From NCBI GenBank assembly GCA_024102815.1, contig JAGFJJ010000048.1:62001-126000 (forward strand): DNA of 64,000 nt. The letters run 5' to 3'. The notes below the pieces were generated by a model. That model saw only the letters and a program-made list of their open reading frames with translations, searched no databases and was not told where the DNA came from. The first letter of the stretch is position 1. The number at the start of each line of letters is the position of its first letter. The position numbers and the translations under genes were made by a program. Shown here in pieces: positions 1 through 64,000 of this stretch. Source of the DNA: Phycisphaerae bacterium. Its GTDB lineage: Bacteria; Planctomycetota; Phycisphaerae; UBA1845.

Positions 1-9
1 CGGGAGTCA

Positions 10-1296
10 ATGGTGATTAACTGGTCACCGTGGGTGGGGCTGATTTCACTGGGGGCGCTGATGTTGTTCACGGCCCTGAATCTTGCCCTGCGCAGTCCCG
101 CGCGAGCGCGACTTGGCGAGCAATTCGAGAAACGCGGGCGGGAAACGGCGTTCGAGGTTTTTGCCTTACGACGATCGCAGTACATCCTGGCCACGGCCAT
201 CCTTCGGGCGGCGACGGTCATCGCCCTGTTCGTGGCGATCCTGGATTACGTAGGCGTGTTCGATGCCGAGGCGCAGTTATGGCAGACGCTGGCGGCCAGC
301 GGTGCCGCCTGGCTTCTCGTGCTGATCGTGGGCGTCGCGATTCCGTCGGCATGGGCCAAGTACGCGGGTGACCAGTTGATCATCGCCACGCTGCCTCTTC
401 TGGAGGCGGCCCGTCTGGGGTGCTACCCGCTGATCATCGTGCTGGAGCTTTTCGATCCGTTCGTACGGCGTCTGGCGGGCGTGCCGGTGCGCGACGCGGC
501 CTACTTTGCACAGGAATTCGAGCAGGAAATCCTCAACGCCGTGAGCGAAGGCGAGCGGCACGGCGCGGTCGACGAGGAAGAGGCGGAGATGATCGAGTCG
601 GTCATCGAGCTGGGCGATCGCACGGTCGAGGAGATCATGACGCCGCGCACGGACATTGTCGCCCTTCCCAGGGATGCCGACCTTGCGACGGTATTGGACA
701 CGATCCGCCAGAAGGGTCATTCACGCGTTCCCGTGTTCGACGAAACGATCGATCACGTGCTGGGGGTCCTGTATGCGAAGGACCTGCTGCGGCGCGATGA
801 ATCGCGCCCATTCCAGTTGACCACCGTGATGCGCGAGGCACTGTTTATTCCGGAATCCAAACCGGTCCGGGAGCTGCTCCGCGAATTCCAACAGAAGCGG
901 GTGCATATTGCGGTCGTGCTGGACGAATACGGCGGCACGGCCGGGCTCGTAACGATCGAGGATATCCTGGAAGAACTCGTCGGGGACATCACGGACGAGT
1001 ACGATACGAGTAAGCCGGCGGAACTGGTCCAAGTGGACGAACACACGGCCGAGGTGGACGCGCGGATGCGCGTGGACGAGCTCAACGACGAGTTGGATAT
1101 CGAACTTCCGGACGAGGAGGATTTCGAGACGATCGGCGGATTTGTATTTTCCAAGTTGGGTCGAATCCCGTCAGTTGGGGAGAAGGTCGAGCACGACAAC
1201 GTGACCGTGCGGGTCATCGCGGCGGACGCGCGGCGGATCCTCCGGGTTCGCCTGGAGATTTCACCGGCGGAACAGGCCAACCAGGTCGCCGGATAG
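10..1296 (+). CDS. CorC/HlyC-type CBS-domain membrane protein
   Basis: A 428-residue member of the hemolysin-related CorC/HlyC family. These are inner-membrane proteins with cytoplasmic CBS domains, linked in other bacteria to Mg2+/Co2+ homeostasis. Three hydrophobic stretches are visible in the first 145 residues (about 8-28, 55-85, 95-120). The linker carries the family signature HGAVDEEEAEMI, followed by IMTPR, which opens the first CBS domain near residue 213. The second CBS domain lies around 270-335 and the CorC/HlyC C-terminal domain around 345-420, with DEEDFETIGGFV. The start is close to the window edge. A GGGAG lies only 3 bases upstream of the ATG and 6 bases upstream of an in-frame GTG two residues later in register, so either could start. 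Transaldolase follows 32 bases downstream on the same strand. The family call is firm; the transported ion is not known. Confidence 0.88.
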   Translation: MVINWSPWVGLISLGALMLFTALNLALRSPARARLGEQFEKRGRETAFEVFALRRSQYILATAILRAATVIALFVAILDYVGVFDAEAQLWQTLAASGAAWLLVLIVGVAIPSAWAKYAGDQLIIATLPLLEAARLGCYPLIIVLELFDPFVRRLAGVPVRDAAYFAQEFEQEILNAVSEGERHGAVDEEEAEMIESVIELGDRTVEEIMTPRTDIVALPRDADLATVLDTIRQKGHSRVPVFDETIDHVLGVLYAKDLLRRDESRPFQLTTVMREALFIPESKPVRELLREFQQKRVHIAVVLDEYGGTAGLVTIEDILEELVGDITDEYDTSKPAELVQVDEHTAEVDARMRVDELNDELDIELPDEEDFETIGGFVFSKLGRIPSVGEKVEHDNVTVRVIAADARRILRVRLEISPAEQANQVAG

Positions 1297-1328
1297 ACCA
1301 GGGTTTATAGAATCCGGGAGTCGTCGAC

Positions 1329-2435
1329 GTGGGAAACACGATTCAGCGCATCCACGAACTGGGCCAGTCGGTCTGGATCGACAACCTTTCGCGGGGCATG
1401 ATCACCACGGGAGAGCTTCTCGAGCTCATCGAACGCGGGGTCGTCGGGGTCACCTCCAACCCCACGATCTTCAAGAAGTCCATCACGTCCGGACACGACT
1501 ATGATGTGCTGTTCGATCAGGTGTCGACAACGCTTCGCGAGCCATTGGCCCTTTATGAGGCGATGGTCTTTCCGGACATTGCCGGCGCCGCCGACATCCT
1601 TCGGCCGGTGTTCGATCGGACCCACGGCGTGGACGGATTCGTAAGCCTGGAAGTCAATCCCCGCCTGGCTTACGACACCGAGGCTACGATCGGCGAGGCG
1701 AGGCGGCTGTTTCGGACCCTGAATCGCCCCAACGTCATGATCAAAGTGCCCGCAACGCAAGAAGGGATCCCGGCCGTCGAGACGTTGATCGGCGAGGGCA
1801 TCAACGTGAATGTCACGCTCATCTTCGGATTGGGTGTTTATGAGCGCGTGATGGACGCCTACCTTGCCGGGCTGGAAGGGTTTGACGCCGCGGGCGGTGA
1901 CCTTGCGAGCGTCGCTTCGGTCGCCTCCTTCTTCGTCAGCCGGGTGGATACTGCGGTGGACAAGCTGCTGCAGGGCAGGAGCGTTGAAGGGGCGGACGTC
2001 AGCCATCTCCTCGGTCGTGCGGCCGTGGCCAACGCCAAACTGGCCTACGCACGATTCCGCGAAGTCTTCGACAACGGCAAGCGATTTGGACGGCTCCGAG
2101 CGAAGGGCGCCCGCGTACAGCGGCCCCTGTGGGCCAGCACGAGCACGAAGAACCCGAACTATCGCGACACGTTGTACGTCGATGACCTGATCGCCCCTCG
2201 ATCCGTCAACACGATGCCTCCGCAGACGATCGAGGCCGTTCTGGATCATGGTGTGACAGAAGTCTCGATTGATCGCGGCCTGGACGAAGCGAAAGCGCTG
2301 TTTCCCGCGCTGGCGCGGATGGGCATCGATGTCGACACCGTAACGGAGCAGCTCCGCCGCGAAGGCGTGGAGCTGTTCGCGCAATCGTTCGACGAGTTGC
2401 TCGCCGCCCTGAAGGACAAGCTCCCCGCGACCTGA
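1329..2435 (+). CDS. tal: Transaldolase
   Basis: A 368-residue transaldolase of the long (about 370 aa) bacterial type. It moves a dihydroxyacetone unit between sugar phosphates in the non-oxidative pentose phosphate pathway, in the cytoplasm. Visible family motifs are GVTSNPTIFKK near the N-terminus, VSLEVNP, and NVMIKVPAT, whose lysine (about residue 140) is the Schiff-base residue. SFFVSRVD and a late STKNP also fit the family. It starts with GTG, preceded by GGGAG with a 9-base gap. It ends 25 bases before the convergent stop of the large coiled-coil gene. The product is certain on motif grounds. Confidence 0.95.
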   Translation: MGNTIQRIHELGQSVWIDNLSRGMITTGELLELIERGVVGVTSNPTIFKKSITSGHDYDVLFDQVSTTLREPLALYEAMVFPDIAGAADILRPVFDRTHGVDGFVSLEVNPRLAYDTEATIGEARRLFRTLNRPNVMIKVPATQEGIPAVETLIGEGINVNVTLIFGLGVYERVMDAYLAGLEGFDAAGGDLASVASVASFFVSRVDTAVDKLLQGRSVEGADVSHLLGRAAVANAKLAYARFREVFDNGKRFGRLRAKGARVQRPLWASTSTKNPNYRDTLYVDDLIAPRSVNTMPPQTIEAVLDHGVTEVSIDRGLDEAKALFPALARMGIDVDTVTEQLRREGVELFAQSFDELLAALKDKLPAT

Positions 2436-2459
2436 TCTTCCCAATGGCGCAAGTCAGGA

Positions 2460-5400
2460 CTACCGGCCCGTGGTTCGGCGGGCGTCGGCCAGAAGGGCGT
2501 CAATTTCCGCGGCGCGGCTGTCGGCCTCCTCCTTGACGTGACCCGCATTGGGATCTTCCGCTTCGGTTTTTGGGGCGGTCATTTCGTCCATGCCGATCGG
2601 CCCGAGGGGAACATTGCCCCGCGAGACAGACACGCTGGCGAGGGTCTCCTCGGACTGCGGGAGGTCATCTTCGGCGACAACCTGACCGGTGGCAGGCTGC
2701 TCCTTCCGCTGCACGGCGCTCGAGGCATACCGATCTCCGAATGCGCTGGCGTTGGCCACGGCGGATCGTGTCGTCGTGCGAGCGAGTGCTTCGAGCGTAT
2801 CGGCCGGGTGCGTCTGGCGAAGAGACGGACTGTCGGCGATGGCACGCTCGAGCCTCGTCTGCACGTGCCGGGCCTCCTCGACCCACTCCCGGAGAGTCGC
2901 CGCAGCCTGGTTGGTTTGTGCCCGCAGTTCCTCCAGCCGTTGCGCGGCTTCTCGGCTCCGCGTGTCATAGGACTGGCACTCTTTCCGCGCATCGAGCGTT
3001 GCCCTGGACAGGCCGGTGAAGACCTTCTTCACGGCCGAACAGACATGCTCCAGCTGGTCGGCCTGGGTATGCGCCTCGGCGACGACTTCCTCGGGGCGTG
3101 CGAGCAGGGAGCCCACACGCTGCTCGAGGGTCGACTCGCGGTGGGCGAGATCGGCCAACTGTTCCGCGATGTTTCGCGATTGGGTGAGGAATTCATCGAG
3201 CAGGCGGCCCGTCGAACCCGCGGCGGTCTGTGCGGAGTCGAGTTGGTCGGTCAGGTGCGCGATCAGGGCGTTGGCATCGCGGCGTACGCGTTCGTAGGTA
3301 TCGAGCAGTCCCTGTACGGATCCGCCGGCGTCGGCGAGGTCGGCCGAGCGACGCGTTGCGTCGTGGATGGCGGATTCCAGTGCTTCGCGCGTCTCCGTGC
3401 CTTCCTGAATCGTGCCGCGAACCGTTCCGTCGAGGTCCCTGGCCGAGCGGAGCAATCCGGTCAATGTGTCGAGCCGGGCGGTCAAGTCTTCCGCCTCGCG
3501 CAGATTGCGCTGGAGAACCTGGGTCAGATCGCGCGACTGGGCCACGCGAGCGCCCAGCGTTTCGGCCAGCTCCCTTGCGGGCTCAACGTCGCGGCGGATT
3601 TCCTCGACGGCTAGAGCGGCGGTGGACTGTCCTTCCCGCAAAGCCTCGGCCTGTTCGGCGGCTCGCTTGCAGACACCACGGCATTCCTCGGTGAGCTCTT
3701 CGAGGCGTTCTGCGTATCCGCAGGCCCGAAGGACGGACTGCTCCACGCGCGATTCGCATGCACGTGAAGTTTCCTCGAGTTTCTCGCGTAGCGCGTGCCC
3801 GGTAACAGTCGACTCGCCGAGTCGTCGGACGATTTCCGTCGCGGCGGCGTTGTGGGAATCGAGTCGGCCGAGGCGATCGTCGGCCACGCTGGCTCCGGCC
3901 TGTATTGCCTGGTTCAGCTTCGCCGACCGTTCGATCAGTCCACGAAGACTCTCGTCCGCCGCCTTCGATTGATCGCAGGAAGAGGCAAGGCGGGCGATGA
4001 GCCGATGGGCGTCACGAAGCTGCTCGCCGAGGGTCGCGACCTGTTCGCTTGTCGCACCCAGGTCGACCAGCGTCTGGTGCGCCGAAGCCTGCAGTGCCTC
4101 AAGCTGGGATGCCGTTCCGCTGACGCGCATGAGGTTCTGATGGGCGTCATCCACAGCTCCATGAAGCGCCTGACGGGCCGCGGCCGCGCGTTCGGAGAGA
4201 TCCTCCACACTGTGCGCCGAGCGTCCGATGCGCTGCTCAAGGTCGCCAACGGAGACTTCGCATTCCGCCAGACCGGTCTGCATCTGCCCGGAAACCGTTT
4301 CGATGCGATAGCAATAGGCGTCGAGCTCCGCCAGTTCCCGCTTGGCACCGTCAACCCGACGAGACAGAGCATCCGCGAGATCATCGTTCATGCGTCGTGC
4401 ATTCGCGACGTTCTCCTCGATCATTACAGCGATGGATGCCACATTCGCCCGGGCCAGCGACTCGATCCGTTCGCAGTCGCCGCGCAGCGAAGACTCCAAC
4501 ATGGACCGACGCTCGTGGGCTTCGTCAAGAATACGACTGACGCTTTGCTGGAGTCCCGCATGGGCGCGCTCGACGTCCCCATCCAGATCCTGCAGCCATG
4601 TTGCGGCATTGGTCCGAATCGTCGAAAGGTGCGCCTCCGCCGCCTCGGTCTCGCCGCTCAATTGCGCAATCAGTGTCCCTGCCTGCTCGTGCAGCTTCTG
4701 AACCGCCGTCCGCTGCGCAGCCACCGATTGCACCCATTCGGATTGCACGCGGCTTGCCGCGGAGCTCATCTGCTGCTCGGCCATCGCGACCGTCTCGTCG
4801 ATGCGTGCCAGGACGCCTTGCGCTGCGGCCGCGTGATCATCCCGGAGCCCGCGCATGTGCTCATCACACTCGGCGATTCGCCGCTCGGCGCACTCCTGGA
4901 GCGAGCCCTGGAGCTTCGCAAGTTTCTCTTGGGCGCGGACGACAAGCATTGCGATGGCTGATTCCGTACGGTTGATCGCCGCATGGGATTCGCCGGCGGC
5001 GCCGCTGAGTCGCAAGTGAATCTCGTCCGCCCTCGAGCGCATTTCTTCTATTTGCGTACTGACGCGAGCGGCGAGCTCGGCGGCGGCGGATTCCGAGCGG
5101 CCGAGCATCGACTGCGACTCGGTGCAAGCGTTGCGAATCTGCTCGCGAATCTCCGCGGCGCATTCGCCCTGGGCTCGTTTGATGTCCGCCCGCGTTTCCA
5201 TCAAAACCTTTCCGGATTCCGTTCGAAGCGAAGCAAGAGCGTTTTGAAGCGATTCGCTCGCTGCGTTCTCCAATTGTCGGGCGAGCGACGCCGTGGTTGC
5301 GTCGAGCTGCTGCCTGAAGAACTCGCGTGATTCGTCCATCTGGGTCGCGAGACTTGTCTGGGTGGTCATGGCCTTGGCCAGAATGCTCTCGGCGCGCTGC

Positions 5401-6905
5401 AAGGACTCGGTCATCGTGGTGCAGCAGGTGTCTGCACGGCGGGCCGACTCGGTCGCGCCGGAGGAAGCGCGCTGTGCATCGGCTGTCGCCTTGGACAATT
5501 CCTGGCGAGCAACGTCCAATTCCCCGCGGACTCGACCAGCCAATTCGATCGTTGAACTTGCCATCGCCTGGAACTGTTCGTTGCCGCGCTCCAACGCCGC
5601 TCGCGTGGACTCGCCGGCGTCGACGCTCGCAAGCAATCCCGATACCTGCTCCTGAACCTGCTCAATACGGTCGGCGAGCTGCTCCGCAATCGACGAGAGG
5701 CGCTGCTCGACCTGCAATGCCCGCTCACATGCCTCACCGAGCCGCTCCGTACGCTCGTTGGACTCTTCGTCGTTGCCGCTCAACAAGCGTTCCTCAAGTG
5801 CCGCAGCACGGCGCTCGGCGGCCTCGAGTATGGTGGCAAGCCGTTGCTCGAAATTGCAGGCCGCAGTCTCGACCGAATCGATTGCGCTGGAATGCTCGGA
5901 CATGTGATCATCCTGTCGTGGTATCAGCGGTGTCGTAGTCTGTGGCTCCGACGCCAATTCGGTTGGGCGGGCGTCTTCCCGGGCTCCGGGTCGACCGCGA
6001 TCCATGCCGATTTCGGGTGTCGGAATTACTTCCTGGCAAGTTCGCGCCCTGCGCGGTTTGGAACCCGGTGGCACCGAAACCCTCCGTGACGCCCGATCGG
6101 GCCAGTCCGCAAGTTCGCGTATGACATCGCCGTCAATGCACTTTTTGCCTTCGCGCGCGGCTCTTGCCAGCGCGATCCGTACCAGATCGTTGATTCTCCC
6201 GGGCCTGGCGGCGCCGAGTTCGTGAATAAGCTTGCATGCCTGCGTATCGATGAGATCGTCGCGGCTTGAACCGGACGCCCGGAGTCGATGATCCAGGTAG
6301 GCTGTTGTCTCGTCCATCGAAAAGGGCACCAGCTCAAGGCGCACTGCGATGTGCGAGCACAAGTCGACCGCCTGCTTCGACTGCAGCGTCTCTTCAATTC
6401 CCGGGCGGGCAAGAAGAACGATGTCCAGTAATCGTCGATCTTGTTCGGCGAGCTGCACAAGCATGGCCATCCGCGGCAGGTCGGCCGCGCAAAGCTGCTC
6501 GGCTCCGTCAATCAGCAGAATGGCACGTCTGTCGTCGCCCAGTAACTCCGCCAGATCGCGGCGGAGCTTGGCGATCGCGCGGGCGTCGTCGAAGTGGCGC
6601 GGGGGTTCGAGCTTGAGAACGTGAAACACGTCACGGAGCAGGTTCGTCCTGCCGGCCGATTCCCGATGCAACCAGGCCGTTCTTCGTCCATGGAGTGTCG
6701 CCAGTCGATCACGAAGGCAGCACCCCCAAAGCGATTTCCCCATTCCTGGTGGAGCGGTGAGCAGAATTCCGCCGCGCCCTGAAACCAGCGTTTCCGTCGC
6801 GTCCGCCAAGGTCTGCGACCAAGCCGGAGTCTCGAAGAGGAAATCGGTGTCGGGCACGTCGTCGAATGGGGGACGCGAAAGGCCAAAGCGCGTTTCGGGC
6901 ATCAT
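2460..6905 (-). CDS. ExeA-type AAA+ ATPase fused to giant coiled coil
   Basis: A 1,481-residue protein. Residues 1-270 look like an ExeA/MshM/GspA-type AAA+ ATPase: it opens with FGLSRPPF, has Walker A APPGMGKS near residue 50, Walker B AILLIDGAEQ near 125, and an arginine-rich sensor region. A proline-rich linker follows (about 280-335). From about 340 to 1400 the sequence is almost continuous heptad-type coiled coil rich in Ala, Glu, Arg, Gln and Ser, with no membrane segment. Known ExeA proteins instead end in a peptidoglycan-binding domain and serve type II secretion or pilus assembly. The start here is the ATG of the MMPETRFGL segment, because it matches the family N-terminus; an ATG 54 bases further upstream is also open. 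An internal ATG at 5903 with AGGA 7 bases before it could make the coiled coil alone. It lies 143 bases after the RDD gene on the same strand. Its role is unknown. Confidence 0.75.
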   Translation of the reverse strand: MMPETRFGLSRPPFDDVPDTDFLFETPAWSQTLADATETLVSGRGGILLTAPPGMGKSLWGCCLRDRLATLHGRRTAWLHRESAGRTNLLRDVFHVLKLEPPRHFDDARAIAKLRRDLAELLGDDRRAILLIDGAEQLCAADLPRMAMLVQLAEQDRRLLDIVLLARPGIEETLQSKQAVDLCSHIAVRLELVPFSMDETTAYLDHRLRASGSSRDDLIDTQACKLIHELGAARPGRINDLVRIALARAAREGKKCIDGDVIRELADWPDRASRRVSVPPGSKPRRARTCQEVIPTPEIGMDRGRPGAREDARPTELASEPQTTTPLIPRQDDHMSEHSSAIDSVETAACNFEQRLATILEAAERRAAALEERLLSGNDEESNERTERLGEACERALQVEQRLSSIAEQLADRIEQVQEQVSGLLASVDAGESTRAALERGNEQFQAMASSTIELAGRVRGELDVARQELSKATADAQRASSGATESARRADTCCTTMTESLQRAESILAKAMTTQTSLATQMDESREFFRQQLDATTASLARQLENAASESLQNALASLRTESGKVLMETRADIKRAQGECAAEIREQIRNACTESQSMLGRSESAAAELAARVSTQIEEMRSRADEIHLRLSGAAGESHAAINRTESAIAMLVVRAQEKLAKLQGSLQECAERRIAECDEHMRGLRDDHAAAAQGVLARIDETVAMAEQQMSSAASRVQSEWVQSVAAQRTAVQKLHEQAGTLIAQLSGETEAAEAHLSTIRTNAATWLQDLDGDVERAHAGLQQSVSRILDEAHERRSMLESSLRGDCERIESLARANVASIAVMIEENVANARRMNDDLADALSRRVDGAKRELAELDAYCYRIETVSGQMQTGLAECEVSVGDLEQRIGRSAHSVEDLSERAAAARQALHGAVDDAHQNLMRVSGTASQLEALQASAHQTLVDLGATSEQVATLGEQLRDAHRLIARLASSCDQSKAADESLRGLIERSAKLNQAIQAGASVADDRLGRLDSHNAAATEIVRRLGESTVTGHALREKLEETSRACESRVEQSVLRACGYAERLEELTEECRGVCKRAAEQAEALREGQSTAALAVEEIRRDVEPARELAETLGARVAQSRDLTQVLQRNLREAEDLTARLDTLTGLLRSARDLDGTVRGTIQEGTETREALESAIHDATRRSADLADAGGSVQGLLDTYERVRRDANALIAHLTDQLDSAQTAAGSTGRLLDEFLTQSRNIAEQLADLAHRESTLEQRVGSLLARPEEVVAEAHTQADQLEHVCSAVKKVFTGLSRATLDARKECQSYDTRSREAAQRLEELRAQTNQAAATLREWVEEARHVQTRLERAIADSPSLRQTHPADTLEALARTTTRSAVANASAFGDRYASSAVQRKEQPATGQVVAEDDLPQSEETLASVSVSRGNVPLGPIGMDEMTAPKTEAEDPNAGHVKEEADSRAAEIDALLADARRTTGR

Positions 6906-7048
6906 GTCACCATCGCGAATTTGCAGCGTTGCCGCGGCGCATGGGCATTCCCCGACCATTATCAGCGGAACGGCTTCGCCGCCGGGTACGTCCGGTATCT
7001 CATCGGATGGCGATTCGAAAGGCTGAAGTTATCGGTCAGTGAACGATC

Positions 7049-8863
7049 TCAGGACTTGTCGTCGGATTCGGAGGAACCGGGTCGACGTTCGCTTATATCT
7101 ATAGGGGCAGGCGCCACGACAACGGTGCCGGCCAGCACGTCGCCCAGACGCTGCCGATTCGGCGTCAGTCCGATAAGTACAAACAGCAGAACCATTTCAA
7201 ACTCGACGATTCGCGTGAGGTTGCGAACGAGCACGGCGGAGAACGTGCGGGGCGTGCCGTCGGCCCTCAACACCTTCAGCCCCCAGACACGCTTGCCCGG
7301 CGTCGCTGACATGGCCAATTCGAACACCGTACCGTAAACAGCGTAGATCGCACCGCACAGGGGCAGAAGGAGCTCCATCGCTCCGGACTGCTGGGCGGTT
7401 GCAGCCGCGCTGCGCGACGCCAGATCGGCCACGGTATATCCGGCGCGGCTCCAAAGTGCGAAAAAGACAAGGCTCCAGAGGGGTGAAAGCAGCAGCATGT
7501 CCAGTACGGCGGCCGCCAGGCGGGTGGAGAGTGGCGCAAGCTGGACTTCCTTGGGCAAGGGGAGAGGCATGAAAACGCGACTTCGACGCCACAGAAAAAG
7601 CGATGCAACCAGCGCCCCGATCACGGCGTACTCTACGAGCATGCGCGTCTGCGGGCTGACGGCGGCCGGACTCGTATCAAGCGCCAGCACCGGCTGGGGC
7701 CCCGTCTCAAGCTTGCCGGTATCCAGGGACCACTGCCCGATGACAACATCTGCGCCGTCCTCCCCGCTTTCCGTGGCAACGAATGCCCTGCCGTCGAAAA
7801 CCGTGATCGCTACGGGTGAGTGGAATGTGCTTGGCGAGCCGTGCTCATCAGCGAGTTTGGGACCGACCTTCCACTGCCCCTCCTGCAAGTGCAAGGACGA
7901 AATGACGAGGTGATCCTGTTCTCGCTGGGCGTCCACGAGTACCGGCTGACCGTCCACCCATCCGCCCCCCCAATCGGCGGGTACATCGGCAAGCGGAAGT
8001 GCCTGCGGAGGCGACCAGGGCTCATCGGGGCTGGCGCTGCGCCTCGCGACAAAATCCCGTTTCTCACGATCCCGGCGATACACAAGATACAGCTTGGCGT
8101 CGCGTGCAAGCATTGAAGCCACTTCCGCGGAGACGGTCAGATCATCCGGCGCCGGACGATCATACACCCACCATTGCCCCGTATAGCGAACCACGACGTA
8201 ATCCGTGCCGGGAAGAGGCGCGCCGGACTCGGACGCCGGCACATCGCTCCCGGGCGAGGCGTCGTTCGCATTGGCATTCGCGTTTTCGGCCGCTGGCGTA
8301 CCGGTGTCCAGGGCAGGGTCAACCAGCCAGCGGGTCTGCGAAAGGTCGCGCGCGACGCGAGTCGTGATCAGGGCATAAAGTGTCGACGCGGGCACGTCGG
8401 CGGCGAGCGCCGTGGGAACGGTCGACCGGGGCAGGTTGATTTCGACATGCTGCACCTTCGTCGAGGTCGCATCCCACGTGGGTACGGGCCGCGAGTACCG
8501 GCGGTGGGTGCCGTCGCGATAGAACACATAAAGACTGTCGCCCATCGCCGCCGACTGCATCACGGCGCCCTGCAATCCGGTCCGAAACAGCGGGAGGAAT
8601 CGGTCTTCCGCAGGGGGCGCGACGCGCCGGCTGGCGAAATGGAGAAGCAGCTTGCCCTCGGAGTCCGATTGGCGGTGGTAAACCCAGATGAGCTGATCGG
8701 ATGCGGCGAGCCCGATTTTGGGTGGATCGGCCGCCCTGGCGGGCATCGCCGCCGCCAAGACGACCGGGAGAATCCCGGCGGAAACCGCGACTATGCCGCG
8801 ACCCGGTCCTCGTGACTTGTACCGCTTCGGATCCCGCAATTGGTATGTACCAGCCGGAGGCAT
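7049..8863 (-). CDS. Secreted beta-rich domain fused to RDD membrane domain
   Basis: A 604-residue protein. Residues 23-45 form a signal-peptide-like hydrophobic segment ending in ARAA. About 360 residues of extracytoplasmic sequence follow, rich in short beta-type strands and aromatic residues (for example QLIWVYHR, LYVFYRD, YVVVRYTGQWWVY), which suggests a beta-propeller-like fold; this is inference. A membrane segment near 405-421 leads into a C-terminal RDD domain (about 435-590) with further membrane helices, RVWGLKVLRADG and LTRIVEFEMVLLF. RDD proteins are integral membrane proteins of mostly unknown role, some linked to ion or amine transport. The start ATG is 3 bases downstream of the preceding gene's stop, so translation is probably coupled. 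Function unknown. Confidence 0.8.
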   Translation of the reverse strand: MPPAGTYQLRDPKRYKSRGPGRGIVAVSAGILPVVLAAAMPARAADPPKIGLAASDQLIWVYHRQSDSEGKLLLHFASRRVAPPAEDRFLPLFRTGLQGAVMQSAAMGDSLYVFYRDGTHRRYSRPVPTWDATSTKVQHVEINLPRSTVPTALAADVPASTLYALITTRVARDLSQTRWLVDPALDTGTPAAENANANANDASPGSDVPASESGAPLPGTDYVVVRYTGQWWVYDRPAPDDLTVSAEVASMLARDAKLYLVYRRDREKRDFVARRSASPDEPWSPPQALPLADVPADWGGGWVDGQPVLVDAQREQDHLVISSLHLQEGQWKVGPKLADEHGSPSTFHSPVAITVFDGRAFVATESGEDGADVVIGQWSLDTGKLETGPQPVLALDTSPAAVSPQTRMLVEYAVIGALVASLFLWRRSRVFMPLPLPKEVQLAPLSTRLAAAVLDMLLLSPLWSLVFFALWSRAGYTVADLASRSAAATAQQSGAMELLLPLCGAIYAVYGTVFELAMSATPGKRVWGLKVLRADGTPRTFSAVLVRNLTRIVEFEMVLLFVLIGLTPNRQRLGDVLAGTVVVAPAPIDISERRPGSSESDDKS

Positions 8864-8866
8864 CGA

Positions 8867-9766
8867 CTAGGTTCCCCTTCTCTGACCGCCGGCATCCGTC
8901 CTGGATTCCGGTCCTGGTTGATCCGGAGATATGGGAGTTGTCCGCGGAAGACAAGCCGGAGGCGCAGCGAACTGCACGCTGCCGCAATCGATGTCGCCAT
9001 ATAGCGACCAGAGTCGGACCGTGAAGCGCAACTCGTTCGGCTCGTTCGCCTGGTCGAACCAGCGGACCTCCAACTTCGTGGGCAGCCAGGGACCATCCTC
9101 CATTCTCTTGTAGTCATCGAGTCGGGACTCGATCTGCACACGGCCGAGCGCGTCCCGAAAAACGACCCGGCGCACGCGACCGGGCGCGGCCAAGTCCAGC
9201 CAATATTCCTTCTGCAAGGCGATTCGGCCCCATTCGTCACGTTCAATGAAGAGAATCTGCTGATACGGTTCCACCACGCGCTGCACACAGCCCAGCAAGG
9301 GATCGTCCGGCCAGAGTTCAATGGGCGAAAGGCCGAGGGCGTCGATGATTCGATCCGGCTGGATGGGCGGCGATTCCTCAGGATCGACAGGTTCGCCGTG
9401 GCGACCGCAGAAGTACTGATCTCCCTTCTTGAGGTAGACCCAATAGGCTTCCTCGTTGGAGCCCAGGAGCAGTTGGCGCTCGCCCAGTACCTTGAAGTCC
9501 ATCCGAAAGCACTGCGGCGGACGAAAGAACATCACGCCGTCAGCGTGAAAACTGCGTATTGTCCCGTCTTCCGTGAATCGGCCGTCCACTGGACCGACGG
9601 CCCGCAATGTTCCGCTAACAATCGAGGCATTGGCGTTCACCAACCGGGCCGCGTCCGCCAGCGGAATCGGCTCCGGATAGAGAATTCGCTTCGGGCCGTT
9701 GCATCCTGCGAGAAACAGCAGGATGGCCGAGATGCTCGCGAGGAGAGACGCGGTGGATTTCCTCAC
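8867..9766 (-). CDS. Predicted lipoprotein, LolA/LppX-like fold
   Basis: A 299-residue predicted lipoprotein. The N-terminus is a clear type II signal peptide with lipobox LAGC and lipid-bearing Cys22. The mature part runs as alternating strands, with phrases such as GTLRAVGPVDGRF, FFRPPQCFRMDF and LGSNEEAYWVYLKKGDQYFCG, typical of the half-barrel LolA/LolB/LppX group that binds lipid or lipoprotein. I infer the fold; no diagnostic motif proves it. The gene starts with GTG and overlaps the upstream gene's TGA by GTGA, and the RDD protein starts 3 bases after its stop. Tight coupling suggests the three products act together at the envelope. Confidence 0.75.
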   Translation of the reverse strand: MRKSTASLLASISAILLFLAGCNGPKRILYPEPIPLADAARLVNANASIVSGTLRAVGPVDGRFTEDGTIRSFHADGVMFFRPPQCFRMDFKVLGERQLLLGSNEEAYWVYLKKGDQYFCGRHGEPVDPEESPPIQPDRIIDALGLSPIELWPDDPLLGCVQRVVEPYQQILFIERDEWGRIALQKEYWLDLAAPGRVRRVVFRDALGRVQIESRLDDYKRMEDGPWLPTKLEVRWFDQANEPNELRFTVRLWSLYGDIDCGSVQFAAPPACLPRTTPISPDQPGPESRTDAGGQRRGT

Positions 9767-10374
9767 GATCGTGTCTCGCGATCCGCGGCGTCAGCCGGCT
9801 CAGTCGATTCGGCCGAATGTTCCACGCCAGCACTGTCGACCGGCGACGCTCCATCCCCCTCCCACGCCGGGTCCGGCGATTCCCCTTGGAGCAAGGCCGT
9901 CAGCTCCCGACCGACGGCGTCGATCTGATTGTCGGCCAGGCGCGGGTTGATAACCCGGTGTCGCGATTGATCGCGCCCCAGCGTCATCTCCCACACTTCG
10001 AGGTCGTCCTCCATGGCCGAGCCTTCGTAACGCAATTTTCGCTTCCGCATGAGCATCAGCGCCAGGACGAATCGAAACTGCACGCGTGTGGGTTCATCCT
10101 CGCCTTCAAGGCGAAGGAAGAAATCAACCAGAGATTCATCGCCTACGGCGTTCTGCTGCCTGCGCTTATCCTTCCTGGCGGGGACGCGGCTGCGAAAATA
10201 ACAGAAGGTGCCCGCGGGGGCACCCGGCCATGCCTCAAGCGAGTAGTCCTCGCGGCGAAATGTGTCCCCCTCCTCGATCAGCACGCTGTAGAACTCCTCT
10301 CCCTCGGCGAGCACCCGTCCCGAGGCCGCACAAACTCCAGTCGGTCGGACAACGGGCCAATCTTGGGCGGACAT
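9763..10374 (-). CDS. Conserved hypothetical protein
   Basis: A 203-residue soluble protein that I cannot assign to a named family. It begins MSAQDWPVVRPTG and contains ASGRVLAEGEEFYSVL, which resembles a short treble-clef or zinc-ribbon-like start but has only isolated Cys residues (CAASGR and FCYFRSR). The middle is strongly basic and hydrophobic (FVLALMLMRKRKLRYEG) and the end is acidic. The start was chosen at 10374 because GGAG lies 8 bases upstream; an upstream in-frame ATG at 10428 lacks such a site. It is the first gene of the coupled set with the LolA-like lipoprotein (GTGA overlap) and the RDD protein. It is transcribed away from the L,D-transpeptidase gene. Confidence 0.7.
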   Translation of the reverse strand: MSAQDWPVVRPTGVCAASGRVLAEGEEFYSVLIEEGDTFRREDYSLEAWPGAPAGTFCYFRSRVPARKDKRRQQNAVGDESLVDFFLRLEGEDEPTRVQFRFVLALMLMRKRKLRYEGSAMEDDLEVWEMTLGRDQSRHRVINPRLADNQIDAVGRELTALLQGESPDPAWEGDGASPVDSAGVEHSAESTEPADAADRETRS

Positions 10375-10651
10375 GGGCGGGACTCCGGCAACCTCTGGCG
10401 AAACGCGTCTCGCAAGACAGCAGTTCATGCATTGGAGAGTGCATTTCCGCGATCGTCAAGCCGCGACACCGTCCGAACCGCGCCGCCCTTGGTCAGGCCG
10501 ATTGGGTCGTGCGAATTCGGCAAAGCCCTTTCGCTTCGCCTCCCGCGCGCGTATCCTGCTTCGACGTGGATGCGGCTGATGCCGACCCCTGGCCGGTGCC
10601 GATGAATCCGAAGAATGAATCCCATCGTCGCTTGCGACGGAGAAGAAATAC

Positions 10652-11671
10652 GTGGCTCGACGCCGTCGCCGAAAACGCTCTCGACCACTCGCTGTCATCT
10701 CTGTGCTGGCGGTACTCGTGCTGGGCGCATGGTGGCTCTACCCATCAGAGGGCGACGCTCTGCTGCGCCCGCCGACGCCACTGATCGGAGAAACGCGGGA
10801 ACCGGTCGGAACACCCGCGAACAGCGAAGCACCCCCCGCCCCGCGTGAGAGCGCAAGCAGCACCGTGGCGCCAGAATCAGCGTCTCCCATCCCGGCGTCC
10901 GAGGCCTCCCCTCCCGCCCCCACGGAAGAGAAGCTCGCCGCGATCGTGCGAAGCGGAGAGCAAGCTGCAGCCCGAGGCGACTTTATCGCAGCCAGGCAGA
11001 CGCTCTCTGAGGCGATGCGCTCGGGCCTGTCGGGCAGCCAGGCCGATGCTGTTCGCAACCAGCTTGTGCACATCGCCGACGAGACGATCTTTTCCGGGCG
11101 CATCTTTGAGAATGACCCCCTTGTCGAGCGGTACGTCATCAAGCCGGGCGACCACATGGCCAAGATCGCTCGAACGACCATGGTCTCTCCTGAGCTGCTC
11201 GCCCGGATCAACAGCATCGCCGACGTGAATCGGATTCGCGCCGGCCGGGCATTGAAACTGGTCAAGGGTCCGTTCCGCGCCGTGGTGGATAAAGAAACCT
11301 ACACGATGGATGTGTACCTTCAGGACGTGCTCGTGCGCAGCTACCGGGTGGGGCTCGGGGCTGACGACAGCACGCCGCGCGGGCAGTGGCGGGTGGGAAC
11401 TCGCCTGGAGAACCCGACGTACTATCATCCCCGTGGCGGCGAGATCATCACGGCCGACGACCCCCGCAATCCACTGGGAGAACGTTGGATCGGGCTCATC
11501 GGCATATCCGGCGAAGCCCTGGGACAGGAGCGTTACGGAATCCACGGCACCATCGAGCCGGATTCCATCGGCAAGAGCAATTCCCTCGGGTGCATCCGCA
11601 TGCACAACGATGACGTCGAATGGGTCTATGACATGCTGGTTGAGCAGCACTCGACCGTGGAAGTGAAATAG
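10652..11671 (+). CDS. LysM-domain L,D-transpeptidase (YkuD)
   Basis: A 339-residue envelope enzyme. Residues 13-30 form a membrane anchor after a very basic MARRRRRKRSR start. A Pro/Ala/Ser-rich spacer follows, then a LysM peptidoglycan-binding domain (about 158-205, RYVIKPGDHMAKIA). The C-terminal YkuD domain (about 213-335) carries the catalytic signature HGT...SNSLGCIRM, with His near 297 and Cys near 313. L,D-transpeptidases form 3-3 peptidoglycan cross-links or attach proteins to the wall. That implies peptidoglycan in this organism. Translation starts at GTG, with GGAGAAG about 7 bases upstream. It is divergent from the gene ending at 10374. Confidence 0.93.
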   Translation: MARRRRRKRSRPLAVISVLAVLVLGAWWLYPSEGDALLRPPTPLIGETREPVGTPANSEAPPAPRESASSTVAPESASPIPASEASPPAPTEEKLAAIVRSGEQAAARGDFIAARQTLSEAMRSGLSGSQADAVRNQLVHIADETIFSGRIFENDPLVERYVIKPGDHMAKIARTTMVSPELLARINSIADVNRIRAGRALKLVKGPFRAVVDKETYTMDVYLQDVLVRSYRVGLGADDSTPRGQWRVGTRLENPTYYHPRGGEIITADDPRNPLGERWIGLIGISGEALGQERYGIHGTIEPDSIGKSNSLGCIRMHNDDVEWVYDMLVEQHSTVEVK

Positions 11672-11724
11672 CGATTCGGATCCACGACAAGTTAACGACC
11701 GGTAATGTGCGCGCCGCGGAGCAC

Positions 11725-11754
11725 TTGTAGGCCCCCGCAACGCACGGGTACAAT
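11725..11754 (+). promoter_or_regulatory. Candidate sigma70-type promoter
   Basis: TTGTAG, an 18-base spacer and TACAAT lie 36 bases before the start codon of the dockerin-type secreted protein. Consensus match only; no transcript evidence. Confidence 0.4.
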
Positions 11755-11789
11755 TCAACCTCCTGAGACAACCTCATGGGGGGATTTTC

Positions 11790-12596
11790 ATGCTTCGCAC
11801 AGTGGGCTCGCTTGCAGTCCTCGCGGTGGCTTTCTACTCTTGTCGATCGGCACATGCGGGAACAACGATCTTTTTCAACGCGGATCAAACGGGCACGTTT
11901 GTATCTTCAGACTCGACGTCCGACACGTTGAGCAGCGGCGGCTACCTGTTTACGTATACGCGGGACAAATTGTTCACGGGAGGAACAGGGCAGCCGATCG
12001 GTCGCCCCGTTCGTGTACCTTGGCCCACCGGAGTAGAGGCACAGGCGGTTACGACCCCTCCCCCGGGAGGCACGAGCCAGAATGCGCAAATCACCATTCG
12101 GCGTGTGGATGGCCGTCTGTTTGACATGACCGCTTTTACGGCAAAACTGCTGGCGAACACGGCCGGTGCCGGTGCATCCCTGGAAATCATGCCGATTCTG
12201 AACGGCGAAGACGGCTTCAACGATCCCCTCTACTTCAATGCGACAGGGTATTACAACCAGACGTTTTCCTACGATACATCGCCCAGTTACTTGGGTAGCA
12301 CGGCACTTCTCACCGATTTCGAAGCGTACAAGATCAGCCTGTACGTCGATTTTGCGTTTGTCGCCCTTACTCTCTACAGCATGGCCGCTCCCGGGGACAT
12401 CGACGGAGACGGCGACGTTGACTTGGGCGATCTTGAGCTGATTGAATCGTGTGCGTCCGGCCCCGGAGTCCCAGCGACAAGCGGTTGCGGGCCGAAGGAT
12501 CTGGACTATGACACTGACACGGATTTATCCGATATCGCTGTATTTCAGCGCTGCTTTTCGGGCCAGGATGTTCCGGCAGATCCCGAGTGCAAGTAG
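11790..12596 (+). CDS. Secreted protein with dockerin-like calcium repeats
   Basis: A 268-residue exported protein. A signal peptide ends near residue 23 (CRSAHA). The central part (24-200) is Ser/Thr/Tyr-rich, beta-type and not recognised. The C-terminus has two dockerin type I-like segments: DIDGDGDVDLGDLELIESC (about 203-221) and DYDTDTDLSDIAVFQRC (about 240-256). Both carry Asp ladders that would bind Ca2+. Dockerin-like tails are common on secreted planctomycete proteins, where their partners are mostly unknown. GGGGGG precedes the ATG by about 6 bases, and a plausible promoter lies just upstream. The gene stands alone. Confidence 0.8.
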   Translation: MLRTVGSLAVLAVAFYSCRSAHAGTTIFFNADQTGTFVSSDSTSDTLSSGGYLFTYTRDKLFTGGTGQPIGRPVRVPWPTGVEAQAVTTPPPGGTSQNAQITIRRVDGRLFDMTAFTAKLLANTAGAGASLEIMPILNGEDGFNDPLYFNATGYYNQTFSYDTSPSYLGSTALLTDFEAYKISLYVDFAFVALTLYSMAAPGDIDGDGDVDLGDLELIESCASGPGVPATSGCGPKDLDYDTDTDLSDIAVFQRCFSGQDVPADPECK

Positions 12597-12764
12597 ACCA
12601 CAGGTAAAGCGGGCATCTGTGCGGAGATCGCATGGATCGCCCAACAACCGGCTCCGCCCCTGCGGGCCGGGGTCCACATAGGCCGTTGCCTCTCGGCTGC
12701 CATGAACCACTGTTCTCGACGCAAAGGCAATGGTAACCCCGCTCCACTGCGTGCAAGTGGAATT

Positions 12765-13964
12765 TCAGCTTACCGGGCCTTTCTCGAGCTGACCCAGAAA
12801 ACCCGCCAGCCGGTTCATCCCCTCGGTAATGTTGTCAACAGAGTTGGCATACGACAACCGCAGATAGCCTTCTCCTCCCGGACCGAAATCCACGCCGGGC
12901 GTCACTGCGACACCCGTTTCTTCCAGGAGCTGAAAAGCGAAGGAACGCACATCGTCCGTGAATCGACGTACGTTGAGGAACACATAAAAGGCCCCCTTTG
13001 GTTCGGTCGCCGTGGTGAGCCCCATGGCCGCAAGGCGGTCGAGCATGAGACGGCGCCGACCGTCGTATTCCTGCCGCATCCGCTCAACGTCGCTCTCCGC
13101 GTTGCGCAGCGCGGCCAAGGCCGCCAACTGCGGAAAATCCGGCGGGGAGATGAACAAATTCTGCTGAAGCTTCTGCACGGGGCGAACCAGCGGCTGGGGG
13201 AGAATGGCGTAGCCCAGTCGCCAGCCCGTCATTGCGAACAGCTTCGAGAAGCCACTGACAACAATTGTGTCGGAGTCGAACTCGAGCATGGACCGGGCGG
13301 GGGGGCCGTACGTCAACCCGTGGTAGATCTCATCCGAGACAATCGCGAGGCGTGAACCAAACGCATCGGCGAGCTCGCCCATACGTCGCGGCGTGGTGAG
13401 GGTCCCCATGGGGTTGGCGGGAGAGTTGATCACAAGGGCACGCGCCTGGGGCGTCAGCCGAGCCTCGGCTTGCGCAATATCCCACTGGAATCCGTCCTCC
13501 TCGCGCACGGGGACACGAACGGGTACACCGTCGAACGCCGTAACGAAATTCGGATAGCAGGCGTAATGTGGATCGGTGAGCAGCACCTCGCTACCCGGAT
13601 CGAGCAGCGCCGCGAACACGAGCAGCATCGCTCCGGAACTTCCCATCGTAACCACTACGCGGGACGGTGAGATCTCCACGTCGTAACGCTTGCCGTACCA
13701 CTCGGCGATGGCCTGGCGCAATTCCGACCGTCCCAGCGAGTGTGTATAGTGGGTCGCCCCGTCGCGAAGGGCACGTTCCGCAGCCTCCACTGCGGCGGAC
13801 GGCGTATCGAAATCCGGCTCGCCCACCTCGAGGTGAATGACCGATCGGCCCTGCACTTCCAGCTCGGCCGCGCGTTCCAGGACCTCCATGACCAGAAACG
13901 GCGGCATTTCCCGTGCACGCCGACTTACCGGCGCCGTGCGGCGTGATGCCTGCGTAATACTCAT
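12765..13964 (-). CDS. PLP-dependent aminotransferase (aspartate family)
   Basis: A 399-residue class I/II aminotransferase that uses pyridoxal phosphate to move amino groups between amino and keto acids. Family marks are HLEVGEPDFDTP near the N-terminus, INSPANPMGT (cofactor loop), SDEIYHGLTY, and the PLP-lysine motif SGFSKLFAMTGWRLGY around residue 235-250. The substrate cannot be fixed from sequence; aspartate or aromatic amino acids are most likely. The start at 13964 gives a normal family length. The open frame extends 68 codons upstream, but that part is not family-like. AGGA lies 10 bases upstream. Monocistronic, with tRNA-Ala further upstream on the same strand. Confidence 0.9.
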   Translation of the reverse strand: MSITQASRRTAPVSRRAREMPPFLVMEVLERAAELEVQGRSVIHLEVGEPDFDTPSAAVEAAERALRDGATHYTHSLGRSELRQAIAEWYGKRYDVEISPSRVVVTMGSSGAMLLVFAALLDPGSEVLLTDPHYACYPNFVTAFDGVPVRVPVREEDGFQWDIAQAEARLTPQARALVINSPANPMGTLTTPRRMGELADAFGSRLAIVSDEIYHGLTYGPPARSMLEFDSDTIVVSGFSKLFAMTGWRLGYAILPQPLVRPVQKLQQNLFISPPDFPQLAALAALRNAESDVERMRQEYDGRRRLMLDRLAAMGLTTATEPKGAFYVFLNVRRFTDDVRSFAFQLLEETGVAVTPGVDFGPGGEGYLRLSYANSVDNITEGMNRLAGFLGQLEKGPVS

Positions 13965-14261
13965 GACCACCGATTCCTGAGACCCGACGGAAGATGCACA
14001 CACAGACTTCGATACATAGGTCGGCACTCGACCTTTGTCCATGACGGCACGACGACCCTGGCAAATACGGCAATTTGCGCGTCCGAAGTTCAGGAACAAA
14101 CGGCGGACGAGTGTCGCATTTCCGCTACGACCGGCATGCAAAAATCCGCCCAATTGGTCGCAGACCACCCCCGAAATTCGGGTAGACGCGGAGCGAACGC
14201 GGATTATCGAGCCTGAAAGGGCAACTGCGGCAAGCTTGCTTCCCGGCGAGACTTACGTGAC

Positions 14262-14334
<73 letters not shown>

Positions 14335-14437
14335 GCAAAGCCCGTGAAATTAACAGGACCGCCGTCCACGTCAAGCAAGCCTGCCACCGGCCCGCAGCGG
14401 CCCAATAACGCCAAGCCCGAGGGACCACTCCCCGATG

Positions 14438-15442
14438 TTACGTACGGGTAATGAGCGCCGGCGTGGCGCGAACATAGGCCTCGACGTTTGCCGCGTACGT
14501 TTTCATTGCCTCCGCTACGGCCGCGTCCTCATCCTCCACGCGGTCCGGATCGATGAGCGATTCCGTTAACACAAGTCGGTAATGGAAGCCCGGCTCACTG
14601 ATCATGAAACCCTGAATGACCGGCGTTCCGTTGCGGAGGGCGATCCGCATCGGGCCGGATAGGAACGGGCGAACCTCGCCGAAGCACTCGACCTCTTCGT
14701 AGCGCTGGTGCGGCAGCCGCACGCGGGTCACATCCATGGCGCTGCCCAACACATATCCTTCCTGATAGCAGCGATAAATATCGCGTGGATACGTGTCCGC
14801 GTACATCATGCGCAGTTGCGCATACTGCGGAAATCGTTGAGCGAAGCGTTCGTGCATGTAGCGCCGCAGACCACCCTCCCGGCGATCGCGCACGCCGGCC
14901 ACTTTGTACCCCAGCAGGCACATGAGCATGGCCGTGACATGGTGAGGACCGTGGTGCGAAAGCGCCACGTATGCACCGCGTTCCCGCGCCATCGCTTCGT
15001 CCAGCAAATGTCGATTCTCAATTCCGAATAAGCCTGCCGCCCGCGCCGGCGATAGGCAATCCAAGATCATGTAAAAGAGCTTGTCACAACGGGTTCGCTG
15101 GAAGTGTTCGAGCGTGGTGCTGCGTCGCTCCGTGGACGTCGGATGCCGGCCGAGTACCTCGGCGTACGATTGGGCAAAACGCCGCCGGCGCTTGTAATTG
15201 ATCACCCACTCCAGAAAGCCGAACCATCGACCGAACGCATACAGCCCGCGCAGCCCCAGCAGGAGCAGCAGGCCGCGCGTGAAAAGGTGAATCAGCCCGA
15301 AGCTGAACCGCTCCCAAGCCGTCACCGATCGCTCCGACCCCGAATCCGCCGGCAGGACGGCCGACGAGGCGGAACCGGAGCCGCGATGTGTTTCCGCGGC
15401 CGACGGGCTGGCGGTTTGCGAAGCCAACGAACCTCTCCCCAT
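14438..15442 (-). CDS. LpxL/HtrB-like lipid acyltransferase, variant active site
   Basis: A 334-residue member of the LpxL/HtrB (lysophospholipid/lipid A acyltransferase) family. These are inner-membrane enzymes that add a secondary fatty acid to lipid A or a related lipid. A hydrophobic segment lies at about 48-70, after a 40-residue Ser-rich N-terminus. Family-like blocks are ALSHHGPHH (about 161-168), VLGSAMDVTRVRLP and the substrate-pocket block FLSGPMRIALRNGTPVI. The usual catalytic HxxxxE/D reads H163-x4-H168 here, so the acidic partner is missing. Either another residue serves or the enzyme is altered. The other LPS genes in the window (kdsB, kdsC, LptC-like) agree with a lipid A role. 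No close operon partner. Confidence 0.75.
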   Translation of the reverse strand: MGRGSLASQTASPSAAETHRGSGSASSAVLPADSGSERSVTAWERFSFGLIHLFTRGLLLLLGLRGLYAFGRWFGFLEWVINYKRRRRFAQSYAEVLGRHPTSTERRSTTLEHFQRTRCDKLFYMILDCLSPARAAGLFGIENRHLLDEAMARERGAYVALSHHGPHHVTAMLMCLLGYKVAGVRDRREGGLRRYMHERFAQRFPQYAQLRMMYADTYPRDIYRCYQEGYVLGSAMDVTRVRLPHQRYEEVECFGEVRPFLSGPMRIALRNGTPVIQGFMISEPGFHYRLVLTESLIDPDRVEDEDAAVAEAMKTYAANVEAYVRATPALITRT

Positions 15443-15607
15443 GAATCGACAGGCGGGCGCCGAATATCCGTCACGCCTCCTGGACGAAAACGACTCTATC
15501 GATGCCCGCCGGGCCGGGCAACGTCTTCATGCGGTCGCCGCCGGGCTTGTCCGCCTCCCAATAGCGGAATGCGTGCAATCTCGCGATTTGCGTCCTACAT
15601 TACCCGG

Positions 15608-16480
15608 ATGATCCAAATCGGTCGCTACGAAATCCGCTCGGTGGTCAACGGCTGGATCCGCCTGGACGGCGGCGCCATGTTCGGAGTGGTGCCCAAAGTC
15701 CTCTGGGAAGAGTCTGCCGATGTCGATGACCAGAATCGCATCCTCCTCGCCACGCGCTCGCTGATCGCCATCAATCGCCAAGACCGACGCACAATTGTCG
15801 TGGACACCGGTTGCGGCTCAAAATGGGCGGCCACCAAGGCCGAGCGATACGGCATCCGCTCCGAACCGGATGCGCTCGTCAGGGCGCTGGCCGAATCGGG
15901 ACTTACCACCGGCGACGTTACCGATGTCGTCGTCAGCCACTTGCATTTCGACCACAACGGCGGGCTCACGCGTTGGTACGACGAGCCCGGCGAGCGGACC
16001 GAGCTCTCCTTCCCCAATGCCGCCCACTGGATTCACTGCCGACACTGGGAACATGCCCAGTCGCCCCATATCAAGGACCGGGCCTCATTTCTTCGGGAAG
16101 ATTGGTCGGGGTTCGCCGAGGCGGGCGTCCTGCGGCTCCTCGAAGGCGACAATCCCGAATCGACCATCCCGGGTGTTCGCTGGATCCTCTCCAGCGGACA
16201 CACGCCCTTTCAGATTCACCCGTACTTCGAAGGCGGAGGCGGAGGCGGGAGCCTGCTCTTTACCGGCGATATCATACCCACGATTGCGCATTTGCGCCAG
16301 TCGTGGGTCATGGCCTACGACATGCTGCCCATGACCACGATCGAAGAAAAGGGTCGATTCAGCAGCGCGGCCATCCGGGATCGGACCTGGCTGGCGTTTC
16401 CCCACGACCCCCGATTCGGCGCAGTCCGCATCGACGGTCGCCCCGAAAGGCCCATCGTCAGCGAGACGCTGGAAGCCTGA
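15608..16480 (+). CDS. Metallo-beta-lactamase-fold hydrolase
   Basis: A 290-residue MBL-fold protein. The metal-binding signature HLHFDH lies near residues 112-117. Additional likely ligands are His in SSGHTPF, Asp in LFTGDII and a late FPHDP. The N-terminus (IGRYEIRSVVNGWIRLDGG) and the Gly-rich loop EGGGGGGSLLF resemble the AttM/AiiA-type and related quorum-lactonase-like hydrolases, but the substrate is unknown. The open frame runs far upstream without family character. The ATG at 15608 was chosen by homology; it has no strong ribosome site, and an ATG 39 bases upstream is possible. Confidence 0.82.
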   Translation: MIQIGRYEIRSVVNGWIRLDGGAMFGVVPKVLWEESADVDDQNRILLATRSLIAINRQDRRTIVVDTGCGSKWAATKAERYGIRSEPDALVRALAESGLTTGDVTDVVVSHLHFDHNGGLTRWYDEPGERTELSFPNAAHWIHCRHWEHAQSPHIKDRASFLREDWSGFAEAGVLRLLEGDNPESTIPGVRWILSSGHTPFQIHPYFEGGGGGGSLLFTGDIIPTIAHLRQSWVMAYDMLPMTTIEEKGRFSSAAIRDRTWLAFPHDPRFGAVRIDGRPERPIVSETLEA

Positions 16481-16553
16481 CGAATCCTTCAGCAACGTTT
16501 CGCTCTCTAGTGGCATCCAAGCTACTGTGCTCGGCCGCCAGGGCGCGCGCATG

Positions 16554-16583
16554 AAAAACGCGGGCGGCGTGAGCCGGACCCGC
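16554..16583 (-). terminator. Rho-independent terminator
   Basis: On the minus strand a hairpin of GCGGG/CCCGC extended by CGGC/GCCG (tetraloop, 2-base bulge) is followed by five T. It lies about 105 bases past the stop of the tiny lipoprotein-like gene. Confidence 0.65.
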
Positions 16584-16688
16584 GCTTCTCAGCGTTCTTA
16601 TCGAACCACTACGGGAACCAGCCGGACTCGCTGAGAACGGGGTTCTCGGAACGTAGGGATCGATTGTCGATCCACTCGCAGCAGGTAA

Positions 16689-16883
16689 TTACTGCTGGGC
16701 GGCGACGTTGCCATCCTCGAACAGGTCGAAGACAGCGTCGTTGTCCAGGACAAACTCATTGATGGCATACAGCGCCGCGCCGTAGAGGAGCTGCTGCGGA
16801 TTCAGGATGCCACCGAGGCAACCACCCGCGAACAACGTACCCGTCAGGAGCGTCAACGCACACGCCTTCTTCATGCTCTTCAT
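16689..16883 (-). CDS. Tiny lipoprotein-like protein, EFxxDNDxVFD family (copy 1)
   Basis: A 64-residue protein with a basic start, a hydrophobic core and Cys near residue 22 (TLFAGGC). This resembles a lipoprotein signal with a weak lipobox. The mature part is about 40 residues and ends with NEFVLDNDAVFDLFEDG. A second copy at 48936-49118 shares GTLFxxGGCxGxI and EFxxDNDxVFDxFxD, so this is a real gene family and not a chance frame. AAGGAG lies 8 bases before the ATG. Two hairpins lie in the leader, and a strong terminator follows. An in-frame GTG one codon upstream is an alternative start. Monocistronic, function unknown. Confidence 0.85.
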   Translation of the reverse strand: MKSMKKACALTLLTGTLFAGGCLGGILNPQQLLYGAALYAINEFVLDNDAVFDLFEDGNVAAQQ

Positions 16884-17160
16884 CACGTAATCTCCTTAGA
16901 CCTGCCGGGAAACCGCCCGGCGACCACCCTGCACATACCAAACTGGACACCAGGACCATCCTGTGTCCGCCTAACGATCTGCAATAGCTCGATAGCGTTC
17001 CGAATCAGATCCGCTCTCCCATGTCCCGACAGGCGAACTTCGAAAAACACGCATGTCGCAATGAGCTAGCGGACCATCTCGGCCTTCACGGCCGAAACGC
17101 GCGGCAAGCACTGAACCTCCGCGCATCGCTCTGTGTTCTGTAAAAAGCTAATTTCTCTCG

Positions 17161-17181
17161 CGAGACTCCCATGGAGTCTCG
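17161..17181. repeat. Perfect 9-bp inverted repeat
   Basis: CGAGACTCC and GGAGTCTCG are separated by 3 bases. There is no T-run on either side, so it is not a standard terminator. It could be an operator or part of an RNA structure. Confidence 0.5.
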
Positions 17182-17535
17182 ACCGCGCCTCATCCAGACC
17201 CACCCGCGCCGGTCGGCCCAGACTTGATGGGCTATATCGGAAACCAAGGCGGCCCCGCGTTAGCCCTTTCAGATTTTCGCCTTGATTCGAGCCGCCCCAG
17301 CAGTGCTGGGCTCTTTCCCAGAGCCGTCAAACCAAAGCTGGGGGAAGACATTCTCACACCTCGCAACGGTTGTCAAGCGCCAATCTCCCGAAAATCAGAC
17401 ACCGGCAGGGAAGCTGCGCCCCAATAGCGAAACAATACGGGCCTTGAGCGGCCCCTCGGGCGTCCAAGATCCTCGACCTGACGCTCCTGAAACATGGGAG
17501 TTCTTTCGCCACCCGGAGGATGTTGAGCCAGCCGC

Positions 17536-17564
17536 TTGCAGGATCAGCCGATTGACGCTAGAGT
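17536..17564 (+). promoter_or_regulatory. Candidate rpsO-pnp promoter
   Basis: TTGCAG, a 17-base spacer and TAGAGT lie about 98 bases before the rpsO start. Consensus match only. Confidence 0.45.
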
Positions 17565-17661
17565 CCCGCCGACAGGTAACACGAGAGTATGGAGAACGCG
17601 CGGGACAGCGCAGACGGGTAGCGTCCGCATCGGCAGGCGGGCAGTAGGATGGCAAGAGCGT

Positions 17662-17931
17662 ATGGCAACGGCGCAAGAGGCCAAGCAGGGCATCATTCAT
17701 TCACACCGACGCCATGAGAAGGACACGGGTTCCGCGGAAGTGCAGATCGCGCTTCTCACCAGCCGCATCTCGGAACTCACTGGTCATTTGCAATCGAATC
17801 TCAAGGACCACGCCGCGCGGCGCGGGCTCTTGAAGATGGTCGGTCGCCGCACGAAACTGCTGCGCTACCTGACCCAAACCGATCGCGAGCGCTATCGCCA
17901 GATCGTCGCGAACCTCGGCTTGCGAAAGTAG
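17662..17931 (+). CDS. rpsO: 30S ribosomal protein S15
   Basis: An 89-residue S15, the family's usual length. It binds 16S rRNA in the central domain and helps bridge the two subunits. Conserved blocks are [33 protein letters not shown] and RRTKLLRYL. The start at 17662 (MATAQEAKQ) gives the canonical N-terminus; the open frame extends 42 codons upstream without homology. No strong ribosome site is visible. The gene pnp follows after 221 bases, the classical rpsO-pnp order. In other bacteria S15 represses its own mRNA; no such structure is proven here. Confidence 0.96.
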
Positions 17932-18053
17932 CGGTTGCGCGACCGACTGCGGGGAGCTCGCCGCCACGACCCCCGACGACTTCTGCCCCCGACAGAAATC
18001 TCCACGATCGTCGTTAGAACCTGTGCTCGGCAGTGATTCCATCGGCTTTTGAC

Positions 18054-18073
18054 CTTGGGGGAAGCTCCCCAAG
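18054..18073. promoter_or_regulatory. Hairpin in the pnp leader
   Basis: CTTGGGG and CCCCAAG form a perfect 7-base-pair stem with a 6-base loop, 80 bases before the pnp start. In E. coli the pnp leader holds an RNase III-processed hairpin used for autoregulation. A similar role here is inference from position only. Confidence 0.4.
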
Positions 18074-18152
18074 TTGCGCCGTGAATCCTGCCGGGGTCGT
18101 GTGTCGTTGAAGACGTCAGAGTCCGTTACAAGCAGAGATCGGAAACGCGAGC

Positions 18153-20294
18153 ATGTCGGAAAGCACAAAGCGCATCCCGTTGGGAATTCACGAAGTTGAG
18201 CGGGTCATCGGAGGTCGCACCTTACGCATTGAGACAGGGCGAATCGCCCGGCAGGCAGCCGGATCGGTCCTGGTAACCTACGGCGAGACGGTGGTGCTCG
18301 GGGCGGTGGTCGGCGGGCCGCCGCGAGAGGGAATCGATTTCTTCCCCTTGACCGTAGACTATCGCGAGAAGACCTACGCCGCCGGCAAATTCCCAGGCGG
18401 CTTCTTCAAGCGCGAGTCTCGCCCCACGAACAAGGAAATCCTGACCATGCGGATGATCGACCGCCCCATGCGGCCGCTATTCCCCAACGAGTACCGGGAT
18501 GAAGTACTCATCCAGTGCATGGTCCTTTCCGCCGATCTGGAAAACGAGCCCGACGTCATCGCCATGATCGCCGCCTCGGCGGCATTGGCGGTTTCGCCCA
18601 TTCCATTCGACGGCCCCGTCGGCGCCATTCGCGTCGGCTACATCGAAGGCGCCCACGTACTCAATCCGCGCATCAGCGAAATGGAATTTTCGACGATGGA
18701 GATGGTCTTGGCCGGCCATTCGGATGCGGTGAACATGATCGAAGTCGGCGCGGCCGAGGTCCCCGACGAGGTCGTCACCGAGGGCATCGCCTTCGGCCAC
18801 AAGGCGATCGCCGAGATCTGCGACGCCATCAAGGAACTGCAGGCCAAGGCGGGCAAGCCCAAGGAGTGGACCCCGCCGCCTCCGCTGGACGACCTCCGCG
18901 AGGAACTTCGCGGCAAATTCGAAGGTCGCCTCCGCGAGGCACGTTCCGTTTCCGGCAAGCAGGACCGCTACCAGGCAGTGGCCGATGTCTACCGCGCCGC
19001 CAAGGAGGACTACGCCGGCGGCGACGATCCGGAATCCAAGCAGCGTTGGTCGAAAATCAAGGACCTGCTCGACGGCATCGAGAAGGATATCCTTTCCGAA
19101 TGGGTCGTCCGTGAAGGCCGACGATCCGACGGCCGCGGCGTCAAGGACATCCGCCCGCTGACCTGCGAGGTGAATGTGCTGCCGCGCGTCCACGGCTCGG
19201 CACTGTTTCAGCGCGGCGAGACCCAGTCCATCTGCGTGGTCACACTGGGCACCGGCCGTGACGAGCAGATTGTGGATGGGCTCTCGGAAGAATACAGCAA
19301 GAAGTTCATGCTGCATTACAACTTCCCGCCGCTCTGCACCGGGGAGGTCAAGCGTGTTGGCGCCACCAGTCGCCGCGAGATTGGCCACGGCAACCTCGCC
19401 GAGAAATCCCTGCAATACGTCCTGCCCAGCCCCGACGTATTCCCCTACACCATCCGCCTCGTTTCGGAAATCATGGAGTCCAACGGATCGAGCTCGATGG
19501 CCTCGGTCTGCGGTGGTTGCCTGGCGCTCATGGACGCCGGCGTACCCATTCGCCAGCCCGTTGCCGGCATCTCCGTCGGCATGTTCGAGCATAAGGACCA
19601 ATATCGACTCGTCGTTGACATCCTCGGCGAGGAGGACCACTTCGGTGAGATGGACTTCAAAGTGGCAGGCTCGCAGCGTGGCGTGACGGCCGTGCAACTC
19701 GACCTCAAGACCCGGGGCCTTCCTCAGGATCGCATCCTCGAAACCTTCAAGATGGCCAAAGAGGCCCGCATGGACATCCTGCGGACCATGCTCAAGGCCC
19801 TGCCCGCTCCGCGCAAAGCCACCAGCAGTTACGCCCCGCGGATCATCACGATGCAGGTCAATCCCGAGAAGATCGGGAAGATCATCGGACCGGGCGGCCG
19901 CTACATCCGTTTGATTGAAAGCGAGACCGGCGCCACGGTGGAAATCGAGGATGACGGAACCGTACGGATTTCCTCGGTTGATCTGGATGCGGCGCAGAAG
20001 GCCATCGCCATGGTCGAAGCCGTCGCTGCGGAGGTGAAGGTCGGGCGGGTCTACGAAGGCCGAGTCAGCAGCATCAAGGACTTCGGCGCCTTCGTGGAGA
20101 TCGTCCCAGGGCAGGACGGCCTTTGCCATATCAGCGAGTTGGACACGGGATACGTAAAGTCGGCGGCAGACGTGGTCAAGGTCGGCGACACCATCCGCGT
20201 CAAGGTGATCTCGGTGGACGACCAGGGGCGGGTCAAGCTCTCTCGAAAGGCGGCCATGCTCGAGGAGCAGGGCGAACCGGCCGCGGTCGAGTAG
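18153..20294 (+). CDS. pnp: Polyribonucleotide nucleotidyltransferase
   Basis: A 713-residue PNPase, full length. It degrades RNA 3' to 5' with phosphate and is the core of the RNA degradosome. Domains in order are a first RNase PH domain (about 10-145), an all-alpha linker, a second RNase PH domain (about 320-545, with SNGSSSMASVCGG and the catalytic IRP loop), KH (about 558-615, PEKIGKIIGPGGRYI) and S1 (about 625-695, GRVYEGRVSSIKDFGAFVE). It starts at ATG 18153 after a 221-base leader that carries a hairpin. It pairs with rpsO in a conserved order. A long antisense frame across it is a codon-bias artefact. Confidence 0.97.
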   Translation: MSESTKRIPLGIHEVERVIGGRTLRIETGRIARQAAGSVLVTYGETVVLGAVVGGPPREGIDFFPLTVDYREKTYAAGKFPGGFFKRESRPTNKEILTMRMIDRPMRPLFPNEYRDEVLIQCMVLSADLENEPDVIAMIAASAALAVSPIPFDGPVGAIRVGYIEGAHVLNPRISEMEFSTMEMVLAGHSDAVNMIEVGAAEVPDEVVTEGIAFGHKAIAEICDAIKELQAKAGKPKEWTPPPPLDDLREELRGKFEGRLREARSVSGKQDRYQAVADVYRAAKEDYAGGDDPESKQRWSKIKDLLDGIEKDILSEWVVREGRRSDGRGVKDIRPLTCEVNVLPRVHGSALFQRGETQSICVVTLGTGRDEQIVDGLSEEYSKKFMLHYNFPPLCTGEVKRVGATSRREIGHGNLAEKSLQYVLPSPDVFPYTIRLVSEIMESNGSSSMASVCGGCLALMDAGVPIRQPVAGISVGMFEHKDQYRLVVDILGEEDHFGEMDFKVAGSQRGVTAVQLDLKTRGLPQDRILETFKMAKEARMDILRTMLKALPAPRKATSSYAPRIITMQVNPEKIGKIIGPGGRYIRLIESETGATVEIEDDGTVRISSVDLDAAQKAIAMVEAVAAEVKVGRVYEGRVSSIKDFGAFVEIVPGQDGLCHISELDTGYVKSAADVVKVGDTIRVKVISVDDQGRVKLSRKAAMLEEQGEPAAVE

Positions 20295-20380
20295 ACCTCG
20301 CCTGTCGGTCGAGAATCACCGGAAAATCACCCCGGAAAGCGGGCCGACCTGCGCGGCAAACCGCCTCGGCGGATTCGCCG

Positions 20381-20386
20381 TATAAT
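20381..20386 (+). promoter_or_regulatory. TATAAT box giving a probable leaderless transcript
   Basis: A perfect TATAAT ends 7 bases before the ATG at 20394 of the sigma54 activator, so transcription would start at or next to the start codon. There is no ribosome binding site and no clear -35 box. Confidence 0.45.
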
Positions 20387-20393
20387 ATCCCTC

Positions 20394-21764
20394 ATGCCTG
20401 ACACGTCGTTCGTGCTCATCGTCGAGAACGAACCCGACCAGGGCGAGGCGATGGCCGACGCCCTGCGCCGGGCGGGCTTTGCCTGCCATCTCGTCCACAA
20501 CGTGGCCGACGCCCTCGCGAGCATCCGCCACCGACCACCGGACGTCGTCGTCACCGAATATGAACTCGGCAACGGCGAGAACGGCTTCGATGTCTTTCGC
20601 GCCACCAAGCGCAAGAACCCCGACGCCGAAGTGCTCATCCTCTCTGCCCGCAACGGGCATGACCGCGAGTTGGCCGTCGCCGACGGCGAGTTCAATCCTT
20701 ACGACTTCGTTGCCAAACCGGTGGACATGGTCCTGCTGGTTGAGAAGGTACGGCGTGCCGCCAAGCAGGCCTCGGCCGCGCTTGAATCGCGCATGCTCCG
20801 CAAGCAGATGGAGACGGCGTTCGACGTCCACGGCATCATCGGGACGTCCGACGCCATTCGCCGCGAACTCCGCCGCCTCGGAAAGATCGCCCCCAGCAAG
20901 AGCACTGTGCTCATCTTCGGCGAGACCGGTACGGGTAAGGAGCTCTTCGCCCAGGCCATTCATCACATGTCCCCCCGCGCCGGCAAACCCTTCAAGGTCA
21001 TCAACTGCGCAGCCGTGAGCGAAACCTTGTTGGAGAGCGAGCTTTTCGGGCACGTCAAAGGCGCGTTCACCGGCGCGATCGCCGATCGCAAGGGCCTCGT
21101 CGAGGCGGCGGACGGCGGCACGCTCTTCCTCGACGAAATCGGCGACATGCCCCTCATGATGCAGGCCAAGCTGCTCCGCACGCTCGAAACCGGCGAGGTC
21201 ATGCGCGTGGGCAGCAACGACACCCAGTACTTCGACGTACGCTTCGTGGCCGCGACCAACCGCGACTTGAACGAAGGCGTTCGCGAAGGCAAGTTCCGCG
21301 AAGATCTCTTTTATCGCCTGCATGCCCACGGCGCGATTCGCATTCCTCCCCTGCGGCAGCGACGCGAGGATATCCCCGTGCTCGTCCGCCGCTTCATCGA
21401 CGACGCCAACCGCGAGTACGCCACGGAGGTCATCTCCATCGCCCCGGAGGTCATGCGCAAGCTGATGAACTACCAGTGGCCCGGCAACGTCCGCGAGTTG
21501 CGCAGCGTGATCTACCAGATGTGCCTGGAGGCCGAGGGCGAGGAACTCGCCGTCGACGACCTGCCCCCCACGCTTCGCCCCGCGACCGACATCGTCCACG
21601 TGGGTGTGCCCAACATGGCCGGGATGAGCATGGCCGACGTCGAACGCCTTCACATCATGAACACCCTGCGCATGTACGGCGGCAACCGCGAAAAAACCGC
21701 CAACGCCCTGGGCATCGGGGCCAGAACGCTCTACCGGAAACTGAGGGACTATGGGTTGAGGTAA
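20394..21764 (+). CDS. Sigma54-dependent NtrC-type activator with degenerate receiver
   Basis: A 456-residue activator of sigma54 promoters. A receiver-like domain (5-120) is followed by the AAA+ domain (about 135-370), with Walker A GETGTGKE, the sigma54-contacting GAFTGA loop, and Walker [11 protein letters not shown] Fis-type HTH closes the protein (about 410-456, [20 protein letters not shown]). The receiver is unusual. The acidic pocket reads VENEPDQ, and the expected phospho-Asp is Glu in [10 protein letters not shown]. It therefore may not be phosphorylated, or may mimic the active state. No histidine kinase lies nearby. A TATAAT box ends 7 bases before the ATG, and no ribosome site is seen. 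It converges on glutamate dehydrogenase. Confidence 0.92.
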
Positions 21765-21781
21765 GGGCCTCGAGACCTTAC
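21761..21781. repeat. Inverted repeat spanning two convergent stop codons
   Basis: GTAAGG and CCTTAC flank a 9-base loop between the activator and glutamate dehydrogenase genes. The TAA stops of both genes sit inside the two arms. It may act as a weak two-way transcription end; there is no T-run. Confidence 0.35.
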
Positions 21782-23241
21782 GGAAATATCCCCCGCTCTT
21801 TGTACACCTTTTCCAGCCGCGTGAGCGCCACGATGTACGCCGCCGTGCGCCAGTCAGTCTCCCGCTCTCGAGCCACCGCCGACACGCGGTCGTACGCCGC
21901 GTTGATTTTCTTCTTCAACTTCCCATCCACTTCGTCCAACTCCCAGAACTCGCTGCGCTTGTTCTGGAGCCACTCGAAGTAGCTCACAATCACACCGCCG
22001 CTGTTGCAGAGAATGTCGGGTATGACATCAATGCCCCGGCCCTGGAGCACCGCGTCGCCTTCCGGATCGGTCGGGCCGTTGGCACCCTCGGCCACCAGTC
22101 GCACATTGAGCCACGGCGCCGTCTCGGCCGTGATCTGATTCTCCAGCGCCGCCGGTATGAGAATATCCGCCGGCGTCTTCAGGAACATGATGTGATCGAC
22201 AAACTCTGCATTGGGGAACTTGTACACCCCGCCGCGCTCCTTGACGTGCGCCACCAGAAGCTCGGCATCCAGGCCGTTGTGATTCCGCACGCCGCCCGTG
22301 TGATCCTCCACGGCGATGAGCTTTCCGCCCAATCGACACAGCAGCCGGGCCGCCCACGAACCCACATTGCCGAACCCCTGCACCGTAAACGTCAGGCCCT
22401 TCAGCGACAGCTTGCGGTCGGCCGCCCACTTCTCGATGCAATAGACGATGCCCTGCCCCGTGGCCTTGTCGCGCCCTACGCTTCCCCCCGCCTCAACCGG
22501 CTTGCCCGTAACGACGTGCAGGTTCCGATGGCGATCCTGCGGCGGAACTGTCGACTGGTACGTGTCCAGTATCCACGCCATGATCTGCGCGTTGGTATTC
22601 ACATCCGGGGCGGGGATGTCGTACTCCGGGCCGATGTTGTTGCCCAGGGCGTAGGCAAAGCGCCGCGTGATCCGCTCCATCTCCGGCCGGGCGTACTTCG
22701 ATGGATCCATCTGGATCCCGCCCTTGGCCCCGCCGAAGGGAATGCCCGACAGCGCGCATTTCCACGTCATCCACGACGCCAGCGCTCGCACCTCGTCAAT
22801 GTCCACCTTGGGGTGATAGCGCAGACCGCCCTTGAACGGGCCGAGCGCGTCGTTGTGCTGAACGCGATAGCCCGTAAACATTTCCACCTGCCCGTTGTTC
22901 ATCTTCACTGGAAAGTTGACCACGATCTCGTTGTCCGTCGTGGCCAGAATGCGGCGGATGTCAGGATCAAGGCCCATCAGGTCCGCGGCCCTGTTGAACT
23001 GATGAACGACGTTGGCGTACACGCCGCGCGGGGGTGACGCCGGCGCGGCAACCACAGGTAAACCCACTAATGATTGACCCGCCAATTCCACCGGCACGGC
23101 CGCTGGCTTCTCCACCCAACTGGATGGCGAAGCCTCGGCCTCGGGCGGCGCGGGCTCGGGAGGAGTGGGCGACGCCGGACTGGCCTCGGCGGGGTCGCGA
23201 TCCGCAGCGCGCGGCGACGACTTGCTGGCACGAACACTCAT
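21778..23241 (-). CDS. Glu/Leu/Phe/Val dehydrogenase (glutamate dehydrogenase)
   Basis: A 487-residue amino acid dehydrogenase that interconverts glutamate and 2-oxoglutarate with ammonia. Family marks are PFKGGLRYHP, the catalytic KCALSGIPFGGAKGG, YDIPAPDVNTN and the Rossmann motif GFGNVG. The core starts near residue 72 (RGVYANVVHQFNRA). The first 70 residues are a Pro/Ala/Glu/Ser-rich extension absent from typical members. The start is still supported, since AGGAG lies about 8 bases before the ATG. Family and direction are certain. Glutamate is the likeliest substrate, but branched-chain use cannot be excluded from sequence. Confidence 0.93.
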   Translation of the reverse strand: MSVRASKSSPRAADRDPAEASPASPTPPEPAPPEAEASPSSWVEKPAAVPVELAGQSLVGLPVVAAPASPPRGVYANVVHQFNRAADLMGLDPDIRRILATTDNEIVVNFPVKMNNGQVEMFTGYRVQHNDALGPFKGGLRYHPKVDIDEVRALASWMTWKCALSGIPFGGAKGGIQMDPSKYARPEMERITRRFAYALGNNIGPEYDIPAPDVNTNAQIMAWILDTYQSTVPPQDRHRNLHVVTGKPVEAGGSVGRDKATGQGIVYCIEKWAADRKLSLKGLTFTVQGFGNVGSWAARLLCRLGGKLIAVEDHTGGVRNHNGLDAELLVAHVKERGGVYKFPNAEFVDHIMFLKTPADILIPAALENQITAETAPWLNVRLVAEGANGPTDPEGDAVLQGRGIDVIPDILCNSGGVIVSYFEWLQNKRSEFWELDEVDGKLKKKINAAYDRVSAVARERETDWRTAAYIVALTRLEKVYKERGIFP

Positions 23242-23294
23242 CGAGGAACTCCTGGAGGCATCCCCTGCGGAAGCGGATCAACTCGCCGCATCGA

Positions 23295-25538
23295 TCAATA
23301 GATGACGATGTCCGCGGCGGTAAAGCTGGTGTAATCCGACTGCGACATGCCGATCTTCGCGATCACGCGGATCACGTCGCCCGCTTCAATGATAGTGCCC
23401 GTGCCGTTTGTGGAAAGTGCCTCAAAAACCACGCACTGCCCGGCCGTGGTGTCGTAGAACGAACCCGCCATGGAAGTGCCCGCCGTCAGGCCGGTTACCG
23501 TCGCCGAGCCGATCGCGGCGTCGAACGTCGCCTGGTCCGTTCCGGCGTTGGCGACCGCAGCCGTCAGCTTGATGAACTGCGTCGTGCCCACGGCCGTCGC
23601 ACCGCCCTGGCCCACTTCGGCGACCACGACCTCGCCCACCGCGGTCGCCACAAGTGAACCGGCCGCGCCACCGCCCTGAGCAAGCCCGACAACGCCCGGC
23701 GCCCCGAAAGTATTTCCTGCGGATATCGCTGCAAGGTCGTCGCCGTCCGCCCAATCCATGACAACATCGGAGCTCGCGCCGACGGCCACGCTATTATCAA
23801 AACGGAAGGCGTCGCTTCCGCCGCCGCCGGCAAGCTGATCGCTTCCGGATCCCCCGTTGATCGTGTCGCTTCCACCACGCCCATTGATGTTGTCGGCGCC
23901 GGGCGAGCCGAGCAACGTGTCGTTGCCGCTCCCGCCCACGATGTCGGCACCCGAGGAATCCGCGAGGGAGTAGTTCATGCGTCCCGTCGCGGTCGATGCG
24001 TTGACGCTGGTCACCGTGCTCGGCCAGGCATTGGATACCGTCAAATGGCCAGCGCCGGAGATATTCACGGTGGCGAGTGAAGTTCCCGCATCTTGAACAA
24101 ACTCGGTCAGCGTATTGCTAGTTCCGTTGGAAACGACGTTCAGCGTCTCGATGCCATTCGCATCGGCGGAGACGATTGTCACCGTCCCGCCGGTCACCTG
24201 TTGCAGCGTCAGCGTCATGTCATCCGCAGCACCGACCGTGGCAGCCGCGACGTTCGAAAGCGTTGCCCCGACGGCTTGATTGGTCAGGCCAAGATCCACA
24301 ATTGCGGCAAGGTTGGTGAGCCGCAATGGGTTGGTGTTGATGCTGTTAAGAACGTGCACATCTGTAAGGCCTGTGATATCGTCGCCTGCAAGAGTGGTCG
24401 TTGCTACACCGAGATCGGTGAGGTTGAATAGCTCGATCGAGACCAGCGTCGGCGAGACGACGGTGGAGGCCGTGAAGTTGAAAGCCGCGTTTAGTGTGTC
24501 GCTTCCTTCTCCCAGATCAATAGAGTCACCGGTCTGAAGCGAAGGAAGCGAAGTTCCCGTTGGAGCGTTAAATAATAGAGGAGCGCTTATTGTGTCATCA
24601 TGTGAAGTACCGGTGATGGTGTCGGCTCCGAGAGTGAGGCCAAAGGGTGGATCAACGATCACGCAGGAGTCTTCGTAACACGTCAAGGGGGGCGAACAAG
24701 GATCTTCTTCCGCAACGCACGAAAACTCCGCGCACGTCTCCGCCCCGTTACAAAATATTCCATCGTCGCAATCCGCGTCCGTTCGACATTCCGCTTCGAC
24801 GCAGGCGCCGACCTCTACATCGCAGCCTTGGCCTTCCGGGCAATTGTCCGCATGCACGCATTCGCCCGTCTCGCCGTCACACGAATCGTCCGTGCAGGCC
24901 ACGCCGTCATCGCAGTTGTTGGCTAGGTGAACGCACACTCCGTCCGCGCATCCGTCGCCCGTGCAGAGGTCGCTGTCGTCGCAATCCTCATCGGCCGCGC
25001 ACTCCGGGGCGACGCACACGTCGCCGTCTTCGTCACAAGTCTGGTTCTCCGAACAGGGCGCGATGCCCGCCTGGCAAGCGCCGTCTGCACAGAATTCCAC
25101 GCCATTGCAGTAAGCGCCGTCGTCGCAGTCCGCGTCGGCAAGACAATCCACGCACGAGCCATCGGCCGGATCGCACATCTGACCCGCCGCACACTCGACC
25201 GGCGGATGTTCGCACGCCCCGTCCGCACATACGTCGTTCGTGCACAAGTCCCCATCGTCGCAGTCTGCGTCTTCCTGGCACTCGTCGCAGCGGTCTTCTG
25301 CCTCGTTGCAGAATTCGCCCTCCGCACAGAGATCCTCGGCGGCCACACACATGCCGTCAGCGCACGATTCCTCGCCGTTACAGAATGAGCCGTCCTGGCA
25401 TTCGGCATCATCAGTGCAGGGGTGGTCTGCAATCGGAATGCACCCGGCCAGCATTCCAGATCCGAGCGCGAAAAATCCCCACCAAATCACCGGTCGAGCG
25501 GGGAGGAAACCCCGCCGCCATCGCTTGAGCATGGACAT
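23295..25538 (-). CDS. Cys-rich and RTX-repeat lipoprotein, S-layer-like
   Basis: A 747-residue predicted lipoprotein with lipobox MLAGC (Cys33). Residues 40-285 hold about six Cys-rich repeats of the DADCDDGxxCNGxExCADGxC type. The next 230 residues (LGADTITGTSHDDTI, GDSIDLGEGSDTLNA) resemble the beta-strand body of type I-secreted surface-layer proteins. A short block of calcium-binding RTX nonapeptides follows (about 527-575, GGSGNDTLLG, GGSDTINGGSGSDQLAGG), then a C-terminal domain. Lipid anchoring with RTX repeats is an odd mix, since RTX proteins usually leave by type I secretion without a signal peptide. No ABC/HlyD/TolC export genes are adjacent. GGAG lies 7 bases before the ATG. Surface role inferred. 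Confidence 0.82.
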   Translation of the reverse strand: MSMLKRWRRGFLPARPVIWWGFFALGSGMLAGCIPIADHPCTDDAECQDGSFCNGEESCADGMCVAAEDLCAEGEFCNEAEDRCDECQEDADCDDGDLCTNDVCADGACEHPPVECAAGQMCDPADGSCVDCLADADCDDGAYCNGVEFCADGACQAGIAPCSENQTCDEDGDVCVAPECAADEDCDDSDLCTGDGCADGVCVHLANNCDDGVACTDDSCDGETGECVHADNCPEGQGCDVEVGACVEAECRTDADCDDGIFCNGAETCAEFSCVAEEDPCSPPLTCYEDSCVIVDPPFGLTLGADTITGTSHDDTISAPLLFNAPTGTSLPSLQTGDSIDLGEGSDTLNAAFNFTASTVVSPTLVSIELFNLTDLGVATTTLAGDDITGLTDVHVLNSINTNPLRLTNLAAIVDLGLTNQAVGATLSNVAAATVGAADDMTLTLQQVTGGTVTIVSADANGIETLNVVSNGTSNTLTEFVQDAGTSLATVNISGAGHLTVSNAWPSTVTSVNASTATGRMNYSLADSSGADIVGGSGNDTLLGSPGADNINGRGGSDTINGGSGSDQLAGGGGSDAFRFDNSVAVGASSDVVMDWADGDDLAAISAGNTFGAPGVVGLAQGGGAAGSLVATAVGEVVVAEVGQGGATAVGTTQFIKLTAAVANAGTDQATFDAAIGSATVTGLTAGTSMAGSFYDTTAGQCVVFEALSTNGTGTIIEAGDVIRVIAKIGMSQSDYTSFTAADIVIY

Positions 25539-25725
25539 GCGTAATCTCCGCCGGGGTCAAGAGTTGCGTCCGCGCCGCGCCTCGGACTTCCGCGACCACC
25601 CCTGGGCAACGCCACCGATTATTCGAGGACGCCAAGTGGCAGACTACTCGGTTTCGGAACGCGGCGAGGGTGCGGCCTGTTGCCGCATGGTTGGCAGGAA
25701 ACTCGTTAGGCGGTGTCGCCCCCCT

Positions 25726-26853
25726 TCACTTGCCGGCGGTTTGCTCGCCTGTCGGTGGACTCACCGCCCCGCCGGGGATGTCGATCTTCTTTCCAAAGCC
25801 CGACGGCAAGTTGACCGTGACATAGCCATCTTGCTCGAATTTTGACATCAACCGATACATCGATCCCATCGCATCCGAAAATCGATTCAATGCCAGCACC
25901 GCCGCCTCATACAAACGGTCATCGCGCACGAGCAGACCGGCCGTACCTTTCCCCTGGGAAATGCCATAGGTCACGTTCGACAGATGCTCCGCGCTGTCAC
26001 TGAGTTCATCAAGCACCGTCGTAAGTTGGCCAAAGGACTTGTCCAGATTGGCACGAACGTCGTCGATTCCCGTATTGAGGTTCTCCGCCGTCCGCGAGGT
26101 TTGCGTGTTCCACGCCTCGACCAGGTCGTGAAGTCGCTCGGCCGAGTCCTTCAGGTCACGCACGGCCGTCTTGACGTCGTCCTGCACATTCTCATCGCCC
26201 AGCACGCGGTTCAGGTTGGCGACAAATCGATCGATTCGCTCCACGGCCGTGGAGAGATTGGCCGTGAGCCCCTCCTTGGTGTTTACATCCTGAACGGACC
26301 GCTGTTCGAGCAGTTCCGCCAGGTTCGTGCCCACCGGCGTCCACGACTCCGTCAGATCGGCGATGTTACGCACCGCGCGCTCTACCTGATCGATCGTATC
26401 CTTGCTGATGAGCTCGCCGATCAGGCTGCGCATCTCGCCGGGAATGGCCGGCGAGTCCTCCCGCCGCAGCGGCTTGCTTTTCCCGTCTTCCGGCAGAATG
26501 ATCTCCACGTGTCCCGTGCCGAATCCCATGATCGCGCCATAGACGCGGGCGGTGGCTCCCTCGGGAATGACATATTGACGCTTGATGCCTGCCGCAATGT
26601 ATACCCCCTGCCCGGGTTTCTCCGGGTTCTGAAAGTCCAGCGACGTCACCCGCCCGATCTCCACGCCGTCGAGCAGCACCGGACTGCCTTCCCCGATGCC
26701 GCTCAGGCTCCGGACATCCGTGATCCGCAGGGTCCATTCGCTGCGCCGCAGAAACGACGGCGTCTCACCAAACCAGACCATGAGAATACCCAGCGCCACC
26801 AGGGAGAGAAGCACGAACCCACCCACCAGCGTGTTCCGCAGAGAGTCTTTCAT
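25726..26853 (-). CDS. mlaD: MlaD-family (MCE) lipid transport protein
   Basis: A 375-residue MCE-domain protein. A single N-terminal membrane helix (about 8-28, GGFVLLSLVALGILMVWFG) is followed by the MCE domain (about 38-125, LSGIGEGSPVLLDGVEIGRV). A long helical, coiled-coil-like tail follows (about 150-345). In the Mla system it binds lipid in the periplasm and works with the MlaE/MlaF ABC transporter to keep outer-membrane lipid asymmetry. The tail is longer than in E. coli MlaD (about 180 aa) and resembles longer MCE proteins. The start at 26853 overlaps the ATPase stop by ATGA. Last gene of the mlaE-mlaF-mlaD set; no mlaB or mlaC is seen nearby. Confidence 0.9.
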   Translation of the reverse strand: MKDSLRNTLVGGFVLLSLVALGILMVWFGETPSFLRRSEWTLRITDVRSLSGIGEGSPVLLDGVEIGRVTSLDFQNPEKPGQGVYIAAGIKRQYVIPEGATARVYGAIMGFGTGHVEIILPEDGKSKPLRREDSPAIPGEMRSLIGELISKDTIDQVERAVRNIADLTESWTPVGTNLAELLEQRSVQDVNTKEGLTANLSTAVERIDRFVANLNRVLGDENVQDDVKTAVRDLKDSAERLHDLVEAWNTQTSRTAENLNTGIDDVRANLDKSFGQLTTVLDELSDSAEHLSNVTYGISQGKGTAGLLVRDDRLYEAAVLALNRFSDAMGSMYRLMSKFEQDGYVTVNLPSGFGKKIDIPGGAVSPPTGEQTAGK

Positions 26854-27704
26854 GACGTCGTCCGTACCTGTAGGGATTTGAGAACCTCGTTCGAGCAGCG
26901 CCCCTCGATGAAGCAACGAACGCGGTCGTCCTCGCACTGCTTCGTTTCATCCGGCGTGCCGTCGAAGATGAACTTGCCGCGATGGATCATCACGACCCGG
27001 TCGGCCACCTTGAACACGCTGGCCATGTCGTGCGTCACCACCACGCTCGTCACCGACAGCTCTCGGGCGAGCTTGAGGATCAGTTCGTTGATCTCGTCCG
27101 CCCGCGGTGGGTCGAGACCCGTTGTCGGCTCGTCGTATAGAATCAGCTCCGGGTCCAGGGCAATCGCCCGGGCCAGTGCCACCCGCTTCTTTTGTCCGCC
27201 GGACAGATCCGCCGGCCACTGCTTCTGCACGCCGTCCAACCCCACGAGGTCCAGCTTGTGGCGCACGATTTCCTCAATCTCCGGCCGCTTCAACTTCGTG
27301 TGCTCGACCAGCGGAAACGCGACGTTGTCATAAACATTCATCGAATCGAACAGGGCACTGAGCTGAAACAGAAAGCCGAATCGCGGGCGGATATTGACGA
27401 GCTCGCGCTCGGGAAGGTTGTCGATCCGCCGGCCATGGAAATGGACTTCGCCGCGATCCGGACGGAGCAGGCACACGATGTGCTTGAGGATGACACTCTT
27501 CCCCGCGCCGGAAGCGCCGATGATCACGGCCGTCTGGCCCCGGCGAAGATCGAGCGACACGCCATCCAGCACGACCAGGTCGCCAAATCGCTTGTGCAGG
27601 TCGACGAGGCGCACCAGCGTGGTGTCATCGGAGGTTGCCGGTTCGGCTTCGGACCTGGGCGATGATGTTCCAGTCGATTTTCTAGATGAGTGCCTTGAAC
27701 CCAT
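26850..27704 (-). CDS. mlaF: MlaF-type ABC transporter ATPase
   Basis: A 284-residue ABC ATPase that powers MlaE-mediated lipid movement at the inner membrane. Motifs are Walker A GASGAGKS, Q-loop FLFQLSALF, signature DLSGGQKKR, Walker B LILYDEPTTGLD and the switch His in VVVTHDM. A 25-residue polar N-terminal extension precedes the core. The start overlaps the permease gene by 23 bases, and the stop overlaps mlaD by ATGA, so the three form a tight operon. Confidence 0.93.
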   Translation of the reverse strand: MGSRHSSRKSTGTSSPRSEAEPATSDDTTLVRLVDLHKRFGDLVVLDGVSLDLRRGQTAVIIGASGAGKSVILKHIVCLLRPDRGEVHFHGRRIDNLPERELVNIRPRFGFLFQLSALFDSMNVYDNVAFPLVEHTKLKRPEIEEIVRHKLDLVGLDGVQKQWPADLSGGQKKRVALARAIALDPELILYDEPTTGLDPPRADEINELILKLARELSVTSVVVTHDMASVFKVADRVVMIHRGKFIFDGTPDETKQCEDDRVRCFIEGRCSNEVLKSLQVRTTS

Positions 27705-28491
27705 ACAGGCCCACGTACAAGCCGGAAAACAGCGTCCCCAGGAAAAAGTTCGAAATGAGGATGACGATGAAGCTCAACACAAAGGCCTCCGTGCAGGCCC
27801 GACCCACGCCTTCCGCACCGGCCCGACAATGAAATCCCTTGTAACACGTAATCAGGGCGATCGCCCCGCCGAACACGAAACTCTTGATCACGCCCTCGGT
27901 CAGATCAATCACCCCAATGGCATCCCTGACGTAATACCAGTATGGGCTCGATGGTATATCCTTCAGCACTACGGCGATGAACCATCCCGCCAGCGAACCG
28001 AAAACGTCACAGAAGAAATTCAGTAACGGCGCAAAGAGCAGGCACGCCAGAAACCGCGGAACCACCAGGTAGCGAATCGGATCAGTTCCCATCACGGTGA
28101 GGGCACTGATCTGCTCGGTGACACGCATCGTGCCCAACTCGGCGGTCAGCGCCCCGCCGACCCGCCCGGCGAGCATCACGCCCGCCAGCACCGGCCCCAA
28201 CTCCGGCACCAGGGTAGCCGACAGCAGCACGCCCATACGCTGCTCGAAACCCGCCGCACGAAGCTGATCGTAGCTCTGCACCGCGAGCACCAGCCCGACA
28301 AACGTCCCGGTAATGGCAATCACTGGAAGCGTGCGATTGCCCACCTCGAAGAAAAGAGGCATGGTCCGCTTCCAGGTCCGCCACTGCAGCAGGCCCGGCA
28401 ACAGCCAGCGGAACATCTGCCAGCTGAACTGGGCACCGTCGCCCAGCGCGGCCATCGTAGCGATGCTTTTCTTGCCGAGTGCGCTTAGCAT
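27682..28491 (-). CDS. mlaE: MlaE-type ABC transporter permease
   Basis: A 269-residue permease of the MlaE family, with an interfacial N-terminal helix and about five to six membrane segments. Conserved blocks are LVPELGPVLAGVMLAGRVGGALTAE (split here only for reading; residues about 92-116), AELGTMRVTEQISAL and the C-terminal membrane hairpin. It forms the channel of the retrograde or anterograde phospholipid transporter with MlaF and MlaD. It is the first gene of the set; a 147-base gap separates it from the divergent glycosyltransferase. Confidence 0.93.
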   Translation of the reverse strand: MLSALGKKSIATMAALGDGAQFSWQMFRWLLPGLLQWRTWKRTMPLFFEVGNRTLPVIAITGTFVGLVLAVQSYDQLRAAGFEQRMGVLLSATLVPELGPVLAGVMLAGRVGGALTAELGTMRVTEQISALTVMGTDPIRYLVVPRFLACLLFAPLLNFFCDVFGSLAGWFIAVVLKDIPSSPYWYYVRDAIGVIDLTEGVIKSFVFGGAIALITCYKGFHCRAGAEGVGRACTEAFVLSFIVILISNFFLGTLFSGLYVGLYGFKALI

Positions 28492-28638
28492 GATGCAACG
28501 AGGGGAATGGGAAGGAGGCGGACCACGCGCTCGCCTGTGTGTCGCGTATCTAACGGACGCGCCGCGCGCCTGTCAATTGTCCGTCCGAATTGTCACCGCG
28601 AATTGCCGCGAGCAGGCCGCACACTTTATCATGCGGCC

Positions 28639-29427
28639 ATGCCCGCCAAACCAGCCGCCGTATCCATCGTCGTCCCCACCTTTCGCGAGGCTGAAAACAT
28701 CCCCGAACTGACCCGCCGGGTATTCGAGGCCACGCGGACCGCCAACATCCAGGCCGAACTCATCCTCGTCGACGACAACTCCGGCGACGGCACCGGCCAG
28801 GTCGTCGAGCGACTCCAAGCTGACTACGCTGTAAGCGTCATCGTCCGCCGCAACGAGCGGGGTCTCTCCAGCGCTGTACTGGCCGGATTCGACCGCGCTC
28901 GCCACGACCGCCTCGTTGTCCTCGATGCCGACCTCCAGCACCCGCCGGAAGCCATTCCCGCCCTCGTCGAAGCACTCGACGCCGACGACCACGACTTCGC
29001 CATCGCCACCCGGTACGGCCGTGGCGGCGGCATCGACTCCGACTGGCCTCTCCTGCGTCGAATCATCAGCCGCACCGCGACGCTCCTCGCCCGGCCCGTC
29101 GCGCCCCTCAGCGATCCCATGTCCGGCTTCTTCGCCCTGCACCGCCGGACTTGGAAGGGCGCCGCCCGCCTCGACCCCATCGGATACAAGATCGCCCTCG
29201 AGCTCTACGTCAAAGGCCGCTGCCGCCGGCCCGCCGAAGTACCCATCCGTTTCGCCCCTCGACGCGCCGGCGAAAGCAAGCTCACCCTGGCCGAACAATG
29301 GCGCTACATCCGCCATCTCAGCCGACTCTACCGCTTTCGATACCCCTGGTTGCTGCCCTCCCTTATCGCCGTTCTAGTGCTTGCCTCCCTGGGATTCACA
29401 CTCTGGCTCCTTGGCCGCTCGAACTGA
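28639..29427 (+). CDS. GT2 glycosyltransferase, polyprenol-phosphate type
   Basis: A 262-residue family 2 glycosyltransferase of the dolichol/polyprenol-phosphate mannosyltransferase type. The catalytic domain has SIVVPTFREAENI, ILVDDNSGDGT and the metal-binding DADLQHPPE, followed by DPMSGFFAL and RRAGESKL. One membrane helix closes the protein (about 236-258). These enzymes move a sugar from a nucleotide to polyprenyl phosphate for later use at the outer face. The start at 28639 gives the canonical N-terminus; the open frame extends 44 codons upstream without homology. No clear ribosome site. A MATE gene follows 54 bases downstream. Confidence 0.9.
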   Translation: MPAKPAAVSIVVPTFREAENIPELTRRVFEATRTANIQAELILVDDNSGDGTGQVVERLQADYAVSVIVRRNERGLSSAVLAGFDRARHDRLVVLDADLQHPPEAIPALVEALDADDHDFAIATRYGRGGGIDSDWPLLRRIISRTATLLARPVAPLSDPMSGFFALHRRTWKGAARLDPIGYKIALELYVKGRCRRPAEVPIRFAPRRAGESKLTLAEQWRYIRHLSRLYRFRYPWLLPSLIAVLVLASLGFTLWLLGRSN

Positions 29428-29481
29428 GATCGGGAATACCGTTCTCGCCTCGCGCCGCACCCCTTACCGATTTCGGATAGC

Positions 29482-30966
29482 ATGCCCCGTCTTGCGCCGC
29501 TGGGCCTGAACCGGCTTTGCCGGCGGCGGCTTTGGATAAACCCGGGGGACAGCTTGTCACAATCGGCCGAATCGTCCTTTCTCGAGCCCGTCCATCGTCG
29601 CGGTGAGCTCCGCCACGTCGTCGCCATGGCCATCCCCGTGGTCCTCACCACCAGTTCGCGCGCCCTGATGGACTTCGTAGACTTCTCACTCGTCAGCCGG
29701 CTGCCCGACGAGAATCCCCAGGCCGCCATCCTGCCCGCACAGATGCTTGTCTGGACGTACCTGATCCTCGGCATGGGCACGGTTTCGGTGGTCAACACGT
29801 TCGCCTCCCAGGCCCTGGGCCGCGGCCGCCACGCCGATTGCAGCGCCTATGCGTGGCAATCCCTCTATCTTTCCCTCATTGTCGGCGCCATCGGTGTGGC
29901 ACTGATTCCCGGAATGGGGCCGCTCGTTCGCCTGATCGGGCACGATCCGGCGATTCAGGTCCACGAGCTCGCCTACGGCCGCGTGGCCATGCTCGCCGGC
30001 GCCGCCACGCTCGCCGCCCAGGCCCTGGGCTGGTTCTTCATCGGCATCCACCGACCCTGGGTGGCCATGTGGTCTGTATTCGAGGCCAATCTCGTCAACG
30101 TTTGCGTAAGTTACGTGCTGATTTTCGGGAAGCTGGGCTTCGAGCCCATGGGTATCGCCGGGGCCGCATGGGGGACCCTCGTCGCCACGACATACAGAAC
30201 GCTACGCCTCCTGATCACCATGCTGCTTCCCACGACCGCGAACCCGTACGACTCGCGACGTACCTGGCGTCCCAGCGCGACCAAGCTCCGCAACTTCATT
30301 CGTGTCGGCCTGCCCTGCGGCGTGCGCTGGTTCTCCGAAGTTGTGGTCTGGGCGGCGTTTGTTCATGTGCTCATCGGCTCGCGATTCGGCATCGCCGACC
30401 TCATCGCCACGGGAGCCATGTGGCAATACATGCGCGTGGGATTCATGCCCACGCTCGGCGTCGGCCAGGCCCTGACCGCCCTCGTGGGCAAGTCCCTCGG
30501 CGAGGGCAATCCCCAGCGAGCCATCCGCGAAGTCCGCTGGGCGACCGGCCTCGCCGTTGCCTACATGGGCTCGCTCTCGCTCCTCTACGCCTTCTTCGGC
30601 GCAGAACTCATCGCCCTGTTTAACGACGACCCGGCCGTCGTCAGCATTGGGCGAAAGATCATGTACTGCGCGGCCGTGTTCCAACTGTTCGACGCCGTCG
30701 GCATCGTCTACGATTCAGCCCTGCGCGGCGCCGGTGATACTTTCGTCCCGGCCCTGTTCTTCGCCCTCTGGACATGGCTGAGTATCCTTGGCGGCGGCTG
30801 GCTGCTGGTCACGCGCTTCCCGGAGCTCGGCAGCCTGGGCGCCTGGATGGCTGCGTCCGGCTGCATCGTCGTGACGGGGATCTTTCTCTGGTGGCGCTGG
30901 CATAGCCGCGCCTGGATGCGCATTGACATTTTCCGCTCACAGGAGCCGGCCACTGTGACACAGTAA
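29482..30966 (+). CDS. MATE-family efflux transporter
   Basis: A 494-residue multidrug and toxic compound extrusion (MATE) transporter with about 12 membrane helices. The family pattern is VAMAIPVVLTTSSRALMDFVDF in helix 1 (residues about 47-68), a second repeat starting near 270 with VGLPCGVRWFSEVVVW, and GAGDTFVPALFF. It exports organic cations or metabolites using Na+ or H+. About 40 polar residues precede the first helix. A second ATG inside this part could be the true start, as no ribosome site supports the first. It may be co-transcribed with the glycosyltransferase. Confidence 0.88.
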   Translation: MPRLAPLGLNRLCRRRLWINPGDSLSQSAESSFLEPVHRRGELRHVVAMAIPVVLTTSSRALMDFVDFSLVSRLPDENPQAAILPAQMLVWTYLILGMGTVSVVNTFASQALGRGRHADCSAYAWQSLYLSLIVGAIGVALIPGMGPLVRLIGHDPAIQVHELAYGRVAMLAGAATLAAQALGWFFIGIHRPWVAMWSVFEANLVNVCVSYVLIFGKLGFEPMGIAGAAWGTLVATTYRTLRLLITMLLPTTANPYDSRRTWRPSATKLRNFIRVGLPCGVRWFSEVVVWAAFVHVLIGSRFGIADLIATGAMWQYMRVGFMPTLGVGQALTALVGKSLGEGNPQRAIREVRWATGLAVAYMGSLSLLYAFFGAELIALFNDDPAVVSIGRKIMYCAAVFQLFDAVGIVYDSALRGAGDTFVPALFFALWTWLSILGGGWLLVTRFPELGSLGAWMAASGCIVVTGIFLWWRWHSRAWMRIDIFRSQEPATVTQ

Positions 30967-31047
30967 CGTCACGTCGAGCCGCAGGTTTCAGCCTGAACGG
31001 ACGCACTGGAATAGGGCAACGGGCAACACGATGAACTGCGATCGGGG

Positions 31048-31060
31048 AATGCGGAATGGT
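31048..31060. repeat. 13-base repeat shared with 58412-58424
   Basis: AATGCGGAATGGT here is the exact reverse complement of ACCATTCCGCATT at 58412-58424. Both lie in intergenic DNA and both neighbour GGCAAC/GGGCAA-type or palindromic sequence. It may be part of a dispersed intergenic element. Confidence 0.35.
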
Positions 31061-31211
31061 TGATCGCGCGGAGACTTCTTCTGGGCTGCGGGTTTGAGCC
31101 TGCGCGAACATTCCTCGCCGCGACGGGTACCCCTCCTGGGGATCCTGTGGACCCGCTCGCACGCCTGATCCTATTCGCCAACGACCCTTGCGATTACAGT
31201 ATGGTATTCCG

Positions 31212-31832
31212 ATGTCGGACGCCCCACTCCAACTCGCGATCCTCATCTCCGGCGGCGGACGCACGCTCCAGAACCTCGCTGAGGAAATCCAAGCCGGACG
31301 ACTCGCCGCGCGGATTGCGAAAGTCGTCTGCTCGCGCGGAACCGCTCACGGCGTCTCCCGCGCCGCCGAGCTCGGCCTTCCCTGCGACGTCATCGAGCGC
31401 ACCTCCTGCACGCCCGACCAATTCGATCAGCGCATCGCCGCCGCCGTCGGCGGCGTGGATCTCGTCTGCATGGCCGGGTTCCTGTCGCTATGGAGGTTTC
31501 CCGACCCCTTCCATGGAAGAGTCATCAATATCCACCCAGCCCTACTCCCGGACTTCGGCGGAAAGGGAATGTACGGCGATCGGGTTCATGCCGCCGTTCT
31601 CGCCGCGAAGCGTCGCGAAAGTGGCTGCACCGTGCACTTCTGCGACAACCAATACGATCACGGGCCCGTCATTCTCCAGCGCCGTGTACCCGTAAATGAA
31701 GGTGACACGATCGAGTCACTGGCCGCGCGGGTCTTCGCCGCAGAGTGCGCCGCCTACCCCGAGGCCATCCGATTGTTCATCGAGAAACGCATCCGACTGG
31801 AAAGTGGAAGAACTATCATCGCGCCGCCGTGA
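31212..31832 (+). CDS. purN: Phosphoribosylglycinamide formyltransferase
   Basis: A 206-residue GAR transformylase. It uses 10-formyl-tetrahydrofolate to formylate GAR in purine synthesis. Motifs are LISGGGRTLQNL at the N-terminus, the catalytic INIHPALLP (Asn and His), and VHFCDNQYDHGPVI with the conserved Asp. GGKGMYGDRVH replaces the more common GxHxH loop, a pattern seen in part of the family. The start at 31212 gives the family N-terminus; an ATG 24 bases upstream also exists. It stands alone, far from other pur genes. Confidence 0.93.
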   Translation: MSDAPLQLAILISGGGRTLQNLAEEIQAGRLAARIAKVVCSRGTAHGVSRAAELGLPCDVIERTSCTPDQFDQRIAAAVGGVDLVCMAGFLSLWRFPDPFHGRVINIHPALLPDFGGKGMYGDRVHAAVLAAKRRESGCTVHFCDNQYDHGPVILQRRVPVNEGDTIESLAARVFAAECAAYPEAIRLFIEKRIRLESGRTIIAPP

Positions 31833-32371
31833 GCCGCCATAACGGGTTTGACTTCGCGGATACTTCGCAAGCCCTCGGCGCGGCCGATCCCGAAAACGAC
31901 AGCACCCGGTCGTCGTCCGGCATGGACGACATTCCGGGTGCTGCGCCCTCGCCCCCTCTACCTTTCCCCTACCGATCTCCCCCCACGGGAAAGCACCGAC
32001 ACCGCGCGAAATACGGCGCGCGGCAAGGGCAGTCGAGAGCCAGAGCCTCTACCCCTCTTATCTCAGAAGCCGCAGCTCGAAACCTGCACGAAACTTCAGG
32101 AACCGCAATGACCGCGCCATGCTGATCCCCCGGGAGTCCAACCCCGGCGAAACCGGAAAACGTGCGCGCATACATCGTCGGAAATGAATCCATACCTGTC
32201 GAATTCGTCACCAAACCCCCGTCGGATTGTCCACCGGCGTCTCGATCACCCGGCCCTCGGTGACCAACGCTCCAAATCATTATCCCACCGAATCGGACGT
32301 AAGCAAGCGAATTGTTGGAATTTGTACCCCGCAACTGACACTGACATTGTGTCATTGCCACGGCACCAAAG
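31833..32371. other. Intergenic region, no gene seen
   Basis: About 540 bases between purN and the stop of the LptC/LptA-like gene, holding a long hairpin at 31900-31943. No frame here has both a ribosome site and protein-like composition. Confidence 0.5.
31893..31943. terminator. Long hairpin, probable bidirectional terminator
   Basis: CAGCACCCGG pairs with CCGGGTGCTG (10 base pairs). Inside, GTCGTCC pairs with GGACGAC around a 5-base loop. On the minus strand it is followed by TCGTTTTC. It can end purN transcripts on one side and read-through from the LptC/LptA-like gene on the other. Confidence 0.5.
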
Positions 32372-35300
32372 CTAGCGACCCTGAAACGCGGGCTCGTGCA
32401 CCTCAAGAACACCGCTTGCCAAGTCGTACACGAAGCGATCGCCCGTGAATTGACGCGGTGCCTGACCCGGACGTTGCAGCGTGATCGCCGCACGGCGGCT
32501 CACCGCCCCCTGAATGAAGAGAATCTGGCGCTGACGCTCATAGATCAAATCGGCACAGGAAACATCCAGCCCTTCGATCTCATCTTGCAGCGACACGTTA
32601 CCGACCGCCCGGAACTGCCGCAGGCTCTCCGCACTCAAGTCGCCCATTCTGTTGCGCCCCGTGCTGCCTGGAACGTTTTCCCCGCCGAGGAAGTCTGCCG
32701 TGAGCACGTCGCTGCTGAGAAATGTGCGTCGGCCACGTGCTGCGCTGCCGGTCGGGCCCGCGCCGCGACCCAGGACTTCGTCGAGTGCCGCGCCGCTGAA
32801 ATGCACCAGCCTGACCTTGCCCTCGAATCGCGTCTGCCGGATGGCATAGTCGTAGCTCAAGTACTCCTTCCATTCGATAAGTGTCTTTGACGGCCCCGCG
32901 TTCGCATCAAACGATAGCAATCCACCGCTTGAATCGCGCCCCGCGCGCGCCCGATCCGAAACGATCGCAGGCCTCGCAAGGTCATCCCCTCTATCGCCGC
33001 GCCCCTGTTCCGGACTCGACGGACCGTCCGCCTTCGCCCGCCGGAAATCCTCCAGGAGCAACTCGCCCGGCCCTTCAATAAGCATCTTGGTCACTTCCGG
33101 GCGGAGGTCGAGCGACAGCTTCGGGCCCGTCAGCGTCGCCCGTCCCCGAAGCTCTCCGGTTGCCTTGTCAACTTGCGCGGTATGAACCCGGGCGCCGCCC
33201 TTCGCCAGCACGTACGTCAGCTTCTTGTTCAACTGGGCCGGGGCGTTCACGTCCTTCCGCGGCTTCCCCACCGATCGGATCACGTCCCACGCCTCGAGAA
33301 TCGGTTTCCATTCCGGTTCATTCGAGGCTGCGGCGGGCGAGGCAACATCTTCAAATTGCAGCACCAGCTCGTCCGGACAATCAAACGTCGTCTGGTTGCT
33401 GCTGGCCGCATGCACCGCCCCGGCATACACCGCCCGATTCTGCGCGCCGTCGTAGCGCATCCAGCGGTCCCATTGCACGGCAATCGGAATTGGCTCGCTC
33501 GATTCGCTTCCGTCCAGGTCCTTGTACGATCGAAATGTCATCCGCCCCGCCCCGGAGACCTCGGCCTCGTCCGCGGGCATGTCCGCGCGCACGTCCTTGC
33601 CCGTTACACTCCAGTTGGCCGTCGCGATCGTCGCCGGTGTGCTCTCGTTGCCGAGCACCCGCACGCGCTCGATTTCGCGCCCTTCAACGAACCCGGCATC
33701 AAGGTCCTCGGCGCGAACGTCCAGCCCGGTGTCAGGATCGGTCACGTGGACATCGCCCCGCGCCCGTATCCGCCGCACGCCCACTTCCCGCTCACGGCGA
33801 AGTTCGTGCGATCGCAGAAAGGACGGCCAGTCCATCGCGTTGGGATCCAGCCCTTCCGCCAACGCCAGCCGATAGGCTTCCGCGGAACTCAGCGGCGAAG
33901 CAAGCCGTTCCGTTACCACGAAGTCCGCGATGAGCTTTTCGGAGGCGCGGATCGTCCTTCCGGTCTGTGTCACTTCGATGTCGTTGCTGAGCTCCGCGCG
34001 AACCGGCACGAGCTTTCGACTTAACCGCTCGTCAACGTCCTGCCTGAGCTCCAGGTCGATCGCTCCACAGGCAAGCCGGTCTCCCTCCTGTTTGAGCAAC
34101 ACGTCGCCCTGTCCATTGACATGATCGATGAACTGCTTGCATTCGGAATCCGCTGCGGCGAACCGTACGTCCATTTCATCGGCGCCAATCGTGGTCTCGC
34201 CGTCAACGAGATTGACAGCCCCCTTCAGCTCGGCCGTGGAGAGCTCCGTACACTGTTTCTCGACAAGCTGCTGCCGCTTCCAATCCACCGACATCTTCCG
34301 GACGCGCTGGCCGTCCGCGATAAACGACTTCGAGAAACGAATGATCGAAGGCTCGACCGGCCCGCCCGACGCTTTCACGCCCACGGCCGACGAATCAACC
34401 TCGGCAGCTTCTTCGTCCGCCCCCCCGCCGATTCCATTCAACCCGAAGCCGCTCGCGTCCCCGGCACGTTCCAGCGACCCCGGCCCGTCCACCTCGACAT
34501 GGAAGCGATCGCCATCCTGAGACCAGCGGACGGCAACGCCCCGCAGATTCCGTCCCGTGGACGAATGGATATCCACCGGCACCTCTTCGCTGCCACGCAG
34601 GTCGAGCAGGAACCGATCCGCATCGAAACGCAGCGACTCACATCGGGCCTCTCCCTGCTCATCGAGAACGCGCACCGGATCACCCTCGGCCGCGAGGTAC
34701 GAACTACCCGCTTCCGCGCAGATCGCGTCATCTTTCCCGCAGGTCCGAACGACCAGTCGCCCCTTCCACGAGAGCTCGATCCGTCCCGCGTCCCCGGGTC
34801 CGGCCGCCGGTGCTGCCGACTCCCCGGGCTTGTTCCTCTCGGCCCGTTCCGCTCGTTCCTGATCGTCGAGACTCAATGTCCGGACGACCTCCAGCACCTG
34901 CGCCTCAAGGCGCGTCTGCGATTCGTTCGCATTGATGCGCCGCGCATCGATATCCTCTTCAAATCGCGCATAGTAGCGCGGTGGCGCCTGCGACTTGGAC
35001 ACCGCAGGTTCTTCGTCCAGATAGATGATCGGCGTGCCGTCCTCGTCGAACGACGGACGCGGAGTGGGCGCGGCCTTTGCCTGCGCCTCCGCCGCCTTGC
35101 GCCGCGCGGCTGCCTCGATTTGCGACTTCAATGATTCCCGAATCCACGTTACCAGCGACCGCCGCCGCTCCCCGCCCCCCTCTTCGCCGGGAAGTCCGAC
35201 AACCGGCTGGTCGGCCGCTTCCAGCAACTTCAGATTCCCCCCGCTGTCCATGCGCAGGTATTCGACCCGTCCCTGCGCTTCGTCGAAGTGGACCTCCAGG

Positions 35301-36019
35301 CCCGAAGTCTCGAATTGGGCATCCACCGCATCGACGTCGATTTCCCCCGGCACGCTCAATTGTGCGTACTCGACGTCGAAACGCAGTTCGTCCGTCCGAA
35401 TGCGAACGACCTCCTCCGGCCGTACCTCGCCACGACGCTCCTCCGGCAGCCGTTGCCGCTCGTCCAGCGTCAGGCGATCGTAGTCAACAACCACGCTGCC
35501 CGTCAGGCGCCCACGGCGGACCTCCCACCCCCCCGTATCCGATCCGCGCCGTCGTTGCGTTTCCAGCGTCGCTTCGTCCGCCGTGACCAGCACGCCGTGC
35601 CCGTCCCGCGTCCGCATGCGAAACTCCGGCCTTTTCAGCCGGAACTCGTCGGCCGCCCCCTCCACCGGCGTCCACTCCTGCACCGCAATTTCGCCCCAGG
35701 AACGATCATCGTTCGGTCGGAAGAGGGTCAGTCGAATGTCCCGTCCAGGTCCAACAGCCACCCTACCGGCATCTGCACCGGAACCGGACAGGGGATTGCC
35801 CGCGCCCATTTCGGACCGCGCCCCGAGATCGGGCAGCCGGGGCCCCACCTGTCGCGGCACAGCACCTTCATCCAGGCTCGACTGGTATTGATAGAAAGAG
35901 TAACAGACCAGCAGAATGGCCAGCGTCGACACGCCGATGACCACCGTGCGAACGATGTCTCCGGCGCGCCGACGTCGCGGCCTTTGCGGCTTCTCGCTTT
36001 GCCCGGAATCAGATGGCAT
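32372..36019 (-). CDS. Giant LptC/LptA-like protein
   Basis: A 1,215-residue protein with one membrane helix (about 22-44) and a long periplasmic part. Around 85-245 the sequence alternates strands in the LptC manner (FRMRTRDGHGVLVTADEA, RIRTDELRFDVEYAQLSV, LEVHFDEAQGRVEYLRM). The last 120 residues look LptA/OstA-like (GLDVSCADLIYERQRQIL, FTGDRFVYDLASGVLEVHEP). Similar beta segments recur between. In other bacteria LptC and LptA bridge LPS from the inner to the outer membrane and are about 190 residues each. Position supports the call: kdsC lies 42 bases upstream on the same strand, the same order as E. coli kdsC-lptC-lptA. The function is inferred; a single very long bridge is unusual. Confidence 0.65.
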   Translation of the reverse strand: MPSDSGQSEKPQRPRRRRAGDIVRTVVIGVSTLAILLVCYSFYQYQSSLDEGAVPRQVGPRLPDLGARSEMGAGNPLSGSGADAGRVAVGPGRDIRLTLFRPNDDRSWGEIAVQEWTPVEGAADEFRLKRPEFRMRTRDGHGVLVTADEATLETQRRRGSDTGGWEVRRGRLTGSVVVDYDRLTLDERQRLPEERRGEVRPEEVVRIRTDELRFDVEYAQLSVPGEIDVDAVDAQFETSGLEVHFDEAQGRVEYLRMDSGGNLKLLEAADQPVVGLPGEEGGGERRRSLVTWIRESLKSQIEAAARRKAAEAQAKAAPTPRPSFDEDGTPIIYLDEEPAVSKSQAPPRYYARFEEDIDARRINANESQTRLEAQVLEVVRTLSLDDQERAERAERNKPGESAAPAAGPGDAGRIELSWKGRLVVRTCGKDDAICAEAGSSYLAAEGDPVRVLDEQGEARCESLRFDADRFLLDLRGSEEVPVDIHSSTGRNLRGVAVRWSQDGDRFHVEVDGPGSLERAGDASGFGLNGIGGGADEEAAEVDSSAVGVKASGGPVEPSIIRFSKSFIADGQRVRKMSVDWKRQQLVEKQCTELSTAELKGAVNLVDGETTIGADEMDVRFAAADSECKQFIDHVNGQGDVLLKQEGDRLACGAIDLELRQDVDERLSRKLVPVRAELSNDIEVTQTGRTIRASEKLIADFVVTERLASPLSSAEAYRLALAEGLDPNAMDWPSFLRSHELRREREVGVRRIRARGDVHVTDPDTGLDVRAEDLDAGFVEGREIERVRVLGNESTPATIATANWSVTGKDVRADMPADEAEVSGAGRMTFRSYKDLDGSESSEPIPIAVQWDRWMRYDGAQNRAVYAGAVHAASSNQTTFDCPDELVLQFEDVASPAAASNEPEWKPILEAWDVIRSVGKPRKDVNAPAQLNKKLTYVLAKGGARVHTAQVDKATGELRGRATLTGPKLSLDLRPEVTKMLIEGPGELLLEDFRRAKADGPSSPEQGRGDRGDDLARPAIVSDRARAGRDSSGGLLSFDANAGPSKTLIEWKEYLSYDYAIRQTRFEGKVRLVHFSGAALDEVLGRGAGPTGSAARGRRTFLSSDVLTADFLGGENVPGSTGRNRMGDLSAESLRQFRAVGNVSLQDEIEGLDVSCADLIYERQRQILFIQGAVSRRAAITLQRPGQAPRQFTGDRFVYDLASGVLEVHEPAFQGR

Positions 36020-36061
36020 AGTTCAGATACCCGGCGAAGTTCGCTCGATCAGGCAACCCGC

Positions 36062-36565
36062 TCAGGTCGATGGCGCCGGGGGCGCCGAAATAGACCTCGC
36101 GCGAAGCAGCATGTCGATGACTTCGGCCACGGCGCCTTCCCCCCCGGACCGGCGCGTGACGTACCGGGCCGCACGCTTGACTCGGGGCATCGCATTGGCC
36201 ACGGCCACCGGAAACGCCGCCTGCGACATCGGTGGCAGATCGGGCTCGTCGTCGCCCACGTATGCTATCGCCACGTCCCGGAACCCCATTTCCACCTTGA
36301 GCGATGTGTACGCCTCCAGCTTGTCCACGATCCCCGTCCGTTGAACCTTGATCCCCAGCTCCCATGCCCGACGGTCCAGCGCCCCGCCTTCGCGACCCGA
36401 CACGAGCACCACCTGCCCCCCGAGAGCCTGCCACTGCTTGAGCGCTCGCCCGTCGTGAACGTGAAACGTCTGCGTTCGCTCGCCCGTGTGGCTGAATGCA
36501 ATCCGCCCGTCCGTCAGTACGCCGTCCACATCCAACATCAGAAGCTCGATAGCAGCCAAGTTCAT
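36062..36565 (-). CDS. kdsC: KDO 8-phosphate phosphatase (HAD, KdsC type)
   Basis: A 167-residue HAD phosphatase of the KdsC type. It removes phosphate from 3-deoxy-D-manno-octulosonate 8-phosphate in LPS core synthesis. The nucleophile motif LLMLDVDGVLTDG lies at about 8-20, VVLVSGREGGAL forms motif II, and AYVGDDEPDLPPM gives the Mg2+-binding Asp pair. The length matches cap-less tetrameric KdsC proteins. The start at 36565 is the family N-terminus; the frame runs upstream across the divergent trpS start, which is unlikely to be used. It lies 42 bases before the LptC/LptA-like gene, and kdsB is in the same window. Confidence 0.9.
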   Translation of the reverse strand: MNLAAIELLMLDVDGVLTDGRIAFSHTGERTQTFHVHDGRALKQWQALGGQVVLVSGREGGALDRRAWELGIKVQRTGIVDKLEAYTSLKVEMGFRDVAIAYVGDDEPDLPPMSQAAFPVAVANAMPRVKRAARYVTRRSGGEGAVAEVIDMLLRARSISAPPAPST

Positions 36566-36731
36566 GGATCCGATCTCGTGGCGAGGCGCCGGCGACGCGA
36601 GGCGATCTCGAAGGGGTTCCCGTACCCTCGGCAAGGTGCGGTCGATTGTCCGGGCCGCTTCCGGCGCGGTCAAGCCGGACCGCTTGACAACCCCGTGCAC
36701 ACCCGCGACCTTGCGATTGGACGACAAGAAC

Positions 36732-37715
36732 ATGCGCATACTCTCGGGTATCCAATCCAGCGGAAAACTGCACCTGGGGAACTACCTCGGGGCCATGAAG
36801 CAGCACATCGAGCTCCAACGGGAGCACGAGTGCCTCTATTTCATTGCCAATCTCCACTCTCTCAACACGGTCCAGGACGCGCAACAGCTCCGCGCCCTGA
36901 CGCTCGACGTCGCCCTCGATTATCTCGCCCTCGGGCTGGATCCGAATCGCGCCCTGCTCTTCCGCCAATCGGACATTCCCGAGGTCACCGAGTTGACTTG
37001 GATTCTGATGACCGTCACGGGCAAGGGGCTGCTCGAACGCGCCACCTCCTACAAGGACAAGATCGCCCGTGGCATCGCCCCCTCGATGGGACTCTTCTGC
37101 TACCCCGTGCTCATGGCCGCCGACATCCTCATCTATCGCAGCAATCTCGTCCCCGTCGGCAAGGACCAGCTTCAGCACATCGAGATGGCCCAGGACATGG
37201 CCACCTACTTCAACCAGGCGTTCGGTCGCGAAGTCCTCCTGCGCCCCGAACCGCGACTCAACGAAGCCCCCATCGTCCCCGGTGTGGACGGACAGAAAAT
37301 GTCCAAGAGCTACGGCAATACGATTAATCTGTTCGATCCCCCTAAGGCCACGCGCAAGCGGATCATGAGCATCAAGACCGACAGCACGCCGCTGGAGGCG
37401 CCCAAGAATCCCGAGACCTGCAACGTATTCGCCCTTTACCGCCTGCTCGCTTCGGCCGACGAAACCGCGGCACTCGAACAACGCTACCGCCAGGGCGGAA
37501 TGGGCTATGGCGAAGCCAAGACGGCTCTCGCCGACGTCGTCGAACGGCTGCTCGGCCCGGCCCGCGAGAAACGCGCCCAGCTCGAGTCGGATCCCAGCTA
37601 CGTCGAAGACGTTCTGCAGACGTCCGCCCGCAAAGCCCGGACCATCGCCCACGAAGTCATGGCCGACGTGCGCGACGCCTGCGGAATCGTCACAGCTCAG
37701 GACACCCACCGGTGA
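36732..37715 (+). CDS. trpS: Tryptophanyl-tRNA synthetase
   Basis: A 327-residue class I synthetase of normal bacterial length that charges tRNA-Trp. It begins MRILSGIQSSGKLHLGNYLG, with HLGN as the HIGH motif, and has KMSKSYGN as the KMSKS loop near residue 195. The start is fixed by the family N-terminus. No strong ribosome site is seen. Its TGA stop is overlapped by the GTG start of scpA (GTGA), so the two are coupled. Divergent from kdsC. Confidence 0.96.
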   Translation: MRILSGIQSSGKLHLGNYLGAMKQHIELQREHECLYFIANLHSLNTVQDAQQLRALTLDVALDYLALGLDPNRALLFRQSDIPEVTELTWILMTVTGKGLLERATSYKDKIARGIAPSMGLFCYPVLMAADILIYRSNLVPVGKDQLQHIEMAQDMATYFNQAFGREVLLRPEPRLNEAPIVPGVDGQKMSKSYGNTINLFDPPKATRKRIMSIKTDSTPLEAPKNPETCNVFALYRLLASADETAALEQRYRQGGMGYGEAKTALADVVERLLGPAREKRAQLESDPSYVEDVLQTSARKARTIAHEVMADVRDACGIVTAQDTHR

Positions 37716-38746
37716 CCGACTACAAAGTCGCCCTCGATGTCTACAACGGTCCGCTCGACCTGCTCCTCTTCCTCGTGAGGCGCGAGGAGGTGGATATTTA
37801 TGAAATCCCCATTGCCCGCGTGACCGAGCAATTCCTGGCATACGTTTCCCTGCTGGAAGAGATCGATCCCGAGGCGGCCGGCGACTTCCTCGTGCTTGCC
37901 GCCACGCTGGTGGAAATCAAGTCGCGGACCCTCCTGCCCAAACCCCCGCCGGAGGAGGATGGCGAGGAGATGATTGATCCCCGGCACGAGCTCGTCCGCC
38001 AGCTCCTGGCATATAAGACTTTCAAGGACGCCGCCCGCGACCTGGGCGACCGCGCCTTCGAGCGCTCTCTGCGTCATGAGCGCCAACCCGCCGAACCGGT
38101 CTCCGCTCCGGACGAAATCGAACTCGACAATCTCGAAGTCTGGGACCTCTTTGCCGCGTTCAATCGTCTGCTCGAACAGACCGGCAAGCGCTCGGCCGTT
38201 CATCACGTTCGCATCGACGAGACCCCCATTGCCCTTCACGCGGACGATATCCTCGACTCCCTCCAGCGCGCAGGAGGATCACAGCCGTTCAGTGACATCT
38301 TCCAGGGGCGATCGCGGCCGGAGATGATCGGGCTCTTCCTCGCCCTCCTCGAACTGATCCGCCGCCGCCGCGTCCGGGCGACCCAGGAGCGACACGCCTC
38401 GCCCATCCTGCTCGTTCTTCTCGACGCTACCCCCGTTGAGGAACCGCTGGAGGAAACGCCCGCGGAAGAGAACGAATCGCCGACGCTCCCGGCCGACCTC
38501 AAAGAACCAGAGTCGGGCGCAGCCCCCGCTTCGGCTGAAGACAGGGAGACTGCGGACCAAAGCGAATTCGAATACCCAGATACCGCCGGAGAGGACACAG
38601 AACTAGGCGGCGACGTGGATGTTCGCTTGCTTGATCAGGCCGAGCGCAATGTAAACGAGTTTCTGATGGGTTCGCCCGACACCACGCATAGCGACACCGC
38701 AGAATCGCCGTCGCCGCCGCGGGCGAAGAGCGATGCCGCAGAATAG
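37712..38746 (+). CDS. scpA: Segregation and condensation protein A
   Basis: A 344-residue ScpA, the kleisin subunit of the SMC-ScpAB complex that organises chromosomes. The N-terminal family block DVYNGPLDLLLFLVRR is followed by IARVTEQFLAYV and DFLVLAATLVEIKSRTLLP. A winged-helix part lies around 205-240. The last 100 residues are an acidic, low-complexity tail rich in Glu, Pro and Asp, longer than in most ScpA. Starts at GTG overlapping the trpS stop. scpB is not adjacent. Confidence 0.92.
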   Translation: MTDYKVALDVYNGPLDLLLFLVRREEVDIYEIPIARVTEQFLAYVSLLEEIDPEAAGDFLVLAATLVEIKSRTLLPKPPPEEDGEEMIDPRHELVRQLLAYKTFKDAARDLGDRAFERSLRHERQPAEPVSAPDEIELDNLEVWDLFAAFNRLLEQTGKRSAVHHVRIDETPIALHADDILDSLQRAGGSQPFSDIFQGRSRPEMIGLFLALLELIRRRRVRATQERHASPILLVLLDATPVEEPLEETPAEENESPTLPADLKEPESGAAPASAEDRETADQSEFEYPDTAGEDTELGGDVDVRLLDQAERNVNEFLMGSPDTTHSDTAESPSPPRAKSDAAE

Positions 38747-38783
38747 TGCGACGGGCCGGAATTCTCGGAAAGGAAGGACCGTG

Positions 38784-39242
38784 ATGAAGCCGAGTCAGAA
38801 AATGGCCGAACTGAACATCCAGCTCCCCTCTATTGCCGCGCCCGTGGGCAGCTACGTCCCGGCGCTCAAGTCGGGCTCGTTTGTATATACCAGCGGTCAA
38901 TTGCCCTTCAGCGACGGGAAGCTTCTGCACAATGGCCGCGTCGGAGCGAATGTGTCACTGGAGCAGGCGGCGCAGGCCGCGCGACAGGCCGGACTCAACG
39001 CCTTGTCCGCCGCAGCCCAGGCGGCCGGCGGCATCGACCACATCCGCCGGCTCATCAAAGTCACCGTTTACGTAGGCAGCGACCCCGCATTTACCGACCA
39101 GCCCAAGGTCGCCAATGGCGCCAGCGATCTGTTTGCGCAGATTCTCGGCGACGCCGGGCGGCACGCCCGCGCCGCCATCGGCGTTGCGGCCCTGCCCCTC
39201 GGCGCCTGTGTCGAAATCGATCTTGTTGCCGAAGTCGATTGA
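38784..39242 (+). CDS. RidA/YjgF-family protein
   Basis: A 152-residue protein of the RidA (YjgF/YER057c/UK114) family, whose best known members hydrolyse reactive enamines and imines. Typical blocks are FVYTSGQLPFSDGKLLHNG, IRRLIKVTVYV and ARAAIGVAALPLGACVEID. The longer N-terminus and the A-GVAxLPLGAxVEI ending match the type-1 subgroup (about 150 aa). That subgroup does not always carry the catalytic Arg of RidA, so deaminase activity is uncertain. AAGGAAGG precedes the ATG by about 6 bases. It follows scpA by 37 bases. Confidence 0.88.
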   Translation: MKPSQKMAELNIQLPSIAAPVGSYVPALKSGSFVYTSGQLPFSDGKLLHNGRVGANVSLEQAAQAARQAGLNALSAAAQAAGGIDHIRRLIKVTVYVGSDPAFTDQPKVANGASDLFAQILGDAGRHARAAIGVAALPLGACVEIDLVAEVD

Positions 39243-39337
39243 CCGCAGCGTTCACGGCCCCAAAGAAACTGCCACTGAATTCGCCCCCCCGACCCCCTTG
39301 CAATTCCGCAGGGGATTATCGGGCGCAGCATCTCACC

Positions 39338-39365
39338 TTGAATTCGCTCCTTCCGATCGCATAAA
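39338..39365 (+). promoter_or_regulatory. Candidate promoter of the micro-ORF
   Basis: TTGAAT, a 16-base spacer and CATAAA lie 67 bases before the 28-codon frame. Consensus match only. Confidence 0.3.
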
Positions 39366-39431
39366 CTCGTTGGCCGAGGGGGGTCACACGACCCGGGCCG
39401 ATCATGTCACGCCCAAAAGGGGGGGAAGCTC

Positions 39432-39518
39432 ATGTGGCGTGTGCAAGTCTATTGGTTTTTCCGGCGAAAACTGCGCATCGTGCTGCTGGCCGCAGTAACC
39501 TACGCCGCGCTTTGCTGA
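39432..39518 (+). CDS. Candidate 28-residue membrane micropeptide
   Basis: A 28-codon frame, ATG to TGA, preceded by GGGGGGG ending 6 bases before the ATG. It would encode a basic start (MWRVQVYWFFRRKLR) and a hydrophobic tail (IVLLAAVTYAALC), the layout of a single-helix membrane peptide or signal sequence. A promoter-like site lies upstream. Past the stop, another frame reads on in protein-like fashion (FADAADLVGLIVANIDPSSL), so it could instead be the start of a frameshifted small secreted protein. Unproven. Confidence 0.35.
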   Translation: MWRVQVYWFFRRKLRIVLLAAVTYAALC

Positions 39519-39712
39519 CGCCGCCGATCTTGTCGGGCTGATCGTCGCCAACATTGATCCGTCATCGCTGCTATCCGCGCGACGCCGGCTCGACTCGCGG
39601 GTGCATCCTCGGTCGTCTCGTTTCCACACATCCTTGCCAGACCCCATGGGTTGGAGCGCGGGGCGGCCGAGGCATGCCCCGATCCCTACCGCGAAAAGGC
39701 GTTGCGCGCAAC

Positions 39713-39741
39713 AAAAAACGGCCGGTTCGCGCGACCGGCCG
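39713..39741 (-). terminator. Rho-independent terminator
   Basis: On the minus strand CGGCCGGT pairs with ACCGGCCG (8 base pairs, 7-base loop), followed by six T. It ends the small basic gene that stops at 39800. Confidence 0.88.
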
Positions 39742-39799
39742 TCCTCTTCCTTCTCCTCCGCCCGGCCTTGCGACCGGGCGCTTCCACTCGCTGCGAACC

Positions 39800-40036
39800 C
39801 TAACCCAGCAGGGATTGAATATCCTGCGACGTGATTCGACTCGATGGCTTGTCCAGACGTCGGCTGAGCCAGCTCATGACCGCCGGCGAATAAGGTTCTT
39901 TCTGATTACGCAACATTTCGAGCATCCGCGCGTCCCGCCTTGAACGTTCCTTGGCCTTGCGAATGCTGTTGACCGCCCGCGTTTCCCTGGAGTCCTTCAG
40001 CCGCAGGGCGAAACGGACGGCACGTCGATATGCCAT
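39800..40036 (-). CDS. Small basic protein of unknown function
   Basis: A 78-residue, strongly basic protein (MAYRRAVRFALRLKDSRETR onward) with an Arg/Lys/Glu-rich helix to about residue 45. A short C-terminal part follows: YSPAVMSWLSRRLDKPSSRI, then TSQDIQSLLG. I do not recognise the family. The composition and size would fit a nucleic-acid- or ribosome-associated protein. It is a real gene: GGAGGA lies 8 bases before the ATG, and a textbook terminator sits 59 bases after the stop, so it is a separate transcription unit. Confidence 0.8.
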   Translation of the reverse strand: MAYRRAVRFALRLKDSRETRAVNSIRKAKERSRRDARMLEMLRNQKEPYSPAVMSWLSRRLDKPSSRITSQDIQSLLG

Positions 40037-40320
40037 GGCTTGTTTCCTCCAACCGATGGCGGTACGGACACACCTGTCCCGCCGCCAGACTGAAAGCGGG
40101 GAATTCTCGACATTCACCGCGTGAAGTCAATAGGGTGCGGCAATCAGGCGGTTCTCAAATGCGGGACGGCTTGGATCCCCCTATGTGGCCGGATGCCACG
40201 GATTCTCGTGTAACGCATAGTGCGTAAGAAGGTTATGGATGCCCCCCTGCGGACCCACAAGCGGCATGTAACGTCACGGAAAGACTGCTGAATCTAGATT
40301 TATCGGCCCTTCCTCGCCAA

Positions 40321-41148
40321 TCAACGCAGCCCGCGGCGAAGCATACTGACCAGCCAGGCCAAGCCCGCCAGTCCGAAGATCACCAACACCCCGGTCGCAA
40401 TGTTCAACGTCAGCGTGGCCGAGCGGGCGGTCCCATTGAGTCGCTCCACGGTGGCCGGCAAATCGGCCGCCGTCCGGTCCAGCGCCTGGCTCGTTGTGGC
40501 GATATGCTTGAGCGCGGCGGAAACGTCTTCCGCCGGCACGGCTTTGAGGATGCGCCGAGTCTCATCGGCTACCTGGCGGGTATCCGCGACGACCTCGCCC
40601 ATCGACTGCTCGACCTTGCTCAACGCCTCGTTGACCTTGGGCACGTCCAACGAAGCCAGTTGATGCTCGCCGGTCTCGGCCAGTTTGGAGACCGACGCGG
40701 AGGCCTGTCGCAATTCCACCGCTTCGACCTGTTTACGGATCGCGTCGACCAGCGCCGAGATCTCCGCGCGAAGCGCCTGCCATTCCTCCACGTCGATTTG
40801 GTCGATCTTCTTCTCGACAGGTTCGCCGATCGCGCCGATGCGGCGAACCGTCTCGTTCAGCGCATCCACGTCAAACGCCTCGACCTTGGCCTGGAGTTTC
40901 TCCCAGAAGCGCTGTCGTGAAGCCGTCTCCGCGACGACACCGGTGGGATCAACCGTGCCCAGCAGCGCACGCGCTTGCTCGCCCCCCCGAGTAACGACGC
41001 GCCCCCCGGAGCGCATGGCACGCTCCGAGGAGCGGCACCCCCATCCGGCGACGCCGACCATAACCAGGCAGATGATCGCCACCGATGTGCTTTTCAGGAG
41101 ACGTGCCGGAACTGTCACCAGCGAAGTTGTTCCGCGCCGCACACTCAT
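40321..41148 (-). CDS. Predicted envelope protein with coiled coil and C-terminal helix
   Basis: A 275-residue protein. A hydrophobic segment at about 22-37 ends in AGWGC, a poor lipobox, so it is either a lipoprotein signal or an anchor. The middle (about 75-235) is helical and coiled-coil-like with regular Val/Ile/Leu spacing (ALNETVRRIGAIGEPVEKKI, VADTRQVADETRRILKAV). It resembles the tails of MCE-type or DUF948-like proteins, but no MCE domain is present. A second membrane helix lies at about 247-268, followed by MLRRGLR. Anchors at both ends would make a loop across the periplasm or along the membrane. Function unknown. Divergent from the LPP20-like gene. Confidence 0.7.
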   Translation of the reverse strand: MSVRRGTTSLVTVPARLLKSTSVAIICLVMVGVAGWGCRSSERAMRSGGRVVTRGGEQARALLGTVDPTGVVAETASRQRFWEKLQAKVEAFDVDALNETVRRIGAIGEPVEKKIDQIDVEEWQALRAEISALVDAIRKQVEAVELRQASASVSKLAETGEHQLASLDVPKVNEALSKVEQSMGEVVADTRQVADETRRILKAVPAEDVSAALKHIATTSQALDRTAADLPATVERLNGTARSATLTLNIATGVLVIFGLAGLAWLVSMLRRGLR

Positions 41149-41303
41149 GCCGAGCCTGCGGGAGTTTATGAGACCGTGCGATGCGGGTCACGTCCACCCG
41201 CCCCGCTCGCGGCCCTGCAGGTGGCACTCGCCCGATTTGCTCTAACGGCTGGTGGAACGTGATGTCTTCGATAGGGGAAGAACGCCTATCAGGAGTCCAC
41301 CCA

Positions 41304-41648
41304 ATGACAGCGACGGTCACATTCCTTTTGGTTGCGCTGGGTTCATCTCCAGCAGATGCGCCCCGGAATGGGGCAGCGCCCGCACCGACCCAGGCCGCCC
41401 AACTTGTCAGTGGTCGCGTTGTTCAGGCAAAAGGGCTGGGTAAACCCGCCCCAGGCCGCCCCAAGGCGCAGGCACGGCTGATGGCCCGGCGCGCGGCCGA
41501 GGTCACCGCGGTTAGAAACCTCGGCAAGAAGCTGGCTGTGCCTCGCGGCGGCTCAGTTCGCAGCTTTCGGTATGTGTCCTACGTGCATCGTGCCGACGGG
41601 TCAGTCGAAGTGGTCGTGGAGTATCAGCCCATCATCGGGCGTAAATGA
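41304..41648 (+). CDS. LPP20-like small secreted protein
   Basis: A 114-residue protein with a short signal peptide (MTATVTFLLVALGSSPADA). The block ARLMARRAAEVTAVRNLGKKL matches the A-x-x-x-A-x-x-AA-x-x-A-x-RNL pattern of LPP20-family lipoproteins. Those proteins typically follow it with a strand of the form VEVVVEYQP, as seen here. No lipobox Cys is present, so it is likely released or membrane-associated. AGGAG lies 8 bases before the ATG, which sets the start. Function unknown. Convergent with the HDOD-GGDEF gene. Confidence 0.7.
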   Translation: MTATVTFLLVALGSSPADAPRNGAAPAPTQAAQLVSGRVVQAKGLGKPAPGRPKAQARLMARRAAEVTAVRNLGKKLAVPRGGSVRSFRYVSYVHRADGSVEVVVEYQPIIGRK

Positions 41649-41663
41649 CGGCAGTGACTGCCG
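41649..41663. terminator. Short hairpin between convergent genes
   Basis: CGGCAG and CTGCCG are separated by TGA, right after the stop of the LPP20-like gene. No T-run, so a weak terminator at best. Confidence 0.3.
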
Positions 41664-41705
41664 GAGCACTGAGGCCCATCCGGCGCGACGCGGGACTCGC
41701 GGCCC

Positions 41706-43211
41706 TTACGCTTCCGCCGCCGCCATGGCGTCGAGAACCGTCATCTGCACGGCATTTCGGCCGGACCGTTTGGCGGCATAGAGCTGCTCGTCGGCCGCGC
41801 GAATGAGCAGGTTGGAGGTGTTGGGGCCGGTGTCGGACACTTCCGGCATGAGCGCCACCCCCACACTGAACGTCACCGTCAGGCTGCGCCCGCCGACGCG
41901 GACCGGTGTCACTTCCATGGTCTGGCGGAGTCGCTCGGCCAGCGTCATGATCCCTTCCACGGTCGTGTTGGGGGCGATCACGACGAATTCCTCGCCCCCG
42001 TATCGCGCCACGTAGTCGACCTTTCGAATGTTCTGATCGAGGGTCTCGGCCACGACCTTCAAGGTCTGGTCGCCGGCCTGATGCCCGTAGGTATCGTTGA
42101 ACGACTTGAACCGGTCGACGTCGATCATCAGCAGGGCGCAGGAAGTACCCGCTCGTGCAGACCGTTCCAATTCCTGGGCGAGGCGGGCGTCAAATGCAGC
42201 GCGATTTCCCACGCCGGTCAGGGCGTCAGTCGTGGCACGATGGAGCAGGTCTTCCTGCTGCCGGGCCATGCTCTGGTTCTCGACATGGAGGGCAAATGTC
42301 AGCTCCGAAATTCGCTCGCGAACGGCACCTTCCAGCTCCTCCACCGATCGCATGAATCCCGGAGGCAGATCGAGAACACGGCGCGTGTCTTCGACCTCCG
42401 TCACAATCGAATTCAGCGTCTCCATGGCCTGGGCTTCGGAAAATCCAAGAAGTCTCGCGGCACTCTGGATAAATCGATCCGGATTATCCGTCTGGGCGTG
42501 GGGATCGGGACAGGCCACGCTCGCAGCAATCTCCGCCACCCGGATGATGGACTTGAGGTCCGACGGCGGATCCTCGCCGCCATCCCCTCGGAACGTCTCG
42601 ATGACGGTGCAGACGGGCTCGGGAATGCCCCAGCCCCTCAGCAATTGAGCCCCGACGCCGGTGTAATCCTCGCCGAATGCGGCGCGCTCCAGGGCGGGAA
42701 GATCCTCGGGAACCAGGCGGGCGCTGCTTAGCACACGCTCATACTCGGCGGGCAGCGCCGCCGCGATGACCGACCGGCCGATCTGGCTCAGCAGGCCGAC
42801 CACAAAAGCCTCATTGGCCAAATTCGACTTGCACTGGGCCGCGATCACCTTCGCCGCGGTTCCGCAGGCCAGGGACTGCACCGTGAATTGCTTGGGATCA
42901 AAGCGCTTGCAGCCGGTCGGCGCGGGCGCGGTGAGCACGGAGAACGAAAGCGCCATCATCTTTACGCCGCGAACGCCCAGCAGGGCCACGGCCTGGTGAA
43001 GCGACGACACCTGTCTCGCGACGCCGGCCATGGGTGAATTGACAAAACGGAGAATCTTGGCAGCCAGAATCGGGTCGGCGGCGATCGTGTCGGCGATCTC
43101 CCGGACGGAAGTGTCCGGCTGCCGGGTGATTTCCAGAAGTCGGATGACCACGCCAGGGGGCGTGGGAAGCCGTCCACCGGACTCCAAACGCTGATAAAAC
43201 GCGCTCTTCAC
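41706..43211 (-). CDS. HDOD-GGDEF signalling protein
   Basis: A 501-residue cytoplasmic signalling protein. The HDOD domain (about 15-215; LPTPPGVVIRLLEI, AAKILRFVNSP, AVALLGVRGVKMMAL) belongs to the HD-related family without the full HD metal site. A helical linker leads to a C-terminal GGDEF diguanylate cyclase domain (about 325-490) with an active-type ARYGGEEFVV motif and the upstream DxxxFKxxND pattern (MIDVDRFKSFNDTYGH). It should make cyclic di-GMP. It starts at GTG 43211, with GGAGGAG 8 bases upstream. The open frame runs a further 329 codons across the methylase gene, which is not real coding. Confidence 0.93.
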   Translation of the reverse strand: MKSAFYQRLESGGRLPTPPGVVIRLLEITRQPDTSVREIADTIAADPILAAKILRFVNSPMAGVARQVSSLHQAVALLGVRGVKMMALSFSVLTAPAPTGCKRFDPKQFTVQSLACGTAAKVIAAQCKSNLANEAFVVGLLSQIGRSVIAAALPAEYERVLSSARLVPEDLPALERAAFGEDYTGVGAQLLRGWGIPEPVCTVIETFRGDGGEDPPSDLKSIIRVAEIAASVACPDPHAQTDNPDRFIQSAARLLGFSEAQAMETLNSIVTEVEDTRRVLDLPPGFMRSVEELEGAVRERISELTFALHVENQSMARQQEDLLHRATTDALTGVGNRAAFDARLAQELERSARAGTSCALLMIDVDRFKSFNDTYGHQAGDQTLKVVAETLDQNIRKVDYVARYGGEEFVVIAPNTTVEGIMTLAERLRQTMEVTPVRVGGRSLTVTFSVGVALMPEVSDTGPNTSNLLIRAADEQLYAAKRSGRNAVQMTVLDAMAAAEA

Positions 43212-43407
43212 GGATTGGACTCCTCCCGTGTTTTCCTGCCTCCTCGTGGCGGCGGCGGGGCTGGTACTGGCGGTTAAGCGCCGTAACCATACAGCGGCCC
43301 GGAGCGCACAACGATGCTCCGTCCGCTTTCGAAGCGGCTCTCTCGAAACCGTACGATTCATCGGAAGAACGACTAGGGGAATTCTCTTATACGGGCATGT
43401 CCCAAAA

Positions 43408-44478
43408 CTAAACGCCGAACAGGAGAATCTCCTTCGTTCGTCGACGCGTGGAAAGTGCGTACTGATTATCCCAGGCTTCTGCCAAATTCGCCCGGGGCTT
43501 GAAATCGCGGAGCGCCCGCAGAAGCTCCTCCGGCGAAGGAATACCATCGCTCCGATAAGAAACCAGCAGGGCGCTTCGGCGATGGAGCTCAAAAAGCGCC
43601 CGGAAGCAATCGAGAACGCGCCCGGGGTCATGCCAGGGATTGGTTTCCGGACGAAGGCGGCGGTGCTTCGAGGCGAAGTCGATGCGCTCTTCCCATCCGT
43701 CGTAATCGACGAGCCCTTCCAGGAAGTGATAGAAGCCGTGGTAGTCGACGCCGACACCGCCCGCGCCGATGTAAGGTGGATCGATATAGACCAGATCGAA
43801 GTCGGGCTCGATCGCGGCGGCATCCCGGCACGTCGCCCGGCAGGGGCTCGCCCCGCGAACGACCGCGGCATTGGCCTGGCGGGCAAGCGCGCGGACATGG
43901 TCCTCAAATGAACGATCCCAACTGGCCTTGTTGCCAAAGCTGCGCGAGACCTCGGCGTGACGCATGTAGAGATTGCGGCGATGAAACAGGTTGTAAGGGC
44001 GCTTCGCCATCGCCGCCTGAAAAACGACAAACCAGCAGAGCGCCCGGCGGTATGGGTCGGCAATGCCGGCGATGTTCCCCGCCGCCGTATCGAGCCAACG
44101 GTTCTCCTCGTCGGTGAAGTAGATGTCGGCGAAGTACCGTTCGACCAGGTCGCCGTAGTCGACGCCCCGCCGGCGGACGCCAAGGGCGACGACCTCATCC
44201 TCGCACAGCAATACGTCGTCGTTCTCGATCAACCCCAGGCCGATCTGGTGATTGAAACGCAGAATATCGTTGTACGTGACCGCAAATCCGGCGCACTTGA
44301 AAGCGTGGGCAACGGCGCCCGTCCCACCGAAGGCATCGAGCACGGTGCGGACACCCAACCCCGCGGCAACATGGACAATGGACGAAGCGAGTCGGCGCTT
44401 GCTTCCAAGATAGCGCGTGGGCGGAAATTCCGGTCTGTCTGAAATGTCGGAGAGTTCGGGAAAAAGTGAGGTCGTCAT
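43408..44478 (-). CDS. D12-class adenine-specific DNA methyltransferase
   Basis: A 356-residue N6-adenine methyltransferase of the D12 (Dam/DpnM) class. PTRYLGSKRRLA begins the core, the AdoMet motif is DAFGGTGAVAHAFK near residue 50, and the catalytic motif IV is YIDPPY near 232. The target base context cannot be read from sequence. No restriction endonuclease is visible within several kilobases, so it is probably an orphan methylase. Its ATG overlaps the TGA of pyrG (ATGA), an unexpected coupling of DNA methylation to nucleotide synthesis. The HDOD-GGDEF gene starts 196 bases downstream on the same strand. Confidence 0.9.
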   Translation of the reverse strand: MTTSLFPELSDISDRPEFPPTRYLGSKRRLASSIVHVAAGLGVRTVLDAFGGTGAVAHAFKCAGFAVTYNDILRFNHQIGLGLIENDDVLLCEDEVVALGVRRRGVDYGDLVERYFADIYFTDEENRWLDTAAGNIAGIADPYRRALCWFVVFQAAMAKRPYNLFHRRNLYMRHAEVSRSFGNKASWDRSFEDHVRALARQANAAVVRGASPCRATCRDAAAIEPDFDLVYIDPPYIGAGGVGVDYHGFYHFLEGLVDYDGWEERIDFASKHRRLRPETNPWHDPGRVLDCFRALFELHRRSALLVSYRSDGIPSPEELLRALRDFKPRANLAEAWDNQYALSTRRRTKEILLFGV

Positions 44479-46280
44479 GTCGAGCGAGAGGCGGCGGGGC
44501 CAAAGATGTCCGATTCCGCACCCGAAGACGGATTGGAAGGCGTGCGAGGTCGAATCGGCTCGGCCACGCCGCTGTAGCGCAGCGCCGCGCTGAGAAGCCC
44601 CACGAAGAGCGGCTGCGGCTCAAGTGGTCGGCTGGTCAGTTCGGGGTGGGCCTGCGTAGCGACAAAGAAGGGATGCACTTCGGCGGGCAACTCGAGCAAC
44701 TGCATGATGGGATGCAGTGGGCTCTTGCCGGAGAAGACCAACCCGGCGCGCGTCAACATGTCGACATAGGCCGGGTTGACCTCGTAGCGATGTCGGAAGC
44801 GCATGCGAACGCGGTCCGCCTCGAAAAGCCGCGCGGCCAGCGTATCGGGGAAAATCTGCACGTCGAATCCCCCGAGGCGCATGTTCCCGCCCAAGCCCTC
44901 GATCTTCTTCTGCTCGGGCAGCAGGTCGATCACGGGATCGGCGCAATCGGGCTCGATCTCGGTGCTGTTGGCGTGTTTGAGGTTGCAAACATGCCGGGCG
45001 TACTCAATCACCGCGATCTGCATGCCGTAACAGATGCCCAGGTAGGGAATGCGGTTCTCGCGAATGTGGCGGATGCAACTGATCTTGCCGTCCACGCCGC
45101 GATACCCGAACCCGCCGGGCACAATGACGCCATGAACGTGCTTGAGCCGGTCGGCAACGCTCTGCTCGCTCAGGTCCGTGCTGTCCACCCATTCCAGGCG
45201 TACCCGGGCCCCGACGGTCGCGCCGGCGTGCTCCAGCGATTGAATGATGCTGGCGTAGCTGTCCCGCACCGAGGTGTACTTGCCGATGATGCCGATCGTG
45301 AGCGGGTGCTCGGCCGAACGGAAACGTGTGATGTAGTCGCCCCACACGCGCCGGGCGGCGTCCTCCGCGCGGCGGTCCGCGCGATCGGAAAGACCCAGCA
45401 GCTCGACAACCGCCGCGTCCAGCCCCGCGCCGCGAAGCATCTCCGGAACGACATACACACTGTCGCTGTCGTGCATGGAGAACACGCGCTCCATGGGCAC
45501 GTTGGCGAACAGGGCGATCTTTTCGCGAACCTTCTTGCTCACCGGCGACGACGCCCGGCAGGCAATCATGTTGGGATGAATTCCGGCGGCGTTGAGCAGC
45601 TTGAGATTGAGCTGCGCGGGCTTGGACTTCTGCTCACCGAGAATCTGCGGCTCGACGATGTACGTCAGCGCCACGAAGCAGAAATTCTGCGGGCCCTCTT
45701 CGAAGGCCATTTCGCGCACCGCCTCAATGAAATAAGCGTTCTCGACGTCACCGACGGTTCCGCCGATCTCCACGAAAACCACGTCGGACTCGGCCGCAAC
45801 GGCCAGCTCCCGCAGGCGAAGCTTCACCTCGCCCGTCACATGCGGAATCATCTGCACGTCGCGCCCCAGGTACCGCCCGGCACGTTCCTTTTCCAGCACG
45901 GAGGAGAATATCTGCCCGCTGGTGGCGAAGTTCAACCGGCCAAGGTCCTGGTTGAGCATGCGCTCATACGTCCCCAGGTCCATGTCGCATTCCATGCCGT
46001 CATCCAGGACGAATACTTCGCCGTGGCGGAAGGGGTTGAGCGTGCCGCTGTCGCGATTGAGATACCCTTCGAGCTTGATAGGAGAGACGGCCAGGCCCTT
46101 GTCCTGAAGTACCTTGGCCAGCGAACTTGAAAAGATGCCCTTCCCCAACCCGCTCATCACTGTGCCGAATACGACGACATATTTCGTCTTGCCGGGGCGA
46201 TAGCCCGACGGCATCGGCGTGAAGAATTCGGTATCATCCGAAGTGTGGGAGATGGTGGAGAATGTGCGTTCGGCGTTCAT
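44475..46280 (-). CDS. pyrG: CTP synthase
   Basis: A 601-residue CTP synthase that aminates UTP to CTP using glutamine. The N-terminal synthetase domain carries VMSGLGKGI (commonly GGVVSSLGKG), HGEVFVLDDGMECDMDLG and EIGGTVGDVE. The C-terminal glutamine amidotransferase has the nucleophile in GICYGMQ (usually GICLGMQ) near residue 418, and HPEL. The loop usually reading KxDPYIN is KLEGYLN. The sequence is thus clearly CTP synthase but divergent in the P-loop and neighbouring site. The start is uncertain; 46280 is used, and an ATG 22 codons further in is possible. It lies downstream of kdsB, as in chlamydiae, and overlaps the methylase by ATGA. Confidence 0.93.
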   Translation of the reverse strand: MNAERTFSTISHTSDDTEFFTPMPSGYRPGKTKYVVVFGTVMSGLGKGIFSSSLAKVLQDKGLAVSPIKLEGYLNRDSGTLNPFRHGEVFVLDDGMECDMDLGTYERMLNQDLGRLNFATSGQIFSSVLEKERAGRYLGRDVQMIPHVTGEVKLRLRELAVAAESDVVFVEIGGTVGDVENAYFIEAVREMAFEEGPQNFCFVALTYIVEPQILGEQKSKPAQLNLKLLNAAGIHPNMIACRASSPVSKKVREKIALFANVPMERVFSMHDSDSVYVVPEMLRGAGLDAAVVELLGLSDRADRRAEDAARRVWGDYITRFRSAEHPLTIGIIGKYTSVRDSYASIIQSLEHAGATVGARVRLEWVDSTDLSEQSVADRLKHVHGVIVPGGFGYRGVDGKISCIRHIRENRIPYLGICYGMQIAVIEYARHVCNLKHANSTEIEPDCADPVIDLLPEQKKIEGLGGNMRLGGFDVQIFPDTLAARLFEADRVRMRFRHRYEVNPAYVDMLTRAGLVFSGKSPLHPIMQLLELPAEVHPFFVATQAHPELTSRPLEPQPLFVGLLSAALRYSGVAEPIRPRTPSNPSSGAESDIFGPAASRST

Positions 46281-46440
46281 GAGATGTCGATCCGCGCTGC
46301 CCGGAGCGCATTCTCGCCGTTGGCGACTGTCCGACATCGCCCGCACGATGTCAATCGATCGGCCGCCGCGCTGCCTTCCTCACCCATCCTATGACTAGCG
46401 CGGCATGTCCAGGTGTCAAGCCGCCATGACCAGAAGGATT

Positions 46441-47274
46441 CTATGCGCCTTGCCCCGCGTGTCGGGCGACAAACGCCGCGTAATCTTCCGGCGTATCAAT
46501 TCCCGACGATCGCCTGGCCGCACGGGCCACGCGAATCGCCATGCCCCGCGACAACCAACGCAGCTGCTCCAGCGACTCACAGGCCTCCAGCGGCAAGTCC
46601 CTGTGGTCGAATCCGCCCTCGACCTTCTTCGCGCTCGGCTCAGGAGCGCCGGTTTGTCCGCCGGACACGGCCTGTCGCAATGCCGCCCCGCGAAACGCGT
46701 ACACGCCGAGATGCAGCAGCCATCGCGACGGGCGCTCTACGACACCGCCGGCCGCCCTCGGATAAGGTATCAGACTTCGCGAGAAATACAGCGCCCGTCC
46801 GCGAAGATCGACCACTACTTTCACGCAATTGGGATCCGCGGGCGATCCTCGACCAGTTTTCGGACCTTCGTCATCGAACGGAACCGCCAGCGTGCCGATG
46901 CCGCAGTCGTTTTCATCCGCGTTCATCGCCTTCACCAGCCGGGCGAGATCGTCCGGATCGACCTCCGGCTCATCCCCCTGAACGTTGAACACGAGATCGC
47001 CACCGCCGGCATTGAGCTTGTCGGCGACCTCGGCCACGCGATCGGTCCCCGATACGTGATCGCTCCGCGTCATGCAGAACTCGCCCCCGAAGGAACGAGC
47101 GGCGTCGGCGATGCGCTCATCGTCGGTAGCCACGATGACGCGATCAAACAGCGGGCACCCGGCCGCGCGCTCGTACACGTGCTGAATCAGGTACTTGCCC
47201 GTTTCCCGCGCCAGCGGCTTTCCGGGAAAGCGCACAGCAGCAAACCGGGCGGGAATGACCGCCAGCGTGGCCAT
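46441..47274 (-). CDS. kdsB: 3-deoxy-manno-octulosonate cytidylyltransferase
   Basis: A 277-residue CMP-Kdo synthetase that activates Kdo with CTP for lipid A-core assembly in the cytoplasm. The N-terminus AVIPARFAAVRFPGKPL is the CTP-binding signature. ATDDERI, NVQGDEPEVDP and HLGVYAFR are also family marks. The length is slightly above the usual 250. The start at 47274 matches the family N-terminus; the frame opens 18 codons upstream. Same strand as pyrG, 160 bases apart. Confidence 0.94.
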   Translation of the reverse strand: MATLAVIPARFAAVRFPGKPLARETGKYLIQHVYERAAGCPLFDRVIVATDDERIADAARSFGGEFCMTRSDHVSGTDRVAEVADKLNAGGGDLVFNVQGDEPEVDPDDLARLVKAMNADENDCGIGTLAVPFDDEGPKTGRGSPADPNCVKVVVDLRGRALYFSRSLIPYPRAAGGVVERPSRWLLHLGVYAFRGAALRQAVSGGQTGAPEPSAKKVEGGFDHRDLPLEACESLEQLRWLSRGMAIRVARAARRSSGIDTPEDYAAFVARHAGQGA

Positions 47275-47455
47275 GGATTTATGCGACTCCGGGAAAACGA
47301 CGACCGTCGTCAGGACGAGTCCGGGCAAGTGTAAACCAATGACAAAGCAACGTCAAAACGCGGATTCACTGCTTCAGAATGGACACGCCGAGCATGCCCG
47401 CGATTCTCGAGCGCGGTTTGGCGCCGCACGGCCCCCCCCCTAGCATGTGGTTCTC

Positions 47456-48811
47456 ATGAACCCCCGCCGCCTTCTCACCATCCTCATCCTCGTCGGCATC
47501 GTGGCCGGGGCGATCGCCGGGCAAATACTCTACGACCCGACGTTCCGCATCACCATGCCCGATGCCCGCCACGCCCACCCCGCGGCCCTGGCCGCGTTCC
47601 ACTTCGTCGGCAACACCGTCTTCATGGGCCTGCTCAAGATGATCGTTATCCCCCTGATCGCCACGAGCGTGCTCATCGGCGTCACCAGCGTGGGCGACTT
47701 CCGCGAGCTGGGCCAGATCGGCATCGCCACGCTGGTCTTCTATTTCGCCAGCATGCTCATCGCGACGGTCGTCGGACTGATCCTCGTCACGAGCATCCGC
47801 CCCGGGGAACGCGTCGCCGCACAGGATCACGAGACGGCCCAGCGAACGTTCGAAGAGTCCGAGTCGGTGAAACGCGATGTCGAAGCCGGCCCGCGCGGAC
47901 TCATCAAGGCGCTCCAGAACCTCGTCGAGCAGATCATCCCTTCCAACATCGTCGCCGCTGCCGCCGGCGGGCAGGCACTGCCCGTGATTTTCTTCTCGAT
48001 CCTGCTGGGGGTGGTGCTAACCACCATGGGCGATCGCGCCAGGCCGGTGACCGATTTCATCGCCGCCTCCTACGAGGCCATCATGCGCCTGGTGGACGCT
48101 ATCATCTGGCTGACGCCCATCGGCGTTTTCGCCCTGCTCGCCTGGACGGTGGCGAGGATCGGGCTGGGGGTGTTCTTCGAGGCCATTGGGGCGTACATGG
48201 GGACCGTTCTCGCCGGGCTGTCGATTCAGGGGCTGATCGTCTTGCCCGCCGCTTGCTGGCTCCTCGGGAGGTGTAATCCCTGGCGCTTTTTCGGACACAT
48301 GCGTCAGGCCCTGCTGACCGCGCTCGGCACGGACTCCTCCTCCGCCACGCTCCCCGTCACCATGGAATGCGCCACGGAAAACGCCGGAATCAGCCGTAAG
48401 GCCGCGGGATTCGTCCTCCCCCTCGGCTCAACCATCAACATGGACGGCACCGCCCTCTACGAAGCCGTCGCCGTCGTATTCCTCGCACAGGCCTACGGGA
48501 TCGAACTGAGCACGACCGTTCTCATCCTCGTCGCGGTCTCGGCGACCCTCGCTGCAGTTGGCGCGGCCGGGATCCCGAGTGCGGGGCTGGTCACCATGGT
48601 GATCGTCGTCGAGACGGTTAACGGAGCCCTGGCCAGCTTGCCTGGATCCCCCAGTATACCCATCGCCGCAATCGGCCTGATCGTCGGCGTTGACCGCATC
48701 CTGGATATGTTCCGCACCACGGTCAACGTCTGGGGCGATGCCGTCGGCGCGGCGATCATCGACCGCCTGGACCGGGACTATTTCACCGGGAACCGCACCG
48801 CGACAACTTGA
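47456..48811 (+). CDS. Dicarboxylate/amino acid:cation symporter
   Basis: A 451-residue transporter of the DAACS (GltP/DctA) family that takes up glutamate, aspartate or C4-dicarboxylates with H+ or Na+. About eight helices and two hairpin loops are expected. The Ser-rich hairpin motif is TDSSSATLPVT (near residue 285-295), followed by PLGSTINMDGTALYEAV and AAGIPSAGLVTMV. A 60-residue insert between helices 3 and 4 (RPGERVAAQDHETAQRTFEE) is typical of one branch. ATG 47456 was chosen over a GTG three codons upstream. Near the divergent kdsB. Confidence 0.92.
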   Translation: MNPRRLLTILILVGIVAGAIAGQILYDPTFRITMPDARHAHPAALAAFHFVGNTVFMGLLKMIVIPLIATSVLIGVTSVGDFRELGQIGIATLVFYFASMLIATVVGLILVTSIRPGERVAAQDHETAQRTFEESESVKRDVEAGPRGLIKALQNLVEQIIPSNIVAAAAGGQALPVIFFSILLGVVLTTMGDRARPVTDFIAASYEAIMRLVDAIIWLTPIGVFALLAWTVARIGLGVFFEAIGAYMGTVLAGLSIQGLIVLPAACWLLGRCNPWRFFGHMRQALLTALGTDSSSATLPVTMECATENAGISRKAAGFVLPLGSTINMDGTALYEAVAVVFLAQAYGIELSTTVLILVAVSATLAAVGAAGIPSAGLVTMVIVVETVNGALASLPGSPSIPIAAIGLIVGVDRILDMFRTTVNVWGDAVGAAIIDRLDRDYFTGNRTATT

Positions 48812-48836
48812 ATCGAACAAGAACGACCGGGCGCGC

Positions 48837-48878
48837 AAAAAAGCCGGATAAGCTGCGCCACGGCGCCGCCTATCCGGC
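48837..48878 (-). terminator. Rho-independent terminator
   Basis: On the minus strand GCCGGATA pairs with TATCCGGC around a GC-rich inner loop, followed by six T. It lies 57 bases past the stop of the second tiny lipoprotein-like gene. Confidence 0.88.
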
Positions 48879-48935
48879 CGATCGTCAGGGTGGTCGTCTG
48901 GTACTAAGAAGATCGGTCGGCGACCTGGCAACGGA

Positions 48936-49118
48936 TTACGTCAGCAGGCCGGGGCTGTCATCGCCAAAGAAATCGAACACCGTGTCGTTGTCCCAGATGA
49001 ACTCCGTCACGGCGTTGATCAGCACGTCCTGCAGGATCTGGCCGGTGCATCCGCCGAACTGGAACAGCGTCCCCATCGCCATGCCGAGCACAGCAAACTT
49101 CAAGCCTCGACTACGCAT
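48936..49118 (-). CDS. Tiny lipoprotein-like protein, EFxxDNDxVFD family (copy 2)
   Basis: A 60-residue protein with a hydrophobic signal-like start and Cys near residue 24 (FQFGGCTGQIL), ending TEFIWDNDTVFDFFGDD. It shares GTLFxxGGCxGxI and EFxxDNDxVFDxFxD with the copy at 16689-16883, 32 kb away. GGGAG lies 8 bases before the ATG. A leader hairpin (49151-49169) and a strong terminator frame it as a one-gene unit, the same layout as copy 1. The acidic DND...D pattern could bind Ca2+; that is inference. Function unknown. Confidence 0.85.
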   Translation of the reverse strand: MRSRGLKFAVLGMAMGTLFQFGGCTGQILQDVLINAVTEFIWDNDTVFDFFGDDSPGLLT

Positions 49119-49419
49119 AACGCAAACTCCCTTTATCGCTCAATGATTATCCGGCGCCCGATGCGCCGGTTTGACCGCCACAAGTAGCGGTCGCGGCGCG
49201 CAGGCACGCCAATCGACCGTCTTCCCTCTCAATTGCCCAGATGCTAGTTACGAGGGGACGGGACGTCTGAAAAAAGCCGGCGCCTTACATTTCCTTGCAA
49301 GATCGACCAGCCATGACCAGATGCGCGCCACTTCAGCGGGCGCCGCAGGCGCGGTATAAGTCCGCATCTATCTTCGGGCCTGATGAGTATTGCTGGGTTC
49401 GGAAAAGGGAGGACGATTC
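49119..49419. other. Intergenic region with leader hairpin
   Basis: About 300 bases. A perfect 7-base-pair hairpin at 49151-49169 (CCGGCGC/GCGCCGG) lies in the leader of the tiny lipoprotein-like gene. The rest holds the upstream region of the DUF4287 gene; no other gene is seen. Confidence 0.5.
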
Positions 49420-49986
49420 ATGGCCAAGTCGCCGCAGGAAATGGAAGCGTCGATGATCCGCAACCTCAAGGAGCAGACCGGCAAGACGCTGGAGCAGTGG
49501 ATCAAGATTGTCGAGAAATCCAAACTCGCCAAGCACGGCGAGATCGTGAAACACCTCAAGGCCGACCACGGCATGACGCACGGATACGCCAACCTCGTCG
49601 CCCACAAGTCGCTGGCCACCGACGCCGGATCGGCCGAGGACTCCGGCGCGCTCGTCGAGGCCCAGTACTCCGGCGCGAGAGCCTCCCTTCGTCCCATCTA
49701 CGATGCCTTGATGGCCCAGGTGAGCAAGTTCGGCGGCGACGTGGAGATCGCACCGAAGAAGGCCTACGTGAGCCTTCGCCGCAATAAACAGTTCGCCATC
49801 ATCCAGCCGTCCACCGCGACCCGCGTCGACGTGGGCATCAACCTCAAGGGCGTTGAACCGACCGGCCGACTCGAAGTGTCCGGCAGCTTCAATTCGATGG
49901 TCTCGCACCGCGTCCGCGTTTCCGCGCCGAACGAAGTGGACAAGGATCTGGTCGGCTGGCTGAAGCAGGCGTACGAAGGGGCGTGA
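49420..49986 (+). CDS. DUF4287/DUF5655 protein
   Basis: A 188-residue soluble protein. The N-terminal 70 residues (MIRNLKEQTGKTLEQWI, HGMTHGYANLVAHK) match the DUF4287 pattern, a short helical domain. Residues 85-185 (YDALMAQVSKFGGDVEIAPK, KAYVSLRRNKQFAIIQ) match the DUF5655 transporter-like or HTH-adjacent domain often fused to it. Biochemical function unknown. GGGAGG lies 8 bases before the ATG, which fixes the start over an upstream open frame. Convergent with the metallopeptidase gene, 15 bases apart. Confidence 0.85.
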   Translation: MAKSPQEMEASMIRNLKEQTGKTLEQWIKIVEKSKLAKHGEIVKHLKADHGMTHGYANLVAHKSLATDAGSAEDSGALVEAQYSGARASLRPIYDALMAQVSKFGGDVEIAPKKAYVSLRRNKQFAIIQPSTATRVDVGINLKGVEPTGRLEVSGSFNSMVSHRVRVSAPNEVDKDLVGWLKQAYEGA

Positions 49987-50001
49987 GGGCAGAAGGGCTT
50001 C

Positions 50002-51081
50002 TCAAATCGCCACGCGATGCAGGCCGCCGTGGAGGTAATTCATGGTTTGCACGGTGAGCAGCACGGCCGCGTCCAGCGTCGCCCGGTCGCCCGGGCGATC
50101 CAGCCGCAGCTTGAGTTGCCGGCAGCGGATGGTCATCTCCGAGAGGACCTGGTCCACCGTGTACTGGTACTCATCGGTCCACTTGGCAACGACGCGGCGG
50201 ATGTCGGGGGCGACGCGCTTGAGATACTGCCCGGCCGGTTCGCCATCGACGCATTCGCGCGGATCGCGGAAAAGCCGCCGCAGATCGCGGTCGTAGATGT
50301 TGGACGCGTCGGTTCCGTAGCGCGCCCGCTTCTCCTCGTAGTGCTCACCGAGGGTCATGCGGAGGCGCCCCAGCGGATCGACACGACGGCGGTCGCGCAC
50401 AGGCGGCGCCGCCCCCGCGATCTCCTGCATCAACTCGTCCACGTACTCGAGCTTGCGCAGCGCGGGCCAGCCCGCGTAACGCTTTCGCCAGGGGAAGCGC
50501 GGCGTGAGCCACACGGCGAACGTCTCCGCGAAGTCCTCGGACGGGTGACTCTGGGCGTACCAATGGTCGAGGTGGAGGACATAGCCCCGGCTGAGCGGCT
50601 TGGGGTTGTAAAACTGCGGGTACGGCCGTGTGGCTCGCCCGAATACCTCCCGCCATTTCTTCCGCCGATGAAGCCGAAAGGCGTTGGAAATCGCATGGCC
50701 GACCTCATGTCGAAGCAGGCGCAGGCAACGCCGCGAAGTCGTACCGTCGATGTCCTGCATCTGGCGCTTCTCGAGGCGCATCAGGCGTGGATGAGCCAGA
50801 TAGAAGGGAACCGCCACGCCGGGGATGCCGTCCGGCGAGAACCACTCTGTTGAGAGCCAGAAGTGCGGCCGAATGGTCAGGCCGCGCTCGAGGACTTCGG
50901 CACGGACCCTCGATACACAGCGGTCGAGCCAGGTCGTTCGAAGGTCGAGGCGAAGATCACACAGGCGAGCATCGAGAAGGTCGCCGTCGGACCAATCCGC
51001 CCACTCAGGCGCTCGCCGTGGCCTTCGCCGCTGACGGACGGAACGCAGCGATTTCCGTGTTTTTGATCGCGGCAATGCCAC
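50002..51081 (-). CDS. Putative zinc metallopeptidase (HExxH)
   Basis: A 359-residue protein with a zincin signature: HEVGH at 125-129, followed about 55 residues later by SEDFAETFAVW, whose Glu could be the third ligand. This fits the family of putative zinc-binding metallopeptidases found in many bacteria. No signal peptide is seen; the start is very basic (RKSLRSVRQRRRPRR). The C-terminal half is helical and basic, and could bind another protein or nucleic acid. Substrate unknown. The C-terminal tail to 50002 converges on the DUF4287 gene. Confidence 0.8.
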   Translation of the reverse strand: MALPRSKTRKSLRSVRQRRRPRRAPEWADWSDGDLLDARLCDLRLDLRTTWLDRCVSRVRAEVLERGLTIRPHFWLSTEWFSPDGIPGVAVPFYLAHPRLMRLEKRQMQDIDGTTSRRCLRLLRHEVGHAISNAFRLHRRKKWREVFGRATRPYPQFYNPKPLSRGYVLHLDHWYAQSHPSEDFAETFAVWLTPRFPWRKRYAGWPALRKLEYVDELMQEIAGAAPPVRDRRRVDPLGRLRMTLGEHYEEKRARYGTDASNIYDRDLRRLFRDPRECVDGEPAGQYLKRVAPDIRRVVAKWTDEYQYTVDQVLSEMTIRCRQLKLRLDRPGDRATLDAAVLLTVQTMNYLHGGLHRVAI

Positions 51082-51291
51082 TGAATCACCCCTGAGAAGT
51101 GTGTCCGAAGTCCATGGACCCCGGCCGACCGGATCATTCTACGGCCGGTAATTCACAGAGCAATTGACCGATTTCGGCCACCGAAGGCGGGCCCTTGGCG
51201 TGCTCCCAGCGGCCTCGTCGCCATAATAATTAAATTTTTGGTGAAATTGGCGCCTGGAGAGGGCTCCCCATTTCGCGGCTGAAACTATTGT

Positions 51292-51308
51292 CCGACCGGA
51301 ATAGTCGG
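51292..51308 (+). promoter_or_regulatory. Candidate operator of the MarR regulator
   Basis: CCGAC and GTCGG are separated by 7 bases, and a wider CTATT/AATAG repeat overlaps them. They lie 5 bases before the -35 box at 51313. The position suits autorepression; unproven. Confidence 0.3.
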
Positions 51309-51312
51309 TTGT

Positions 51313-51340
51313 TTGCAAATGATGTTGTGAGGTCTAGAAT
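51313..51340 (+). promoter_or_regulatory. Candidate promoter of the MarR gene
   Basis: TTGCAA, a 16-base spacer and TAGAAT lie 47 bases before the start codon of the MarR-family gene. Consensus match only. Confidence 0.45.
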
Positions 51341-51387
51341 CGTCCTTTGCGTTCCCTTTTTTCCTCCTTGCCCAGCCGGACGACGGA

Positions 51388-51867
51388 ATGGCTCGATCGC
51401 CCGCCGACAACAAGACGGCCGCCTTGCAGGAAATGGCGGCCGAGATCTTCGAGCTGTACCGGCTCGTGGCCATTGAGCGCTCGCGACGCCCAAGCGGGAA
51501 TGACGAGCTTTCCGAGGCGGAATTCCTCACGTTAGAGACACTGGCGCGGGATGAACCACTGACCATCGGGGAAGTACAAAAGCGGATCGGCGTGGTTCCG
51601 GCACAGATGTCCCGCATCGTGCGAGCACTCGAAGTGGAAACCGGCAAGGGGCATATCACCTGCAATATCAATCCCCACGATCGCCGGCGCGTCGACCTGC
51701 ACCTGACGGCATCGGGCCGGAAAGCCATGCAGAGCTACCGCGAGACGCACCTGGGGAGCATTCAGCGGATTCTTGATATCCTATCCGACGAGGAGCGTGA
51801 GAATTTCATGCGGGTGATGCGCACGCTTCGTTCGGCCTACGATCACGATTCCGACACGCAATCCTGA
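51388..51867 (+). CDS. MarR-family transcriptional regulator
   Basis: A 159-residue winged-helix regulator. LSEAEFLTLETLARDEPLTI and GEVQKRIGVVPAQMSRIVRAL form the helix-turn-helix, and INPHDRRRVDLHLTASG is the wing with the conserved D-R-R motif. MarR proteins usually repress their own gene and a neighbour and respond to small aromatic ligands. The target here may be its own operator (51292-51308). No obvious efflux gene lies next to it. The following gene is a secreted protein 237 bases downstream. Confidence 0.9.
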   Translation: MARSPADNKTAALQEMAAEIFELYRLVAIERSRRPSGNDELSEAEFLTLETLARDEPLTIGEVQKRIGVVPAQMSRIVRALEVETGKGHITCNINPHDRRRVDLHLTASGRKAMQSYRETHLGSIQRILDILSDEERENFMRVMRTLRSAYDHDSDTQS

Positions 51868-51984
51868 CTCTCAGACTTTCGCGCTCCACGACGGACGGTC
51901 GTTCAAGCCTCATCCGGTCTCCGATCCCACGGAAGGCAGTCCCCGCATCCCGTCATTTCGCTGGGATAAGGCCGCGCTTGCCGC

Positions 51985-51990
51985 TATAAT
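51985..51990 (+). promoter_or_regulatory. TATAAT box
   Basis: A perfect TATAAT lies 114 bases before the choice-of-anchor B protein start. No good -35 box at the right spacing. Confidence 0.3.
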
Positions 51991-52104
51991 CCAGTCGGGC
52001 CGGAAATAATAGACATCTGAAATCGGTTGGCTTCCCGGGCATCGATGCGCCAGCACCGCTCCCCGAGCTTTGCACCACTTGAATTTCGAGGAGGGACCGC
52101 AAGC

Positions 52105-54117
52105 ATGAAACGGCATCTGATCCGACCCTTGAGCCTTACTCGCGTACTCGTGTCCTCGCTGCTGTTGGGCGTCTTCGCGCTGGGTGCGGCGGCACACGAA
52201 GATCACCAGTTTGACGAGGATCGCCAGCCGCCCTACGACGGGCCCGGATGGAAGAAAGTGAATGGTGGCTCACCATCACTGGCGTTCGTCGGCACCAACA
52301 TCGAACTTCGCAGCTGGATCACGTTGCTGGAGTTCAATTCCGGCGCGACCTCGGCTGACGATTGTTGGGGATACGTGTCTCCGTCCGGCCGGGAGTACGC
52401 CCTCATCGGTCTCTCGCTCGGCACGGGAATCGTCGAGGTGACGAATCCCGACGATGCTCAGATTATCGCGGTTCTGCCCGGCCCGACGAGCATCTGGCGC
52501 GATCTTAAAGTTTACCAGCATTATGCCTATGCCGTCAGCGAAGGCGGCGGCGGGATCCAGGTGTTTGATCTTTCGCAGATCGATCAGGGCGTCGTCCAGC
52601 AGGTCAACACGGTGCTTACCGGACCGGGGACATCCGCGACGCACAACGTGGCCATCAACGAGGAGAGTGAATTCCTCTATCGGGTTGGCGGAGGCTCATC
52701 TCCAATACAGGGCTTTCGCGTCTATGACCTCTCAGATCCGGCCGCGCCGGCCTATGTGACCACCTGGAACAACCGTTATTGTCACGACGTACAAGCCGTG
52801 AATTACGTGGAGAACAATGGTCCGACGCCGACTGTTCGGGAGATCGTCTTCTGCTATGCGAACGATACCTCCGGCGGCGGCAATCCCGGAATCGCCATCC
52901 TCGATGTCACCGACAAGCTGAACATCTTCGAGGTGGGATCGATCAATCTCGCTGCACCGCCGATCTTCTCGCATCCGGCGCGCTTCTCACACCAGGGCTG
53001 GCTTTCGCCGGATCGAAACTACATCTACTTCGGCGACGAGGTTGACGAAGGGGCATCGCCGTTTCCGCCGACCACCACGCGGATCATCGATGTCTCCGAT
53101 CTGGCCAATCCCGTTCAGATAGGCGTCTTCTCCAACGGCAATACGTCACGCGACCACAATGTCTACACTCGTGACAACTGGATTTTCGAGGCTAATTACC
53201 GCAGCGGTCTTCGCATTTTCGACGCCACCGATCAGCTGAACCCCGTGGAAGTCGCATACTATGACACGTATCCGGGAAGCGACTCGGCCAACTACAACGG
53301 CCTGTGGAACGTGTTCCCCTACTTTCCCAGCGGAACAATCATCGGCAGTGACATCGAACGGGGCTTGTTTGTCTGGCGTTTCAATGCGCCGGCCGATCCG
53401 CCCACCGGCCCGAATCCCGCGGCCGGCTATCCACACGCGGCCCTGAAGAACCGCTACGTGAGCTTCTCGCCCGACGCATCACTTCTCGGCACGCCGCACG
53501 CCTATCGCGTGCAACACGTGGGCAGCGGATCGGCCTGGTACGTCAGCACTCCGCGAACAACGCCCGTATCGATTGACGGACAGGGCTTGTGTTTCCTCGT
53601 CTCCGATCCTGCCCCGCCGCTCCATGACTTCGCGTCCGAGCCCGTGCTGCACGTGGGCGGCTGCATGATTGCACCGGGACAGTCCTATGAGGTGCGCACC
53701 ACGACGGACGGAATCCTCTTTTCCGATCCGCTCGTCGTTTCAACCGCCTCCCAGCCGACGAACGGACGATGGTGGGCGGACGTTGCCGGGTTGCTGAGCG
53801 CGGCGGGAGACGGCTCCACCATTCCGCCAACGCCCGCCGGAGCATGGACGCCGCCCGACGGACTCGTGAGCGGATTCGACGTGACCGCAATATTGGGCGG
53901 TTTCGTGCAGTCCCCTTCGGCCGCGCACTTCACGTGGCTCGACCTCAACCCGGAACGCACCGACCGCGTGGTCAACGGCAACGACATCCTCCAGGCGGTC
54001 AACGCGTTCTCCACCGGCAGTGGGAAGGAGTTCTATCCTTTCGCGATGCCGCTGGCCGGACCGCAAGGGCAACCAATCTGCCCGGCGCCGCCGTTGTCAT
54101 CGGCGCTAAGTCCGTAG
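52105..54117 (+). CDS. Choice-of-anchor B secreted beta-propeller-like protein with dockerin-like tail
   Basis: A 670-residue exported protein. The signal peptide ends near residue 30 (GAAA|HED). The main part (about 35-430) matches the choice-of-anchor B family, with repeated phrases of the LVIVP/beta-propeller kind (GIVEVTNPDDAQIIAVLPGP, GFRVYDLSDPAAPAYVT, TRIIDVSDLANPVQIGVF, LRIFDATDQLNPVEVAYY). These families carry alternative C-terminal sorting tails; here the tail has dockerin-like Asp segments (GLVSGFDVTAILGGFV, RVVNGNDILQAVNAF). A HNVAINEESEFLYRVGG-type loop is also typical. Start at 52105 by GAGGAGGG and the signal peptide. Function unknown. Confidence 0.85.
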   Translation: MKRHLIRPLSLTRVLVSSLLLGVFALGAAAHEDHQFDEDRQPPYDGPGWKKVNGGSPSLAFVGTNIELRSWITLLEFNSGATSADDCWGYVSPSGREYALIGLSLGTGIVEVTNPDDAQIIAVLPGPTSIWRDLKVYQHYAYAVSEGGGGIQVFDLSQIDQGVVQQVNTVLTGPGTSATHNVAINEESEFLYRVGGGSSPIQGFRVYDLSDPAAPAYVTTWNNRYCHDVQAVNYVENNGPTPTVREIVFCYANDTSGGGNPGIAILDVTDKLNIFEVGSINLAAPPIFSHPARFSHQGWLSPDRNYIYFGDEVDEGASPFPPTTTRIIDVSDLANPVQIGVFSNGNTSRDHNVYTRDNWIFEANYRSGLRIFDATDQLNPVEVAYYDTYPGSDSANYNGLWNVFPYFPSGTIIGSDIERGLFVWRFNAPADPPTGPNPAAGYPHAALKNRYVSFSPDASLLGTPHAYRVQHVGSGSAWYVSTPRTTPVSIDGQGLCFLVSDPAPPLHDFASEPVLHVGGCMIAPGQSYEVRTTTDGILFSDPLVVSTASQPTNGRWWADVAGLLSAAGDGSTIPPTPAGAWTPPDGLVSGFDVTAILGGFVQSPSAAHFTWLDLNPERTDRVVNGNDILQAVNAFSTGSGKEFYPFAMPLAGPQGQPICPAPPLSSALSP

Positions 54118-54165
54118 AAAATCTGAGCCCGGCAGGAATGATGATCTGCCTGTGGTGACGGCCCC

Positions 54166-54882
54166 ATGTTCCGCCGAATGCTCTTCTGGGCGCTGACGGT
54201 TTCAGCCATTCTGACGGCGTCACTTGCGCTGGTCAGCCAGCGATCGGCGATCATGATTGTCCACGGCCGCGGGATGCTTCCCAGCGGCCTGCAGGAGCTG
54301 GGCTTCAGCCGGGGGTCTTTTGTACTCCAATCCACCTTCGACCCCACTTCACCCGGTTCGTCGGTTCTCGGGTACCTGCCCGATTGGATTGAAGTTCTGG
54401 GCGTCTCCTACCAGGCGAGGAGCTGGGCACGGGGCGCCGGATACCTCCAATTGAGCGTAAGCCTTTGGTCGGTCGCAGTTCTCCTCGGCCTGTACCCCGG
54501 CGCGGCGACCCTGCTGATTCCGTTTCGATTTGCGCGACGCCGTGCCCGGCAGCAGTGCCATCGCTGCCGATACAGTCTCGTGGGCAACACCAGCGGAGTC
54601 TGCCCGGAATGTGGCGAGCCATTGATGGCCGCATTCCTTCCGCCGTGGCAGCGAACCTGTGTTGCTTTGGCCACGGCGCTCATCGTCGCCCTGCTCGTGG
54701 AATACGTCGTTCAGCAATTCGCCATTCAGCATCGCATCGCGATCTGGTTTATCCAGTGGTTTCGCACGGACAATGGCGCCTGGCTGATCACCGCGCTGAT
54801 TCGCTGCCTGCCGGTGGCCGCGGTGAGCCTGGGCAGCTATTTGTACCTCAGTCCTGAACGGTTTCCGGACCGCCGGCCGTGA
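54166..54882 (+). CDS. Membrane protein with CPECG zinc ribbon (1)
   Basis: A 238-residue membrane protein with helices at about 4-22, 90-115, 165-185 and 205-225. Between the second and third lies a zinc ribbon, CHRCRYSLVGNTSGVCPECG (about 126-145). This layout, a cytoplasmic CxxCxYxLxGN...CPECG knuckle between helices, is very common in planctomycetes and of unknown function. No strong ribosome site. It lies 48 bases after the choice-of-anchor B gene and before the papain-like lipoprotein. Confidence 0.8.
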   Translation: MFRRMLFWALTVSAILTASLALVSQRSAIMIVHGRGMLPSGLQELGFSRGSFVLQSTFDPTSPGSSVLGYLPDWIEVLGVSYQARSWARGAGYLQLSVSLWSVAVLLGLYPGAATLLIPFRFARRRARQQCHRCRYSLVGNTSGVCPECGEPLMAAFLPPWQRTCVALATALIVALLVEYVVQQFAIQHRIAIWFIQWFRTDNGAWLITALIRCLPVAAVSLGSYLYLSPERFPDRRP

Positions 54883-55057
54883 TGGCCCCCCGCCGTGCGC
54901 CCGATCTTCCCGATGCGCTTGGCCTCAAGGCGCGTCCCTGCCGATGATATTCCTTGCCCGGCCGCGCTCCGGCCGGGAAACTTGGGTCTCCGGGCCCGAC
55001 GGCGCCGGCGCGCCCGCCGGGGTCGATCATCCGAATCTGAACACAGGGAGGAAGGTA

Positions 55058-57067
55058 ATGCGCAATCTACCGTGGTTCCGCTTTCTGGCGGTTGTGCCGA
55101 TTCTGGTCCTGGCGTCCTGCCCGGCGACGATGCCGCCGCCCGATGGCGGAATGACTGAGGGAGTAACTTTCGGGGCCACGGAGCCCGATCGCTCCGTCGT
55201 CGAGGCGCGCCCGCAAACGATCAATCCGTATGCCGCCAACGCGGACGCCGAACTGCCCCGCTCGGCCGATCTCACCCGCGACCTTCCCCCCATCGGCGAC
55301 CAGGGCGGGCTGGGCTCGTGCACGGCGTGGGCGTCGGGCTATGCCGCGGCGACCTATACCGCCAATCGCCAGTTCGGCTGGGGCGCGAGCACCTCGTCAC
55401 ACCAGGCTAGTCCGGGCTACCTCTATGAGCGCCTGATCGAGACGGACAATCTCGATTGCGGTTCGGGCACGTTCATTCAGACGGCCATGAACCTCCTCAT
55501 CCAGGACGGCTGCTCGAGCTTCGACACGGTGGACTACAGCGACCAGGTCTGTTCGGCCAATTCGTCCACCAGCGATGCGGCCAACTTCCGCATCGGCAGC
55601 TTTAACCGCGTCGTGGAAACCGATCGGCACGCGGTCCGCGCCGAATTGGCCGCGGGGCGCATACTGGTGATCGGCGCCAGCCTGTACGACGATTTCCCCC
55701 AGTGGACGGGCGACGGCGTCTACCGCGGCAGCGGGAATTTCCTCACACAGGGCAGCCAGCACGCCGCCCACGCCATGGCCGTGGTAGGCTACGACGACAA
55801 TCGCCAGGCCTATCGCATCATGAACAGTTGGAGCACGGCATGGGGTGACTTCGGCTTCATGTGGATGCACTACGACACGTTCCACGCGACCGTGTTCGAA
55901 GTGTATTCCATCGAGCCGGCCGGTGACCGCCAGCCGCCCTCGCCTCCGGGACCGGGACCCGAGCCTGAGCCATTGCCTGATCCGGATGCGTTCCTCGACG
56001 AGGCCTACCAGTTCGCCGACGTCGATCCGGTCTCACGCGAGGATCAGGTCTATCTCGTCTTCTACTATCACTTCACGGCTCCCGTGTTCATCCGCACGAT
56101 CACCGTCACCGACCCCTCACTCAATCAGGGGCAGCAGACATACAACGCCTGGTACCAGGAGGGGTATGTCTATTTCGTGCAGACCGGCGGATTCCAATGG
56201 GAACCCGGCCCGTACACGATCGAGTTCAATACGCGAACGGAGAACGGCAACGACATCATCTACAGCGGCGTGGCCGACATCGCGGCACTGGATGATGGCT
56301 CTTCCGACAACGGGCTTTGCTCCGATCTGTGCATTTTCGCCTTCGACGGCGAGTGCGACGACGGCGGGCCCGGCGCGGATTACAACGTCTGCGCGTTCGG
56401 AACCGATTGCTTCGACTGCGGTGTCCGCGGCGATGACAGCGGCGTCGACATGCTGTGCAACGACACCTGCCGGTACGCGGGCGACGGCGAGTGCGACGAC
56501 GGCGGCCCCGGCGCCGACTACGCCGTCTGCGAGTACGGAACCGACTGCACCGACTGCGGGTCGCGCGATGACGTCGTCGTCGACCAGCTCTGCGAAGACT
56601 CCTGCATCTTCGCGTTCGACGGCGAGTGCGACGACGGCGGAGCCGGCGCCGACTTCGACGTGTGCGCCTTCGGCACGGACTGCTTCGACTGCGGGCCGCG
56701 TGACCCCAATGATCAAACCGACGCCTTCTGCACCGATACCTGCCCCTTCGCATTCGACGGGGAATGCGACGACGGCGGGCTGGGGGCGCTCACCGACGTG
56801 TGCGCTTTCGGCTCAGACTGCTTCGATTGCGGGCCGCGCAGCGCCGACGGATTCAAGAGCGTCGTGAAACCGGAATCCGCGGCCGCCTCAACCGGAACCG
56901 GCGAATCGTCCAAACCGACGGCGCGCAAGTTCCGGGGTATACCCATCAAGACGCCCGCGTGGGCCAAGGAATTGCCCACGGCCGGCGTCCGCGCGGAAAC
57001 GCTGGGGGCCAACCGTCAGCCGGTGACGATCGTTCAGCCCGAACCGGCCGATGAGGGCGAGAAATAG
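55058..57067 (+). CDS. Papain-family (C1) lipoprotein with Cys-rich repeats
   Basis: A 669-residue predicted lipoprotein with lipobox LASC (Cys21). A C1 peptidase domain (about 70-290) has the nucleophile in GLGSCTAWASG, His in GSQHAAHAMAVVGY and Asn in IMNSWSTAWGDFGF. A Pro-rich spacer and a beta domain (about 310-415) follow. Four repeats of about 44 residues come next (419-595), each CxxxCxFAFDGECDDGG...VCxFGTDCFDCG. A short tail ends the protein. The repeats resemble small disulfide-stabilised calcium-binding modules. GGGAGG precedes the ATG. A textbook terminator follows, so this is the end of a transcription unit. Likely a surface protease. Confidence 0.88.
   Translation: MRNLPWFRFLAVVPILVLASCPATMPPPDGGMTEGVTFGATEPDRSVVEARPQTINPYAANADAELPRSADLTRDLPPIGDQGGLGSCTAWASGYAAATYTANRQFGWGASTSSHQASPGYLYERLIETDNLDCGSGTFIQTAMNLLIQDGCSSFDTVDYSDQVCSANSSTSDAANFRIGSFNRVVETDRHAVRAELAAGRILVIGASLYDDFPQWTGDGVYRGSGNFLTQGSQHAAHAMAVVGYDDNRQAYRIMNSWSTAWGDFGFMWMHYDTFHATVFEVYSIEPAGDRQPPSPPGPGPEPEPLPDPDAFLDEAYQFADVDPVSREDQVYLVFYYHFTAPVFIRTITVTDPSLNQGQQTYNAWYQEGYVYFVQTGGFQWEPGPYTIEFNTRTENGNDIIYSGVADIAALDDGSSDNGLCSDLCIFAFDGECDDGGPGADYNVCAFGTDCFDCGVRGDDSGVDMLCNDTCRYAGDGECDDGGPGADYAVCEYGTDCTDCGSRDDVVVDQLCEDSCIFAFDGECDDGGAGADFDVCAFGTDCFDCGPRDPNDQTDAFCTDTCPFAFDGECDDGGLGALTDVCAFGSDCFDCGPRSADGFKSVVKPESAAASTGTGESSKPTARKFRGIPIKTPAWAKELPTAGVRAETLGANRQPVTIVQPEPADEGEK
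56317..56840 (+). repeat. Four tandem Cys-rich coding repeats
   Basis: Four copies of an about 44-codon unit inside the papain-like lipoprotein. Each has the core GECDDGG and ends in GTDC-DCG, with GSDC in the last copy. Copies differ at many third positions, so the duplication is not recent. Confidence 0.85.
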
Positions 57068-57122
57068 TCCGCGGCGCGATCCGCGATTGCGGATTCATCA
57101 GGCAATTGAAACCACCGAACCA

Positions 57123-57158
57123 GGGGCGATGCTCGATGAGCGTCGCCCCTTTTCTTTT
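57123..57158 (+). terminator. Rho-independent terminator
   Basis: GGGGCGA and GCTC pair with GAGC and TCGCCCC around GAT, followed by TTTTCTTTT. It lies 56 bases after the papain-like lipoprotein stop. Confidence 0.92.
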
Positions 57159-57245
57159 GGCGTTTCCGCAAACGTGGGATTCGCTGTGTGGATTATCCGT
57201 CGATCCTATGGCTCCTGCTCGCGCGGGGCTACAGGGCAGAATTAT

Positions 57246-57746
57246 TCATCCCCGAATGGTCCTGAGTATGTCACTCAGGAAATCAAGTGGTCCGCGATGA
57301 ATCCAATCGTAGTTCGCGAGCCAGAAGAAGACGGTTAGTCCTGCGATCTCGAATCCAAGCCATCCCAGGAATCCGAACCGTCGTCGCTTTCGGATATAGG
57401 TAGCGGCGAAGGTGGCTACGATTCCAAGGTGAAGCAGCAATCCAGGCCAGAACGTCCAGTTGAGGAATTCTCTCGTCGCACGACCCATGTGTCCTATCTT
57501 GATTGGCTCCAGGCTTAACCGCACACCTGCGGCGACGATCAGCGCAAGCCCCACAGCCGCCAGCACAAACATGGCCGCTCCGGAACGCGGAATCCGCGGC
57601 GACTTCGAGTACGTCACAGGATCTTCGGGATCGAACTCGCCGCCGCACTCGGGGCAGCGCGGCCGCTCAAGTCCGCGAAGCGGATACGCACAGTCAAGGC
57701 AATACTCTTCTGGGAGATCGTGTCGCGAATGTTCTGGGTTCGACAT
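57246..57746 (-). CDS. Membrane protein with CPECG zinc ribbon (2)
   Basis: A 166-residue protein that opens with the zinc ribbon YCLDCAYPLRGLERPRCPEC (about 15-34). Three membrane helices follow (about 57-78, 98-118, 130-150). It is the same ribbon type as in the gene at 54166-54882, but at the N-terminus. GAGG lies shortly before the ATG at 57746. It follows the GspG-like gene by 31 bases on the same strand. Function unknown. Confidence 0.78.
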   Translation of the reverse strand: MSNPEHSRHDLPEEYCLDCAYPLRGLERPRCPECGGEFDPEDPVTYSKSPRIPRSGAAMFVLAAVGLALIVAAGVRLSLEPIKIGHMGRATREFLNWTFWPGLLLHLGIVATFAATYIRKRRRFGFLGWLGFEIAGLTVFFWLANYDWIHRGPLDFLSDILRTIRG

Positions 57747-57777
57747 GATCCTCGATCCAATCGCCCCCACAGCGGGG

Positions 57778-58287
57778 TCATCGCATCTTCGATGCCTGAA
57801 ATACTATCTTCTGGTCGTCGCCCTTTCCGGCCTCGTCGATGCCGTTGCGTCCGCGGCTTAGAAACCAGAACTCATTTTCTCTTGTCCCTTTCATGAGCCT
57901 GATCGGGTTACCCCATCCGTCGTAGATTTGTTCATCGTCGACCGGAGTGCGCAGAAACTTGAATGTCTCGTCATCCAGACAGGGCCAGTGACGCATGAGC
58001 GCATCCGTCGGTAGCGCCAGGCCAAGCAATGCCCACTGGTCCTCCAGCATCGCAACTTCGAACTTCAATTGTCGCAGCGTGTCTTCCGTATCCAGCCAAG
58101 CATGGAGCAGCGCTTTTCGATGCGACCCCACGGCCTGCTGCAAAACGAAGAGCGCGGTAATGCCAACGGCAACAACTGCATAAACGGCTCGGTGGCAGCG
58201 GCGTTCTCGGCGACGCCGAACGGAAATCAGCGATCGCCCATCAGGACGTGCGCTGGCCTGTGATTCGATCAGATCATTGCGCGTCAT
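57778..58287 (-). CDS. Type II secretion GspG-like membrane protein
   Basis: A 169-residue protein with one membrane helix (about 34-50) and a C-terminal domain containing DGWGNPIRLMKG and FLSRGRNGIDEAGKGDDQ. This is the GspG major-pseudopilin pattern (DGWGNP...GxDGxxGGxxxxxD), including the calcium-binding acidic end. It lacks the prepilin peptidase site (G-F-T-x-x-E), so it is not processed as a pseudopilin. Planctomycetes have many such GspG-domain membrane proteins. It forms a two-gene unit with the zinc-ribbon membrane protein. Role unknown. Confidence 0.75.
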   Translation of the reverse strand: MTRNDLIESQASARPDGRSLISVRRRRERRCHRAVYAVVAVGITALFVLQQAVGSHRKALLHAWLDTEDTLRQLKFEVAMLEDQWALLGLALPTDALMRHWPCLDDETFKFLRTPVDDEQIYDGWGNPIRLMKGTRENEFWFLSRGRNGIDEAGKGDDQKIVFQASKMR

Positions 58288-58340
58288 CGGTCGATTGTAG
58301 GCGCGGAGATCCTGGGAATTCCTGCAAATCGGGCCGTGGT

Positions 58341-58441
58341 GTTGCGTGGGCGAAAGCCACGCGGCTTAGAAGATAAGCCGCTCCCCGGATTCTCCGACCC
58401 GTTCCCCATTCACCATTCCGCATTGGCGGGCGCAGCCCGCC
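58341..58441. repeat. Cluster of REP-like palindromes
   Basis: Three palindromes lie in 100 intergenic bases: GCGTGGGC-GAAA-GCCACGC (58344-58362, a GNRA tetraloop), CGGCTTA-GAAGA-TAAGCCG (58362-58380), and GGCGGGC-GCA-GCCCGCC (58425-58441), which abuts the stop of the M29 aminopeptidase. Between them is the 13-base repeat shared with 31048-31060. The arrangement looks like a REP/BIME-type element. Confidence 0.5.
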
Positions 58442-59557
58442 CTACTTCAGATTTTCCGGATTCAGCCCTTTTAAATCCTCCGGCACGAACTGGCCGTCCT
58501 TGCGGATCAGCGTGTCGTCGAACCAGATTTCCCCGCCGCCGTACTTGGGCGTCTGGATGCACACCAGGTCCCAGTGGACCACGGACTTGTTGCCGTTGTC
58601 GGCTTCGTCGTACGCCCCGCCGGGGGTGAAGTGGAACGAGCCGGCGATCTTCTCGTCGAAGAGAATGTCCAGCATGGGCTCGGTCACGAAGGGGTTGAAA
58701 CCGATGGCGAACTCGCCGATGTGGCGGGCGCCCTCGTCGCTGTCGAGCACCTTGTTGATGTGGGCCGTGTTCGTGCTCGTCGCCTCCACGATCTTGCCCT
58801 CCTTGAAGACGAAACGCACGTTGTCGTGGATCACGCCCTGGTAGATGGAGCGGGCGTTGTACTGGAGCGTGCCGCTCACGCTGTTTCGCACCGGCGCGGT
58901 GAAGACCTCGCCGTCCGGGATGTTGAGCTTGCCGTCGCAGCCGATGGCGGGGATGCCCTTGATCGAGAATTTCAGATCGGTGCCCGGACCCTTGATGTGT
59001 ACCCTGTCCGTCGATTCCATGCGCGCCTTGAGCGGCTTGAGCGCCTCGGCCATGCGGGCGTAGTCCAGCGTGCAGACGTTGAAGTAGAAGTCCTCGAACG
59101 CGGCCGTGCTCTTGCCCGCCTGCTGGGCCATCGCCGGGTGCGGCCAGCGGAGCACCACCCAGCGCGTCTTGGGTACGCGAATGTCGAGGTGCACGCGCTT
59201 CCACACCGTGGACTGGTACAGCTTGTGGGAGTCTTCGGGCAGGTCGGAGAGCTCGGCGATGTTGTGGCTGCCGCGCATGCCGATGTAGGCCTGCACGTTG
59301 CTCATGGTGAGCACTTCCGCGTCGGCCCACTGGTCGAGCTGACTCTTGGTGGCGCCCATGAGCAGTTCCCGGTTCACCTGGTTGCTCTTGAGCAGAACCA
59401 GCGGATCGGCCCCGGCCGCGCGGGCCACGCGGACCAGCTCGCAGGTCATCTCGTGGGGGATGTCGATGGCTTCGATCAGGATCTTCTCGCCGGGCTTCAT
59501 TTCCGTGGAGTACCGGATGAGCACTTCGGCGAGCTTGGTCATGCGTGGATCGGTCAT
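58442..59557 (-). CDS. M29-family aminopeptidase
   Basis: A 371-residue metal-dependent aminopeptidase of the M29 (aminopeptidase T/AmpS) family. Family marks are EILIEA-type N-terminal strands (PGEKILIEAIDIP), AYIGMRGSHNIAEL, NIPDGEVFTAPV with the metal-binding Glu, FNPFVTEPMLDILFDEKIAGSFHF and HWDLVC. It removes N-terminal residues from peptides in the cytoplasm. GGAG lies about 7 bases before the ATG at 59557; the open frame extends 35 codons further without homology. A much longer frame in another register over this gene is an artefact. Confidence 0.93.
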   Translation of the reverse strand: MTDPRMTKLAEVLIRYSTEMKPGEKILIEAIDIPHEMTCELVRVARAAGADPLVLLKSNQVNRELLMGATKSQLDQWADAEVLTMSNVQAYIGMRGSHNIAELSDLPEDSHKLYQSTVWKRVHLDIRVPKTRWVVLRWPHPAMAQQAGKSTAAFEDFYFNVCTLDYARMAEALKPLKARMESTDRVHIKGPGTDLKFSIKGIPAIGCDGKLNIPDGEVFTAPVRNSVSGTLQYNARSIYQGVIHDNVRFVFKEGKIVEATSTNTAHINKVLDSDEGARHIGEFAIGFNPFVTEPMLDILFDEKIAGSFHFTPGGAYDEADNGNKSVVHWDLVCIQTPKYGGGEIWFDDTLIRKDGQFVPEDLKGLNPENLK

Positions 59558-59759
59558 GTTCGGCTCCGGGCTTGAGGGGTCGCGGGGAAACTTCCGATAC
59601 CCAAGTGGTACGGATACTGGTTTCCCGAAGGATACCGGAATCGGCGACAGGGGTGAATCCACGACGTGGCTTCACGCAACAAACACGGCTAGAATGCACA
59701 AGGAGAGGACGCTCGCTCATCGGCGGGGATTCCGCCCCGCGGCGGCGTTCGGATTCGAG

Positions 59760-60089
59760 ATGAATATGAGTCAACGGCCCAAGGCATCCGCGGCGAAGTT
59801 CGACACGGTGGAGCCGCTCGGCAAGCGCGTGCTCATTCGCAAGGACGAGGACAAAAAGGTGACCAAGGGCGGCATCGAGCTGCCCGATTCGATCGAGATT
59901 CCCACGATCACCGGGCGGGTCGTCACCGTCTCGCACCAGGTCGAGCTGGACGAGAACTTCCCCATCCGCCAGTACGACCGCGTGCTCTTCAACCCCAAGA
60001 ACGCCATCCCGGTGGAGTTCGACCCCGGCAACTGCCTGTACGTTGTGCCCATCGAGGACGTCGTGGCCGTGTTTCGAAAGAGTGAGTAA
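59760..60089 (+). CDS. GroES-like co-chaperonin
   Basis: A 109-residue GroES-family protein with VEPLGKRVLIRKDEDKKVTK, the mobile-loop anchor GGIELPDSIEIPTITGRVV and DRVLFNPKNAIPVEF. GroES caps the GroEL folding chamber. No groEL follows, so it is a solitary copy. The end (GNCLYVVPIEDVVAVFRK) is like GroES but the whole is divergent. The start is uncertain: 59760 is used; an ATG 65 bases upstream next to AAGGAGAGG is also in frame. Confidence 0.85.
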   Translation: MNMSQRPKASAAKFDTVEPLGKRVLIRKDEDKKVTKGGIELPDSIEIPTITGRVVTVSHQVELDENFPIRQYDRVLFNPKNAIPVEFDPGNCLYVVPIEDVVAVFRKSE

Positions 60090-60179
60090 CGGGCAATGCG
60101 ATTTCGCACGACCTTCAGAGAATCTCGACCCCTGTTCTGTTAGACCCCGTTCTTCACTATTGCCTGTTGCCTTCTTCCC

Positions 60180-60965
60180 ATGCTCGACTTCCCCTCTCCA
60201 GCGCTGATCGGCGTCATCCACCTTCCGGGCCTGCCGGGCAGCCCGCTGCACACGCTGAGCATGGAGGAAATCCTCAATCGCGCCGTGTCCGACGCACGCA
60301 CGCTGAAAGGCGCCGGCTTCGACGCCGCCATCGTGGAAAACTTCGGCGATGCGCCCTTTCCAAAGGACAATGTTTCCCCCGCGAGCGTTGCCGCCATGGC
60401 CATCGTCGCCGACCACGTCCGCCGCGAGTCCGGGCTGCGGATCGGCATTAACGCTCTGCGAAACGATGCGGTCGCCGCACTGGGCATCGCCGCCGCCGCC
60501 GGGGCAGGCTTCATCCGCGTAAACATCCACACCGGCGTCTATGCCACCGATCAGGGACTCATCGAGGGGCGGGCCGACGAGACGCTGCGCTACCGCCGAC
60601 TGCTCGGCCGGCGCGTCGCCATTCTCGCCGACGTGCACGTCAAGCACGCCACACCCCTCGGCCATGCCGACATCGCCGCCGCCGCCCGCGACACCGCCTA
60701 CCGCGGCCTCGCCGACGGACTCATCGTCACTGGACCTGCGACGGGATCTGCCGTCGACTTCGACGATCTGACGAACGTTCGCCACGCCGTGCCCGACCGC
60801 CGCATCTTCGTCGGCAGCGGCGCCACCGCCGACACCGTCGCCTCCCTGCTCAATCTTGCTAATGGCGTCATTGTCGGAACGGGCATCAAGCCCGGCGGCG
60901 ACCCGGCCGCGCCGATCGACGCGGCCCTTGCCACGTCGTTCGCTCACGCCGCGGGACGTTCCTGA
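60180..60965 (+). CDS. BtpA-family protein
   Basis: A 261-residue TIM-barrel-type protein of the BtpA/SgcQ family. It opens ALIGVIHLPGLPGSPLH, with VENFGDAPFPKDNV, FIRVNIHTGVYATDQG and DGLIVTGPATGS, and ends GVIVGTGIKPGGD. In cyanobacteria BtpA stabilises photosystem I; in other bacteria it is of unknown role, related to sugar- or nucleoside-processing enzymes. The start at 60180 follows the family. The upstream 90 bases carry GGCAA-type repeats but no ribosome site. Confidence 0.9.
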   Translation: MLDFPSPALIGVIHLPGLPGSPLHTLSMEEILNRAVSDARTLKGAGFDAAIVENFGDAPFPKDNVSPASVAAMAIVADHVRRESGLRIGINALRNDAVAALGIAAAAGAGFIRVNIHTGVYATDQGLIEGRADETLRYRRLLGRRVAILADVHVKHATPLGHADIAAAARDTAYRGLADGLIVTGPATGSAVDFDDLTNVRHAVPDRRIFVGSGATADTVASLLNLANGVIVGTGIKPGGDPAAPIDAALATSFAHAAGRS

Positions 60966-60980
60966 CGGGGGCGGTTGAAT

Positions 60981-61373
60981 TCAGGTTCTTGCGGAAAGAA
61001 TGTTGCGAATCTGCTCGACCAGCGCCCGGCGATCAATGGGCTTGGAGAGGTAGTCGTCGGTGCCGCACTCGGCCGCGCGCTCCACGTCGCCCGGCTCGTT
61101 CAGCGCCGTGATCATGATCACCACGATGTCCCGCGTTGCCGGATCGCTCTTGATCCGCTTGCAAACCTCAAAACCCGACATCTTCGGCATCATGATATCC
61201 AGCAGCACGATCGCGGGCGATTCCTCCGCGACGAGACGCATCGCCTCGAGCCCGTTGGTCGCCGTCAGCACCCGAACTTCCGGCACGTCCTCCAGGTAGG
61301 CCTGGAGCAGCTCCAGGTTCTGCGGATTATCTTCAACAAGGAGCACGACGGGACGTTGGTCTTTGGCGCACAT
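60981..61373 (-). CDS. CheY-like single-domain response regulator
   Basis: A 130-residue receiver domain alone. The acidic pocket is LLVEDNPQNLE, the phospho-Asp is in VLLDIMMPKMSG near residue 60, Thr is in MITAL and Lys in YLSKP. All five key positions are intact, unlike the sigma54 activator's receiver. Output would be by protein contact. No kinase gene is close. The start at 61373 gives a normal receiver length; the frame extends 36 codons upstream. Confidence 0.92.
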   Translation of the reverse strand: MCAKDQRPVVLLVEDNPQNLELLQAYLEDVPEVRVLTATNGLEAMRLVAEESPAIVLLDIMMPKMSGFEVCKRIKSDPATRDIVVIMITALNEPGDVERAAECGTDDYLSKPIDRRALVEQIRNILSART

Positions 61374-61520
61374 GATGACGATAAGTCCCCGATCCGCGAT
61401 TGGCCCCGCAGCGATGACCGCCTGCGGGAACGATCCCGCCGCAATAGCGCGCACCAACTTGCGGCCCTGTGCGGCGCGCACGTCAGCATAATCGAAAGAA
61501 CCCGTTGCGTCAGGTGGGTC

Positions 61521-62195
61521 TTACTTGGTGAACCTGCGGCGGGACAGCCCCATTGCCGCAAGGAGCCCTGCGCCCAGAAGTCCGAGCGTGGCCGGCTCCG
61601 GGACGACGGTGAATTCGGCCGTTCCCCCGGTGAGATTACCCAGCCGGGGACGCGAATCGACAATGGGATCGAGCCCGCCGAAGCCGGACATGACCCGAGC
61701 CCCCGTCGGATCATTCAGATCAGAAGGATTGTCCGACGGCGTAAGCAGGGTGAAATTGAACGTCGTCTCGGAGACAACATTCGGCATGGTGATGTTGAAA
61801 GAACCGAGCCGGAGCGCGCTCCCGTCGCCCGGCAGCAGGTACTGCCCATTCGTATTCAACACGACGCCCAGGTACGCCACCGACGGGATCGGTGGATTCC
61901 CGAACGCCGCGTAGCCCACGCCCCCATCCGGAATCGACGTGAAGTCCCAGGTAAACCCGTTGACCGCCATCTCGATGGGATCGTCCGAGTCACGAATGTC
62001 GAGTTGGACCAGGCGAAGGTAACGATCCGCGACGCCGCTCACCGGATTCGCCAGGTCGACAAAAACATCGATGGTCTGTCCGGGGTTGTACGGACCGGCC
62101 GCGCTGGGCGTGAGCGTGAATTCCTGGGCCACCGCCGCGCGGACCGAGGTCACAAGTATGAATGCAACGAGTGTGCGAACGAATCGACGTGACAT
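61521..62195 (-). CDS. PEP-CTERM sorting-domain protein (1)
   Basis: A 224-residue secreted protein. A signal peptide (about 1-23) leads into a beta-rich domain with a cohesin-like opening (AGPYNPGQTIDVFVDLANPV). The C-terminus is a PEP-CTERM sorting tail: VPEPATLGLLGAGLLAAMG followed by SRRR. Such proteins are processed by exosortase and usually delivered to the outer surface or matrix. It is a paralogue of the next gene (shared GDGSALRLGSFN and DSRP blocks). GGAGGGG lies before the ATG. Confidence 0.9.
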   Translation of the reverse strand: MSRRFVRTLVAFILVTSVRAAVAQEFTLTPSAAGPYNPGQTIDVFVDLANPVSGVADRYLRLVQLDIRDSDDPIEMAVNGFTWDFTSIPDGGVGYAAFGNPPIPSVAYLGVVLNTNGQYLLPGDGSALRLGSFNITMPNVVSETTFNFTLLTPSDNPSDLNDPTGARVMSGFGGLDPIVDSRPRLGNLTGGTAEFTVVPEPATLGLLGAGLLAAMGLSRRRFTK

Positions 62196-62399
62196 GATAG
62201 AATTCCCCTCCGGGCAAGTTCGCAGCAACAGCGTCTCGCGGACCGGCCGGGCATTCTGCGCAAGCCTCAAACAGCGTTGCGCGAAAATACCGCAATTTCC
62301 TCCATTACTATTTTATCCGTGGGCTATCGTGCAATCAATCCCTAATCGCACCGGGTTGCACCACGCAGATCATCAGTGCACCCTCAAGCACACACTCCC

Positions 62400-62437
62400 A
62401 AAACAGACGGGCGTCGAGCACAAGTGCCCGACGCCCG
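62400..62437 (-). terminator. Rho-independent terminator
   Basis: On the minus strand CGGGCGTCG/CGACGCCCG with an inner GCAC/GTGC stem is followed by TCTGTTTT. It ends the second PEP-CTERM gene 50 bases past its stop. Confidence 0.7.
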
Positions 62438-62486
62438 GTAATCATGGCTTCCTGTGGCCGCTTCGCTGGACCAGCCTGGGTCGACG

Positions 62487-63140
62487 CTATGCTTTCCGGC
62501 GGCGACGCAGCACCGCCAATCCGCCAAGACCCAGCAGCGCCAGCGTAGCCGGCTCGGGCACTACGGTGAGCGAGATCGACCCGCCCGACAGATTTCCCGT
62601 ACCGGGGCGCGAGTCAATCGTCGGATCGGATGCAATCATGCCGAACCCCGAAGAAACCCGCGTACCCGTGGTCAGATCAAAGGCCGAATCCGGCGGCGTG
62701 AGGACGGTGAGGAGATACGTCCCCGGCGCATTGGGCAAGGTCACATTGAACGAGCCAAGACGCAGGGCGCTCCCGTCGCCCGCCAGCAGGTACTGCTGGT
62801 TCGGATCTTCGCTCAGCCCCAGGTAACCGACCTGCGGAATCGGCGCCACGCCGGACACGAGGTAGCCGGAGCTCCCCGTGTTGACCGAACTGAAATCCCA
62901 CGAAAATCCGCCGTTGATCGCCGCTTCAATCGCGTCGTCGGAGTTGCGGATGTCAAGCTGCACATCGCGCAGGTAACGATCCGGCGCACCACTCGGCTGG
63001 GACAGATCGACGAAGATGTCGATCGTCTCCCCGCCGGTGTACGTCCCGCCGACGCTGGGCGACAGCGTGAAGGTCTGTGCCTGGGCCGTACCGACCCCAA
63101 GCACGACCGCCGTCGCGATGATGGCTAGTTGCTTCAGCAT
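62487..63140 (-). CDS. PEP-CTERM sorting-domain protein (2)
   Basis: A 217-residue secreted protein with a signal peptide ending AQA, a cohesin-like beta domain (GGTYTGGETIDIFVDLSQPS) and the tail VPEPATLALLGLGGLAVLRRR. It matches the neighbour at 61521-62195 along its length, including RYLRxVQLDIRxSDD and YLLxGDGSALRLGSFN, so the two are tandem duplicates that have diverged. Confidence 0.9.
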   Translation of the reverse strand: MLKQLAIIATAVVLGVGTAQAQTFTLSPSVGGTYTGGETIDIFVDLSQPSGAPDRYLRDVQLDIRNSDDAIEAAINGGFSWDFSSVNTGSSGYLVSGVAPIPQVGYLGLSEDPNQQYLLAGDGSALRLGSFNVTLPNAPGTYLLTVLTPPDSAFDLTTGTRVSSGFGMIASDPTIDSRPGTGNLSGGSISLTVVPEPATLALLGLGGLAVLRRRRKA

Positions 63141-63334
63141 CGATTCCCCCCTCTGCGAGGTATGCTCGCCTCAACCGGGTATCGAGACTCAGCGCCCGAT
63201 ACCCGGGCTTCGCCTTCCAGCAACGAGGCCGGCCCCGGTTCGCCCCTGGTTTACCCCGGCGAACCCCTCCAGCCCTCGCCCGGCCGATCGCAAGGGTGCG
63301 ACCGAACCGCTCAGGCGAAGCCCTGCATGCCGCG

Positions 63335-63358
63335 AAATGATCAGGGATTCCCTGACCA
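63335..63358 (-). terminator. Probable terminator hairpin
   Basis: On the minus strand TGGTCAGGG pairs with CCCTGATCA (one G:T pair) around AAT, followed by TTT. It lies about 26 bases past the third PEP-CTERM gene's stop. Confidence 0.5.
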
Positions 63359-63383
63359 TCCCGCGGGCTTCATACGGGGACGA

Positions 63384-63974
63384 TTACGCAAAGCGGCGAC
63401 GGGCCGCAACCAGACCACCGATGCCGAGGAGCAGCAGCGTGGCCGGCTCGGGAACAACGCGGAAGGTCACCGAACCCGCGAGAGGCTCTTGGCCGCCGGT
63501 TGCGTTCTGAATCGCGCTCAGGAACACGCTGGGATCACCGAAGAGATCGCTCTCGCGCATCGGGCTGACTTGCACCGTGTGACTGCTGCCCTCCGCCAAG
63601 CCCGACGTATCCACGGTCAGCGTGCCAATCAGCAGCGGGGAAGCCCAGCCACCGAAGTTGTTGGCGCCGGCCTGAATGTCGGTTCCACCACCGAGGGCAT
63701 TGTAAACACCCTGGTCGGCCGGAGCCGCCGGCGGAAGCGACGCCGTGTCGAGGATGCCCTGGGCGTGCATAAACGATAGCCCCAGACCCTCTTCGGAACC
63801 GAACAGCGCGTTGTACGCCGCGATCGCTGCATTGCCTTCGGAGGAGATCGTCACCTGGTACTGAACGCTCGCCGTACCGGGAAGAATCTCCGTCGGACCA
63901 TTGAACTCCACCATGCCCGCCATCGCACTTGACGTCATCGCGAAGGCGGCCAACAATGCGAAACACTTCTTCAT
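63384..63974 (-). CDS. PEP-CTERM sorting-domain protein (3)
   Basis: A 196-residue secreted protein. A signal peptide (MKKCFALLAAFAMTSSAMAG) is followed by a beta-rich domain and the PEP-CTERM tail VPEPATLLLLGIGGLVAARRR. The central domain is not like the other two PEP-CTERM proteins nearby. AAGGAG lies 8 bases before the ATG at 63974, so this start is preferred to a GTG three codons upstream. No exosortase gene lies in the window. Confidence 0.9.
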   Translation of the reverse strand: MKKCFALLAAFAMTSSAMAGMVEFNGPTEILPGTASVQYQVTISSEGNAAIAAYNALFGSEEGLGLSFMHAQGILDTASLPPAAPADQGVYNALGGGTDIQAGANNFGGWASPLLIGTLTVDTSGLAEGSSHTVQVSPMRESDLFGDPSVFLSAIQNATGGQEPLAGSVTFRVVPEPATLLLLGIGGLVAARRRFA

Positions 63975-64000
63975 AACAAACACTCCTTATCCTCACCGTT

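What the first reader, a model, noticed from the sequence alone, without database searches (positions are those of the whole stretch)
2460..6905. ExeA-type ATPase fused to about 1,000 residues of coiled coil
Known ExeA/MshM/GspA-type ATPases are short and usually end in a peptidoglycan-binding domain. Here the ATPase is followed by one of the longest coiled coils one would expect in a bacterium, without any membrane helix. That suggests a filament, tether or cytoskeleton-like part driven or placed by an AAA+ ATPase, possibly linked to envelope assembly.
Basis: partly seen in the sequence, partly recalled or inferred. Interest (0 to 1): 0.62.

Follow-up and report, generated by a model that had tools for sequence, protein, structure and literature searches.

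The report
Disarmed AAA+ head on giant coiled coil
A planctomycete gene makes a very long rod-shaped protein with an ATP-binding head whose ATP-splitting residue is replaced in every relative we could read; the rod gene is present in essentially every genome of one bacterial family, so it is probably a structural scaffold and not an ATP-driven motor.

Summary
Window 2460-6905 (minus) is one uninterrupted 1,481-aa gene: an ExeA/TIGR03015-like AAA+ domain (res. 4-267), a linker, a ~1,020-residue almost proline-free helix with a coiled-coil hydrophobic repeat, a disordered tail and a conserved C-terminal helix. There is no membrane helix and no peptidoglycan-binding domain. The fusion is real: it recurs in 22 other genomes of the family. 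A C-terminal rod block (AVRKVFaGLS...WVeEA...THP) occurs in 49/51 family genomes (30/30 good ones) and, at a strict cut-off, in none of 183 other genomes of the class.

The interpretation needs correction. In all 22 readable heads of this clade the Walker B glutamate is gone (17 Gln, 2 Gly, 2 Asp, 1 Asn) while the Walker A lysine is kept; six relatives lack the head entirely. So the rod, not ATP turnover, is the conserved part. The gene is a fast-evolving paralogue of an ATPase encoded beside the Wza/tyrosine-kinase polysaccharide-export cluster; sister families carry long rods on that copy. Most likely it is a cytoplasmic scaffold or tether with an ATP-binding, weakly or non-hydrolysing head, its C-terminal end docking an envelope partner. 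Mechanism and partner are inferred.

The parts
2460..6905 (-). whole gene, 1,481 aa (frame open to 6959)
6105..6896 (-). AAA+ head, residues 4-267 (ExeA/TIGR03015-like; Orc/TnsC/MuB fold)
6732..6755 (-). Walker A APPGMGKS (residues 51-58): Lys kept, first Gly replaced by Ala
6492..6518 (-). Walker B LLIDGAEQL (residues 130-138): catalytic Glu position is Gly; Gln in 17 of 22 clade heads
5898..6104 (-). low-confidence Arg/Pro-rich linker, residues 268-336
   Evidence: pLDDT about 50
2832..5897 (-). coiled-coil rod, residues 337-1358
5595..5759 (-). conserved start-of-rod block (C..A...E.RL...AE.LAD...Q.R...LL...V..G), residues 383-437
   Evidence: also visible in headless relatives
2811..3122 (-). 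family-defining C-terminal rod block, residues 1262-1365 (AVKKVFTGLS...LREWVEEA)
2517..2762 (-). disordered tail, residues 1382-1463
   Evidence: pLDDT about 30
2463..2516 (-). conserved C-terminal helix RAAEIDALLADARR (family EIxxLIEEAK), residues 1464-1481
7049..8863 (-). upstream neighbour: RDD membrane protein
8867..9766 (-). upstream neighbour: lipoprotein-like protein (signal and lipobox-like Cys by eye), no Pfam or NCBIfam family
9763..10428 (-). upstream neighbour: 221-aa protein, no known family; trio conserved order-wide

Best explanation
A cytoplasmic coiled-coil scaffold or tether. SHOWN: an AAA+ head of the ExeA/TIGR03015 kind that keeps the ATP-binding lysine but has lost the Walker B glutamate clade-wide, a ~1,020-residue helical rod with heptad-like spacing, and a conserved C-terminal rod block and terminal helix. 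SHOWN: the rod with its C-block is kept even where the head is lost. INFERRED: the rod dimerises (about 150 nm if straight, at 0.1485 nm per residue); ATP binding without efficient hydrolysis lets heads assemble or hold a partner as a long-lived clamp; the C-block and terminal helix dock on an envelope-side protein, so the rod spaces or positions envelope machinery. It probably arose by duplication within the ATPase family whose other copy sits at the Wza/Wzc-type polysaccharide-export locus.
For: Walker B Glu 0/22 in the clade against 21/28 in the other heads of that alignment (Fisher p 2.6e-8; relatedness not corrected), Walker A Lys 22/22. The head evolves fast: median pairwise identity 38.6% against 66% for the export-locus copies, long branches, one clade (97/95). 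Six headless relatives keep rod and C-block; parsimony 4 changes, at least 2 forced. C-block in 49/51 family genomes and 30/30 good ones, nearly always one place per genome. Terminal peptide in 18/29 tails against 0.025 expected from shuffles, 0/41 in non-clade tails. The other copy lies beside Wza and tyrosine kinase, and long-rod versions do so in sister families. Upstream neighbours of the window gene are a membrane protein and a lipoprotein-like protein.
Against: No partner, localisation or oligomeric state is known. None of the 30 clade loci read has the polysaccharide-export genes nearby, so the envelope link is indirect. The upstream trio adjoins the gene in only about ten family genomes and lies elsewhere in others. 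Loss of the Walker B Glu does not prove absence of hydrolysis; most members have a Glu two residues further on (D-Q-A-E), which might compensate. Rod model confidence is modest (pTM 0.27), and the oligomer number of the coil was not tested.
Confidence: 0.45

Rival explanations
1. Intermediate-filament-like cytoskeletal protein: the rod self-assembles into filaments and the head is a vestigial or regulatory cap.
For: Rod and C-block are near-universal in the family and persist without the head; rod sequence drifts (20% median identity) while composition and heptad spacing stay. Bacterial rod-domain proteins that form filaments, with drifting rod architecture, are established (PMC2680258).
Against: Conserved end blocks and a terminal peptide suggest specific docking; one relative has only 270 residues between head and C-block end. 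The published survey chose proteins without other known domains.
Confidence: 0.25
2. DNA-linked tether: an Orc/TnsC/MuB-like head binds nucleoid DNA in the ATP state and the rod links it to the envelope or bridges DNA, loosely SMC-like.
For: The head fold is closest to Orc/Cdc6, TnsC and MuB, which act on DNA; SMC-like profile hits in the rod.
Against: SMC hits are coiled-coil similarity only: no ABC ATPase halves. ExeA-like ATPases share the broad fold without known DNA binding. Headless relatives exist.
Confidence: 0.12
3. An active AAA+ motor that assembles or drives an envelope machine.
For: Walker A lysine is kept; the ExeA ATPase domain is needed for secretin assembly in Aeromonas (PMC4098917).
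Against: Walker B Glu absent in 22/22 heads; head dispensable in six relatives; rapid head drift.
Confidence: 0.1
4. Artefact: mis-joined genes or a frame read through non-coding DNA.
For: Antisense frames of 358 and 388 aa overlap it, typical of G+C-rich DNA.
Against: Same fusion in 22 other genomes, uniform codon-position G+C, conserved ends.
Confidence: 0.01

Closest known systems
TIGR03015, XrtA/PEP-CTERM system-associated ATPase (NCBIfam)
   Same: N-terminal 260 residues align over nearly the full model; sister copies in related genomes score about 250-306 bits
   Different: 93 bits against a cut-off of 324.5; DEAQ replaced; 1,200 extra residues; exosortase genes of this genome lie on other contigs
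ExeA/GspA of type II secretion
   Same: cytoplasmic AAA-type ATPase of the same broad kind
   Different: ExeA is about 60 kDa with one transmembrane helix and a periplasmic peptidoglycan-binding domain (PMC4098917); both are absent here
Paralogue at the Wza/tyrosine-kinase polysaccharide-export locus of the same order (own copy: G000 C45, L053)
   Same: same head family; long rods of the same kind in sister families, with a weak echo of the C-block (20-35 bits)
   Different: mostly DEAQ; short C-terminal part in this family; different locus
Bacterial IF-like / coiled-coil-rich proteins (crescentin, FilP)
   Same: long coiled-coil rod with drifting sequence
   Different: AAA+ head; filament formation untested
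SMC/Rad50
   Same: nucleotide-binding domain plus long coiled coil
   Different: Orc-clade AAA+ head at one end instead of a split ABC ATPase with hinge

Membership tests
ExeA/GspA | AAA-type ATPase domain of the FGLxxxPF kind | tested here: met
ExeA/GspA | one transmembrane helix | tested here: not met
   max 19-residue Kyte-Doolittle 1.13
ExeA/GspA | peptidoglycan-binding domain | tested here: not met
   no such Pfam or NCBIfam match
TIGR03015 equivalog | score above the curated cut-off (324.5 bits) | tested here: not met
   93 bits
TIGR03015 equivalog | Walker B DEAQ | tested here: not met
   DGAE
TIGR03015 equivalog | linkage to an exosortase locus | tested here: not met
   exosortases on contigs C6 and C49; window gene on C48
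Hydrolysis-deficient AAA+ proteins | Walker A lysine kept, Walker B glutamate lost | tested here: met
   Lys 22/22, Glu 0/22 in the clade
Hydrolysis-deficient AAA+ proteins | measured ATP binding without turnover | not testable with these tools
   biochemistry needed
IF-like coiled-coil proteins | more than 80 residues of coiled coil, continuous or segmented (PMC2680258) | tested here: met
IF-like coiled-coil proteins | no other known functional domain (survey rule, PMC2680258) | tested here: not met
   AAA+ head in the window gene; met only by the headless relatives
IF-like coiled-coil proteins | filament assembly | not testable with these tools
   experiment needed
SMC/Rad50 | N- and C-terminal halves of an ABC ATPase with a hinge between coils | tested here: not met
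   head is AAA+ of the Orc/TnsC clade; SMC profile hits lie in the rod only

The most novel reading that the evidence does not exclude
A lineage-defining bacterial scaffold in which a duplicated AAA+ ATPase gave up hydrolysis to become a nucleotide-locked cap on a ~150-nm coiled-coil rod: a filament or tether system, near-universal in one planctomycete family, with repeated loss of the cap.
Probability: 0.25. Interest if true: 0.75.

Novelty: new variant of a known kind. Interest (0 to 1): 0.48.

Why it matters
Planctomycete cell organisation is unusual and poorly explained. A near-universal, family-specific giant coiled coil is a concrete candidate for a structural element. The clade is also a natural experiment: ATP-binding kept, hydrolysis residue lost, then the head lost, with a conventional paralogue in the same genome as control. 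It also shows that polysaccharide-export ATPases in this order carry long rods, which we found described in none of the papers searched.

Tried and rejected
PDB sequence search with the whole protein: nothing. Profile of the C-block against PDB: only generic coiled coils (chemoreceptor, tropomyosin, SNAREs), taken as heptad similarity. Midasin, dynein and ABC-transporter hits of the head profile: mostly without a passing stretch, P-loop only, ignored. The full 27-row C-block alignment failed as a genome-contig query and was reduced to 12 rows. Long frames outside the order in genome G278 were checked: the ATPase sits near the far end of unrelated proteins, not a coil fusion. A 2,180-aa frame (L055) is an upstream open extension of low-complexity, G+C-rich type, not evidence of a longer protein. 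An ATPase beside headless rods was sought; the only candidate (L034:998-2455, 60 bits) looks like an SRP GTPase by its C-terminus and was rejected. Literature: no paper on TIGR03015 or on ExeA-type ATPases with coiled coils in planctomycetes in the library.

Full report
OBSERVATION. The minus-strand frame 2460-6959 is open throughout; the best start is ATG at 6905, giving 1,481 aa. The N-terminus matches TIGR03015 (93 bits, below the 324.5 cut-off) and Pfam AAA_22. The AlphaFold2 head model (pLDDT 85.5) has an AAA+ fold closest to Orc/Cdc6, TnsC and MuB (Z 17-20). From residue 337 to 1358 the chain is almost proline-free helix (modest confidence). Its hydrophobic pattern peaks at 3.54 residues with 4-5 times the shuffled power, and a COILS-type score exceeds every shuffle. 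There is no membrane helix. A disordered tail follows, then a terminal helix.

THE FUSION IS REAL AND LINEAGE-BOUND. Among 60 related genomes, 56 match. In the same family (f1) 22 other genomes carry head and rod in one frame. A conserved block near the end of the rod (A1) is found in 49 of 51 family genomes and 30 of 30 good ones, and at E<=1e-6 in none of 183 genomes outside the family in the class. Weak similarity (20-35 bits) occurs in rods of sister families. Outside the order, TIGR03015 ATPases sit mostly in frames of 270-460 aa, some 500-900; the one frame above 1,000 seen outside it (G278) has a different architecture. Named relatives are Phycisphaerae/Planctomycetota MAGs.

WHERE IT COMES FROM. 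A second ATPase copy lies divergently beside Wza (SLBB) and tyrosine-kinase genes in all but one of the f1 loci fetched for it, including the own genome (L053), and long-rod versions sit there in sister families; none of the 30 clade loci does. The head tree makes the window type one clade (SH-aLRT 99; 97/95 without the longest branches), with long branches: 2.1 changes per site for the window head against 0.25 for its own export-locus paralogue. Root position is not inferred, so 'derived by duplication' is an inference from distribution.

THE HEAD IS LOSING CATALYSIS. All 22 readable clade heads keep the Walker A lysine and none has the Walker B glutamate: 17 Gln, 2 Gly, 2 Asp, 1 Asn; 21 of 28 other heads in that alignment have it. 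That a Walker B Glu-to-Gln change blocks hydrolysis while leaving ATP binding is established for AAA+ proteins (general knowledge). Export-locus ATPases of family f4 also have D-N and lack the rod, so the loss is not tied to the rod. Six relatives lack the head, by 4 parsimony changes on the C-block tree, at least 2 forced; no detached head gene adjoins them. Median head identity is 38.6% in the clade and 66% in the paralogue; rods are at 20%, C-blocks at 35%.

THE ENDS ARE CONSERVED. Besides the C-block, a start-of-rod block and a terminal peptide EIxxLIEEAK recur; the peptide is in 18 of 29 tails by a strict pattern against 0.025 by shuffling and 0 of 41 non-clade tails. The pattern was written after looking at the tails, so this figure is descriptive.

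NEIGHBOURHOOD. Upstream on the same strand, closely packed, lie an RDD membrane protein, a lipoprotein-like protein and a 221-aa protein. This trio is conserved across the order at its own locus and adjoins the rod gene in about ten family genomes; in f4 genome G048 a rodless ATPase with D-G-A-E adjoins the same trio (L152). Co-function is possible, not shown.

MECHANISM. Because the rod and its ends are kept while the head decays, the protein most likely works as a scaffold or tether. ATP binding without efficient turnover would make a durable clamp or oligomer switch. Envelope docking is inferred from the paralogue's locus and the neighbours. Confidence 0.45; IF-like filament 0.25; DNA tether 0.12; active motor 0.10.

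KNOWN VERSUS NEW. ExeA has a transmembrane helix and a peptidoglycan-binding domain (PMC4098917); neither is here. IF-like rod proteins are known in bacteria (PMC2680258), but that survey excluded proteins with known domains. From memory only, other giant bacterial coiled coils exist (Scy, HMW2), so length alone is not unique. No paper found describes this family. Verdict: new variant of a known kind.

Noticed in passing
7049-10428 (minus): RDD membrane protein, lipoprotein-like protein and 221-aa protein form an order-wide conserved gene trio of unknown function; the latter two match no Pfam or NCBIfam family.
   Followed up: partly
L039-L051 (order-level relatives): The ATPase beside Wza/Wzc/tyrosine-kinase polysaccharide-export genes itself carries a long coiled-coil rod in sister families, in some with a different C-terminal motif (LGE[IL]V..N.KLN.WL).
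   Followed up: partly
L038, L056, L057, L043: A further long-rod ATPase group (1,008-1,282 aa), not beside export genes, separate in the head tree.
   Followed up: no
L153-L155 (family f4): Export-locus ATPases with D-N in Walker B and no rod: Walker B loss has probably happened more than once.
   Followed up: partly
G327:C1: Twelve equal-scoring copies of a 276-aa ExeA-like ATPase in one genome, suggesting a mobile element.
   Followed up: no
10652-11671 (plus): LysM plus L,D-transpeptidase gene divergent from the trio, conserved in several relatives.
   Followed up: no

Follow-up and report, generated by a model that had tools for sequence, protein, structure and literature searches.

A predicted papain-family lipoprotein of a Phycisphaerae bacterium and its mobile cysteine-rich repeat

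The gene, its parts and its surroundings

The window, i.e., the whole stretch of 64,000 nucleotides analysed here, comes from a contig of a Phycisphaerae bacterium and carries, at 55058-57067 (+), an intact open reading frame (ORF) of 669 residues that encodes a predicted lipoprotein with a papain-family (C1) protease domain and four cysteine-rich repeats. The longest mechanical ORF starts at 54944, and the start at 55058 was chosen because a purine-rich stretch, GGGAGGAAGG, lies immediately 5' of this ATG and the lipobox then falls at signal-peptide distance; the lipoboxes of the orthologs lie at a like distance when these are started at a Met before their own lipobox. The predicted signal peptide (55058-55120, +) ends in the sequence LASC, which fits the lipobox rule, with Cys21 as the putative lipidation site. 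This Cys is unchanged throughout an alignment of the window protein with 14 relatives (15 sequences), and the lipid anchor proposed in an earlier note on this DNA holds as that of a predicted lipoprotein. A short region with the conserved motif RPQxINPYAAN follows (55121-55255, +) and may act as a propeptide.

The protease domain (residues 67-274; 55256-55879, +) matches Pfam Peptidase_C1 (PF00112) with an E-value of 3.7e-14; its score of 53.8 bits lies above the cut-off of 20.7, which each of the seven other repeat-bearing orthologs clears too. The best match by both sequence and structure is xylellain from Xylella fastidiosa (PDB 3ois), and in the sequence alignment with it the catalytic Cys88 (55319-55321), His238 (55769-55771) and Asn256 (55823-55825), together with the oxyanion Gln82 (55301-55303), all on the + strand, find their counterparts. 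Since the four residues are also invariant, and in the same order, in all 15 aligned sequences, the intact Cys-His-Asn protease of the earlier note stands, with no catalytic residue out of place. Xylellain is retrieved by phmmer at E 1e-12, with 26% identity over the aligned part, and superposes on residues 30-289 of the predicted model (Z 23.1, 240 residues, rmsd 3.6), a match that includes part of the N-terminal region; cathepsins and plant papains score near Z 19-20 against the same model, and a silicatein is also among the fold matches. The papain fold is present as far as this predicted model goes.

Beyond the protease, a Pro/Glu-rich linker leads to a beta-strand domain of about residues 306-411 (55973-56290, +), to the four repeats of six Cys each (56315-56428, 56453-56566, 56588-56701 and 56726-56839, all +) and, through a further linker, to a C-terminal tail of about residues 621-669 (56918-57064, +; RKFRGIPIKTP...LPTAGV...LGANRQP). 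The beta domain and the tail, both conserved, did not figure in the earlier list of parts. The beta domain matches no Pfam family above noise, and its best sequence match in the PDB (E 0.12) was rejected as a relative; the whole protein finds no NCBIfam family at E up to 1. The full-length AlphaFold2 model is poor (mean pLDDT 53.0, about 25-32 in the repeat region), and blocks of the tail at residues 631-660 score 69-82 in it, which would fit a tail that folds back onto the core. The idea that the tail might be a general sorting signal is unsupported; it occurs in 8 of the 51 genomes of the window's family, namely the seven with orthologs and, weakly, G016. The match in G016 (contig C437, 597-701; E 0.0085) has a stop inside and may be a piece of an ortholog that has been lost or was not assembled.

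When positions 42001-64000 of the window were compared with the reading frames at eight related loci, which span 5-19 kb apiece (one is truncated by its contig end), no operon partner was found, and only the gene itself and its antisense frames matched, save for one neighbour match in L187 (31% over 123 residues, E 2e-12). With no neighbour shared apart from that match in one locus, the gene seems to stand alone, without a conserved partner. The flanking genes at 54166-54879 (+) and 57246-57770 (-) are membrane-protein-like and carry a CxxCxYxL...CPECG motif of zinc-ribbon type. Just upstream of the protease gene, 52120-54114 (+) matches no Pfam family at E up to 1; it resembles an LVIVD-type beta-propeller in sequence and, at its C-terminus, a dockerin. 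Further away, 23295-25538 (-) is a predicted lipoprotein and another disulfide-rich surface protein of the window, presumably with N-terminal Cys repeats of CxxDxxCxDG type and an RTX-like GSGNDTL stretch towards the C-terminus. The neighbours at 61521-62270 (-) and 62487-63140 (-), perhaps a duplicate pair, have ends (VPEPATL...RRR) that we take to be PEP-CTERM-like.

The repeat: sequence, spread and cysteine pairing

The window repeats are 38 residues long, follow the pattern GECDDGG...GTDCxDCG and agree with one another pairwise at 24-32 of the 38 positions, far beyond chance, so that the four disulfide-type repeats previously noticed at 56315-56839 are borne out. They are strongly acidic, with 8-10 Asp/Glu against 1-2 Lys/Arg per 38 residues. 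Their very recent duplication was considered and is unsupported, the identity at third codon positions being 55-76%. A repeat model of 19 rows from Planctomycetota and Myxococcota, the four window repeats included, has 14 invariant columns and matches each window repeat at E 1.1e-19 to 1.2e-18, and a single isolated repeat is modelled at pLDDT 96.1 (50 rows).

Against all of Pfam, at E up to 1, the repeat array found only zf-HYPF (0.48, below its own cut-off), in a search whose program filters may lose weak matches; the granulin model gave no match there, nor did that of the Lin-12/Notch repeat, which we take to be a look-alike. Pfam searches with the repeat parts of L122, L022, L053, L012 and L021 stayed empty up to E 1, as did NCBIfam searches, at the same limit, with those of the two Myxococcota proteins L122 and L022. 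No match was found in the PDB by sequence, or by fold with Foldseek (a weak test for a module of 41 residues), nor among phages, plasmids and viral contigs. Literature searches, with most subscription journals outside their reach, gave no occurrence of the repeat peptide strings and, among the matches listed, no paper on the repeat in bacteria. In the versions of Pfam and NCBIfam consulted, the repeat has no entry.

At E 1e-6 the repeat was found in 24 of the 51 genomes of the window's family and in 1 of 343 genomes of the phylum (the window's own). At the same threshold it was found in 12 of 195 genomes sampled from the phylum of G393 (Myxococcota), and a four-Cys model matched 7 of 198 sampled from the family of G397 (Alphaproteobacteria), where both counts include the genome chosen for being positive and both samples are subsets of larger groups. 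Exact window peptides occur in named genomes at no fewer than 11 loci from 26 stretches, which is a floor, and the relatives with names are metagenome-assembled Phycisphaerae, Planctomycetota, Myxococcota and Alphaproteobacteria. A profile search of the first loci yielded 108 repeat copies in 51 ORFs, to which the Myxococcota sample added 19 in 16 ORFs and a pattern search for the four-Cys form 7 further ORFs from the alphaproteobacterial sample. The resulting 74 repeat-bearing ORFs from Planctomycetota, Myxococcota and Alphaproteobacteria are distinct by sequence, were drawn from best matches and not as an unbiased census, and may count contig-end fragments of one gene twice (e.g., L014 and L101, both from G040).

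Proteases of three catalytic classes account for 30 of these 74 ORFs (29 of them by Pfam): 14 M10 matrixins, 8 C1 and 8 trypsin-like enzymes. Seven of the latter were recognised by Pfam (L029, L030, L120, two in L166, L202 and L203), and the eighth, L204, has the His and Asp motifs, with a masked stretch beyond them. No protease was recognised in the other 44, the Pfam scan covering 66 of the 74 ORFs (outside it were L014, L050, L154, L162, L164, L165, L173 and L204). L083, a candidate by its GDSGS motif, was dropped, as Pfam found no protease there. Other partners are carboxypeptidase-regulatory-like (5), peptidoglycan-binding (2), VWA7-like (1) and laminin-G-like (1) domains. The repeat stands after the M10 domains and before the trypsin-like ones, and a signal-peptide tally of 67 ORFs, made with a crude pattern without control, gave 40 with a lipobox, 12 with a hydrophobic segment only, 10 open-ended and 5 with none. 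Judged by these sequences, the repeat is a mobile module. The earlier note was half right in calling such proteases unusual, given that the architecture recurs in 7 of the 51 family genomes and that the module, within the ORFs collected, is commoner on matrixins and present on trypsin-like enzymes too. In the class of G393, a PF00112 scan was positive in 2 of 16 genomes, a result left out of the counts given here.

Several single proteins are worth recording beside this set. L096 (2179-5463, -), from the window's family, joins VWA7 N-terminal, VWA and hemicentin-type domains, whose names derive from animal proteins, to the same repeats. The repeat-bearing matrixins L012 and L013 share a conserved C-terminal tail of their own (GRAKSDLYFPVPS...), unlike that of the C1 group. 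A C1 lipoprotein of the family, L153 (1447-3501, +), ends in a different Cys repeat (CNPDCxEDPDCDE), and because of it the C-terminal modules on the C1 proteases of the family may have been swapped.

The repeat exists in six-Cys and four-Cys forms, which differ in Cys1 and Cys5. In a parse anchored on Cys3, both residues are present in 79 repeats, both are missing from 42 and none of the 121 is discordant; 6 of the 127 repeats stayed unparsed, four being partial hits and two having no alignable Cys2. The first parse of 108 repeats had given 62 with both, 38 with neither and 8 unparsed, as well as three four-Cys repeats with an upstream Cys at another distance (one in L119 and two in L028, where it is the final Cys of the repeat before). 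When the parse is loosened to admit more upstream residues, two apparently discordant repeats emerge in the first set (98 + 2) and none in the second. All of these are counts of sequences and not of independent events. Four-Cys repeats are carried by L018, L020, L115, L119 and L120 of the planctomycete family, by L163 and L164 of the Myxococcota sample and by alphaproteobacterial ORFs, and since they span these three groups the coupling is unlikely to reflect a single inherited event. Because no parsed repeat has Cys1 without Cys5 or the reverse, the two are predicted to form one disulfide, and Cys2, Cys3, Cys4 and Cys6 would form two more.

Orthologs and known systems

The full protein is matched at E 1e-5 in 28 of the 51 genomes of the family; in many of them the match covers just the protease or the repeats. 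Full-length repeat-bearing orthologs occur in seven, the window's own included (G000, G006, G007, G018, G020 with two copies, G021 and G034), which makes eight proteins with one to four repeats, the seven others being 49-64% identical to the window protein. One repeat is present in six of the eight, three in another and four in the window protein; several orthologs show low-complexity Asp/Tyr/Gly stretches at the repeat position, and the linker after the protease is Pro/Asp-rich and of variable length. No other gene with the repeats was found in the genome that the window comes from (79 contigs, completeness 95.09%, contamination 3.73%). In G457, from the same order and another family, the ortholog L142 (33-34% identical) keeps the protease, the beta domain and a shortened tail and has no repeats, for which reason the simplest reading, taken from this one outgroup, is that the repeats are an add-on that the window's family would have gained between beta domain and tail.

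Bacterial C1 proteases, lipoproteins and acidic disulfide-rich repeats are each of already known kinds, and what appears new, within the reach of the libraries and searches employed, is their combination, along with the protease-associated repeat. Xylellain is a single-domain enzyme according to a 2023 study of the papain family (PMC10380794), to which the window protein adds the repeats and the tail. The same source describes many prokaryotic C1A peptidases as complex multidomain proteins that it leaves without detailed analysis, and presents Cwp84 of Clostridioides difficile as a surface C1 protease with an accessory domain (PMC10380794); the latter is lectin-like, however, and is set apart here by its description. 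The same order of C1 domain, proline-rich linker and C-terminal disulfide-rich module is described for RD21-type plant proteases in PMC3292552, where the granulin-bearing form of RD21 is said to aggregate and granulin removal to be probably autocatalytic. Granulin is nonetheless a different module (no Pfam match), and these enzymes come without such a beta domain or tail. Nor are they known to carry a lipid anchor. Among repeats, TIGR02232 (myxo_disulf_rpt) is likewise acidic, disulfide-rich and, by its name, from Myxococcota, but it does not match the window protein. L122 has both kinds, with the best TIGR02232 stretch at residues 587-620 and no match of that model, up to E 1, to residues 90-450, which hold six repeats of the window kind. 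Rusticalin-type repeats, compared by text description only, are also disulfide-rich and fused to many hydrolases, but 374 of the 382 proteins bearing them are eukaryotic, and the text singles out Gly and Pro as conserved, not an acidic core (PMC7379824).

What the repeats may do

How would these parts work together? We infer an exported lipoprotein protease, lipidated and most likely displayed on the outer cell surface, that would be made as a zymogen and become active once its short N-terminal segment is removed or displaced. Protease, beta domain and tail would form a catalytic unit that digests proteins outside the cell, and the acidic repeats between beta domain and tail would dock it on a substrate, a surface polymer or a matrix, perhaps with the help of calcium, whose binding is a guess prompted by the acidic core. 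That the window protein is an extracellular protease anchored in this way at the surface and docked through an acidic module stapled by disulfides is a proposition to which we give an even chance. What speaks most for docking is the company that the module keeps, namely three unrelated protease chemistries and several proteins of adhesion type; against it, the repeat matches no known binding family (Pfam, PDB sequence, Foldseek). Avidity through tandem copies would not be general, given the single repeat of most orthologs. To speak of binding repeats, as the earlier note did, is plausible, while its mention of host proteins is unsupported, as nothing seen points to a host.

The main rivals to docking are a granulin-like control of maturation and an inert spacer. 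Under the former, which we consider unlikely, the repeats would act like the granulin domain of RD21 and hold the enzyme insoluble or surface-bound until clipping releases a soluble protease; the shared order of parts and the variable Pro/Asp-rich linker, a likely cut site, speak for it, but the clipping would also remove the conserved tail beyond the repeats, the same repeat follows M10 and precedes trypsin-like domains of unrelated enzymes, and Pfam sees no granulin. A rigid, protease-resistant spacer would account for a copy number that varies from 1 to 4 and for the low-complexity stretches found at the repeat position in several orthologs, and disulfide modules do withstand proteolysis. 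Nonetheless, the core is conserved between Planctomycetota and Myxococcota beyond what a spacer needs (14 invariant columns over 19 rows), and with the anchor at the N-terminus the C-terminal repeats do not part the protease from the membrane, which leaves this role improbable as well. Some papain-family proteins have lost their activity, and a silicatein does appear among the fold matches; even so, a structural or binding protein with an inactive protease fold is very improbable here, in view of the invariance of Gln82, Cys88, His238 and Asn256 in the 15 aligned sequences.

Returning to docking, its general form is that the GECDDGG...GTDCxDCG repeat is an uncatalogued mobile docking module of exported proteases (cysteine, metallo- and serine enzymes alike) across three or more phyla, with six-Cys and four-Cys forms that differ by the Cys1-Cys5 disulfide, and this we put somewhat below an even chance. 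The window protein and its orthologs make up one multidomain prokaryotic C1A group with a clear body plan, although the main gain is the repeat module itself. Its presence on three protease classes in three phyla suggests a shared docking part for extracellular digestion. If it is one, it would help to learn in what way planctomycetes, a poorly cultured group, and other bacteria retain and break down extracellular protein, and the repeat would be a small disulfide scaffold open to testing.
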